From contig PGXU01000028.1 of the NCBI GenBank assembly GCA_002839335.1, positions 1 to 37,124 of the forward strand: 37,124 nucleotides of DNA. The letters run 5' to 3'. Positions 1-37,124 of this stretch are shown piece after piece. Every line of letters begins with the position of its first letter. Within the stretch, counting starts at the first letter, position 1. The DNA is from Spirochaetae bacterium HGW-Spirochaetae-4 (GTDB lineage Bacteria; Spirochaetota; Spirochaetia; Sphaerochaetales; Sphaerochaetaceae). The position numbers and the translations under genes are program-made. The notes under the pieces are model-generated. The model made no database searches. It was not told the DNA's origin and was given only the letters and a program-made list of their open reading frames with translations.

Positions 1-727
1 TCCCCATACGAAGTGGGTGGTGCTACGCTATCCTACACAACTCATGGCGTACCAAGCCAACATGTCTACCCGTGAATTCGAGGACTTCTTCTACAAGGTC
101 ACGGCGGGGGTCGACTACAAGGCGATGTCCTTGGCCATGGACAAGGCGAAACTGTTCCTGGACAAGGCGGACAAGGTACACATCCTGGCGAACGGGACGG
201 ACCTCTCCTTCTCCATCAAGGGAATGGGTTCGGTCCCCTGCAGTGGCCACAGGAATATTCCTGATGGCGAGATATACAGTTGCCCTATCCGAAATAGCGT
301 GAACGGCACCATTTCCTACAACACCGCTTCGACGTACAATGGGCATTGCTATTCCGATGTCAAGTTCACCATCAAGGACGGAAAGATCGTGGAAGCGAGC
401 GCCGACGACACCGAAGCGATCAACGCATTGCTCGATACCGATGAAGGTGCCCGCTATTTCGGTGAATTCGCACTGGGATGCAATCCGCACATAACCTTTG
501 CCATGGACAATACCTTGTTCGATGAGAAGATCGCCGGTTCGATCCACTTCACTCCAGGCAACGCGTATGCGGAGTGTGACAACGGAAACCGCAGCGACGT
601 CCATTGGGATCTCGTCCAGATCCAGACACCGGAATATGGTGGTGGAGAGGTCTGGATCGATGGCGTATTGATTAGGAAAGACGGGGTATTCGTACACGAG
701 GCGTTTGTGGACCTCAATTTCGCGTAA
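1..727 (+). CDS. M29 family metallo-aminopeptidase, C-terminal part (5' end outside window)
   Basis: The reading frame is open from position 2, so the gene starts upstream of the window; 241 C-terminal residues are visible. M29 enzymes (AmpS, AmpT, PepS) are cytoplasmic, cobalt- or zinc-dependent aminopeptidases that remove N-terminal amino acids from peptides. Family landmarks are a GEFALG stretch holding a ligand Glu, then HFTPGNAY, whose His and Tyr seven residues later match the conserved His/Tyr pair, then NRSDVHWDLV with the paired HWD ligands, and a G-rich end (GGGEVWIDG). The stop is followed by a hairpin and by the convergent purU. Nothing looks broken. The family call is firm; peptide preference cannot be read from sequence. 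Confidence 0.88.
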   Translation, partial: PHTKWVVLRYPTQLMAYQANMSTREFEDFFYKVTAGVDYKAMSLAMDKAKLFLDKADKVHILANGTDLSFSIKGMGSVPCSGHRNIPDGEIYSCPIRNSVNGTISYNTASTYNGHCYSDVKFTIKDGKIVEASADDTEAINALLDTDEGARYFGEFALGCNPHITFAMDNTLFDEKIAGSIHFTPGNAYAECDNGNRSDVHWDLVQIQTPEYGGGEVWIDGVLIRKDGVFVHEAFVDLNFA

Positions 728-733
728 CGATTT

Positions 734-768
734 AGCGGTCTGTAAAGGGGTCTGGATTACAGACCGTT
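734..768. terminator. Hairpin between convergent genes, probable shared terminator
   Basis: A 9-bp perfect stem, CGGTCTGTA at 736-744 with TACAGACCG at 758-766, sits between the stop of the M29 gene (727) and the stop of purU (774). There is no strong U-run on either side, so it may be a weak bidirectional terminator or an RNA-protecting hairpin. Confidence 0.6.
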
Positions 769-773
769 GCTAC

Positions 774-1634
774 TCAATGCTCCGCGTTGAATACGATTGT
801 CCGATTGTTGAATATGATGATCCGGTGCTCGAGATGTGCTTGGACTGCACGCGAGAGCACCTGACGTTCGACGTCCTTTCCCACTTGGCGCAATCCTTCC
901 GGACTCAGCTCGTGGTTGACCCGCACCACATCCTGCTCGATGATCGGACCCTGGTCGAGGTCTTCGGAGGCATAGTGCGCCGTGGCCCCGATCATCTTCA
1001 CCCCGCGTTCATATGCACGCATATACGGGTTGGCACCTTGGAATGCGGGAAGGAACGCATGGTGGATGTTGATGATCTTGCCTGACCACTCGGCGGTGAA
1101 TTCGGCAGTCAGGATTTGCATATAGCGGGCCAGAACAACCAGGTCCACATCGTGTTTGGCGAGCAGCTCGCGGATCTTCTCCTCCTGCTCGGGCTTGCGG
1201 TCCTTGGTGATCGGCAAATAGTAATACGGAATCCTGAATTGGTCGGCGATATACTCCAGATCGGGATGGTTGCTGATGATCAGCGGAATATCGCAAACCA
1301 GGTCACCCTCGTGCTGGCGACTGAGCAGATCGAACAGGCAATGGCTGGTCTTCGAGACCAGGACTGCCACACGATTGCGATAATCGGTGAAATGGCATTC
1401 CCAGGTAAGTTCCAAGCCTTGTGCGAATCGGGCGAAATCGGACTGCAGCTCCTTGCGGGTGGTCTTGAGATCCGCCAGGTCGAGTTCGACGCGCATATAG
1501 TACCGTTTGGCCCGAGTATCGGAATGCTGTTGGCAATGGAGGATGTTGTACCCACGCGAATAGAAGTACTGGGATATCGCGGCCAACAACCCTTTGCGAT
1601 CATTGCACTGTATGAGGAAGATGATTTTATGCAT
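774..1634 (-). CDS. purU: Formyltetrahydrofolate deformylase PurU
   Basis: This 286-residue protein hydrolyses 10-formyl-THF to THF and formate, balancing the one-carbon pool and supplying formate for purine synthesis. Residues about 3-80 form an ACT regulatory domain (FLIQCNDRKGLLAAI). The rest is a formyltransferase fold with the NIHHAFLPAFQGANPY active-site block and the catalytic-Asp stretch DLDQGPIIEQD. The frame opens further upstream, but the ATG at 1634 starts exactly at the ACT domain and has a GAGGAG Shine-Dalgarno sequence. Length fits the family (about 280). It is the last gene of a leftward group after xseA and xseB, 90 bp downstream of xseB; co-transcription is possible but not shown. 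Confidence 0.93.
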   Translation of the reverse strand: MHKIIFLIQCNDRKGLLAAISQYFYSRGYNILHCQQHSDTRAKRYYMRVELDLADLKTTRKELQSDFARFAQGLELTWECHFTDYRNRVAVLVSKTSHCLFDLLSRQHEGDLVCDIPLIISNHPDLEYIADQFRIPYYYLPITKDRKPEQEEKIRELLAKHDVDLVVLARYMQILTAEFTAEWSGKIINIHHAFLPAFQGANPYMRAYERGVKMIGATAHYASEDLDQGPIIEQDVVRVNHELSPEGLRQVGKDVERQVLSRAVQAHLEHRIIIFNNRTIVFNAEH

Positions 1635-1724
1635 GATAACGAGCTCCTCTCGGACCGGTGTCGGCCTGTGATTTCGCAATAGTATACTGGTCAACGCGTT
1701 GTGATGCAACAGTCCAGACAGGTT

Positions 1725-1961
1725 CTAGCGGGTTTCCGTCTCCGCGAACGGTGCCAAAGTCGGTTGCTGTGCAGATGTGTCGTCCGTCGGTGTGAGCAGT
1801 ATCTCCACCTTCCGTTCAATCTCGGTCAATTGTTTTTCGACCGACCTGGCGATTCCAACCCCCTCCTCGAACAATGCTATCGCTTCCTCCAGGGGAGTCT
1901 CGTTGCTTTTCAACTTTTCGGTGATTGCTTCCATCCGTTTCATATCCTGCTCAAAGCCCAT
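1725..1961 (-). CDS. xseB: Exodeoxyribonuclease VII small subunit
   Basis: This 78-residue protein is the small subunit of exonuclease VII, which degrades single-stranded DNA to oligonucleotides in repair and recombination; several XseB copies bind each XseA. The N-terminal helix pair carries the family signature (KRMEAITEKL, then ETPLEEAIALFEEG). The C-terminal 20 residues are low-complexity. Start ATG 1961 has a GGAGG box 7 nt upstream; upstream in-frame codons run back into xseA and look non-coding. It begins 22 bp after the xseA stop in the same direction, the usual pairing. Confidence 0.93.
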   Translation of the reverse strand: MGFEQDMKRMEAITEKLKSNETPLEEAIALFEEGVGIARSVEKQLTEIERKVEILLTPTDDTSAQQPTLAPFAETETR

Positions 1962-1983
1962 GGGTGAACCTCCAATCGTAGTT

Positions 1984-3201
1984 TCAATTCTTTTGCCCAA
2001 CTGTATCGGTTGTGGCGGTGATGGATCCCTTTGCGAAACGAACCGCAAAGGTGTCTCCGGGTGACAGGGTATTCGCATCCCTTACGATCCGCTTTTCACC
2101 TGCGGTCGTCACGATCGAATACCCCCTGTCCAATATGGCCAGTGGTGACAAAGTTTCCAGTTGCCTGTCCAAGAGCATCCATGCGGAACGGGTCGATTTC
2201 AACCGGTCGACCACGAGGGAGGACATGGATTGCCGCAAGTCGTCGGTCTTCAGGTGTGCCTGTTCCATGCGTCGGGAGAAATATTCCGTCATACGGCTGG
2301 GCGTGAACAACGCCGTCCGACTCTTTGCCAAGGTGATTCGGCTCTGCAGGATTTCCGCCATGGATACCACCGATTGCCGTATCGTACGGGAGGTGTCCTC
2401 CAACGGCTGGCTAACGAGCTCGGCTGCGGCCGAAGGGGTGGGGGCGCGAAGATCCGCGGCAAAATCACTCAATGCCCAGTCGATCTCATGGCCTACTGCA
2501 CTTACAATCGGAATTTCCGAGGAGACGATCGCCTCGATGACGATCTTTTCACTGAACGGAAGCAGGTCCTCGAGGGAACCACCACCTCTTCCTATTATGA
2601 GGATATCGGCCAATCGCCACCTGTTCGCCGCTTCGATTTGCGCACGGATTGTTTTGGCCGCACCATCTCCCTGGACCACCGCCGGCAACACCACGATATC
2701 TATGGAGGGATTCCTCCGCTTCAACACTTGCAGGATATCCCGCACTGCCGCCCCGGTCGGGCTGGTGACGATTCCGATCCGTTTGGGGTGCTCTGGAAGT
2801 GGTCGCTTCCGCTCGGCGTCGAAATACCCTGCCGCAGCGAATTCCTGTTTCCTCTTCTCCAATAGGGCAAGGATGTCGCCCGTTCCACTACGGGTCATGG
2901 TTTCGCAGATGATCTGGTACGAGCCTCTTCTGGCATATACCGAGATATTCCCCGTGACGACGACCCGGTCCCCGTCTTTTGGTTGGAAAGGAAGCCTCCA
3001 CGACTTTTGCTTGAACATGACTGCTTGGATCGAGGCTTCGGAATCGTTTAGCTGGAAATACCAGTGCCCGCTGGATGCCGGGCGAAAATTGGAGATTTCC
3101 CCTGCGACAGTAAGGCCATAAAAGGAACCTTCCAACGTCTGTTTGATCAGTGTCGTGAGATCGTCGACTGAAAATACATGGTCTTCGAACAGTTCGTTCA
3201 T
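1984..3201 (-). CDS. xseA: Exodeoxyribonuclease VII large subunit
   Basis: This 405-residue catalytic subunit of exonuclease VII has an N-terminal OB-fold (about residues 10-110, GEISNFRPASSGHWYFQL), which binds single-stranded DNA. The exonuclease core follows (about 130-330) with GIVTSPTGAAVRDI, the glycine-rich IIGRGGGSLEDL, SAVGHEIDW and the LRAPTPSAAAE block. A coiled-coil region and a short C-terminal domain (LDRGYSIV) complete the family layout. ATG 3201 is chosen because it overlaps the stop of the upstream membrane gene as ATGA and has GGAG/GAGG upstream; the frame stays open much further but that part is antisense-like. It is translationally coupled to its upstream neighbour and followed by xseB. 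Confidence 0.95.
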   Translation of the reverse strand: MNELFEDHVFSVDDLTTLIKQTLEGSFYGLTVAGEISNFRPASSGHWYFQLNDSEASIQAVMFKQKSWRLPFQPKDGDRVVVTGNISVYARRGSYQIICETMTRSGTGDILALLEKRKQEFAAAGYFDAERKRPLPEHPKRIGIVTSPTGAAVRDILQVLKRRNPSIDIVVLPAVVQGDGAAKTIRAQIEAANRWRLADILIIGRGGGSLEDLLPFSEKIVIEAIVSSEIPIVSAVGHEIDWALSDFAADLRAPTPSAAAELVSQPLEDTSRTIRQSVVSMAEILQSRITLAKSRTALFTPSRMTEYFSRRMEQAHLKTDDLRQSMSSLVVDRLKSTRSAWMLLDRQLETLSPLAILDRGYSIVTTAGEKRIVRDANTLSPGDTFAVRFAKGSITATTDTVGQKN

Positions 3202-3854
3202 GCCGATTCCTCTCCTTTCATGATTCGTTCGTTTTTCATCCTGCTGTTGTGCCCCAAGGTCTGTGAGACGATACCCGAGATGCTGAACAGCGCGGTCATT
3301 CCCAGAAATACCCACAGCGGTAGGAAGTAGAACCGTGTGAACAGCAGTGCCGCCACGGCCCCTCCCGTCAACGATGTCGTCCAAATGAGGAACGCCGTCG
3401 GTTTGGCCACATGCACAGCCATGGCGAGGACACCGGCGATGGCCATGAGGATGAGTGTGGTCTGCGTGGGTAGGGAAATCCACCCCTCGACGAAGGGTAT
3501 CGCTGCGAGTAGGGGGAACAACAGGAGGTCGGATACCGCTTCGGCAATCTTGTGGGCCTTTGTTTGCAAGAGGATGCCACCGGCAGAAATTGCTATGGTG
3601 GCAATGGCGAGCAGTACGATTTCCCAAGCGCCTTCGGTGTACAGCAGGATATCGAGGGCCGAGCGGGTACCGGAACCCTGGGTGAGGACACCTGGCAGGG
3701 CTGCCGGATTTCTGGCTATTGCCAACACCACGAGTGTTGCGGCGACAGCAACGAGAACGATCCGGACATATGCAAGGTATCTCTCGAACCGAAGCCCCAG
3801 GAACAACACGAGGTATGCGGAAATGACACCACCGATCATGACAAGTGAATTCAT
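3198..3854 (-). CDS. Multi-pass membrane protein of unknown function
   Basis: This 218-residue hydrophobic protein starts at ATG 3854, which follows a strong GGAGGAG box; the open frame upstream crosses a terminator and is unlikely to be translated. About seven membrane spans can be seen: residues about 4-24, 31-50, 80-100, 110-132, 138-165 and two more in 170-205, ending in a basic, charged tail. A stretch resembling AVHVAKPTAFLIWTTSLTGG is reminiscent of the DUF4126 family, but I am not sure of that. Its last four bases (ATGA) overlap the start of xseA, so the two are co-translated. No function can be inferred beyond membrane location. Confidence 0.75.
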   Translation of the reverse strand: MNSLVMIGGVISAYLVLFLGLRFERYLAYVRIVLVAVAATLVVLAIARNPAALPGVLTQGSGTRSALDILLYTEGAWEIVLLAIATIAISAGGILLQTKAHKIAEAVSDLLLFPLLAAIPFVEGWISLPTQTTLILMAIAGVLAMAVHVAKPTAFLIWTTSLTGGAVAALLFTRFYFLPLWVFLGMTALFSISGIVSQTLGHNSRMKNERIMKGEESA

Positions 3855-3895
3855 CCTGTCTTCTCCTCCTCTTGTACAGCATACGCCATAGAAAT

Positions 3896-3921
3896 AAAAA
3901 AGACAGCCCGTTCGAGCTGCC
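3896..3921 (-). terminator. Rho-independent terminator after the ferredoxin gene
   Basis: On the minus strand a GGCAGC/GCTGTC stem (bases 3916-3921 with 3902-3907), extended by inner pairs, is followed directly by a run of six U (3896-3901). It ends the ferredoxin transcript just before the Shine-Dalgarno of the membrane protein at 3854. Confidence 0.8.
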
Positions 3922-3958
3922 TTCTTGATGCACACGGATGAGCCCATCCGTAAAAATG

Positions 3959-4126
3959 TCAGTCGGCGAGGATTGCACCGGTGGGACAAGCGTCGGCACA
4001 GGCGCCGCAACTGATGCACAGATCGGCATCAATCACATAGATATCTCCCTCTGAAATCGCCTCGACAGGACATTCCGGGAGGCAAGATCCGCAAGCGACA
4101 CACGCATCGGTAATTGTGTAAGCCAT
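3959..4126 (-). CDS. Small 2[4Fe-4S] ferredoxin (55 residues)
   Basis: This short gene encodes a clostridial-type ferredoxin, a soluble low-potential electron carrier. Translation gives [15 protein letters not shown] and so on, with two full CxxCxxCxxxCP motifs: Cys9, 12, 15, 19 and Cys37, 40, 43, 47, each followed by Pro. The two halves are related by internal duplication, as in the family. ATG 4126 has an AAGGAG box and lies downstream of a promoter with TTGACG, 17-bp spacer and TATAGT. It is a single-gene unit ending at a strong terminator. In an anaerobe this would serve pyruvate:ferredoxin oxidoreductase, hydrogenase or similar; the partner is unknown here. Confidence 0.95.
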
Positions 4127-4158
4127 AGTAGACTCCTTAGGTTTTTTATACGCGTTCG

Positions 4159-4187
4159 ACTATATACCCATCCTGTATCGACGTCAA
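4159..4187 (-). promoter_or_regulatory. Promoter of the ferredoxin gene
   Basis: On the minus strand: -35 TTGACG (4187-4182), 17-bp spacer, -10 TATAGT (4164-4159). It faces away from the topB promoter, and the two -35 boxes lie 3 bp apart. Confidence 0.7.
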
Positions 4188-4219
4188 GGCTTGCCTTGGG
4201 GTCTCCTTCCCGATATAGT
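4185..4219 (+). promoter_or_regulatory. topB promoter and divergent dyad
   Basis: The plus-strand promoter has -35 TTGCCT (4191-4196), 17-bp spacer and -10 TATAGT (4214-4219). The -35 boxes of this promoter and the divergent ferredoxin promoter are bridged by a perfect dyad, CAAGGC-TT-GCCTTG (4185-4198), with further partial symmetry outside it. It could be an operator acting on both genes. Confidence 0.55.
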
Positions 4220-4260
4220 CCACAATCATATGAAGCTTCATAGTTTTGGGGGATGACACA

Positions 4261-6609
4261 ATGGGCAAACAACTGGTATTGGCAGAAAAACCGAGCGTTG
4301 GGCGGGAACTTGCCAGGGTCTTGGGATGTCGGGGGCGTGAACGGGGATACAGTGAGGGTGAGCGGTATGTGGTGACCTGGGCATTGGGCCACCTTGTGGA
4401 ACTTGCCCAACCTGCCGAATACAGCGACCGCTACAAACGATGGTCGATGCAGGACCTTCCCATGTTGCCGGCACAATTGCGCCAGAGCGTCATGGAGCAG
4501 ACCGCCGACCAATACAGGGTGGTGGAATCGCTTATGCGTCGCCCCGATATCGACTCGCTGGTCATTGCCACCGACGCCGGTCGGGAAGGGGAACTCGTTG
4601 CCAGATGGATCATGAAGATGGCCGGATGGGACAAGGAAGTGAAGCGGTTGTGGATCAGCAGCCAGACCGATGCGGCTATCACCCAAGGGTTCGGGAAGTT
4701 GAAGGATGGGCATCTCTACGAAAACCTCTACGCAGCCGCCGAAGCTCGTGCTACCGCCGACTGGTATATCGGCATGAATGTCACGAGGGCCCTGACGTGC
4801 CGCTATGATGCCAAATTGTCCGCGGGACGGGTCCAGACACCCACGTTGGCCTTGATGACCGACAGGGAGGATGAACGTGATACCTTCTCCGGCGGCTTCT
4901 ATTGGACCATCCGTGCCGATTTCGACGGATTCACTGCATCATGGCAGGATGCACAAGGATCGGTGCGTATCCCCTCCGAGGAGCTTTCCGAAAAGATTTC
5001 AGCGGAAATCAAAGGCAAGCAGGGAACGATTGTCTCGGTCGAAACCGTCGAGAAGACTGAACAACCGCCATTGGCATACGATTTGACCGAATTGCAGCGT
5101 GACGCGAACCTCCAGCTCTCCTTCAGTGCGAAGGATACGTTGGATATCCTGCAGAAGCTGTATGAGAACCATAAGATCGTCACCTATCCCCGGACCGACA
5201 GCCGCTATATCACCAATGATATCGTTCCCACCCTTACCGGCAGGTTGAAGGCTCTTGATGCCACTCCCTTCGGGCAGATAGCAGGAGTATATGTAGACCA
5301 TGGTTACCGGCAGGATATGGATCGTTTTGTCATGGAGAGCGGTGTGACCGACCACCATGCGATTATTCCCACCGAACAGCGTGTCGACCTGGCGAGACTA
5401 TCGAAGGATGAACGGTCCCTGTGGGAGTTGATTGCACTCAGGTTCATGGAGGTCCTCTCCGGCGATTATCTCTATCGGACCACAACTGTCGAAGTATCGG
5501 TTGAAAACCATAGGTTCCTGACCCGCATGACCATTCCTGTGATGCAGGGTTGGCGTGACATGGCGCGTCTGATAGGTCGTCGAAGCGCCGCGGCCCTTGC
5601 CGACGATGCGCTCTCCGACAGCTCGCTCTCGGTGGAAAAGCCGATCGAGGTGGGACAGACGGTAGCCGTGGGAGCAGTGCGGACGAGGCGGAACACCACC
5701 AATCCACCCGACCGGTATACCGAGGCCACACTCTTGTCCGCCATGGAGCATGCAGGTCGTTTCGTGGAGGATGTGGCGCTCAAGAAACGATTGGGAAGTG
5801 GACTGGGAACACCGGCGACCCGCGCGGATATCATAGAGAAGTTGTTGCAGAACCATTATATCGAGCGTGAGGGACGATACCTCGTACCGACTCCCAAGGG
5901 AAGGGAATTGGTACGACTCTCCCCGATGGAACTCCGCTCACCGGAGCTGACAGCACGTTGGGAAGCCAGATTGGCGGCAATCGCGGAAGGCAAGGAATCC
6001 CAGCAATCGTTTGTCGAGGATATCAAACGGAATGCCAGGACACTCGTATCCGAGGTCTCGGCGAATAAAGAGCGGTTCGCCCCTAAATTCCCCAATGGCA
6101 AGACGTGTCCTTTCTGCAATACCGCGATGATGAATATTGTCGACGAGTTCGGACAAGTGCATTTTATCTGCCAGAAGCTCTCCTGTTCCTACGAGGAGGC
6201 CCTGGTGAAGCGGCGGAAGCCGGTCGATGGGAACGGCGTGTCTCCAACCGGTGATGCACAGCCGGTCGCAAAGAAGGTCCTGGTGAAGGTCAAGACAATG
6301 CCGGCCTCCTCGGCAACGGGGAAAAAAGTCGTGGTTGTCAAGAAAAGCGGGAAGGCTCCCGCCGAAAGTGCCGAACAGTGGGAGACCGTGGTCGAAGTCA
6401 TCCGGCCCTCCAAATTGGCCGGTCGAAGGGACTATTCGCAGGACTCGCGGCGGGAAGCTCGCCCGGCCAGACCGGTTGCTCCCGTGCAACGGAGGGAACC
6501 TGCCTCCGGTGCGTATACCGGTTCCTCCGACAGTGGAACGACCTTCGCCGATCTGCTCGCAGCGAGTGAGAAACGGAAAAAAGAGCGTGATGGGAAGCGA
6601 AAAAAGTAG
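4261..6609 (+). CDS. topB: DNA topoisomerase III
   Basis: This 782-residue type IA topoisomerase relaxes and decatenates DNA through a transient 5'-phosphotyrosine link. The Toprim domain is at the N-terminus (AEKPSVGRELARVLG near residue 8; acidic pair and Arg in ATDAGREGEL at 103-112). SAGRVQTPTLALM is at 187-199, and the catalytic Tyr is residue 309 in TYPRTDSRYIT. After the core (to about 590) comes a four-Cys zinc ribbon (about 616-650, CPFC...CQKLSC) and a long basic, low-complexity tail rich in Lys and Arg that should bind DNA. It is longer than typical TopB (about 650-730) because of this tail. ATG 4261 is preferred over TTG 4246, because GGGGGATG precedes it at the right distance. 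Confidence 0.95.
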   Translation: MGKQLVLAEKPSVGRELARVLGCRGRERGYSEGERYVVTWALGHLVELAQPAEYSDRYKRWSMQDLPMLPAQLRQSVMEQTADQYRVVESLMRRPDIDSLVIATDAGREGELVARWIMKMAGWDKEVKRLWISSQTDAAITQGFGKLKDGHLYENLYAAAEARATADWYIGMNVTRALTCRYDAKLSAGRVQTPTLALMTDREDERDTFSGGFYWTIRADFDGFTASWQDAQGSVRIPSEELSEKISAEIKGKQGTIVSVETVEKTEQPPLAYDLTELQRDANLQLSFSAKDTLDILQKLYENHKIVTYPRTDSRYITNDIVPTLTGRLKALDATPFGQIAGVYVDHGYRQDMDRFVMESGVTDHHAIIPTEQRVDLARLSKDERSLWELIALRFMEVLSGDYLYRTTTVEVSVENHRFLTRMTIPVMQGWRDMARLIGRRSAAALADDALSDSSLSVEKPIEVGQTVAVGAVRTRRNTTNPPDRYTEATLLSAMEHAGRFVEDVALKKRLGSGLGTPATRADIIEKLLQNHYIEREGRYLVPTPKGRELVRLSPMELRSPELTARWEARLAAIAEGKESQQSFVEDIKRNARTLVSEVSANKERFAPKFPNGKTCPFCNTAMMNIVDEFGQVHFICQKLSCSYEEALVKRRKPVDGNGVSPTGDAQPVAKKVLVKVKTMPASSATGKKVVVVKKSGKAPAESAEQWETVVEVIRPSKLAGRRDYSQDSRREARPARPVAPVQRREPASGAYTGSSDSGTTFADLLAASEKRKKERDGKRKK

Positions 6610-6690
6610 AAGAATCGATCAAGTTTATATGTATTAAACATGTAAAATGGTGTATAAATATACATATATTAGCTCTAAAAGTTTTATATA

Positions 6691-6721
6691 CAACGAAATA
6701 AAAATCTCAATTATTTCGTTG
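6691..6721. repeat. 11-bp perfect inverted repeat overlapping the -35 box
   Basis: CAACGAAATAA (6691-6701) is matched exactly by TTATTTCGTTG (6711-6721) across a 9-bp AT-rich spacer. The right arm runs into the -35 box (TTGACA, 6719-6724) of the TAXI/TRAP promoter. No U-run follows, so a second regulator site is more likely than a topB terminator. Confidence 0.6.
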
Positions 6722-6746
6722 ACAAGTAGGGCTCTCGTGATATGAT
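6719..6746 (+). promoter_or_regulatory. Promoter of the TAXI/TRAP transporter
   Basis: Consensus -35 TTGACA (6719-6724), 16-bp spacer, -10 TATGAT (6741-6746). Transcription should begin near 6753, inside the operator that follows. Confidence 0.8.
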
Positions 6747-6753
6747 GTAGTTG

Positions 6754-6772
6754 CTACTCATACTGTAAGAAG
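6754..6772. promoter_or_regulatory. Operator site 1 (CTACTCA dyad) at the transporter promoter
   Basis: CTACTCA-TACTG-TAAGAAG starts 7 bp after the -10 box. The left arm matches sites 2 and 3 exactly; the right arm is degenerate. A wider GCTACT/AGTAGC symmetry (6753-6776) surrounds it. The position over the start of transcription is that of a repressor site. Confidence 0.7.
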
Positions 6773-6814
6773 TAGCAGATGTTATAAGGAACATCGAAAC
6801 GACAGGAGGAAAAC

Positions 6815-7858
6815 ATGAAGAAGATTTTGAAAGGATTGCTGGTACTGTCACTCGTACTAGTATCGGGAATGTTGTTTGCTGCCGCTCAGGGAGAAGCCAT
6901 GGCATCGGATGCTGAAGTTCTTACTCCTGCAACCTACTCGTGGACAGCAGGTGGTATGGGTGGTGGTTGGTATACCCAGGCCGGTGGAATGGCGGCGATT
7001 GTGAAGAACAACGTCCCCGAAATTACCATCAAGGTTATTCCTGGTGGCGGTACGGTCAACCCTGCCAAGCTTGATGCCGCACAGGACGACTTCGGATGGG
7101 GAGTAGGGTATGTCGACAAGGCCGCATACAATGGCACAGCTCCATTGTTCGACAAGGCATATGCGAATATCCGTGGTTTGGCGGGAAACTTCTCGGTGGA
7201 CTTCTACCACTTCCTGGCTGCCAAGAACACTGGAGTCACCACCATCGACGAACTCGTAGCCAAAGTCAAGGCTGGAGAGAAGGTCAACCTCGCCGGACCC
7301 ATGGTCGGTACCAGCGAACGCGCGCTCACCTCGCTTTTGTTTGAGAACTATTACGGGATTTCCTACGAACAGATCGAAAAGAATGGCGGACGGGTCATCT
7401 ATGCCGCATATGGCGACATGGTCAACCTCTACAAGGACCGGCACGTGGATTACGTGATCGCTTGTCTTGGACTTCCCGGATCGGCAATCACCGAAATGTC
7501 CATCTCCCGCGATTCTGTCCTGCTGAAGGCTTCCGACGACCTGGTCAAATTCTCCGACAGCACCTATGGTACAGTCGCATTCGATTCCGGTCTGAACAAG
7601 ATCCCCGCAGGGACCTACAAGGGTATCGACGTCGACACACAGGCTATCGGCCACTCGACAGAAATTATCGCACGCGTGGGATTGCCTGAAATCGTAGCGT
7701 ACAACTTCGTGAAGGCCCTCATGGAAAACCTTGACGAGGTCCAGTCCCTCACTCCGTCCTTCGCGAAGTATTTCTCGAAGGAAATGGCTCCAAAGACTAT
7801 GGTTCCCCTGCACCCGGGTGCCGAACGTTACTATCGTGAGATCGGAGTCATCAAGTAA
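6815..7858 (+). CDS. TAXI family TRAP transporter solute-binding protein
   Basis: This 347-residue periplasmic receptor captures a small organic acid or amino acid and delivers it to a TRAP permease. A Sec signal peptide is clear (basic MKKILKG, hydrophobic to about residue 22, Ala-rich cleavage site). The mature protein shows TAXI hallmarks near its start: TAGGMGGGWYTQAGG and then IPGGGTVNPAKL. ATG 6815 has an AGGAGG box 5 nt upstream. The permease follows 97 bp downstream, after an intergenic hairpin, an arrangement that usually lets the binding protein be made in excess. Ligand unknown: TAXI receptors are reported mainly for glutamate-like or dicarboxylic acids, but the neighbours here suggest something linked to amino-acid oxidation or lysine. 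Confidence 0.92.
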   Translation: MKKILKGLLVLSLVLVSGMLFAAAQGEAMASDAEVLTPATYSWTAGGMGGGWYTQAGGMAAIVKNNVPEITIKVIPGGGTVNPAKLDAAQDDFGWGVGYVDKAAYNGTAPLFDKAYANIRGLAGNFSVDFYHFLAAKNTGVTTIDELVAKVKAGEKVNLAGPMVGTSERALTSLLFENYYGISYEQIEKNGGRVIYAAYGDMVNLYKDRHVDYVIACLGLPGSAITEMSISRDSVLLKASDDLVKFSDSTYGTVAFDSGLNKIPAGTYKGIDVDTQAIGHSTEIIARVGLPEIVAYNFVKALMENLDEVQSLTPSFAKYFSKEMAPKTMVPLHPGAERYYREIGVIK

Positions 7859-7888
7859 GTACTTTCTATAAGTAGGTTAAGTATCATT

Positions 7889-7926
7889 GGGAGCGCGCTT
7901 ATCTTCTGGGGAAGGTTCGCGCTCCC
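7889..7926 (+). other. Intergenic hairpin between binding protein and permease
   Basis: GGGAGCGCG (7889-7897) pairs with CGCGCTCCC (7918-7926), a 9-bp GC-rich stem with a 20-nt loop and no U-run. Such hairpins commonly protect the upstream message from 3' decay and attenuate the downstream gene. Confidence 0.65.
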
Positions 7927-7955
7927 CTACATTCAGAATCAGTGGAGTGATCCGT

Positions 7956-9863
7956 ATGCGTGAAATAAAAGGTTGGATGAAATGGTTGGTGAGTATCTGT
8001 CTGGTGGGCGTAGCCCTGTTCCACCTGTATACTGCGATTTTCGGTGTGTTCCAGCCTCGGATACAGCGGGGAATCCACCTCATGGTGTTGCTTCCCATGG
8101 CGTTTCTCCTGTATCCGGCTACAAAGAAGTCACCTAAGGATCGTCCCTCGATTTTCGATATGGTCTTTGCCCTGATCTCGGTCGTACCACCGATCTACCT
8201 CATGTTCATGAACGATGCGTTGAACATGCGTCTGGAAATGTTCGATCCGGTTTCGCCGTTGCAGACCCTTCTCGGATGGATCAATATCATCCTGATCATC
8301 GAAGCAGTCAGACGGACCGTCGTTCCCGCCATGGCCATACTGATCGGGATATTCTTCGTCTACATATTCACAGCTCCATGGTTGGGCGGCATATTCTACT
8401 CCAAGCCCTTGGCGTTGGGCCGTATCGCGGAGATGAACTATCTGGTGACCAGCGACGGTATCTACGGATCGATCGTAGGGGTAACCGCAACCTTCGTAGC
8501 CGTATTCGTCATATTCGGTGCATTCATGCAAAACACGAAGACCGGTGAATACTTTACGAACCTTGCTGTTTCCCTGGCTGGCAAGAGCGCCGGTGGTCCT
8601 GCCAAGATCGCTGTCATCTCTTCCGGTCTGTTCGGTTCCATCAGTGGAGTCGCCGCCGCGAACGTCTATGCTACCGGAGTATTCACCATTCCCTTGATGA
8701 AGCGTCTCGGTTATCGCGCACAGTTCGCAGGAGCCGTTGAATCGGCAGCCTCGACAGGTGGTCTGCTCATGCCTCCAATCATGGGAGCCGGAGCTTTCGT
8801 CATGTCGGAGATCACGGGTATCGCGTATGTGCATATCATCAAGGCAGCCCTTCTCGGTGCCATATTCTACTACTTGAGCATTCTTATCCGAGTCCACTTC
8901 GTGGCAAAGAAAGAGGGCTTGGTTGGTATGGACAAGGACGAGGTCATTTCCCGCAAGCAGATCCTGAAGGATTCCTACCAGCTTATTCCCCTTATTGTCC
9001 TGGTTATCCTCCTGGTTGTCGGATACTCCCCGTTCATTGCCGCCGTCTACGGTATCCTGGCAACATTCCTGCTGACCTTCCTCAACAGGGAAACCATGAT
9101 GACTCCCGCAAAACTCTGGAACACCTTCGAGCTCTCGGGTAAGAACCTGATCATGTTGGGTGTTTCCTGTGCAGGTGCGGGTATGGTGATCAGTATCGTG
9201 ACCAACACCGGATTGGCCTTGGGTATCGCATCGGTCATCCAGTCCTGGTCCGGTGGTGTCCTGTTGCCGGCGCTACTACTTATTATGATCACTTCGATCC
9301 TGATGGGTATGGGCATGCCGTGTACTCCAGCGTATATCGTGGCAGTCACGATCGGTGGACCTGCCCTCCAGGCTATGGGTATCGATGTATTGACCGCCCA
9401 CCTGTTCGTGTTCTACTTCGCCATCCTAGCCGAAATCACACCTCCGGTAAGTATCGCTTCCTACTGTGGTGCCGCGATCGCCGGATCCGATCCGTTGAAG
9501 ACCGGCTTCGAGGCCATGCGTATGGCGATTGTCGGATTCATCATCCCCTATATCTTCGTGTTCAACCCGGCCCTGATGCTCAACGGTTCGGCGTTGGAAG
9601 TGATCACACTTATCATCATCGTCATGTATGCAGTGGTCACATTGGCTTCCGCCTTCCGTGGATATTTGCATAGGATACTGAACAAGGGTGAACGGGCCCT
9701 CATGGGCTTGCTCGCCGCTGCATTGATCGTCGTTTCCTGCAACCTGTTCATCATGCACAATTTGGCATTCCAGATCGCTATCCTGGCATCTGCCGCTTTG
9801 ATCGTGCTGTTGTTCGTGTTGGCAAAGATCAAATTGTCAAAAGGCACCGCTATCGCAGCATAA
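7956..9863 (+). CDS. TRAP transporter fused permease subunit (4TM + 12TM type)
   Basis: This 635-residue inner-membrane protein combines the small (DctQ-like) and large (DctM-like) TRAP subunits, as is usual for TAXI systems. It imports the ligand of the adjacent receptor with a sodium or proton gradient. About 16-18 hydrophobic spans are visible; the DctM-like core has SSGLFGSISGVAAANVYATG, ESAASTGGLLMPPIMGAGAF and the later GMGMPCTPAYI and AEITPPVSIASYCGAAIAG re-entrant-type motifs. ATG 7956 is chosen for its GTGGAGTG upstream box and because the hydrophobic domain begins at once; the upstream open frame crosses the intergenic hairpin. A strong terminator follows, so transporter and oxidase operons are separate transcripts. 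Confidence 0.93.
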   Translation: MREIKGWMKWLVSICLVGVALFHLYTAIFGVFQPRIQRGIHLMVLLPMAFLLYPATKKSPKDRPSIFDMVFALISVVPPIYLMFMNDALNMRLEMFDPVSPLQTLLGWINIILIIEAVRRTVVPAMAILIGIFFVYIFTAPWLGGIFYSKPLALGRIAEMNYLVTSDGIYGSIVGVTATFVAVFVIFGAFMQNTKTGEYFTNLAVSLAGKSAGGPAKIAVISSGLFGSISGVAAANVYATGVFTIPLMKRLGYRAQFAGAVESAASTGGLLMPPIMGAGAFVMSEITGIAYVHIIKAALLGAIFYYLSILIRVHFVAKKEGLVGMDKDEVISRKQILKDSYQLIPLIVLVILLVVGYSPFIAAVYGILATFLLTFLNRETMMTPAKLWNTFELSGKNLIMLGVSCAGAGMVISIVTNTGLALGIASVIQSWSGGVLLPALLLIMITSILMGMGMPCTPAYIVAVTIGGPALQAMGIDVLTAHLFVFYFAILAEITPPVSIASYCGAAIAGSDPLKTGFEAMRMAIVGFIIPYIFVFNPALMLNGSALEVITLIIIVMYAVVTLASAFRGYLHRILNKGERALMGLLAAALIVVSCNLFIMHNLAFQIAILASAALIVLLFVLAKIKLSKGTAIAA

Positions 9864-9881
9864 TGTGCAACCACACACTTT

Positions 9882-9919
9882 GCCAGATGCTTCATTTTGT
9901 CGCATCTGGCATTTTTTTT
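9882..9919 (+). terminator. Rho-independent terminator of the TRAP operon
   Basis: GCCAGATGC (9882-9890) pairs perfectly with GCATCTGGC (9902-9910) and is followed by A and eight T (9912-9919). It separates the transporter unit from the asd operon promoter, which starts 2 bp later. Confidence 0.93.
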
Positions 9920-9921
9920 GC

Positions 9922-9949
9922 TTGACAAGACGTGGATGCATGGTACAAT
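9922..9949 (+). promoter_or_regulatory. Promoter of the asd/oxidase operon
   Basis: -35 TTGACA (9922-9927), 16-bp spacer, -10 TACAAT (9944-9949). The spacing and the operator position copy those of the transporter promoter. Confidence 0.82.
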
Positions 9950-9956
9950 TTTGATA

Positions 9957-9975
9957 CTACTCACCAAATGAGTAG
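9957..9975. promoter_or_regulatory. Operator site 2 (perfect CTACTCA-N5-TGAGTAG dyad) at the asd promoter
   Basis: This is the best copy of the motif: two perfect 7-bp arms around CCAAA, starting 7 bp after the -10 box and covering the expected transcription start. It ends 13 bp before the asd ATG. Confidence 0.82.
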
Positions 9976-9988
9976 CTAGAGGTGAAAC

Positions 9989-11008
9989 ATGAAGAAACCA
10001 TTGTGTGTTGCAGTAGTAGGAGCTCTTGGTGCCGTTGGCCAGGAAATGATCAAGGTCCTTGAGCATTCATCGCTCGATGTCGGAACGTTCAAACCGCTGG
10101 ATGTTGTTTCCAATGTCGGAAGAACCGTCGGTTTCCGCGGAAAAACATGGACGGTACAAGAGTCTGGAGCCGGTAAATTTACCGATGTCGATATTGCATT
10201 GTTCTCAGCCGGGGCATCTGCCAGTGAGGTGTTGGCTCCCATCGCAGTCGCCGAAGGTGCGATTGTGGTCGACAACTCGAGCCAATGGCGGATGACCGAC
10301 GGAGTACCCTTGGTGATTCCCGAAGTGAATCCCCAGGCATTGAAGACCCACAAGGGGCTTATCGCCAATCCGAATTGTTCGACGATCCAGATGCTGGTCG
10401 CCCTGAAACCCTTGCACGACAGGTTCAAGATCCGTCGGGTGGTCGTTTCCACCTACCAGGCTGTCAGTGGTAGCGGTGCGCCGGCCATTGAGGAATTGAA
10501 ACAACAGAGTGCTGCCTTTTCCAATGGACAGAAACCGCAAGTCGCGGTGTACCCGCATCAGATTGCATTCAATGCGATACCGCATATCGATGTGTTCGAG
10601 GAAAACAGGTACACCAAGGAAGAGATGAAGATGGTGCACGAGACGCACAAGATGCTGGATCCCGCCATTGCGGTCTCCCCGACTGCAGTACGGATTCCTG
10701 TCTTCCGGGGCCACTCGGAGTCGTTGAACATCGAATTTGTGAATCCCTACGAATTGGACGAGGTCTTCGCAATCCTGTCGAAGGCACCCGGTATCGAAGT
10801 TGTGGATGATCCGCAGAATGCACGGTATCCGTTGGCACTCGACGCCGAGGGAAAGGATCCGGTGTATGTCGGAAGGATCCGAAGGGACGTCTCATTGGAA
10901 AATGGATTGAATCTTTGGGTTGTCTCCGATAATCTGCGCAAAGGCGCGGCACTGAACGCGGTGCAGATAGCGGAGAAGTTGGTGGAGATGGATCTATTGT
11001 CCCGCTAG
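9989..11008 (+). CDS. asd: Aspartate-semialdehyde dehydrogenase
   Basis: This 339-residue enzyme reduces aspartyl phosphate to aspartate semialdehyde with NADPH, the branch point to lysine, methionine and threonine. The N-terminal nucleotide motif GALGAVG is at residues 11-17. The catalytic Cys130 lies in IANPNCSTIQ, and SGSGAPAIEEL and RIPVFRGHSESL carry the substrate-binding Arg and the active-site His. Length is typical. ATG 9989 has a GAGGTG box. It is the first gene of an operon continuing with the oxidase subunits (41-bp gap, no terminator), an odd partnership: asd normally sits with lysC or dap genes. Control by operator 2 suggests it is induced by the transported compound. No aspartokinase gene is in the window. 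Confidence 0.94.
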   Translation: MKKPLCVAVVGALGAVGQEMIKVLEHSSLDVGTFKPLDVVSNVGRTVGFRGKTWTVQESGAGKFTDVDIALFSAGASASEVLAPIAVAEGAIVVDNSSQWRMTDGVPLVIPEVNPQALKTHKGLIANPNCSTIQMLVALKPLHDRFKIRRVVVSTYQAVSGSGAPAIEELKQQSAAFSNGQKPQVAVYPHQIAFNAIPHIDVFEENRYTKEEMKMVHETHKMLDPAIAVSPTAVRIPVFRGHSESLNIEFVNPYELDEVFAILSKAPGIEVVDDPQNARYPLALDAEGKDPVYVGRIRRDVSLENGLNLWVVSDNLRKGAALNAVQIAEKLVEMDLLSR

Positions 11009-11049
11009 CGGACAGTAACGTTCGTGCCGTTTGGCAAAAGGAACTACGC

Positions 11050-12240
11050 ATGGTTCAATCATATGATGTACTGGTTATCGGCGGGGGGATCATTGGCCTC
11101 TCGTGCGGTTACTACCTGACCAAGCAAGGCAAGAGGGTCGTGGTATTGGAATCGGGGGGATTCGCCGACGGCGCCTCCGGGGCCTGCGACGACATGATAT
11201 TGTTCCAGTCCAAGAAGCCGGGCATCAACCTCGAGTTGGCTTTCGAAAGTCTGGAACTGTACAAGTCCCTGGTGGGGGAGTTGGAAGATTCCCTCGGCTT
11301 CGCCAACTATGGTGGCATGGTGCTAATCGAGAATGAACGGGAGTTGGAGGTGATGGAGGAATTCGTCATGCAACAACGCTCCTATGGTCTCGATGTGGAG
11401 ATTCTCACCAAGGCCGCCATGCGCAAGAAGCAACCGTTCTTGCATGAACGGTTCATCGCATCGACGTACAGTTCCATGGATTCCCAGGCATATCCCTTCG
11501 CGGTCATGCATCGGTTTGCCCGCAAGGGACGCCAGATGGGCATGCAGGTCGTGCACAAGTCTCCGGTAGTCGGCATCCAAAAGGATGGTGCGGGTGACTT
11601 CCTTGTGACCACAGCCCAGAATATGCAGTACCGGGCACCCCACGTGGTGAACGCGGCGGGAGCTTGGGCCGGGAAGGTCGCCGATCTGATCGGATTGAAC
11701 GTTCCCATGGAACCCAGGAGAGGTCAGATCATCATAACGGAGAAGATTCCCGCAATCGGTGAGACCAACCTGTGGAGCGCAAAATACCTCGTGACCAAAC
11801 TGAAGCCCGGAATCCAGATCGATTCGACCGAAGAGGAGAAACGATTGGGATTGGCTTTCGCGCTTACCAGGACCGAAGGCGATTCGTATCTCATAGGCAG
11901 TACGAGGGAATTCGTCGGATATGACAAGCGGACAACCATGGAAGGTATCCGTGCGATCATCAACCAGGCGGTTTCCTTTATCCCTGTCCTAAAGGATGTC
12001 AACTTCATACGTGCCATCGCAGGATTGCGGCCCGCCACGCCCGACGGCAAGATGGTCCTTGGGGAACATGCCGGAGTTCCCGGCTTCTTCACCGCGGCCG
12101 GACATGAGGGAGACGGTATCAGCCTCGCCCCGATCACCGGCAAGCTCTTGGCCGACATGGTCTGTGAGGGAAGGTCCGATGCCCGTCTGGAAGAACTGTC
12201 ACCGAATCGATTTGCGAGCAATGCCAAGGAGGTCTGCTGA
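11050..12240 (+). CDS. FAD-dependent amino-acid oxidase/dehydrogenase catalytic subunit (DadA/HcnC-like)
   Basis: This 396-residue protein has a DAO-type flavoprotein fold: the dinucleotide motif IGGGIIGLS at residues 10-18, GGFADGASG in the FAD-binding loop, VVNAAGAWAG near residue 200, and the C-terminal GLRPATPDGKMVLG with AAGHEGDGISLAPITG closing over the flavin. Relatives oxidise the C-N bond of secondary or D-amino acids: D-amino-acid dehydrogenase, the opine oxidase B subunit, D-hydroxyproline or proline dehydrogenase, glycine in HcnC. The next three genes encode the other subunits expected of the HcnABC/opine-oxidase/PDH type, so it probably works in a complex passing electrons to iron-sulphur clusters and not to oxygen. 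AAAGGA precedes ATG 11050. The substrate cannot be told from sequence. Confidence 0.88.
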   Translation: MVQSYDVLVIGGGIIGLSCGYYLTKQGKRVVVLESGGFADGASGACDDMILFQSKKPGINLELAFESLELYKSLVGELEDSLGFANYGGMVLIENERELEVMEEFVMQQRSYGLDVEILTKAAMRKKQPFLHERFIASTYSSMDSQAYPFAVMHRFARKGRQMGMQVVHKSPVVGIQKDGAGDFLVTTAQNMQYRAPHVVNAAGAWAGKVADLIGLNVPMEPRRGQIIITEKIPAIGETNLWSAKYLVTKLKPGIQIDSTEEEKRLGLAFALTRTEGDSYLIGSTREFVGYDKRTTMEGIRAIINQAVSFIPVLKDVNFIRAIAGLRPATPDGKMVLGEHAGVPGFFTAAGHEGDGISLAPITGKLLADMVCEGRSDARLEELSPNRFASNAKEVC

Positions 12241-12533
12241 TGGCGGACGACAAGGATTTCTTTATTTGCCGATGTGAGGAAGTAACCCTGAGGGAAATAG
12301 AAGAGGTCATCGACGAAGGGTACCATACCATCGATGATGTGAAACGGATAACACGTGCGGGCATGGGATTGTGCCAGGGGCGTAGTTGCGGAAAGGTAAT
12401 CGCCCGTATCATTTCCCAGAAGACGGGAAAGCCTCTGGAAGAGGTATTGCAGACCAGCTATCGGTTCCCCGTCCGTACGGAGAAGCTGAAGGCGCTGGAA
12501 GAGGAGGGCCCCTCAGATGCAGAGAATAATTGA
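12240..12533 (+). CDS. BFD-type [2Fe-2S] subunit of the oxidase complex
   Basis: This 97-residue protein has the bacterioferritin-associated-ferredoxin fold with four cluster ligands, Cys10, Cys12, Cys45 and Cys50 (FICRCEE, then GLCQGRSCG). In opine-oxidase, D-hydroxyproline-dehydrogenase and similar complexes this domain is either fused to the NAD/FAD subunit or a separate small subunit, as here. Its ATG overlaps the stop of the FAD subunit by one base (TGATGG), showing translational coupling. It is expected to relay electrons between the two flavins. The C-terminal 30 residues are charged and variable. Confidence 0.88.
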   Translation: MADDKDFFICRCEEVTLREIEEVIDEGYHTIDDVKRITRAGMGLCQGRSCGKVIARIISQKTGKPLEEVLQTSYRFPVRTEKLKALEEEGPSDAENN

Positions 12534-12837
12534 ACACCCGGTGCTCGGACCACTTCCCGATGTCCCCATGGTGAAGATCATCGTCGATGGCGAACCGATG
12601 GAAGCCCGCGAGGGTGAGATGATTGCGGCTGCGTTGATCGCAACCGGCAAGAAATATTTCAGGAAGACCATAAAGACCCACGAACCGCGGGGCATCTATT
12701 GCGGAATCGGCCGATGCACGGACTGTGTCATGACTGTCAATGGCATTCCCAATGTCCGGACCTGCATTACCCCGGTCGAGGATGGGATGGTCATAGAAAC
12801 CCAGATGGGCTACGGCGTCTGGAAACAGGAGCAATAA
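12517..12837 (+). CDS. HcnA-like [2Fe-2S] ferredoxin subunit
   Basis: This 106-residue protein matches the small [2Fe-2S] subunit of HcnA/opine-oxidase/sarcosine-oxidase-alpha N-terminal type. The plant-type cluster ligands are Cys62, Cys67, Cys70 and Cys83 (YCGIGRCTDC...RTC), after a beta-rich start (VKIIVDGEPMEAREGEMIAAAL). It overlaps the end of the BFD gene by 17 bp and is followed after 2 bp by the NAD/FAD gene, so all are translated together. Role: electron transfer inside the dehydrogenase complex. Confidence 0.9.
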   Translation: MQRIIEHPVLGPLPDVPMVKIIVDGEPMEAREGEMIAAALIATGKKYFRKTIKTHEPRGIYCGIGRCTDCVMTVNGIPNVRTCITPVEDGMVIETQMGYGVWKQEQ

Positions 12838-12839
12838 CG

Positions 12840-13931
12840 ATGGAAGAGAGAGAAGTCGTAGTAATCGGTGCTGGACCGGCAGGGCTTTCCGCCGCATTGG
12901 AAGCCGCACGCTCTGGTGCGCATGTGTTGTTGGTGGATGAGAACAGCAAGCCGGGTGGGCAGTTGTTCAAGCAGATACATAAGTTTTTCGGTTCCCGCGA
13001 CCATAGGGCCGGAGTCCGTGGTATCGATATCGGGACACAATTGCTCGAGGAAGCCGATGCCCTGAAGATCGAGGTCTGGTTGGATGCCGAGGTCTGTGGC
13101 ATATTCAACCAACGGGATGTCTGGATTGTCAGGAACAAGGAAAAGTCCGTTAATGTCCGCGCACAGCGGATAATCATCGCCACCGGTGCGGTGGAGAACT
13201 CGGTGAATTTTCCCGGTTGGTCGCTTCCTGGGGTCATGGGGGCAGGAGCCGCACAGACGATGATCAACCTGCATCGCGTGCTCCCCGGATTCAAGGTGCT
13301 CATGGTGGGTTCCGGCAATGTCGGGGTCATCGTGTCCTACCAGTTGCTGCAGGCCGGAGCCGATGTGAAGGCGATCGTCGAGGCGGCACCCCGACTTGGT
13401 GGCTATGGTGTCCATACGGCGAAAGTGCGTCGTGCCGGAGTTCCGTTCCATACGAGCCACACGGTGCTCGAGGCACGGGGAACCGATCATGTGGAATCAG
13501 CCACGATTGTACAGATCGACGACAAGTGGCAACCGATTCCCGGAACCGAGAAGGTGCTCGATGTCGATACCATCTGTATCGCCGCAGGATTGACTCCGTT
13601 GGTGGAGTTGGCGTTTGCCGCCGGGTGTGAGCCGTTGTACAGCCCGTTGTTGGGAGGTATGGTGCCTTGGCACGATGCAAGCATGCGCACCAGCATACCG
13701 AGTATCTATATCGCCGGCGATATTTCCGGAGTCGAAGAGGCGAGCACAGCCATGGAAGAGGGGAGGATGGCCGGATTGTCTGCCGCCCACTCGCTCGGAT
13801 ACGTTGCCGAACAGGTCTACGAGGTTGGATTCAAGGCCGCCGAGCAACGGATGCTTGCCCTGCGTTCCGGATTGTTCGGACAGAAGCGACGTGATGCGAA
13901 AGCCGCGATAATGGCGCAAACGAGAGGATGA
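12840..13931 (+). CDS. NAD(P)/FAD-dependent oxidoreductase subunit (HcnB-like)
   Basis: This 363-residue pyridine-nucleotide-disulphide-type flavoprotein has an FAD motif at residues 10-15 (GAGPAG), the conserved KPGGQLFKQ block near residue 40, an ATG triad (IIATGAVEN), a second dinucleotide site (MVGSGNVGV, about residue 157-165) and the C-terminal FAD signature YIAGDISGVEEAS. It lacks the C-terminal BFD extension often fused to this subunit, consistent with the separate BFD gene two positions upstream. It should exchange electrons between the complex and NAD(P). ATG 12840 begins exactly at the FAD domain and has GGAG upstream; the longer frame has no such support. Its stop overlaps the next ATG. 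Confidence 0.9.
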   Translation: MEEREVVVIGAGPAGLSAALEAARSGAHVLLVDENSKPGGQLFKQIHKFFGSRDHRAGVRGIDIGTQLLEEADALKIEVWLDAEVCGIFNQRDVWIVRNKEKSVNVRAQRIIIATGAVENSVNFPGWSLPGVMGAGAAQTMINLHRVLPGFKVLMVGSGNVGVIVSYQLLQAGADVKAIVEAAPRLGGYGVHTAKVRRAGVPFHTSHTVLEARGTDHVESATIVQIDDKWQPIPGTEKVLDVDTICIAAGLTPLVELAFAAGCEPLYSPLLGGMVPWHDASMRTSIPSIYIAGDISGVEEASTAMEEGRMAGLSAAHSLGYVAEQVYEVGFKAAEQRMLALRSGLFGQKRRDAKAAIMAQTRG

Positions 13932-13936
13932 ATAGT

Positions 13937-14464
13937 ATGGAACATACCACGAGTGACGATAAAGGATTGAAAGTCTCCGGTGCGCCGAATCTGGCTGAAT
14001 TGCACGCCAGCCCCTGCTACCAGTTGCCGGCCGAGGATAGACGGGCTCTCGCTGCTGTGATCGAGTGTATCGAAGGCATTCCCTGCAATCCTTGCGAGAC
14101 TGCTTGTCCTCAACATGCCATTATTGTCGGCGATGAGATCACGAATCTGCCGATAGTGGATCTGGACAAGTGCAATGGATGTGGCATATGCGTCGCCGCA
14201 TGTCCCGGTCTGGCGATATATTTGAAAAAGCATACGTTCAAGGAGAACTTGGCCTATATCGCCTTCCCCTATGAGTACGTTCCTTTGCCGGTGGAGGGTC
14301 AAACGATCAGGATGGTCGATAGGCTTGGACAGGATGTCTGTGACGGTACGGTATTGCGTGTGGTCAAGATCAAGAAGAACGACAGGACCGCAGTAGTGCA
14401 TGCCACCTACCCGAATGGATACTACGAGCAGGTGGTGAACATGCAGCGGTTGGCTACCGACTAA
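13937..14464 (+). CDS. 4Fe-4S binding protein, fifth member of the oxidase operon
   Basis: This 175-residue protein (178 if ATG 13928 is used; 13937 has the better-spaced GAGAGG box) has eight clustered Cys. Counted from 13928, the first set is Cys47, 53, 56 and 60 (CIEGIPCNPCETACP), unusual in spacing; the second is a regular CNGCGICVAACP at 82-93. The tail (about 105-178) is a beta-rich domain unlike ferredoxins, with KIKKNDRTAVVHATYPNGYYEQV. Classical HcnABC-type complexes do not have this subunit; it may pass electrons to a cellular ferredoxin pool in an anaerobe. It is translationally coupled to the NAD/FAD gene (ATGA). Its stop abuts the stop of convergent dapB1 with no gap. Confidence 0.85.
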   Translation: MEHTTSDDKGLKVSGAPNLAELHASPCYQLPAEDRRALAAVIECIEGIPCNPCETACPQHAIIVGDEITNLPIVDLDKCNGCGICVAACPGLAIYLKKHTFKENLAYIAFPYEYVPLPVEGQTIRMVDRLGQDVCDGTVLRVVKIKKNDRTAVVHATYPNGYYEQVVNMQRLATD

Positions 14465-15679
14465 TCAGATACCGAACTCTTTCTTGATTATCGCCACCGC
14501 CCGATCGACGTCGCTCGTCGGAGAGATATAGGAAATCTTGCTCTCCGACGTAGTAACCGCAAGTATCGGAATTCCGGCTTTGGCCATGCAGGAGAACACC
14601 CGGTAGGCGACACCGGACTGGAATTCCATACCCGGACCTTCGACCGTCAACTTGGTGATGTTGTCCACAATTCCCAGATGGACACCGTCATGTGTCGCAA
14701 CCAATTCCCTGAGCAATGCCTCTGTCTTCACCTGGTCTTTCGCATTGATCGTGAAAGAAACCGACAAGTGCCCATTCGTCGCACCCGTATGGCTGATCAT
14801 ATCGATAAACACATCATTCTCTGCCAAAACGCCATACAAATGGGAAATCACGGACATGTCGCGGGGAAGGTCTTCCAAGGAAACCAGGACTTCCTCGGGA
14901 TAGGTGTAGAGGGTGGTCACCGCGCTCGATTCGTGTATCATATCCTGCATCGAATAGATCCCGGGTTTCTGCCGAACGATATAGGCTGCCGCAGCTATGG
15001 CTCCTGTCGCGAATACTTGGCGGGAGAAGGCCTGGTGGCCGATCGATATGATCTCGTCCTGACCTGCGAACGTCACTTCATGCTGACCGACTATCGTTCC
15101 TCCACGCAATGAGTGGATTCCCAATTCGTCCGGCTTGCGAAGCGTGTCGGCACCTTCGCGGCCGCAGACGTAGCGCAATTTGTTGATTCTGACCGAATTG
15201 ATGGAATCCGCCAACATAAGTGCGGTCCCACTGGGGGAATCCTTCTTCAGATTGTGGTGCTTCTCGATTATCTCGATATCATACCGCTCTCCCAGAACCT
15301 TTGTCGTGCTTTGAAGCAATTGTTGGACAAGGTTTATGCCCAGCGACATGTTGCCCGACCGGAATATCGCGATTTCGGCACTGGCCTGCGCGAGCAAGTC
15401 AAGTTCTACTTGGGTCAATCCTGTAGTGGCCACCACAATACCAAGCTTGCGCGCGATGGCGATGGGGAGAAACCCATGGAGTGTCTTCGGGGATGTGAAG
15501 TCGACGACCACATCGGCATCCACCGTGCATGCTTCCAAAGAGGCGAAGGTGGGGTAGGGACGGCTGACATCGACAATGTCGATTCCAGCGACGATTTTCA
15601 TATCCGACATATCTCCGATGAGGTTAGTCAGGACTGTTCCCATGCGACCGCCGCAACCGTTGAGAATTACTCTTACCAT
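14465..15679 (-). CDS. dapB: 4-hydroxy-tetrahydrodipicolinate reductase fused to C-terminal ACT domains (DapB1)
   Basis: This 404-residue protein has an N-terminal DapB enzyme (residues 1 to about 255): nucleotide motif GCGGRMG at 8-14, ATTGL at 84-88, the catalytic His141-His142 and Lys145 in EKHHNLKKDSPSGTA, and a C-terminal FATGAIAAA helix. From about residue 262 to the end lies a pair of ACT-like units resembling the regulatory half of aspartokinase (ISHLYGVLAENDVFIDMISH; FSCMAKAGIPILAVTTSESK). Ordinary DapB is about 250-270 residues, so this is a fusion. The reaction is NAD(P)H reduction of the DapA product in lysine synthesis; the ACT part suggests control by an amino acid, perhaps lysine. 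ATG 15679 has a GGGAGTG box. Confidence 0.9.
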   Translation of the reverse strand: MVRVILNGCGGRMGTVLTNLIGDMSDMKIVAGIDIVDVSRPYPTFASLEACTVDADVVVDFTSPKTLHGFLPIAIARKLGIVVATTGLTQVELDLLAQASAEIAIFRSGNMSLGINLVQQLLQSTTKVLGERYDIEIIEKHHNLKKDSPSGTALMLADSINSVRINKLRYVCGREGADTLRKPDELGIHSLRGGTIVGQHEVTFAGQDEIISIGHQAFSRQVFATGAIAAAAYIVRQKPGIYSMQDMIHESSAVTTLYTYPEEVLVSLEDLPRDMSVISHLYGVLAENDVFIDMISHTGATNGHLSVSFTINAKDQVKTEALLRELVATHDGVHLGIVDNITKLTVEGPGMEFQSGVAYRVFSCMAKAGIPILAVTTSESKISYISPTSDVDRAVAIIKKEFGI

Positions 15680-15778
15680 ACATCACTCCCTGTTATTGTA
15701 GTGACGTTGATGTTATATTAAAAACAAAAAATAATCAATAATAACATTTAGTTTTAATTTATGGTTTTAAAAGAACGA
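15680..15778 (-). promoter_or_regulatory. AT-rich leader and probable promoter of dapB1
   Basis: Between the dapA1 terminator and dapB1 is a 100-bp AT-rich region. On the minus strand TTGATT and TATAAC, 15 bp apart, could be a promoter. ATGTTAT/ATAACAT arms also flank it. No CTACTCA operator and no room for a lysine riboswitch. Confidence 0.4.
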
Positions 15779-15800
15779 CCTCCGAAAAGTATCGGAGGCC
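15772..15800 (-). terminator. Terminator of dapA1
   Basis: Minus-strand stem CCTCCGA/TCGGAGG (arms 15792-15798 and 15779-15785, 6-nt loop) followed by a U-rich stretch (CGTTCTTTT). It ends the dapA1 transcript, so dapB1 must have its own promoter. Confidence 0.8.
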
Positions 15801-15808
15801 ATGTGTGC

Positions 15809-16669
15809 TCAACCAAAGGTTGCAAGCAACGTCTTTCTGTTTTGCTCACGCAATTCGCACAACGGGAGCCTGAATACCTCTTCCATCATGCCCTTGCTTG
15901 CCATATAGGTCTTTATCGGTACCGGGTTGGTCTCTATGAATTGGTTCACGAAGAACGGGTACAGGTGATTGTGGATCTGCAAGGCCTTGCGCATATCTCC
16001 TGCCAGGGCGGCATGGGTCATGTCGACCATTTCCTTGGGGAACATATTGCCGGCGACACTGATGATACCCTGCGCACCGCAGGCGACCATGGGCAGGGTC
16101 AAGGCATCGTCCCCGGAAAGGACCGAAAAGGTTGTGGGACGCTTGTTCAGGAGATCTTCGATCTGGGACATGCTGCCACTCGCTTCCTTTACCGCTACGA
16201 TTCCGGGATGCTGTGCCAATCTGAGCAAGAGGGAAACGGACATGTTCACGGAACTTCTTCCCGGAACATTGTAGAGGACAACCGGCAATGCGGCTTCATC
16301 CGCGATTGTGGTGAAGTGCCGGTACAACCCTTCTTCTGAAGGTTTGTTGTAATAGGGGGCGACCTGCAGCGTCATGTCGGCGCCCAGGTCTTTCGCCCTT
16401 CTTGTGGCTTCGATCGCGGCCTTGGTGTTGTTGGCACCGGTACCGGCTATGACCGGTATCTTCTTGTCGGCCATCTCAACCGCAACCTGTATCAACAGTT
16501 CCTTTTCCTTGGAGTCGAGGGTCGGACTTTCACCGGTCGTACCTACAGGAACAAGCCCATCGATACCTTGGGTGATTTGAAATTCGATCAGAGCTTTATA
16601 AGCGCCGAGATCTATACTCCCGTCTTTGTTGAAGGGGGTTACCAATGCAGTGAAAACACCTTGGATCAT
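15809..16669 (-). CDS. dapA: 4-hydroxy-tetrahydrodipicolinate synthase, copy 1 (operator-controlled)
   Basis: This 286-residue TIM-barrel aldolase condenses pyruvate with aspartate semialdehyde, the first committed step to lysine. All key residues sit at the Escherichia coli positions: Thr44-Thr45 (GTTGESPTL), Tyr107 (YYNKP), Tyr133 and Arg138 (YNVPGR), and Schiff-base Lys161 (KEASG). Nothing suggests a changed reaction. Start ATG 16669 has GGAG upstream. It has its own promoter with operator 3 and its own terminator, so it responds to the same regulator as the transporter and asd. A second copy lies at 18586-19482. Confidence 0.93.
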   Translation of the reverse strand: MIQGVFTALVTPFNKDGSIDLGAYKALIEFQITQGIDGLVPVGTTGESPTLDSKEKELLIQVAVEMADKKIPVIAGTGANNTKAAIEATRRAKDLGADMTLQVAPYYNKPSEEGLYRHFTTIADEAALPVVLYNVPGRSSVNMSVSLLLRLAQHPGIVAVKEASGSMSQIEDLLNKRPTTFSVLSGDDALTLPMVACGAQGIISVAGNMFPKEMVDMTHAALAGDMRKALQIHNHLYPFFVNQFIETNPVPIKTYMASKGMMEEVFRLPLCELREQNRKTLLATFG

Positions 16670-16696
16670 GTGGTTGCTCCTTGCCGTACATGTTTA

Positions 16697-16715
16697 CTAC
16701 TCATACTATGAGTGG
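16697..16715. promoter_or_regulatory. Operator site 3 (CTACTCA-N5-TGAGTGG) at the dapA1 promoter
   Basis: Two 7-bp arms with one mismatch around TACTA. On the minus strand it begins 6 bp after the -10 box of dapA1, the same geometry as sites 1 and 2. A wider TACTAC/GTAGTA symmetry (16695-16720) surrounds it, as at site 1. Confidence 0.78.
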
Positions 16716-16721
16716 TAGTAG

Positions 16722-16748
16722 TTTATAATGGATTTTACACCCAGTCAA
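16722..16748 (-). promoter_or_regulatory. Promoter of dapA1
   Basis: On the minus strand: -35 TTGACT (16748-16743), 15-bp spacer, -10 TATAAA (16727-16722). Reads leftward into dapA1. Confidence 0.68.
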
Positions 16749-16757
16749 GGTAAAACA

Positions 16758-16825
16758 TTGACAAAATGAGTGGAGATAATACGTAAGAGAGGCTTTGTCT
16801 CGGCAACTACTCATCTTATTAGGAA
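16758..16825 (+). promoter_or_regulatory. Operator half-sites before the regulator gene
   Basis: A TTGACA box (16758-16763) is followed by TGAGTGG (16767-16773), matching one arm of the operator. Further on CTACTCA (16807-16813) is followed after five bases by a poor right arm, TTAGGAA. No convincing -10 follows TTGACA; TATACT at 16867-16872 is an alternative. Autoregulation is plausible but weaker than at the other three promoters. Confidence 0.45.
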
Positions 16826-16926
16826 CTCTTTTTCGGTTAGTTCTGGAACTTGCACCGACTATGTATTATACTTGATATGCATCGGTTTGCCTGTGATCCA
16901 TAGGCATGCTGCATAGGAGGCTATTT

Positions 16927-17682
16927 TTGGATATCGCCAAAGACAAATGGAAGAAACCGATCCTCGAGATCATCAACGAATCAGAAGATCCTGTCGGGTC
17001 CTGGTTCATAGTCAATGCTTTTACGGAGCGTGGGATTGAAGTCAGCAGTGCGACTATCGGAAGGGAGTTGAATCAGCTCGAGGTCCTTGGATATGTCGAG
17101 AAGCATGGGTTCAAGGGACGTTCCATAACAGCCTTGGGCAAGCAGGTTGTCGAGGCTGCCAACAACAGCCTTGAATTGGATTATTACAAGAAGAGTTTGG
17201 ATGACTTGATCAACAGCGATGTGCTGGAGAATTTCCTCATGGTGCTTGAGGCACGGTTGGCAATCGAGCGCCAGACCGCAAGGCTTGCTGCCCAACGTAT
17301 TACCGATACCGAGTTGGATGAACTCGAGTCGTGCCTGAGAAACCAGCATTCGCACTCGATCGACCACCAGAGTATCGCCAACGACGACATCGCTTTCCAT
17401 GGCGGCATCGCCAAGGCATCCAAGAACAAGGCGCTGTTCTCCCTCTACATGATGCTATCTGCAATGGGACAGCAATCGCAGCTGTTCGAACAGTTGCGAT
17501 ATCGTGTGGGTGACAACTATTCGAACTTCCACGGCCGTATCCTCACCGCACTACAGTCACGGAACGCGGAAGAGGCGGAACAATGCATGATCGACCACAT
17601 AACCAAGCTCACCCGGGATGTCGACCAATACTGGAATGAATACCAGCGGACAAAGAATGAAAATGATGGGCGGGTGCTGTAA
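16927..17682 (+). CDS. Winged-helix/FCD transcriptional regulator, probable repressor of the cluster
   Basis: This 251-residue protein has an N-terminal winged helix (to about residue 75; GSWFIVNAFTERGIEVSSAT, then ELNQLEVLGYVEK and a RSITALGKQVV wing) resembling the NrpR/RNase R type helix-turn-helix more than the usual GntR domain. The C-terminal FCD domain (about 95-235) is an all-helical ligand sensor that keeps its metal or acid-binding set: Asp and His in NDDIAFHGGIAKASKN, His in NFHGRI and His in MIDHITK. The frame opens at ATG 16906, but an AGGAGG box lies inside it at 16915-16920, so TTG 16927 is the likely start. It is divergent from dapA1 and flanked by operator-like sequence; it is the only DNA-binding regulator in the cluster. 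Confidence 0.87.
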   Translation: MDIAKDKWKKPILEIINESEDPVGSWFIVNAFTERGIEVSSATIGRELNQLEVLGYVEKHGFKGRSITALGKQVVEAANNSLELDYYKKSLDDLINSDVLENFLMVLEARLAIERQTARLAAQRITDTELDELESCLRNQHSHSIDHQSIANDDIAFHGGIAKASKNKALFSLYMMLSAMGQQSQLFEQLRYRVGDNYSNFHGRILTALQSRNAEEAEQCMIDHITKLTRDVDQYWNEYQRTKNENDGRVL

Positions 17683-17694
17683 CAGATTGTTAAA

Positions 17695-17755
17695 TTTGTT
17701 ATTATAAAAACATTTTGTTATTAATCTAGACACAATGTTGTGATTCTGATACACT
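17695..17755 (+). promoter_or_regulatory. Promoter region of the dapB2 operon
   Basis: A possible promoter is TAGACA (17727-17732), 17-bp spacer, TACACT (17750-17755). A perfect dyad CACAATGTTGTG (17731-17742) lies in the spacer, and TTTGTTATTA is repeated at 17695-17704 and 17714-17723. No CTACTCA operator, so this operon seems to be outside the local regulon. Confidence 0.5.
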
Positions 17756-17790
17756 GCCTCCAATCGAATTATTGGGGGCGAGGAGGCTAT

Positions 17791-18546
17791 ATGCGAATTG
17801 CTATCGTAGGTTTTGGAAAGATGGGACGTGTGGTTCGAGAAGCCGCATTGCGGTCCGGTCATGAGGTGGTTTCTGTGATCGACCCTCATGCGCAAGGACC
17901 GGAAGTCACCTCCCGAACCTGTGATGCAGCCTCTCTTGCCAATGCGGATGTCGTTGTCGAATTCTCTGTACCTGAGGGAATAGAGGAACGCATGATGACC
18001 TACGCCAAGGAGAAGGTTCCTGCGGTCATAGCGACAACAGGGTGGTATGCGGACATGGATCGTATCCGTCAAAGGATGCAAGAAACGGAATGCTCGATCA
18101 TCTGGTCGGGAAATTTCGCCATCGGCGTACATCTGTTTTTCAGCTTGGTGCGAAGTGCTGCCCGACGTATGCAGCGGTTTCCCGAGTACGATCCTGTCGT
18201 CCAGGAACTGTTCCACGCCGGCAAGGGCGATAGCCCGTCCGGTACGTCCATCATGCTGGGAAATATCCTGTTGGAGGAGCTTACCCGCAAGGATAGCTTG
18301 GAGACCGCACGGTTGGACCGCAAGCGTTCGGATTCGGAGATCCATCTCAGTTCCGCTCGCGGTGGATCCCATCCTGGTACCCACACGGTGATCTTCGACA
18401 GTCCGGTCGATTCGATTGAGATAACCCACCGGGCACGTAGCCGGGAAGGGTTCGCAACCGGGGCATTGCAAGCGGCGGCATGGGTAAGCGATGGAAGAAA
18501 AGGTTTTTTCAAGCTTGACGATATGCTTGCCGAATTGATGGACTGA
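17791..18546 (+). CDS. dapB: 4-hydroxy-tetrahydrodipicolinate reductase, divergent copy (DapB2)
   Basis: This 251-residue DapB homologue has nucleotide motif GFGKMG at 7-12, ATTGW at 81-85 and the signature ELFHAGKGDSPSGTS. In the normal enzyme this reads E-x-HH-x-x-K-x-D-x-PSGT; here the first His, the usual acid catalyst, is Phe141, while His142 and Lys145 remain. It also has GFGKMG where most DapB have GxxGRMG, and no ACT domain. It still clearly belongs to the family (FATGALQAA tail) and leads an operon with dapA2, dapL and lysA, so it is likely the reductase of that operon or a variant with altered kinetics. ATG 17791 has GAGGAGG upstream; the longer frame begins in the promoter. Confidence 0.85.
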   Translation: MRIAIVGFGKMGRVVREAALRSGHEVVSVIDPHAQGPEVTSRTCDAASLANADVVVEFSVPEGIEERMMTYAKEKVPAVIATTGWYADMDRIRQRMQETECSIIWSGNFAIGVHLFFSLVRSAARRMQRFPEYDPVVQELFHAGKGDSPSGTSIMLGNILLEELTRKDSLETARLDRKRSDSEIHLSSARGGSHPGTHTVIFDSPVDSIEITHRARSREGFATGALQAAAWVSDGRKGFFKLDDMLAELMD

Positions 18547-18585
18547 ATACTGTTCGGCGCGAGATTCATCGCAAAGGAGTTGGAG

Positions 18586-19482
18586 ATGAAAAGATTCAAG
18601 GGCGTGTACACAGCACTGATCACACCGTTTACAGAATATGGACTAGTCGATGAGAAGGCGTTCAAACAGATTATCGAATTCCAGATTTCCCAAGGTATCG
18701 ACGGCTTGGTCCCTTGTGGAACCACCGGAGAAAGCCCGACACTCAGCCACGCGGAACATGATCGGGTGATCGCCTCCACCGTCGAAACCTCCGCAGGCAG
18801 GGTTCCCGTCATAGCAGGAACCGGATCGAATGCCACCAGCGAGGCAGTCCGTTTGTCGAAACATGCCGAGTCGGCCGGAGTCGATGCATTGTTGTTGGTG
18901 AATCCATATTACAACAAGCCGACACAGAAGGGGTTGTACCTGCATTTCCGGACCATTGCCGATTCGGTCGGGATACCCTGTGTCCTGTACAATATCAAGG
19001 GAAGGACGGGTGTCAATATCGAAACGGACACCTTGGTACGGCTTGCCAACGATTGCCCCAATATCGTGGCGGTCAAGGAAGCCTCGGGAAGTCTGGATCA
19101 GATGAAGGATGTGATCGCACGTTCGCCAGAGGATTTCTCGGTACTCAGTGGGGATGACAACATGGCGGTCGATTTGATCGAAGCAGGCGGAGACGGTGTC
19201 ATTTCCGTGGCATCAAACCTCATTCCAGCCCAGATGCGTACTATGATCCATACCGCACTCTCCGGTGATTTCGTACAGGCCAGGGGATGGGAAAAGAACC
19301 TTTCCCCGTTCTTCGCGGCATGTTTTTGTGAAACCAATCCTATTCCCATCAAGACCGCCATGGCCGCATACGGATGGTGCAAGGAAGAATTCAGGCTTCC
19401 CATGTGTTCCTTGGAATTCGAAGAACACAGACAACAGATCCTAACGGCATTGGCTCCATTGGACATCAAGAGAAACAAGTGA
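18586..19482 (+). CDS. dapA: 4-hydroxy-tetrahydrodipicolinate synthase, copy 2
   Basis: This 298-residue TIM-barrel enzyme carries out the same reaction as copy 1. Key residues are kept: Thr46-Thr47 (GTTGESPTL), Tyr109 (YYNKP), Tyr135 and Arg140 (YNIKGR) and Schiff-base Lys164 (KEASG). The tail has a short extra C-terminus. ATG 18586 has AAAGGAG six bases upstream, and the in-frame TTG at 18580 touches that box, so it is not the start. It lies 39 bp after dapB2 and 28 bp before dapL in the lysine operon. The two DapA proteins look like old paralogues with different loops, not a recent duplication. Confidence 0.93.
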   Translation: MKRFKGVYTALITPFTEYGLVDEKAFKQIIEFQISQGIDGLVPCGTTGESPTLSHAEHDRVIASTVETSAGRVPVIAGTGSNATSEAVRLSKHAESAGVDALLLVNPYYNKPTQKGLYLHFRTIADSVGIPCVLYNIKGRTGVNIETDTLVRLANDCPNIVAVKEASGSLDQMKDVIARSPEDFSVLSGDDNMAVDLIEAGGDGVISVASNLIPAQMRTMIHTALSGDFVQARGWEKNLSPFFAACFCETNPIPIKTAMAAYGWCKEEFRLPMCSLEFEEHRQQILTALAPLDIKRNK

Positions 19483-19510
19483 AATACTAGCGAATTAGGA
19501 AGGAAGATAC

Positions 19511-20758
19511 ATGGCTACCATTAACAGGAATTTTCGGAAACTATCCGCAGGATATCTGTTTCCAGAGATTGCACGCCGTGCAAAGACGTATCAGGCGGCA
19601 CATCCGGGAGTTGTCTTGCATAAGCTTGGCATAGGCAACACCACCGAACCGTTGCCACCGGCGGTGCTTGCCGGTTTGCACGCCAAGGTGGATGGTTTGG
19701 GACATGCCGACACCTATACGGGCTATGGCGATGAACAAGGCGATACCCCGCTTCGCGAGGCATTGTCAGAATATTATCGGCAACTGGGTGTCGAAATCGA
19801 TCCCGAGGAATTCTTCGTCAGCGACGGAGCCAAGGCCGATGCCGCCAATATCCAGGCGATATTCGACACCAGCAATGTGGTGGCGATCCAGGATCCCGCC
19901 TATCCGGTGTATGTCGACTCGAATGTCGTATCGGGAAGGACCGGGCTGTTCAATCGCACGTTGGGACAGTATGACGGATTCGTCTATTTGCCGGGGACCG
20001 AGGAAAACGGGTTTTTTCCCGAACCACCACAACAGAAGGTCGATCTGATCTATCTGTGCAGTCCCAACAATCCCACCGGAGCGGTTGCGACGCACGCGCA
20101 GCTCCAGGCTTTCGTGGATTATGCCCGCAAACACAAGGCAGTGATCATATTCGATGCCGCCTATGCGGAATATATCAGCGATTCCAGCTTGCCTCGGACC
20201 ATCTATGAAATTCCCGGCGCACGCGAGTGTGCGATAGAGATCAACAGTTTCTCCAAGTTCGCCGGCTTCACCGGTGTCCGGCTGGGGTGGACAATCGTCC
20301 CCAAGGAACTGGTTGCCGAAGATTCACAACCAGGTGAACTGCATACCATGTGGTTCCGTCGTCAGGTGACCTTCTTCAACGGTGCAAGCAATATCGCGCA
20401 GGCCGGTGGTATCGCCGTCTTGTCTCCCGAAGGGCTGTCGCAATCGCGCGCCGTCATAGCCTACTATATGGAGAATGCACGGATTATCCGCGACGGTCTC
20501 CGCTCTGTGGGCCTGACCGTTTTCGGGGGTGACAACGCGCCGTACCTTTGGGTCAAGACACCCGGTTCCCTGTCTTCGTGGGATTTCTTCGACCAGTTGC
20601 TCAACCAATGCCAGGTGATTGCTACTCCGGGAGCCGGTTTCGGTGCCGCAGGAGGACAGTATATCCGTGTCAGTGCGTTCGGACATCGGGGGAATATCGA
20701 GAAGGCAGTCGCGAGTATCAAGAACAATCTGGTTATCACCGAGGAGGCCCGGTCATGA
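19511..20758 (+). CDS. dapL: LL-diaminopimelate aminotransferase
   Basis: This 415-residue fold-type I PLP enzyme converts tetrahydrodipicolinate and glutamate directly to LL-diaminopimelate, bypassing the succinylase and acetylase routes. Typical DapL landmarks are the start INRNFRKLSAGYLFPEIARR, GIGNTTEPLPPAV, TYTGYGDEQGDTPLREAL, FFVSDGAKAD, SPNNPTGAVAT and the PLP Lys249 in NSFSKFAGFTGVRLGW. Length is normal (about 410). ATG 19511 has AGGAAG upstream. It tells us this organism makes lysine by the DapL route, seen in spirochaetes, chlamydiae, plants and some anaerobes. The stop overlaps the start of lysA (ATGA). Confidence 0.96.
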   Translation: MATINRNFRKLSAGYLFPEIARRAKTYQAAHPGVVLHKLGIGNTTEPLPPAVLAGLHAKVDGLGHADTYTGYGDEQGDTPLREALSEYYRQLGVEIDPEEFFVSDGAKADAANIQAIFDTSNVVAIQDPAYPVYVDSNVVSGRTGLFNRTLGQYDGFVYLPGTEENGFFPEPPQQKVDLIYLCSPNNPTGAVATHAQLQAFVDYARKHKAVIIFDAAYAEYISDSSLPRTIYEIPGARECAIEINSFSKFAGFTGVRLGWTIVPKELVAEDSQPGELHTMWFRRQVTFFNGASNIAQAGGIAVLSPEGLSQSRAVIAYYMENARIIRDGLRSVGLTVFGGDNAPYLWVKTPGSLSSWDFFDQLLNQCQVIATPGAGFGAAGGQYIRVSAFGHRGNIEKAVASIKNNLVITEEARS

Positions 20759-21996
20759 GCACGAAGAATTTACCTGTCGACGAAGCAACAATGCTTTCGT
20801 TGGCCGCAGCATATCCAACACCATTCCATTTGTATGACGAGCAGGCGATCCGAGCCAATGCCCGGGCATTCAAGCAAGCGTTCTCTTGGGTTCCAGGTTT
20901 CAAGAACTTTTTCGCCGTAAAGGCTTGCCCCAATCCATCCATACTCAAGATCATGAAGGAGGAGGGGTTCGGCTCCGATTGCAGCTCGCTGCCGGAACTG
21001 GTGCTTTCCCAGCAGGCGGGAATTGTCGGTGAGGATATCATGTTCACCAGCAACGATACCCCCGACGAGGAATTTGCCGCGGCATTCGACATGGGAGCAG
21101 TGATCAACCTCGACGATATCACCCATATCGATTCGTTGGTACGCAGTGCGAAGATGCCCGAGCTCATCTCGTTCCGTTACAATCCCGGACCGGATAGGAC
21201 CGGCAATGCGATTATCGGGAATCCGGTGGAAGCCAAATACGGGGTGACCACCGAACAATTGGTTCCCTGCTATCTCAAGGCTAGGGAGTTGGGTGCCAAG
21301 CGATTCGCGTTGCATACCATGGTTGCCTCAAATGAACTGGACGGAAGTTATATCGTCGAGACCGCACGCATGTTGTTCGCCCAGGCGATTCGCCTCCAGG
21401 CAGAGGCAGGTATCAGGTTGGAGTTCGTGAACATGGGCGGAGGTATTGGTATTCCGTATCGTCTCGACCAGGATGCCATGGATATCGCATGGGTCAGTTC
21501 CGAAATCAAAAAACTGTACGACCAGATGATCGTTCCGGCAGGTCTCGATCCCCTACGGATCGTGTTCGAATGCGGACGCATGGTTACAGGCCCGTATGGA
21601 TACCTGGTGACCCATGTTCGGCACGTGACCAGCAAGTACAAGAATTATGTCGGTCTGGATGCGAGCATGGCGAACCTGATGCGTCCCGCCCTCTATGGTG
21701 CCTATCATCACCTGACCGTTGTCGGCAAAAGCCCCTCGGACAGCGACGGGGTGTACGATGTGACCGGGTCGCTGTGTGAGAACAACGACAAGTTCGCGAT
21801 CGACCGGAAGTTGCCAAAGATGGTTCCGGGCGATGTGGTGGTTATCCATGATGCCGGTGCCCATGGACATGCCATGGGGTTCAATTACAACGCGAAATTG
21901 CGATCGGCCGAGTACCTGTTGCAATCCGATGGATCGGTGCGTATGATCAGACGTGCGGAGACAATGGACGATTTGTTCGCAACACTGAATTTCTAG
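20755..21996 (+). CDS. lysA: Diaminopimelate decarboxylase (fold-type III PLP)
   Basis: This 413-residue protein belongs to the alanine-racemase/ornithine-decarboxylase fold. PLP Lys56 is in FFAVKACPN, a glycine-rich phosphate loop is in NMGGGIGIP, the ECGRMVTGPYG strand is present, and the substrate-binding Cys-Glu lies in TGSLCENNDKFA. It decarboxylates meso-diaminopimelate to lysine, which fits its place directly after dapL; ATG 20755 overlaps the dapL stop. The sequence is of the broad DapDC/OrnDC group, so activity on a related diamino acid cannot be ruled out. The frame runs further upstream through dapL but that part is a shadow. dapF (epimerase) is not in the window. Confidence 0.88.
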   Translation: MSTKNLPVDEATMLSLAAAYPTPFHLYDEQAIRANARAFKQAFSWVPGFKNFFAVKACPNPSILKIMKEEGFGSDCSSLPELVLSQQAGIVGEDIMFTSNDTPDEEFAAAFDMGAVINLDDITHIDSLVRSAKMPELISFRYNPGPDRTGNAIIGNPVEAKYGVTTEQLVPCYLKARELGAKRFALHTMVASNELDGSYIVETARMLFAQAIRLQAEAGIRLEFVNMGGGIGIPYRLDQDAMDIAWVSSEIKKLYDQMIVPAGLDPLRIVFECGRMVTGPYGYLVTHVRHVTSKYKNYVGLDASMANLMRPALYGAYHHLTVVGKSPSDSDGVYDVTGSLCENNDKFAIDRKLPKMVPGDVVVIHDAGAHGHAMGFNYNAKLRSAEYLLQSDGSVRMIRRAETMDDLFATLNF

Positions 21997-22009
21997 ATAG
22001 AGGTACCCG

Positions 22010-22417
22010 ATGGCCCACGAGTTTTCCCTGAGAGTATATTATAGTGATACCGATGCCGGCGGCATCGTGTATCACGCCAAGTATCTTGATTTCGCCGAAC
22101 ATGCCCGTACCGAGATGTTGCGGTCGGTATCGGTGGGAAGACTGGGACAAGTCGAGCTGATGGCACAGAAGAGGATCGCGTATGTCGTCAAATCGGTTTC
22201 GGTCGAATACCATACGCCGGCTTTGCTTGACGACGAATTGCGTGTCTTGACCACCCTCGAGCAGGCGAAGCGGTTCTCCATGGTTTTTCTGCAACGGGTC
22301 ATGCGGGGAGAAGACGAGATCGCGACACTGCGGGTCAGGGTGGCATCGGTCAATCTCGATACTCTCCGACCCGAAGCGTTCGGGTCCTGGTTTGCGGACG
22401 CTGTCGCGAACCTATGA
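22010..22417 (+). CDS. ybgC: YbgC/FadM family acyl-CoA thioesterase
   Basis: This 135-residue hot-dog-fold protein has the 4-hydroxybenzoyl-CoA thioesterase-type motif YYSDTDAGGIVYHAKYLDFAEHARTE, with the catalytic Asp in DTDAGG. YbgC proteins hydrolyse short or medium acyl-CoA esters and often sit with tol-pal genes; here it closes the lysine operon, 13 bp after lysA (AGAGG box before ATG 22010). The link to lysine is probably only transcriptional. Its last 6 bases overlap the stop of the convergent tcdA. Confidence 0.88.
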   Translation: MAHEFSLRVYYSDTDAGGIVYHAKYLDFAEHARTEMLRSVSVGRLGQVELMAQKRIAYVVKSVSVEYHTPALLDDELRVLTTLEQAKRFSMVFLQRVMRGEDEIATLRVRVASVNLDTLRPEAFGSWFADAVANL

Positions 22418-23191
22418 ACTAGACCTTTCATGAGCTTGCTTTTGTGCAAGCAATTGGAAAATCGCTTCGTGCCCCACGCGCAATCCGAACATTCCGGTTA
22501 TGCTGGGGAGACTACCCAACACTTTCCGTACCCGCCCCCGGTCCAAAATCTGCTCATTGTAGTCGTAATGCTGCTCTTCGTGCGGCTCCTTGTATTCAAA
22601 GTCTACCGGTTCCGAGGAAAAGACGGTCTTGATGCCGGGTCCGACACCCCGTCGACGCAATTTCGTGCGGACTTGCTTCGCCAACGGGCATCCATACGTA
22701 TCCATAAGGTCCCCGGTCGTGATTTTGGTCGGATCGGTGCGTAATGCTGCTCCCATCGATGAAATCACCGGAATATTACGTTTCCACACACCTTCGAGCA
22801 GAGCCAGCTTGGGTGCTAGGGAGTCTATCGCATCGATCACCAGGTCGACCGGATAGTCGAGTATGGTTTCGAGGGTCTCCTCATGCGCGAACATATCCAT
22901 AGGTTCGACCATGGCGTCGGGATTGATGTCCAATATGCGGCGTCGGGCGACTTCCACTTTCTTGATTCCTATGGTTGAATCGGTCGCAAGCAATTGCCTG
23001 TTTATGTTGGTGATACCCACCGTGTCGAAATCGACGATCCGCAGATGTCCGACACCGCTTCGGGCCAGCACCTCGAGCGCATACGATCCGACCGCACCCA
23101 TACCGACTACGACCACATGGCAACCGGAGAGCGCGGTAACCGCCTCATCGCCCAGCAATCTACCAATTCGTAAGAATCGTCGCGAGTCCAT
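22412..23191 (-). CDS. tcdA: tRNA threonylcarbamoyladenosine dehydratase (TcdA/CsdL)
   Basis: This 259-residue E1-like ATP-dependent enzyme cyclises t6A37 to ct6A in ANN-decoding tRNAs. It has the ThiF/MoeB/HesA core: GMGAVGSYALEVLARSGVG with the nucleotide loop, DFDTVGITNINRQ, the VIDAIDSLAPKLALL block and the family-typical C-terminal SLPSITGMFGL. ATG 23191 has GAGGAGAAG and overlaps the end of the upstream hydrolase gene by 32 bp; the longer frame is a shadow of that gene. It ends a leftward mntP-tatD-tcdA unit. Confidence 0.92.
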   Translation of the reverse strand: MDSRRFLRIGRLLGDEAVTALSGCHVVVVGMGAVGSYALEVLARSGVGHLRIVDFDTVGITNINRQLLATDSTIGIKKVEVARRRILDINPDAMVEPMDMFAHEETLETILDYPVDLVIDAIDSLAPKLALLEGVWKRNIPVISSMGAALRTDPTKITTGDLMDTYGCPLAKQVRTKLRRRGVGPGIKTVFSSEPVDFEYKEPHEEQHYDYNEQILDRGRVRKVLGSLPSITGMFGLRVGHEAIFQLLAQKQAHERSSS

Positions 23192-23897
23192 GCATCTTCT
23201 CCTCAAGATCAGTCTGTTCCAAGTGCAACCGATGGGCCACTTCCCGGTAATGGCTGGCCAGGATCTGTTCGTACCCGGAAGCCTGCGATACAAGGTCGGG
23301 CACATGTGGATAATCGGTTTCCAACACGAACGGAATATCGATTTCAGCAAGCCTTTTTCCCAGTTTCGTCTGGTGGGTCCACACATTCGGGCCTATGGAT
23401 ATCGTACATCCCCGATTGGAGAGTTGCCGGGCGGTTTCCACAGAACCCAGGTACCCATGGACAATTATCGGGATTTCCACATCAGCGGACTCCAACAGGT
23501 TCTCCAATAGCGAAGTACTGCCGACATGATGGATAGCCACCGGACGGTTTGCCCTGTCAGCCAAATCCAACAGCCGACCGGCGATAGAGAGCTGTACGTC
23601 CAAGGGAACCAGGTGTGCGAAGCGCTCGTCGAGACCGATTTCACCGATGTAGCCGTGGGGATCGTGCCGCAACAATGCCTCCACATGGGCAACCATATCG
23701 AAGATCGCCATCTGGTCATGGGGATGCTCCGACAACCACTGTGGCAGTAGACCATACCCATGTTTCCATTGGGGCGGGGAGGAAAGCGTTTGGAACAGTG
23801 CCCACTCGTCGGGACCCGAGGTGGCGAACCAGATATGCTGTCCATGGGATGGGCGATGTTCCCCCGATACAGGGAGATGCCGGTGTGCGTCGAACAT
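23160..23897 (-). CDS. TatD-like metal-dependent hydrolase
   Basis: This 245-residue amidohydrolase-fold protein has the expected ligand positions: DAHRHLP at the start (the usual is DTHCHL), GEIGLDERF, the HHVG and IVHGYLGS His residues and ETDYPHV near the end. TatD family members include 3'-5' DNA exonucleases and other metal-dependent hydrolases; the activity is uncertain here. It begins one base after the mntP stop (TGA then ATG), with AAGGGG upstream, and overlaps tcdA at its end, so the three genes are one unit. Confidence 0.85.
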   Translation of the reverse strand: MFDAHRHLPVSGEHRPSHGQHIWFATSGPDEWALFQTLSSPPQWKHGYGLLPQWLSEHPHDQMAIFDMVAHVEALLRHDPHGYIGEIGLDERFAHLVPLDVQLSIAGRLLDLADRANRPVAIHHVGSTSLLENLLESADVEIPIIVHGYLGSVETARQLSNRGCTISIGPNVWTHQTKLGKRLAEIDIPFVLETDYPHVPDLVSQASGYEQILASHYREVAHRLHLEQTDLEEKMHGLATILTNW

Positions 23898-24509
23898 TCA
23901 AATCCCCTTGACCATATGCTCGATGAGTATCTTTATTCCCAAAAGCACGAGCACCACTCCTCCAACCATTTCCATCTTGTCGCCAAGGAGGGGGCCTGTC
24001 CTTTTCCCGATGTATACCCCGACGGTGGAGAGGATGAACGTCGTCAGCCCGATGATGAGGATACTCGACCAGATATCTATTCCAAGCATTCCGAAGGTGA
24101 TTCCGACTGCCAGGGCGTCGATGCTGGTGGCGATTCCCATCATGAGCAGATCGTGGAATTGCAGTATGCCACCGCATTTGACTTCACAGGACATCCCGTT
24201 CGCTTCCGCATGTTTCTTGCGTCGGAAATCCAAGAACCCATCCGCAAACAATTTGATCCCGATAATGCCCAATAGGACTACCGCTACCCAATGGTCCACA
24301 TGTTGGATCATGGAACTGAATGTGGTTCCGGCAAGCCACCCGAGCACGGGCATGGCGGCTTGGAATAGACCGAAAGTTATTCCGATGGCCAGCGGGTAGC
24401 GGAGGGTGCGGATGTCGAGACAGGCCCCTTGTGTTATCGAAACAGCGAAGGCATCCATGGACAATCCCAGAGCAATACCGAAAACAGTTAAAAATTCAGC
24501 CCAATTCAT
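23898..24509 (-). CDS. mntP: Manganese efflux pump MntP (DUF204 family)
   Basis: This 203-residue inner-membrane protein has six predicted helices arranged as an internal repeat. The signature pair is GLSMDAFAVSITQG near the start and MGIATSIDALAVGITFG in the second half, each with the conserved membrane Asp. MntP exports excess Mn(II). A short loop with Cys (CEVKCGG) lies between halves. ATG 24509 starts exactly where the family does; longer frames run into the promoter. There is no Shine-Dalgarno, and the -10 box lies only 8 nt upstream, so the message may be leaderless. No manganese riboswitch can be seen. Confidence 0.9.
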   Translation of the reverse strand: MNWAEFLTVFGIALGLSMDAFAVSITQGACLDIRTLRYPLAIGITFGLFQAAMPVLGWLAGTTFSSMIQHVDHWVAVVLLGIIGIKLFADGFLDFRRKKHAEANGMSCEVKCGGILQFHDLLMMGIATSIDALAVGITFGMLGIDIWSSILIIGLTTFILSTVGVYIGKRTGPLLGDKMEMVGGVVLVLLGIKILIEHMVKGI

Positions 24510-24517
24510 AGGGTGCC

Positions 24518-24546
24518 ATTCTATCCATAAACAAGGTTCGGGACAA
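24518..24546 (-). promoter_or_regulatory. Promoter of mntP, close to the start codon
   Basis: On the minus strand: -35 TTGTCC, 17-bp spacer, -10 TAGAAT (24523-24518), then 8 nt to ATG 24509. Transcription would begin 0-2 nt before the start codon. Confidence 0.6.
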
Positions 24547-24632
24547 GTATCCCGCCACCCCGGCAACAGCACGTAAAGAGCCATGGAATAATTGGCCGAG
24601 CTCTGCTACGATACAAGGATTGGAGGTGGCCG

Positions 24633-25451
24633 ATGCCTGTTTTTGTACGGAATCTCGCTTTGGAATATCTTGTCGAGGACGGCGTCCTTGAATCAGAGAA
24701 GATGCTCGCGATGTATGGAAAGGCGAAGTGGCGCCATGCACATGGAGCCTTTTATTTGAACCATACGTTGCCTTCGGGTGTCGAATTCATTTTCAGGGCG
24801 ATCAAGGAAGGCGAAGAGGTGAGGATTTTGGGTACCGACACGCATCTTGCCGGCAGATGCATGTGGAATGCCATTCCCTTCTTCAATGCGACCCCAAAGG
24901 AAGCCGACGATCTTAGTGCTGTCGTTGCTTGTACAAACCAGGCGCAGGATGGTGTGTTCGTCACCCACCTGGTCAACGCCGCGGTCTTGCCGGAGTTGCA
25001 GGAAGGAAATTCGATCGCCATGCAGGTGGTCGCCTTTCCGTTTGCACTTGAGGTCTATGCATCCAGGGAAGATTACGAACGGGCTTATGCCAACAATCCC
25101 GAAACGTCCAATTTTCCCATGCTGCTGACCGACAAGCGCGTATTCCCCTTGAATTTCATGCTCAAGCATGATCCTGACTTGCCCGAGGAGAAACGCAACA
25201 GGAATCTACCCGATGATATCGTATTGGTATGCGGTCCCGTGCTGGCAGTCAGGAAAGCCCCAAAATCGGACGAAACACAAGAGGCATCGTTCGTTGTCGC
25301 GACAATTGCGACTCAATTCGGACACCTCGATGTTGCTTTCACTGGTGATATGGCTCTCGGAGTACCTTGTGTGAAGGGCACCTATGTCGCATTCAGCGGC
25401 ATGTTGTCTGCCGATGTTACGGTGGAAGGTTTGGAAAATTGGCTTGAGTGA
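24633..25451 (+). CDS. Hypothetical soluble protein
   Basis: This 272-residue protein is not one I recognise. GGAGG followed by TGGCCG precedes ATG 24633, and the codon composition resembles the neighbours, so it is probably real. It has no signal peptide or membrane span and a mix of short beta-rich and acidic stretches: GVEFIFRAIKEGEEVRILG, a central FPFALEVYASREDYERAY, and a C-terminal segment (IATQFGHLDVAFTGDMALG, then GTYVAFSGMLSAD) that could be a small beta-barrel. It stands alone, divergent from mntP and convergent with the C69 dipeptidase. Confidence 0.7.
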   Translation: MPVFVRNLALEYLVEDGVLESEKMLAMYGKAKWRHAHGAFYLNHTLPSGVEFIFRAIKEGEEVRILGTDTHLAGRCMWNAIPFFNATPKEADDLSAVVACTNQAQDGVFVTHLVNAAVLPELQEGNSIAMQVVAFPFALEVYASREDYERAYANNPETSNFPMLLTDKRVFPLNFMLKHDPDLPEEKRNRNLPDDIVLVCGPVLAVRKAPKSDETQEASFVVATIATQFGHLDVAFTGDMALGVPCVKGTYVAFSGMLSADVTVEGLENWLE

Positions 25452-25512
25452 CAGCTTGCCCTCTGTCCGATCCGCTCCAAGCCCAGCCACAAGTTCAAGG
25501 TGTTACAGATCA

Positions 25513-26790
25513 CTAGCCGCAACGGTAGAAGCTGTCCGGTTTTTCGTAGAGGCTCTTGGATTCGGCTCCAAATTCGACCAATATTTCTTGGACCTGTATG
25601 CGATAGGTCTGCTCTTCGGCAAGGGCTGTGGTACAGTCTTGTGCCAGTTGAGCTGATGCGCCCTGCCTCCAGGAACTTTCTACCATGGCTCGGCAGCCGG
25701 TTTCGATTTCCCTCGCGAGGGCACCAATCTTCTGCTTAGCCTTAACCGGAGATGCAAGTATCAGATTGGTCAGCTCGGTCCGTTCCTGGGCGAACCGATA
25801 CCCGAAGCGCAGATCGGCGTGCGGGGCGATATCCCAGGCTTCGGGACCAACAGCAAATGGTAAGAATGGGCTGTAAATAGGCAGTGGTGAGCCGGTGAAC
25901 CATGCCAACGGCACGCCGTTGTGGTATTCGACTATCATCGAGGCCGCAGTCCGACTTTTCACAAATCCTGTGGCGTCCATGCAAATCGATCGCATGGTGT
26001 GGTCGAGGACTCCGGCTGATCCCTGTGTATGGCATAAGATGTCACGCATGGTTTGCCATGACCCATCACCGTCTTGCACTAGGCGGGTGGTGGTCTGTTG
26101 CCTGATATCGCCTTTGGTGAACCACCGGTACAAGGAACTGGCATGGGACCGTGCGAAATCGGGATGTGAGGATTTCGTATGGTCGTCCGCGTCTTCGTAT
26201 GCGGTGCCTATGGTGTAGGCGTTCGATATGGTAGCCGTACCTTCTACCTTCTTGGCAACCCACTTGCGAGCGGCGCTCTCAACCACCCAAGCCGATGTCG
26301 CATCGGTGATGAGGAACGAGTTGCTGTAGGTGAGTTTTCCCGAATAGCTGCCGTTTCCACCTTGCCCGAAGGTTTCGAGCAGGCCTGCGATTATCTGTAC
26401 AGCCTGCTGTGCAGTCGATGCATTGTGTAGGGTCAGCCTGAGGATATCCATGCCGAGCAAACCGTCCTTTTCGGGTTTGCTGGTGGCGAAGACAGCCTCA
26501 TTTCCGATTGCTACTCCAGCTTCGTTGATTCCCATTTCCGCTCCCCACATCCAAGAAGGACGGCTTACCAATGCCTTCAACGGATTGGGAAGCGATGCTG
26601 CGGCTTTCTGGAGCTGGGGATACTGTACCAGGTCGTAGGATTTTCGATGCTCCGGATGCGTAGGGCTGTCTAGACCCTCCGAGGCATCACAATACTGGAT
26701 GAACTGGGGTTCGCCGGGATCCCTATCCGAATTTTTCGCAAACAGCAGGGATCCTGTCGATACATTGGTCGTTGCCATGGTGTCACACAT
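25513..26790 (-). CDS. C69 family dipeptidase (PepD-like)
   Basis: This 425-residue N-terminal-nucleophile hydrolase has the catalytic Cys at residue 2 (MCDTM), exposed after removal of Met, as in PepD of Lactobacillus and related C69 enzymes. Family blocks include FAKNSDRDPGEPQ, MWGAEMGINEAGVAIGNEAVF and GLLGMDILRL, with YSNSFLITDATSAWVVE further on. It should cleave dipeptides. Start ATG 26790 is one base after the msrBA stop, so it is co-transcribed with the secreted Msr protein. No signal peptide precedes Cys2, so it is cytoplasmic. Confidence 0.9.
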   Translation of the reverse strand: MCDTMATTNVSTGSLLFAKNSDRDPGEPQFIQYCDASEGLDSPTHPEHRKSYDLVQYPQLQKAAASLPNPLKALVSRPSWMWGAEMGINEAGVAIGNEAVFATSKPEKDGLLGMDILRLTLHNASTAQQAVQIIAGLLETFGQGGNGSYSGKLTYSNSFLITDATSAWVVESAARKWVAKKVEGTATISNAYTIGTAYEDADDHTKSSHPDFARSHASSLYRWFTKGDIRQQTTTRLVQDGDGSWQTMRDILCHTQGSAGVLDHTMRSICMDATGFVKSRTAASMIVEYHNGVPLAWFTGSPLPIYSPFLPFAVGPEAWDIAPHADLRFGYRFAQERTELTNLILASPVKAKQKIGALAREIETGCRAMVESSWRQGASAQLAQDCTTALAEEQTYRIQVQEILVEFGAESKSLYEKPDSFYRCG

Positions 26791-26791
26791 G

Positions 26792-27802
26792 TCAAAACCT
26801 TTTGGTCCACGAATGGCAATAGGGTAGAGTACCTTTCAACTCGTAATAGTCCTGATGATATTCTTCAGCGGGCCAGAACACTGCGGCGGGTAGTATTTTT
26901 GTCGCAATATCCATTCCACGGCCCTCGAGGATTCCAATCAAGTCCATCGCTGTGTCGTATTCCGCCCTGCTGCGGTAGAAGATCGCCGAGAGATATTGGT
27001 TTCCGATATCCGGACCTTGTCCGTCGGATTGTGTCGGGTCATGGATTTCAAGAAAGTATTTGGCAAGTTGTTCATAGGAGATGAAGCGGGGATCATACAA
27101 AACCTCCACCGCCTCCAGATGTCCGGTCGTATGGGTGAGCACCTGGCGGTATGTGGGGTTTTCGGTCTGGCCCCCGGTATATCCGGATGTCGCGGCATGG
27201 ACACCCGCGAGTTTCTCAAACAAGTATTCGACACCCCAGAAGCATCCTCCGGCGAACACTGCCTTGGCAACAGGAGGACCCGGTTTGAACACGAGGGAAA
27301 TCGAGTTCACACAATGGCGAATATTCTTGTCGGTATATCCCTCCCCAACGAAGACATGGCCAAGATGTCCATCGCAGGTGGCACAGACGATTTCTGTCCG
27401 CATGCCGTCGGGATCGGGGAATTTGCGCACAGCGTTCGGCAATTCATCATCGAACGAGGGCCATCCGCAATTCGAGTGGAATTTATCCTCCGAGTAGTAC
27501 AGCGGTGTATCGCATTGTCGGCAATAGTAGGTGCCCTCATCGGTCGTATCCGTATATGTACCGGTGAATGCCCGCTCCGTGCCTTTCTGGAGGATGATAT
27601 GTGATTCCAATACATTGAGCTTCGCCAACAGTTCATCTTGTATCGGTATGAAGGGAAACCGTTCCGCTAGGGTAGTCGTGATCATTGGGGCCTCGCTTTC
27701 AGCAACTTCAGGTTGTTCTGTATTTCCTGCCGCCACAAGGGTCGACATGCACAGGAGCAAAACCATTGCCGAAGGGAAGAACCGTTTCATCAATGCCTGC
27801 AT
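26792..27802 (-). CDS. Exported bifunctional methionine sulfoxide reductase (MsrB-MsrA fusion)
   Basis: This 336-residue protein repairs both stereoisomers of oxidised methionine. A signal peptide covers about residues 1-26 (MKRFFPSAMVLLLC... LVAAG), so it works outside the cytoplasm. Next comes MsrB (about 55-175): zinc-binding CRQC and CATC pairs, the CGWPSF and GHVF blocks, and the active Cys in RHCVNS. MsrA follows (about 180-336) with the active Cys in AGGCFWGVEYLFEK, GYTGGQTENPTY and the YHQDYY block. The B-A order is the reverse of the common MsrA-MsrB fusion. ATG 27802 has a GGAGG box at good distance; ATG 27790 (MKRFF) is an alternative. Confidence 0.93.
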   Translation of the reverse strand: MQALMKRFFPSAMVLLLCMSTLVAAGNTEQPEVAESEAPMITTTLAERFPFIPIQDELLAKLNVLESHIILQKGTERAFTGTYTDTTDEGTYYCRQCDTPLYYSEDKFHSNCGWPSFDDELPNAVRKFPDPDGMRTEIVCATCDGHLGHVFVGEGYTDKNIRHCVNSISLVFKPGPPVAKAVFAGGCFWGVEYLFEKLAGVHAATSGYTGGQTENPTYRQVLTHTTGHLEAVEVLYDPRFISYEQLAKYFLEIHDPTQSDGQGPDIGNQYLSAIFYRSRAEYDTAMDLIGILEGRGMDIATKILPAAVFWPAEEYHQDYYELKGTLPYCHSWTKRF

Positions 27803-27841
27803 CCTGTACCTCCAATATAGTCAAGGAACATCGGAACGGCA

Positions 27842-28738
27842 TCACCAGAGTTTCGGAAAAATCGGCCAGACATCTTTGCGGTACTCGGAATACCCCGGAT
27901 ATTTACTGGTCGTGATGCCCTCGGTGAATATTGTCGAGCCGATGAATAGTAATGTCAAAAGAACCGGACCTGCGATACTCCAATGTAAGAGCGATCCCAT
28001 ACCTATGGCCCCAAGCACGTACATGCTCCACCAAACGCCCAGTTCTCCCAGATAGTTCGGATGCCGTGAGCGGGAAAACAGTCCCGAGGTCCTGAATCCA
28101 CGTTCATAGTCGGATCGGAACTCCGTACGCTTGGAGAGCAGACCATATTTCGATTGTTGGAATTCGAATTGTTGTTGGTCGGCAATGGTTTCCAATGTGA
28201 GGAATGCCAGCAGCAGAACGGCTGCCGCAATCGCACTGGTCGAGAGTCTCGCTTCGGACAATGAGGACATGGTGTACAGGGGGAGGGTGAAGCAGATGAA
28301 AAGAAACTGCTGGTATCCTGCTATGAACAGGAGGTTGAACAGTTGCCAGCCGACCGGGTTTCCTATCCGTTCGCGGAGAATAGGCCAACGGTAATCCTCT
28401 CCCCCTGTATATCCTCCCCGGCGTGCGAAGTTGAACGTGAGTCGCCCTCCCCATATGGTAACCAGGACCGCAGCCAGGGTGACAATCGGATTGAAGGCAC
28501 CCGCGGCTGCATATATCCACGCATACCCGACAGGAGTGGTGCTCCACAGGCGATCGGTCCATGAATAGTCACGGGTCACCAGGCCAAAGGTAAAACTGAG
28601 GAGTGCGGTTCCCACAGTTATAGCAATGACGGTAGACAACGGTCCCTGTGAGTCGATGGGTACGAGGGTGATAGCCAAGACAAAGCATCCGGCAACCAAT
28701 ACAAAGAATAGTATTACAGTTTTTCCCGATGTGTTCAT
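27842..28738 (-). CDS. DUF1295 family membrane protein (steroid-5-alpha-reductase-like)
   Basis: This 298-residue protein has eight or so membrane spans and the DUF1295 signature: WGGRLTFNFARRGGYTGGEDYR in the middle and SRHPNYLGELGVWWSMYV near the end, then ITTSKYPGYSEYRKDV. The C-terminal part resembles isoprenylcysteine methyltransferase and 5-alpha-reductase folds that bind a nucleotide or SAM; no substrate is known. ATG 28738 has no Shine-Dalgarno and begins 6 nt after the -10 box, so the message is probably leaderless. Followed after 39 bp by msrBA in the same direction. Confidence 0.85.
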   Translation of the reverse strand: MNTSGKTVILFFVLVAGCFVLAITLVPIDSQGPLSTVIAITVGTALLSFTFGLVTRDYSWTDRLWSTTPVGYAWIYAAAGAFNPIVTLAAVLVTIWGGRLTFNFARRGGYTGGEDYRWPILRERIGNPVGWQLFNLLFIAGYQQFLFICFTLPLYTMSSLSEARLSTSAIAAAVLLLAFLTLETIADQQQFEFQQSKYGLLSKRTEFRSDYERGFRTSGLFSRSRHPNYLGELGVWWSMYVLGAIGMGSLLHWSIAGPVLLTLLFIGSTIFTEGITTSKYPGYSEYRKDVWPIFPKLW

Positions 28739-28742
28739 AAAA

Positions 28743-28773
28743 CCACTATACCTAGGGATAGTGGGGGTGGCAA
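28743..28773 (-). promoter_or_regulatory. Promoter of the DUF1295 gene with overlapping dyad
   Basis: On the minus strand: -35 TTGCCA, 17-bp spacer, -10 TATAGT (28750-28745), then GGTTTT and the ATG. The inverted repeat CCACTAT (28743-28749)/ATAGTGG (28758-28764) overlaps the -10, a possible operator. Confidence 0.65.
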
Positions 28774-28801
28774 GTGAAAATGATATGTTACCAGAAACGT
28801 C

Positions 28802-30007
28802 CTATGGGCCGACAGCTTGGCCTCGTCCGTTTTCCTTTGCCAGATAGAGGTTCAGGTCGGCTCTCCGCAGGACATCTCTCTTTGATTCTGTTGGACTGCA
28901 GGTCGTGAATCCGCTGGATATCGAGACCGAGGTGTCCCCGTTATGGATCGCGTTTGCCCAATCGAAGGAATCTACGGCCTCATGCAGGCGATGGACAAGA
29001 TCGGCGGCCTGTTCGGGTGTGATCTCCTTGTGGATAAAGAGGAATTCATCACCTCCCCATCTACCGACCATATCGCTCTCACGGATGCTTGTGGAAAAGA
29101 TATTCGCAAGGTGGACCAGCACCAAGTCACCACATTCGTGGCCGCAGGTATCGTTGATCTGCTTGAAATTGTCGATATCCACCAACGTTACCATGCATCG
29201 GCATCCGGACTTTGCCTGCTCGACCGCATTATCGAGATACTGTTCCACGGCATTCCTGTTGAGCAGACCGGTCAAGCCGTCGCGTTCTGCCAATATCTTG
29301 AGTTTGTCCATCATCTTGTCTTTTTCCAAACTGTCGTTGGCCAGGTCCTTGAGCAAAGCATTGTTGGAAAGAACAAGAATACTAAAGTTGACTATCGATA
29401 GGACTATCAGGGCGAATAGTTGGCTTATCCGCAATTGTGGCGAATCGAACGCTGGTAGGAGTTCTCCATTATACAATGCGCTGGCATCGAATACGGTCCT
29501 CATGATGAAGGTGAAAGCGAGTACACAATAGACCAGGAAGAGTACCATGAACGGACGACGGTACCAGTGGCTCGCATTGCGGTTCTTCCATAGGAGTGTG
29601 AGGTACCGGAAAGTTAGGAAGAGAATGGCAATATCTGCAACAATCGATCGTATGTACAGGTTTTCGAGGAAACAGGTACTCCAGATGCTGGCAATGCCGA
29701 GGACCACCACGAAGGAATAATAGAAGCTCTTGCGGATGGAGGTCTTGGTGAAAGCCGCCAGCCCAAAATAGAACAGGACAGCTCCGATACCTGTAGTGAG
29801 GTTGCCGACCACCGCACCGATTTGTGTTGTTTGGGATATGTTGGTGAGCACAACAATCCGTCCAATGACATGGAGGAGGAGATTTATCGTCCAATATCCC
29901 AATCCCGCGACATGCTCACGGTTGCTGAGCCAAAGGGTGAAGTATACGATCGCAAACAATCCATGGAAAACCAAACCAAAGAAAGCTATAGTGGACTGAT
30001 CATACAT
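28802..30007 (-). CDS. Membrane-bound diguanylate cyclase (GGDEF)
   Basis: This 401-residue protein makes the second messenger c-di-GMP from two GTP. The first about 215 residues form about seven hydrophobic spans of a 7TM-like sensor with no recognised ligand site; a short coiled-coil linker (about 215-240) follows; the GGDEF domain is about 240-400. The active motif is intact in VGRWGGDEFLF, with DIDNFKQINDTCGHECGD upstream. An RxxD inhibitory site (RESD) sits five residues before GGDEF, so product feedback is expected. ATG 30007 has only a distant G-rich stretch (GAGGGGGG about 17 nt upstream). No EAL domain is present. It stands alone with a short gap before the DUF1295 gene. Confidence 0.92.
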   Translation of the reverse strand: MYDQSTIAFFGLVFHGLFAIVYFTLWLSNREHVAGLGYWTINLLLHVIGRIVVLTNISQTTQIGAVVGNLTTGIGAVLFYFGLAAFTKTSIRKSFYYSFVVVLGIASIWSTCFLENLYIRSIVADIAILFLTFRYLTLLWKNRNASHWYRRPFMVLFLVYCVLAFTFIMRTVFDASALYNGELLPAFDSPQLRISQLFALIVLSIVNFSILVLSNNALLKDLANDSLEKDKMMDKLKILAERDGLTGLLNRNAVEQYLDNAVEQAKSGCRCMVTLVDIDNFKQINDTCGHECGDLVLVHLANIFSTSIRESDMVGRWGGDEFLFIHKEITPEQAADLVHRLHEAVDSFDWANAIHNGDTSVSISSGFTTCSPTESKRDVLRRADLNLYLAKENGRGQAVGP

Positions 30008-30162
30008 GAGTTCGATTTGATTCCCCCCTCTTGCCTATGGATATGCGACTATTCTATGGGGTTTCACTCGTGTGGTAAACCTTTATCTGGTTTTTTCTGT
30101 TCGGAACAGTATTTCCCCTCGAGTCAGCAACAGGGAACCAGGTTGCTTTGCCTGGACATGAA

Positions 30163-30190
30163 GGGAGAGGAGCAATTCAACTCCTCTCCC
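30163..30190. terminator. 10-bp stem-loop after the DUF4382 gene
   Basis: GGGAGAGGAG (30163-30172) pairs perfectly with CTCCTCTCCC (30181-30190), 8-nt loop. It lies 33 bp past the leftward DUF4382 stop. No clear U-run, so termination may be weak. A smaller CCAGG/CCTGG hairpin lies beside it. Confidence 0.6.
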
Positions 30191-30223
30191 TGAAAAGTGA
30201 TGACCTGTTTGGAAAAGCCCCAA

Positions 30224-31183
30224 TTATAGGATCGTAAGACTTATATCCCGGTTGGTAGTCGTTTCGGCTTCCACTAGGATGTCTCCATAGGTTGTCGAAT
30301 CGATGACCGTGTATGAACCATCGTCACCAACTCCGACGACGATCAGGTCGTATGTGCCTGCAGCCAGGAACGGGAGAATGTACGTACCGTCGGTGATATC
30401 GACAGCCGCACTGCTGACAGCGTTTTCGAAGGCAACAAACGTTTCCGGATCCTCTGTTCCAGTCGGGGCCTCACTGTCCGTATACACGCCATCTTCATAG
30501 GCAAATACGGTGAAGGCAGTAAAGGGACTACCAATCGCGGTGAAACTGCCGTCTATGGTTCCTGCCTGGTTGTTTACGATCAAACGGATAGTAGGCTTGA
30601 GGATGTACTCGTCTTTCGAACCTCTCTTAACCACCGACTTGCGTACATCGAAGTCAGCGGTAATCTCAACTTCTCCGTTGCTTGGAATGGTGAAACTACC
30701 CACTGCCTTGTAGCCTGTCTGGCTTCCACTGGGAACAAACAGTTCATAGGTATCGTCATTTTCATCGATAACACCATCGGCTTCACCACGGGAATCGATT
30801 ACGATATAGCTTCCAGGAGTTGCTCTCGGTGATGCGCCATCCGTTTGAACGTCAAGCTTGAAGCGGATTTGTGTGACTTCGCCTGCACTGATGACCGTAT
30901 TTGTCAGGGGAGCGACTGTGCCGCCGGTAAGATCCAACAGGTTGAATTCTTGCGGACCTTCAAACCCCGTATCCTCGATCCATGCACCATTCAAGTTGTA
31001 TTCAATCGATGAGATGGTGATAAAGACCCCTTCGACATCCTTCGCATCGGCAATCGGGGCATCGGTAAGACTCAATCGGATTGTTCCAGGATCATCTGCT
31101 GCCATTGAACAGCCTATCATCAGTACCGTAACCAGCACTATACCAGTAACGATTAAAAAAATGCGATGCAATTTAGTTTGCAT
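30224..31183 (-). CDS. DUF4382 domain lipoprotein
   Basis: This 319-residue protein starts with a lipoprotein signal (LMIGC lipobox, Cys25), so it is lipid-anchored outside the cytoplasmic membrane. The DUF4382 signature begins right after (TIRLSLTDAPIADAKDVEGVFITI, about 33-58) and is followed by beta-rich sequence to about residue 205. A C-terminal carboxypeptidase-regulatory-like beta-sandwich (about 210-319, SFTAIGSPFTAFTVFAY, AAGTYDLIVVG) is probable. Function unknown; such proteins are often surface carbohydrate-binding or envelope proteins. ATG 31183 has GGAG 8 nt upstream. Confidence 0.88.
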   Translation of the reverse strand: MQTKLHRIFLIVTGIVLVTVLMIGCSMAADDPGTIRLSLTDAPIADAKDVEGVFITISSIEYNLNGAWIEDTGFEGPQEFNLLDLTGGTVAPLTNTVISAGEVTQIRFKLDVQTDGASPRATPGSYIVIDSRGEADGVIDENDDTYELFVPSGSQTGYKAVGSFTIPSNGEVEITADFDVRKSVVKRGSKDEYILKPTIRLIVNNQAGTIDGSFTAIGSPFTAFTVFAYEDGVYTDSEAPTGTEDPETFVAFENAVSSAAVDITDGTYILPFLAAGTYDLIVVGVGDDGSYTVIDSTTYGDILVEAETTTNRDISLTIL

Positions 31184-31562
31184 ATTCTAGCTCCTTCTTG
31201 AGATAATCATCTCGATCTCAAATTCGAAATTTGCAGGTCGATGTGTTTTTTCGCCCACCGGCTTCCTGCAAATCGCCGCAAGCCCATCCACTCTGGACGG
31301 TAGCTTCTGTACATCTATACGTATCTGCAGGGAATGGGTTTCACTTATGTAAGGAGCTGGTGGGGAACGTAGAGGTTTCGGGAGGAAAAAAATTGATTTG
31401 TTCGGGTGTGCATGGTAGGCTGTCAGGGAAGAAGCGGTCTGTGAACTGTAATCCTTTGCTTTATCTCGGTCCAAGCGGAATGGGACGACGTTTATAATCA
31501 ATCGGATAGCGAAAAATCGCAGACCACGAGCTTGAAAACAATAAGACATGAGAGGAATTGGT
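31184..31562. other. Intergenic region between divergent lipoprotein genes
   Basis: This 379-bp gap holds the leaders of two divergent lipoprotein genes. Towards the DUF4382 gene (minus strand) a long-range stem, ATTTGCAGG (31273-31265) with CCTGCAAAT (31237-31229), could fold around a GC-rich inner part. Towards the plus-strand gene, TATAAT at 31494-31499 is a good -10 without a clear -35, and a small GCGA/TCGC hairpin follows. I see no gene in it. Confidence 0.5.
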
Positions 31563-32138
31563 ATGAAGAAGAACTTGTGGGCGGTAATGGTTGTGGTTCT
31601 TGTCGCACTGGTGTTTATGGGATGTACCTCCAGCAAGGCTGTCGAGGAACCGAAAGGACCGGTGATCATAGGTGCCGAAGGACAACGGCAACCAGACTGG
31701 GTCCAAGCTACACCGAAGAATGCGGATGTCCATTATGAGACAGGGTATGCGAAACTCAGCAACAAGGCGAATTCAATAAAACGGGCGAATGCCGATGCGA
31801 AGGAAAAGATTTCCCAATGGATCAATACTACTGTCGATAGCGTTGTGGTCAACTATACCAGCGATATGGGATCGGGCAGTGATTTGCAAGCCCTTGAGGC
31901 GTACGAGTCGATTTCCCGCCAGACCAGCAATACCTCGCTGATGGGAGTGACTCAAGAAGCACTTTGGGTCGATCCGGATGGAGGCGTCTGGGTACTGCTC
32001 TCCATGCCAAAGGAAAATACGCTGAAAGCTTTTGAAGCCGCTACCAAGGAATTCGAGATCAACGAGACCGCACTCTACGCCGAATTCAAGATGGGGCAGG
32101 CTTTGGAGATGCTGGAAGAGACGTTGGCCAACCAGTAA
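31563..32138 (+). CDS. LPP20-like lipoprotein
   Basis: This 191-residue protein has a lipoprotein signal peptide (MKKNLWAVMVVVLVALVFMGC; Cys21 modified). The mature part has QPDWV, then GYAKLSNKANSIKRANADAKEKISQWI, the pattern of LPP20-family lipoproteins of unknown function. The C-terminal third is helical and acidic. ATG 31563 fits the signal peptide and has AGAGG upstream; in-frame ATG 31548 precedes that box and is not the start. Convergent with the HD-domain gene. Confidence 0.82.
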   Translation: MKKNLWAVMVVVLVALVFMGCTSSKAVEEPKGPVIIGAEGQRQPDWVQATPKNADVHYETGYAKLSNKANSIKRANADAKEKISQWINTTVDSVVVNYTSDMGSGSDLQALEAYESISRQTSNTSLMGVTQEALWVDPDGGVWVLLSMPKENTLKAFEAATKEFEINETALYAEFKMGQALEMLEETLANQ

Positions 32139-32144
32139 AAGGGG

Positions 32145-32163
32145 TCCGCCAGTTCCTGGTGGA
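32145..32163. terminator. Small hairpin between convergent genes
   Basis: TCCGCCAG (32145-32152) pairs with CTGGTGGA (32156-32163) across a 3-nt loop, followed by TAATTCCT on the plus strand. Weak terminator candidate for the LPP20-like gene. Confidence 0.45.
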
Positions 32164-32183
32164 TAATTCCTCGCGTCTGACCG

Positions 32184-32888
32184 TTACCGGTTGCGGCGCA
32201 GGAAATGGCAATAGTACTCGTATATGGTTGAAATCTTGTCAGCTACAGAAACGACCACACTTTCCCTGTAAAGGGGAAGGTGCCTGGTCTTCGGGAACAT
32301 ATGCTTCACAATTATATCGGCTTCCAGTTCGCTCACCTCGAAATGCATGCGGGCATTCTCTAGAGCGATGTGTGGATGCTCTTTGCCATGTAGCGCTCTT
32401 GATTCGTCGGAGGCCTTACGTTCTCGCCAATCGTATAGGAAGAAGTCATGCAACAACCCGCCTCTCGCCGCTGCCTTGTAGTTCATGCCGAACATCTTGG
32501 AAATCGCATACGAAATGAATGAGACCCGCACGACATGGTCGTAGATATGGTTGGTATGGTGGAAAAAATCCTTCAGTTTCATAAATTCATCGTGTCTTAG
32601 GATGTCGTCGACCAGACCTATATATTCACGTCGTATCGGTCGTGGTACCAACATGGGAATTATTCCTGCCCTGACCATCATGTAGTGCAGATGAAATCCA
32701 ACCAACAGGATCAGCAACGCAATTACAACAAACATCAGTTGGGTGAAATCAGAGTAGAGTAGGTAGTGTGTGGAAAGTGTATCGGAAAGCAAGAAGAGAA
32801 CAAACAAACCAAAGGGCAGCGTTATCAGGAACCGTACCTGCCTATGATTCCAATTGCCAAGGATCCCTGCCGCATGTGGTATGTACAG
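32184..32888 (-). CDS. Membrane-anchored HD-domain phosphohydrolase, probable CTG start
   Basis: This is a 234-residue protein when read from CTG at 32888. Two membrane spans (about residues 15-37 and 50-75) are followed by a cytoplasmic HD domain (about 90-230): NHIYDHVVRVS, GLLHDFFLYDW holding the HD pair, HGKEHPHIALENA and VVSVADKIST with the last metal Asp. Relatives hydrolyse phosphorylated substrates; the substrate is unknown. No ATG, GTG or TTG exists between an in-frame stop and residue 28; AAGGAGG lies 5-6 nt before CTG 32888, and that start also gives a full first span. A TTG at 32807 is the first usual codon but lacks a Shine-Dalgarno. Confidence 0.8.
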   Translation of the reverse strand: MYIPHAAGILGNWNHRQVRFLITLPFGLFVLFLLSDTLSTHYLLYSDFTQLMFVVIALLILLVGFHLHYMMVRAGIIPMLVPRPIRREYIGLVDDILRHDEFMKLKDFFHHTNHIYDHVVRVSFISYAISKMFGMNYKAAARGGLLHDFFLYDWRERKASDESRALHGKEHPHIALENARMHFEVSELEADIIVKHMFPKTRHLPLYRESVVVSVADKISTIYEYYCHFLRRNR

Positions 32889-32916
32889 TGTCTTCCTCCT
32901 TTATGGAATTAATTCA

Positions 32917-32945
32917 AATTTAAAGAATAATCCGAGGAAGGTCAA
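32917..32945 (-). promoter_or_regulatory. Promoter of the HD-domain gene
   Basis: On the minus strand: -35 TTGACC (32945-32940), 17-bp spacer, -10 TAAATT (32922-32917). The leader then runs about 20-25 nt to the Shine-Dalgarno before CTG 32888, which supports translation starting there. Confidence 0.68.
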
Positions 32946-33113
32946 TGGGTAGCAGACTCAAAACCGTGTATCAAAACTTGTAACATCATGCAAGAATAAT
33001 AGTTAATAAACGAAATAATACTCAATTATCCATATGAGAGGTAGTTCGAATGTAATGAACCTAAAGGAGCTGGTTACACGTTGGAATTGGGCAGTGATCT
33101 CCAAGAATCGGGT

Positions 33114-33461
33114 TTAGTCGATTGTCCAAGTATAACTTGATCCGGCTTCCAATGTCCCTGTCGTGCTGGTAGCATAATTCCCTGTGTCGGCGTAGCGGGC
33201 CTCAAGTGTTACGTATTCAGAGGAGCTTTCCAATGTAATAGTGAATGTCTCATCACCCCAGGCGGCGACATAGCCGAGGTAGGAACTGTCCGCATAGATG
33301 TAGTAGTCATAATTTGTCCAGTTGTCTACCCAAACCTCGGCATCGCTAATCAATAGGAAACAGCTCGACAACGAAACCATTGTCAACGATACCACTAAGA
33401 AGACGGCCAACAATACAAGTTTACTACCAAGCTTCGAATGATTGGATTTTTCCATAATCAT
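33114..33461 (-). CDS. Small lipoprotein of unknown function
   Basis: This 115-residue protein has a basic N-terminus, a long hydrophobic stretch and a lipobox ending at Cys (SLSSC, Cys34), so it is probably lipid-anchored. The mature part (about 80 residues) is rich in Tyr, Thr and Ser and looks beta-stranded (YDYYIYADSSYLGYVAAWG), like small Ig-like or PEGA-like modules. AGGAGG lies 4 nt before ATG 33461 and 10 nt before ATG 33455; either start is possible. No family recognised. Confidence 0.75.
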   Translation of the reverse strand: MIMEKSNHSKLGSKLVLLAVFLVVSLTMVSLSSCFLLISDAEVWVDNWTNYDYYIYADSSYLGYVAAWGDETFTITLESSSEYVTLEARYADTGNYATSTTGTLEAGSSYTWTID

Positions 33462-33837
33462 TGCACCTCCTCAAAAAGTTTTATGCAGCAGGTATTCAAG
33501 CTTACGGATTAATTATTAGCACCAGTTTATTGATATTACAATTAAAAAAAACAAATCTGACAATAATAAAGACAGAAATAATTAAAATAAAAAGTATGAT
33601 GACGATATATTGATTTAGATGGTTGTAAACCATAAGAAGAAAGGCTCATGTGCGTGGGTGTATATCGATAATTCCTATAGAAAACAAAGAAATGATATGG
33701 AACCTGGGCAACGGTCCACCACTAATGATAAGATATTGAGAACGTCTGCGAAATGTTTGATAAGGATTGAGGAGGTTGCTTTTTCGCCCACATCAAGGAA
33801 TTGTCGATCAATCATTGCCACACTGAGGTTGGGAAAG
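33462..33837. other. AT-rich region without a supported gene
   Basis: This stretch has the leader of the small lipoprotein gene (AGGAGG at 33466-33471), then strongly AT-rich DNA to about 33640. The rest has no start with a Shine-Dalgarno or family match. The long plus-strand open frame beginning at 33619 runs through repeats and antisense to tRNA-Pro and is not a gene. Confidence 0.5.
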
Positions 33838-33908
33838 AAAGAAAGAGGAACCGCAGGAGGCAAATATGCCATTCCAAACAGTTCCCCTGATCGGGCTGGG
33901 CGGATTTG
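33838..33908. repeat. 71-bp direct repeat, copy A (distal)
   Basis: Identical to 34033-34103 except for one base (an ATATGCC versus ATACGCC difference). The last 18-23 bases are the 3' end of the nearby tRNA-Pro, so this copy carries a tRNA fragment without a tRNA. Ends exactly at GGATTTG, where the sequences diverge. Confidence 0.9.
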
Positions 33909-34024
33909 GTCTCGGCCATCATCGCTGGTTACAGCTTGCCGTCCTGCGACCCGCCTCTGTTGCTATGCCAGCCTACTGCTGGCATGCGCTTCGACGACTA
34001 ACGCCGCAACTCCGGTTCAAATCC
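33902..34024. other. 123-bp segment between repeat copies, bounded by GGATTTG/CAAATCC
   Basis: Between the two 71-bp copies is unique sequence bordered by an inverted GGATTTG (33902-33908) and CAAATCC (34018-34024). It contains an 8-bp hairpin, ATGCCAGC-CTACT-GCTGGCAT, and near its right end CGGTTCAAATCC, which is an inverted copy of the tRNA-Pro T-loop. It is more GC-rich than the flanks and has no open frame. It could be a copy of a small dispersed element. Confidence 0.6.
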
Positions 34025-34032
34025 TTATTATA

Positions 34033-34103
34033 AAAGAAAGAGGAACCGCAGGAGGCAAATACGCCATTCCAAACAGTTCCCCTGATCGGGCTGGGCGGAT
34101 TTG
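34033..34103. repeat. 71-bp direct repeat, copy B (at tRNA-Pro)
   Basis: This copy overlaps the last 18 bases of tRNA-Pro (34086-34103) and extends 53 bp downstream of the tRNA. The arrangement is that of attachment-site duplication at a tRNA 3' end, or of a local 195-bp tandem duplication. Confidence 0.9.
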
Positions 34104-34159
34104 AACCGCCGACCCCAAGTCCCCCAGACTTGTACGCTAAACCCCTGCGCTACAGCCCG
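34086..34159 (-). tRNA. tRNA-Pro (anticodon GGG)
   Basis: This 74-nt sequence folds as a full cloverleaf on the minus strand: acceptor CGGGCTG/CAGCCCG plus discriminator A; D-arm GCGC/GCGT; anticodon stem CAAGT/ACTTG with loop CTGGGGG, giving anticodon GGG (reads CCC and CCU); 5-nt variable loop; T-arm GGCGG-TTCAAAT-CCGCC. CCA is not encoded. A promoter with TTGACA, 18-bp spacer and TATGTT lies upstream. Confidence 0.96.
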
Positions 34160-34186
34160 TGTACGATGTGTCGTAACACTTGCAAG

Positions 34187-34216
34187 AACATAGCATGATT
34201 GGAAAGGAAGTGTCAA
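34187..34216 (-). promoter_or_regulatory. Promoter of tRNA-Pro
   Basis: On the minus strand: -35 TTGACA (34216-34211), 18-bp spacer, -10 TATGTT (34192-34187); expected start near 34180, about 20 nt before the mature 5' end. Confidence 0.7.
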
Positions 34217-34219
34217 TTA

Positions 34220-34623
34220 AGGGTAAGAATATGTGGTACATCCTCGGGACTTCATGTCGAGGGGTGTATCTTGCTGTATATTTACTCTTCTATGAGAGTT
34301 TGCAAAGGCGAGAATCCTTAATATGTCATAAGTAATGGTATTATGAACGTTATGTAAATACATACAATGGAATAGAAAGTGAAATACTAGAAAAATTAAT
34401 TTAAAATTAAAAGTGAAATAAATACTTACAATTGACATAAGTGAATATATCCCGTATGCTTTGACCAACCGATATTAGTTGCTGGTAACGTGACAAAATG
34501 AGGTAAATATGGCAAAACATAGCCAAGCCAAATACTTGAATTATGGGGTGTTGCATGAATTCGTACGCTGTTGATATGAAAAGACCTTTGCACCGAGTAC
34601 GTTTGAGTGGTATGATTTATTCC
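34220..34623. other. AT-rich intergenic region with promoters for the chaperone/usher genes
   Basis: No supported gene. Two plus-strand promoters can be seen: TTGACA (34432-34437), 17-bp spacer, TATGCT (34455-34460); and TTGCAC (34588-34593), 17-bp spacer, TATGAT (34611-34616), the second ending 7 nt before ATG 34624. A low-complexity A/T stretch lies at 34380-34435. The minus-strand open frame at 34217-34468 is AT-driven and has no family match. Confidence 0.6.
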
Positions 34624-35385
34624 ATGAAAAAAAGAATACTTATACTGACAATACTGTTGACGGTATGTGTTGTTGCCCCGATCTTTGCCTTTCAGTTTTC
34701 ACCCTTGGAGCAGTCGTTTGCTCCTACTGGCGCGAACAGCACGAAAACCTACACCATTGTAAACGATTCGGACGATAGTATTGCGGTGGAAATCTCTGCA
34801 TTGACCAGAGATATGGATTCGGCGGGCCGGGAACTCAATGAAAGTGCCGCAGCCTATTTCTCCATTGTTCCCAGCAAAGTGATTCTTCGGCCGCAGAGTT
34901 CCCAGATTGTCAGGGTGCAGTACCGTGGACCACGGACCATACCCACTGAGCTCTCCTTCAGGTTACGTGCGGAACAGATTCCCTATTCCCAAGGCCGTGC
35001 CACCGAAGGACAGAGCATGTTCAATTTCTTGTATGTATATACTACGAGCCTGTATGTCTCGCCGACCAGGACTACCGCACGTGTCCAGATAGATTCCGCC
35101 AAACCGACACTTACTGCCGATGGACAGCAGGTCATGACACTCACAGTTGCCAATGCAGGTACTGTGCATCAGATTTTGAACGGCGCCAAGGTTGAAGTAA
35201 CCAACAATGCCACCCGGCAGAGCGTGGTGTATGAAGGAGCGGCACTGGGATTTGTCAATGGTTTGAATCTATTGGCGGGAAAGACTGTGGCTGTCCAAGT
35301 CGCATGGCCGCAGAATATGCAGTTCCCCACAAATCTTACCGACGCAGAGAAGGTTTTTGCAGCGAAGATCTCATACAACAATTAG
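34624..35385 (+). CDS. PapD-like periplasmic fimbrial chaperone
   Basis: This 253-residue protein has a Sec signal (MKKRILILTILLTVCVVAPIFAF, about 23 residues). The mature part is the two-domain Ig-like chaperone fold: FQFSPLEQSFAP, then the paired strands of domain 1 ending in YFSIVPSKVILRPQSSQIVRVQYRG, which matches the conserved P.....L.P...Q.VRV block, and domain 2 from about residue 150. Such chaperones donate a beta strand to pilin-like subunits and hand them to an outer-membrane usher. The sequence is distant from enterobacterial FimC and nearer to the archaic or alternative groups. Longer starts exist, but ATG 34624 begins the signal peptide; it has no Shine-Dalgarno and lies 7 nt after a -10 box. 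The usher-like gene follows 28 bp downstream. Confidence 0.85.
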   Translation: MKKRILILTILLTVCVVAPIFAFQFSPLEQSFAPTGANSTKTYTIVNDSDDSIAVEISALTRDMDSAGRELNESAAAYFSIVPSKVILRPQSSQIVRVQYRGPRTIPTELSFRLRAEQIPYSQGRATEGQSMFNFLYVYTTSLYVSPTRTTARVQIDSAKPTLTADGQQVMTLTVANAGTVHQILNGAKVEVTNNATRQSVVYEGAALGFVNGLNLLAGKTVAVQVAWPQNMQFPTNLTDAEKVFAAKISYNN

Positions 35386-35413
35386 TGATAGTACCTTGTA
35401 AGGAACGGGATGC

Positions 35414-37124
35414 ATGATGACTGTAGGAAAGAAGCGATTAATCAGCATCCTGGTCATCCTGCTGATATACATGATTGTGCTCCTTGCTGTCATCTCGTTC
35501 CGCACGATAGCCGAGCCCGAAGTGCCTCCAGCAGAACCAATCGCAACTGTGGAAATTGAGGCTCCCCATATCGAGGAAGCCCCTTCACCTATAGCTGAAC
35601 CTGTACAATCAATTGAAATACCCGAGACTATCGAAAACATACCCGCCGAGGTGGAAGTTCCGGAACCCGCAGAGCCGGTCCTGGTTACCACACCTGTTGA
35701 CAATGGGGAGTTGGAAATCGTTCCAACCACAACTCCAGAATCAGAACCTGAACCGGTCCAAGAAGTTGTTGAAGAACCCGTTCCGACACCTTTTCCTGAT
35801 GAAAGTACTGACTGGACCGAATTCGAAGAACCTATAGTCGAGGAAGATCCTTGGGCTGAATTCTATGTCGCTGGCGAAGAGGACCTGTCGATCTTCGAGG
35901 ATGGCACCTATTACGTTCCACTTTTGGTCAATGATGAATATCTGACCGATATAAATGTCACATTCACCCAGGAACACCTGCTGATCGAAGTCTTGGAGTT
36001 CCGTACCATAATTTCCGACTTGTTGGTAGATTCTTTCGAAGAGGAATTCTTTAACACCACGTTGGAGTTTTTCAGCCTGGAATATTTGAACGAACAGGGC
36101 ATAGACACTTGGTACGATTACCAGACATTCGAATTGCATATGAATTTTCCGACTTGGATGATGCCGACCAGAATCCTCTCCATCAACCGTGGGAATATTG
36201 CGCGGTACAGTTCCTACAGTATGAGTGGAAGCATGCCCATCGAGCCGGCAAGGTTCTCCTGGTTCACCAACCTGTCGATGTTCTCGTTGGTCGACCTGAA
36301 CGAGGCGGACAATTGGCAGATCGATCCAAGCTCCCTGTTCACCATGCAGGCACAGAACTCCATTTCCCTCTTCGATGTTGCCTTTGATTTCTCCTATACA
36401 TTCCATCCGGGTCGGGCTTATGACCAGACGCTCTCCAATCCATGGTCGACCTCAACCGACGATTATCTCACATTCCAAGGCATCCAAGGTTTCTACGATT
36501 TCAAGCCGAAGAGCCTGAGGCTGATCTTCGGCAACGTGAACGATTATTTGGGGTACTCGACCGACAGTATCGGGATTGCGCTGGAGAAGCGCTATGCCTA
36601 TGGCGATGCGACTCCGAAAACCCATCAATTCGAATATGAGGTGGTGGTTGAGGAACCATCGACGGTCGAGGTGTTCATCAATGAACGCAGCGTATACCGG
36701 CGGGAACTTCAAGCCGGCATCTACAAGCTTCGCGACTTCGCCTTCACCCAAGGTGCAAATAGTGCGAAGGTGGTAATTTCTCCGTTGGCCAATCCCACCA
36801 TGGTCGAGGAACTTGATTTCCTGTTGGGGTACGATTCGCGCTTGCTGGCGAAGGATGATACGCTCTATTCGTTGAGCCTGACATTTCCCGAGTACAATAT
36901 CGGAAAGACCACATTCAGGGTGAACCAGCAGCTTGGGCTTACCAACACCATAACCGGTTCCTATGCGCTTGCACTCAGTCCCACTGCTGTCACATTGGGC
37001 TTGACCGGCCTTTTCGCATCACCCTGGGGCTCGTTCGACACCCTCCTCGGTGCCAGTTATAGTGGACCGCTGGCACTCGGACTCACCTCGAAGGTCAATT
37101 ACCGGATTGCGGGACCGGAGGATT
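35414..37124 (+). CDS. Usher-like outer-membrane protein with anchor and Pro/Glu-rich linker (3' end outside window)
   Basis: The frame runs open from ATG 35414 to the window end (570 codons; AAGGAA box upstream). Residues 1-30 are a basic start and a single hydrophobic segment; about 33-135 are a Pro/Glu-rich linker (EPEVPPAEP, VPEPAEPV and so on) like that of TonB; an usher N-terminal domain follows (GTYYVPLLVNDEYLTDINVTF). Then come barrel-type strands and the family-typical VEVFINERSVYRRELQAGIYKLRDFAFTQGAN, equivalent to the VxVxxNGxxxxxxxLxPGxYxLxDLP block. Ordinary ushers have only a signal peptide before the domain; the long linker is unusual. It forms an operon with the chaperone (28-bp gap) and probably secretes surface fibres. 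Pilin subunit genes are not in the window. Confidence 0.8.
   Translation, partial: MMTVGKKRLISILVILLIYMIVLLAVISFRTIAEPEVPPAEPIATVEIEAPHIEEAPSPIAEPVQSIEIPETIENIPAEVEVPEPAEPVLVTTPVDNGELEIVPTTTPESEPEPVQEVVEEPVPTPFPDESTDWTEFEEPIVEEDPWAEFYVAGEEDLSIFEDGTYYVPLLVNDEYLTDINVTFTQEHLLIEVLEFRTIISDLLVDSFEEEFFNTTLEFFSLEYLNEQGIDTWYDYQTFELHMNFPTWMMPTRILSINRGNIARYSSYSMSGSMPIEPARFSWFTNLSMFSLVDLNEADNWQIDPSSLFTMQAQNSISLFDVAFDFSYTFHPGRAYDQTLSNPWSTSTDDYLTFQGIQGFYDFKPKSLRLIFGNVNDYLGYSTDSIGIALEKRYAYGDATPKTHQFEYEVVVEEPSTVEVFINERSVYRRELQAGIYKLRDFAFTQGANSAKVVISPLANPTMVEELDFLLGYDSRLLAKDDTLYSLSLTFPEYNIGKTTFRVNQQLGLTNTITGSYALALSPTAVTLGLTGLFASPWGSFDTLLGASYSGPLALGLTSKVNYRIAGPED

Follow-up and report, generated by a model that had tools for sequence, protein, structure and literature searches.

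DapB-ACT, a Recurrent and Apparently Undescribed DapB Variant with an Aspartokinase-Type Tandem ACT Tail, Most Likely Regulated by Lysine

Introduction

Most bacteria place the feedback control of lysine biosynthesis on aspartokinase and on DapA. The 4-hydroxy-tetrahydrodipicolinate reductase DapB is essential in many bacteria and has been studied as an antibiotic target; to our knowledge, it is not counted among the allosteric enzymes. The window analyzed here, a stretch of 37,124 nucleotides of the genome of a member of the Sphaerochaetaceae, encodes a DapB followed by what looks like the regulatory part of an aspartokinase, which raises the question of whether the reductase itself may be a point of feedback. 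If it is, an ACT-controlled DapB, together with the separate ACT protein that many Clostridia encode next to dapB, would be a new control point in one of the best-studied biosynthetic branches. It would also offer a testable case of an allosteric site shifting between pathway steps, from DapA to DapB, and a possible regulatory part for lysine/DAP production strains. No description of a DapB with tandem ACT domains was found in the open-access literature searched, nor any characterized DapB carrying them, of which the earlier note on this DNA had allowed that there might be many. DapB-ACT is regarded here as a recurrent, apparently undescribed variant of DapB which is most likely regulated by lysine.

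The dapB-ACT Gene and Its Reductase Domain

The dapB-ACT gene (14465..15679, minus strand) is a single ORF of 404 aa, spanning exactly the positions assigned to it beforehand (with no strand given), and it was defined by its translation, Pfam and NCBIfam matches, and a predicted structure. Its start codon is the ATG at 15679, with AGGGAGTGATGT immediately 5' of it. The DapB catalytic part comprises residues 1-250 (14930..15679, minus strand), as delimited by TIGR00036 and structural alignment; residues 1-248 score 200.8 bits against the NCBIfam model for dapB, TIGR00036 (cut-off 122), and the Pfam domains DapB_N (2e-24) and DapB_C (1e-43) span residues 2-248. The catalytic motif HHNLKKDSPSGT (residues 141-152; 15224..15259, minus strand) was located by alignment with E. 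coli DapB, in which H141, H142, K145 and S150-T152 (PSGT at 149-152) correspond to H159, H160, K163 and the SGT of 168-170. The consensus E(L/A)HHxxKxDAPSGT, taken with the roles of the catalytic residues from PMC11489326, is matched by EKHHNLKKDSPSGT at residues 139-152.

The predicted model superposes on the DapB structure 5us6_H with a VIA Z of 31.2 and an rmsd of 1.9 over 252 aligned residues. DapB-ACT has in common with known DapB proteins (TIGR00036; E. coli, S. aureus 3qy9) the HHxxK and PSGT motifs, the Rossmann nucleotide-binding start and the fold (Z about 28-31), but it carries about 150 extra C-terminal residues, whereas the solved DapB structures matched are without ACT domains. 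The previous reading of a complete DapB, made from His141-His142, Lys145 and PSGT, is borne out by the family matches over cut-off, the intact catalytic residues and the fold. The best explanation is that DapB-ACT is a working 4-hydroxy-tetrahydrodipicolinate reductase, for which NAD(P)H-dependent activity is predicted.

The Tandem ACT Domains

The C-terminal part contains an ACT1 region (about residues 256-330; 14690..14914, minus strand), placed by the secondary structure of the model and by alignment to aspartokinase tails, and an ACT2 region (about residues 334-404; 14468..14680, minus strand) with T377-S378-E379, placed by Pfam (ACT_9 at 345-402, ACT_7 at 338-398) and position mapping. 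The Pfam scores of ACT_9 (9e-19, 67.4 bits) and ACT_7 (2e-12, 47.1 bits) are over the cut-off of 27, whereas ACT1 scores weakly in Pfam (PF01842, 17.7 bits, below a cut-off of 27). Region 245-404 aligns with the C-termini of aspartate kinases at 84.6 bits, and a sequence search of solved structures matched the first part of the protein to DapB and the second to regulatory domains of aspartokinase. The AlphaFold model, built using the window and related proteins (pLDDT 91.5, pTM 0.71), contains both ACT units, and its residues 252-404 superpose on the aspartokinase tail of P. aeruginosa (5yei_A) with a Z of 21.3 and an rmsd of 1.2 A over 153 residues; with this pTM, the predicted placement of the ACT units relative to DapB is uncertain. 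No AA_kinase (amino-acid kinase domain) match was found in DapB-ACT by Pfam, and the protein is not an aspartokinase (EC 2.7.2.4). Both earlier proposals, a tandem ACT region of the aspartokinase type and the absence of a kinase domain, agree with these results, and the doubt as to whether the C-terminus has an ACT fold at all is answered by the Pfam matches and the predicted structure, both of which show one.

The tandem ACT fold is common to DapB-ACT and the aspartokinase tails or beta subunits (C. glutamicum 2dtj/3aaw, P. aeruginosa 5yei, Thermus 2dt9); in contrast to aspartokinase, the unit is without a kinase domain and is encoded within or behind dapB. The ThrA-type aspartokinase-homoserine dehydrogenases and other ACT-bearing biosynthetic enzymes likewise have an ACT module on a biosynthetic oxidoreductase, but DapB-ACT is a different enzyme at a different pathway step.

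Candidate effector residues were mapped onto the sequence of the C. glutamicum aspartokinase after it had been checked against PDB entries. D274, G277, A279 and N374, which we take to be the threonine site of aspartokinase, vary little or not at all within the C. glutamicum-type aspartokinase clade, but they are lost in the fusions, in a separate form of the ACT unit described below and in a second clostridial aspartokinase clade; the window protein has R273, S276 and I278, and a proline at the position of N374. D294 and T380-S381-E382, a set that presumably resembles the lysine-holding site of E. coli aspartokinase III, are shared with the aspartokinase tails and retained across 19 fusions (D294 in 18/19, T380 in 17/19, S381 in 18/19 and E382 in 17/19), being D293, T377, S378 and E379 in the window protein. 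E347 (C. glutamicum 350) is specific to the fusions, present in 17 of the 19 and absent from kinase tails. The position of Q298 is occupied by histidine in the window protein and in 8/19 fusions; Q298G, as well as A279T, is among the deregulating mutations of aspartokinase (PMC10464499). Because one residue set is kept and the other lost, a single effector of the lysine type is indicated, and the residues point to DapB-ACT sensing one such effector, with meso-diaminopimelate (meso-DAP) also possible and threonine less likely since its set is the one lost.

Distribution and Origin of the Fusion

The DapB-ACT architecture is recurrent in sequence databases and not peculiar to this window. The full-length fusion was found in 4 genomes among 393 of Spirochaetota, and in 11 of the 61 genomes of the window's own family, Sphaerochaetaceae (G000, G224, G840, G357, G359, G843, G834, G839, G851, G855 and G823; the copy of G834 is cut by the contig end). 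Among 391 genomes sampled from the class of Caldicoprobacter, 23 carry the fusion at full length and uninterrupted; in 16 of these 23 the query had no other match at E <= 1e-10, so that the fusion is apparently their sole DapB. A broader scan, with one genome per species, found fusions in spirochaetes, Caldicoprobacter, Christensenella, other Clostridia and one MAG labelled Desulfobulbaceae (L053), whose DapB-ACT is spirochaete-like and which may be misbinned. Compared with a 97%-identical relative (L046), the DapB half has a dN/dS of 0.059 and the ACT half one of 0.051, the latter indicating that the ACT part is maintained. A chance or assembly artefact is ruled out by the recurrence in many independent genomes and the strong purifying selection on both halves.

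The same scan found a separate tandem-ACT ORF of about 150-205 codons immediately 3' of dapB in 21 clostridial loci, and this gene has been kept beside dapB across many genera. The order at these loci is mostly asd-dapA-dapB-ACT, matched by asd-dapA-dapB+ACT for the fusions of Caldicoprobacter and Christensenella. The start codons of the separate ACT ORFs are often 0-30 bases past the dapB stop, several of them with a GGAGG-like ribosome-binding site. Stop-codon read-through joining both ORFs was considered, 15 of the 21 being in-frame; yet most of the separate ORFs begin at a start codon of their own, and a clear GGAGG is present for several, which makes read-through unnecessary. In a tree of the ACT units, the fused form is one clade, the separate form another and the aspartokinase tails two more; with six long-branch or divergent rows omitted, the fused and separate forms unite in a group without the kinase tails, with moderate support (97/78). 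The occurrence of the same ACT protein both fused to and encoded beside DapB is a textbook indication that it is functionally linked to DapB.

The DapB half of the fusion falls, in its own tree, inside the clostridial DapB group and outside the other DapB of Spirochaetota, which suggests that the Sphaerochaetaceae acquired the fusion from a clostridial donor. Near relatives of this half exist without ACT (L062, L020/L021), and the ACT part must therefore be dispensable in some cases.

Lysine Pathway Genes in the Window

The window contains further genes of the lysine pathway on both sides of dapB-ACT. The aspartate-semialdehyde dehydrogenase asd (9989..11008, plus strand; NF011456, 452.6 bits) is followed on its 3' side (11050-14464, plus strand) by genes like those for an FAD amino-acid oxidase, small iron-sulphur proteins and an HcnB-like dehydrogenase, a cluster that resembles D-amino-acid or hydroxyproline oxidation. 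The partner synthase dapA1 (15809..16669, minus strand; TIGR00674, 353.5 bits) lies just upstream of dapB-ACT in the same orientation, with 129 bases separating the two genes. A transcription regulator of the FCD family (16906..17682, plus strand; PF07729, 2e-19) sits between two divergent dapA/dapB pairs, a location that is conserved; it has an unusual winged-helix N-terminus (HTH_12), and a metabolite of the pathway may serve as its effector. The second pair, also on the plus strand, includes dapB2 (17791..18546; TIGR00036, 137.8 bits, with alignment and family comparison), which is the resident Sphaerochaetaceae DapB without ACT, and the resident synthase dapA2 (18580..19482; TIGR00674, 355.7 bits), and continues with the LL-diaminopimelate aminotransferase dapL (19511..20758; TIGR03542, 546 bits) and a lysA-like diaminopimelate decarboxylase (20755..21996), identified from its translation and from the order dapB2-dapA2-dapL-lysA, which is conserved in relatives. 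Most DapB-bearing Sphaerochaetaceae have the DapB2 type in this order. At Rfam gathering scores, the only match across the window was a single tRNA (34086-34159), and no lysine riboswitch or other RNA control was found.

The two DapA genes are 2 kb apart and, by residue check, have opposite signatures at the lysine site: DapA1, paired with DapB-ACT, has the lysine-insensitive K56/A84, whereas DapA2, paired with DapB2, has the lysine-sensitive H53/H56/N80/E84. The inhibition that lysine exerts on E. coli DapA is abolished by H56K or E84T (PMC10464499). A DapA of this type also acts as a lysine checkpoint, where the same branch begins, but it uses H53, H56, N80 and E84 and no ACT domain, and the DapA adjoining DapB-ACT has lost that site. 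The pair H56 and E84 is present in 0/16 DapA partners of fusions versus 15/57 DapA neighbors of ACT-less DapB, an association confounded by ancestry; many clostridial DapA are without the pair although their DapB bears no ACT, and 22 of the same 57 have neither residue. In L062, a Cloacimonadota MAG with a close ACT-less DapB, the DapA is of the lysine-sensitive type. The pattern fits a checkpoint that may lie on DapB where DapA has none.

In DapB2 of the window, the position of E. coli His159 is occupied by phenylalanine (ELFHAGKGDSPSGT). This FH motif is present in DapB2 of 8/8 scorable fusion-bearing Sphaerochaetaceae genomes, versus HH in 22/22 fusion-free ones; in G824 (about 85% complete, with the gene at a contig edge) DapB2 has FH and the fusion was not seen. 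The FH proteins form one clade (support 100/98), so they represent a single evolutionary event and not eight, and the count carries no further statistical weight. DapB2 is under purifying selection (dN 0.024, dS 0.36 relative to L222). The histidine lost is the proposed catalytic acid. On the simplest reading, the reductase work may have shifted from DapB2 to DapB-ACT, and DapB2 is likely a pseudoenzyme or an enzyme of changed function. A third DapB homolog, with alanine in place of His160, is encoded elsewhere in the same genome (L006, contig C38, about 1150-1938, plus strand); no lysine genes were seen around it in its short stretch.

Proposed Regulation of DapB and Alternatives

Here it is proposed that this DapB is probably inhibited allosterically, through its aspartokinase-derived tandem ACT unit, by an end product of the pathway, most likely lysine. 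The tandem ACT would bind the end product, L-lysine being the most likely and meso-diaminopimelate a possible one, and the ligand-bound unit would reduce the activity of the reductase half, with the sign and size of the effect and the subunit contacts that would carry it as predictions of the proposal. In Clostridia, the separate ACT protein encoded directly behind dapB would be a regulatory subunit of DapB. Feedback would be placed wholly or partly on DapB, beside a DapA without its own lysine site, and such a move, already suggested in the earlier note, is plausible and indirectly supported by the loss of that site in the partner DapA, the ACT gene beside dapB when it is unfused and the fusion often being the sole DapB.

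The residue data bear on two other readings of the ACT unit. It might be allosteric but respond to another effector (meso-DAP, threonine, methionine or THDP), or activate instead of inhibit, which we consider unlikely: ACT tails are able to change ligand, as in B. subtilis, which has an aspartokinase inhibited by meso-DAP, and E347 of the fusions has no counterpart in kinase tails, but the threonine set is gone, and the pathway of the gene cluster ends in lysine, which is also what the site lost from DapA binds. That the unit merely stabilizes or oligomerizes DapB, or is a passive remnant that binds no ligand, seems quite unlikely. The degradation of one of the two candidate effector sites and the ACT-less close relatives of DapB would agree with it, whereas the low dN/dS of the ACT half, the ligand-type residues kept in nearly all fusions and the preservation of the separate gene beside dapB in many genera fit it poorly. 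A broader version of the proposed inhibition by lysine is tentative and, in our view, rather doubtful as a whole: a dedicated family of DapB regulatory ACT units (separate in Clostridia; fused in Caldicoprobacter, Christensenella and spirochaetes) would make DapB the lysine/DAP checkpoint, and upon uptake of dapA-dapB-ACT the DapB2 of Sphaerochaetaceae would have lost its catalytic acid and been retained as a pseudoenzyme that might take part in mixed tetramers.

The descent of the ACT unit from aspartokinase tails also allows that it acts in trans on aspartokinase, as the beta subunit of an alpha2beta2 aspartokinase does, riding on DapB only for co-expression or as an aspartokinase-DapB scaffold. 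The sole kinase-competent aspartokinase of the window's genome (L007, contig C85, 1480-2799, plus strand) has a diverged regulatory tail without a Pfam ACT match, its TIGR00657 match ending at 408 of 442, which keeps this alternative alive, and in Eubacterium callanderi (L105) a separate tandem-ACT gene (8731-9228, plus strand) lies directly 3' of an aspartokinase gene. However, the ACT of L105 clusters with the aspartokinase tails, apart from the dapB-linked clade, whose separate genes are located behind dapB and not behind the aspartokinase gene. An aspartokinase match over the family cut-off is present in 48/50 genomes checked, almost all with their own tail, and the aspartokinase of Sphaerochaetaceae is full length whether the fusion is present or absent. 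A beta-subunit role for an ACT-less aspartokinase is thus unsupported, as the tails occur in nearly all genomes checked without tracking the fusion, and regulation in trans is quite unlikely.

The window's genome also encodes a ThrA-like protein (L001, contig C142, 415-2814, minus strand) in which the ACT and homoserine dehydrogenase parts are kept and the aspartokinase domain is degraded; family-wide, the matches to the aspartokinase model begin only near position 190.
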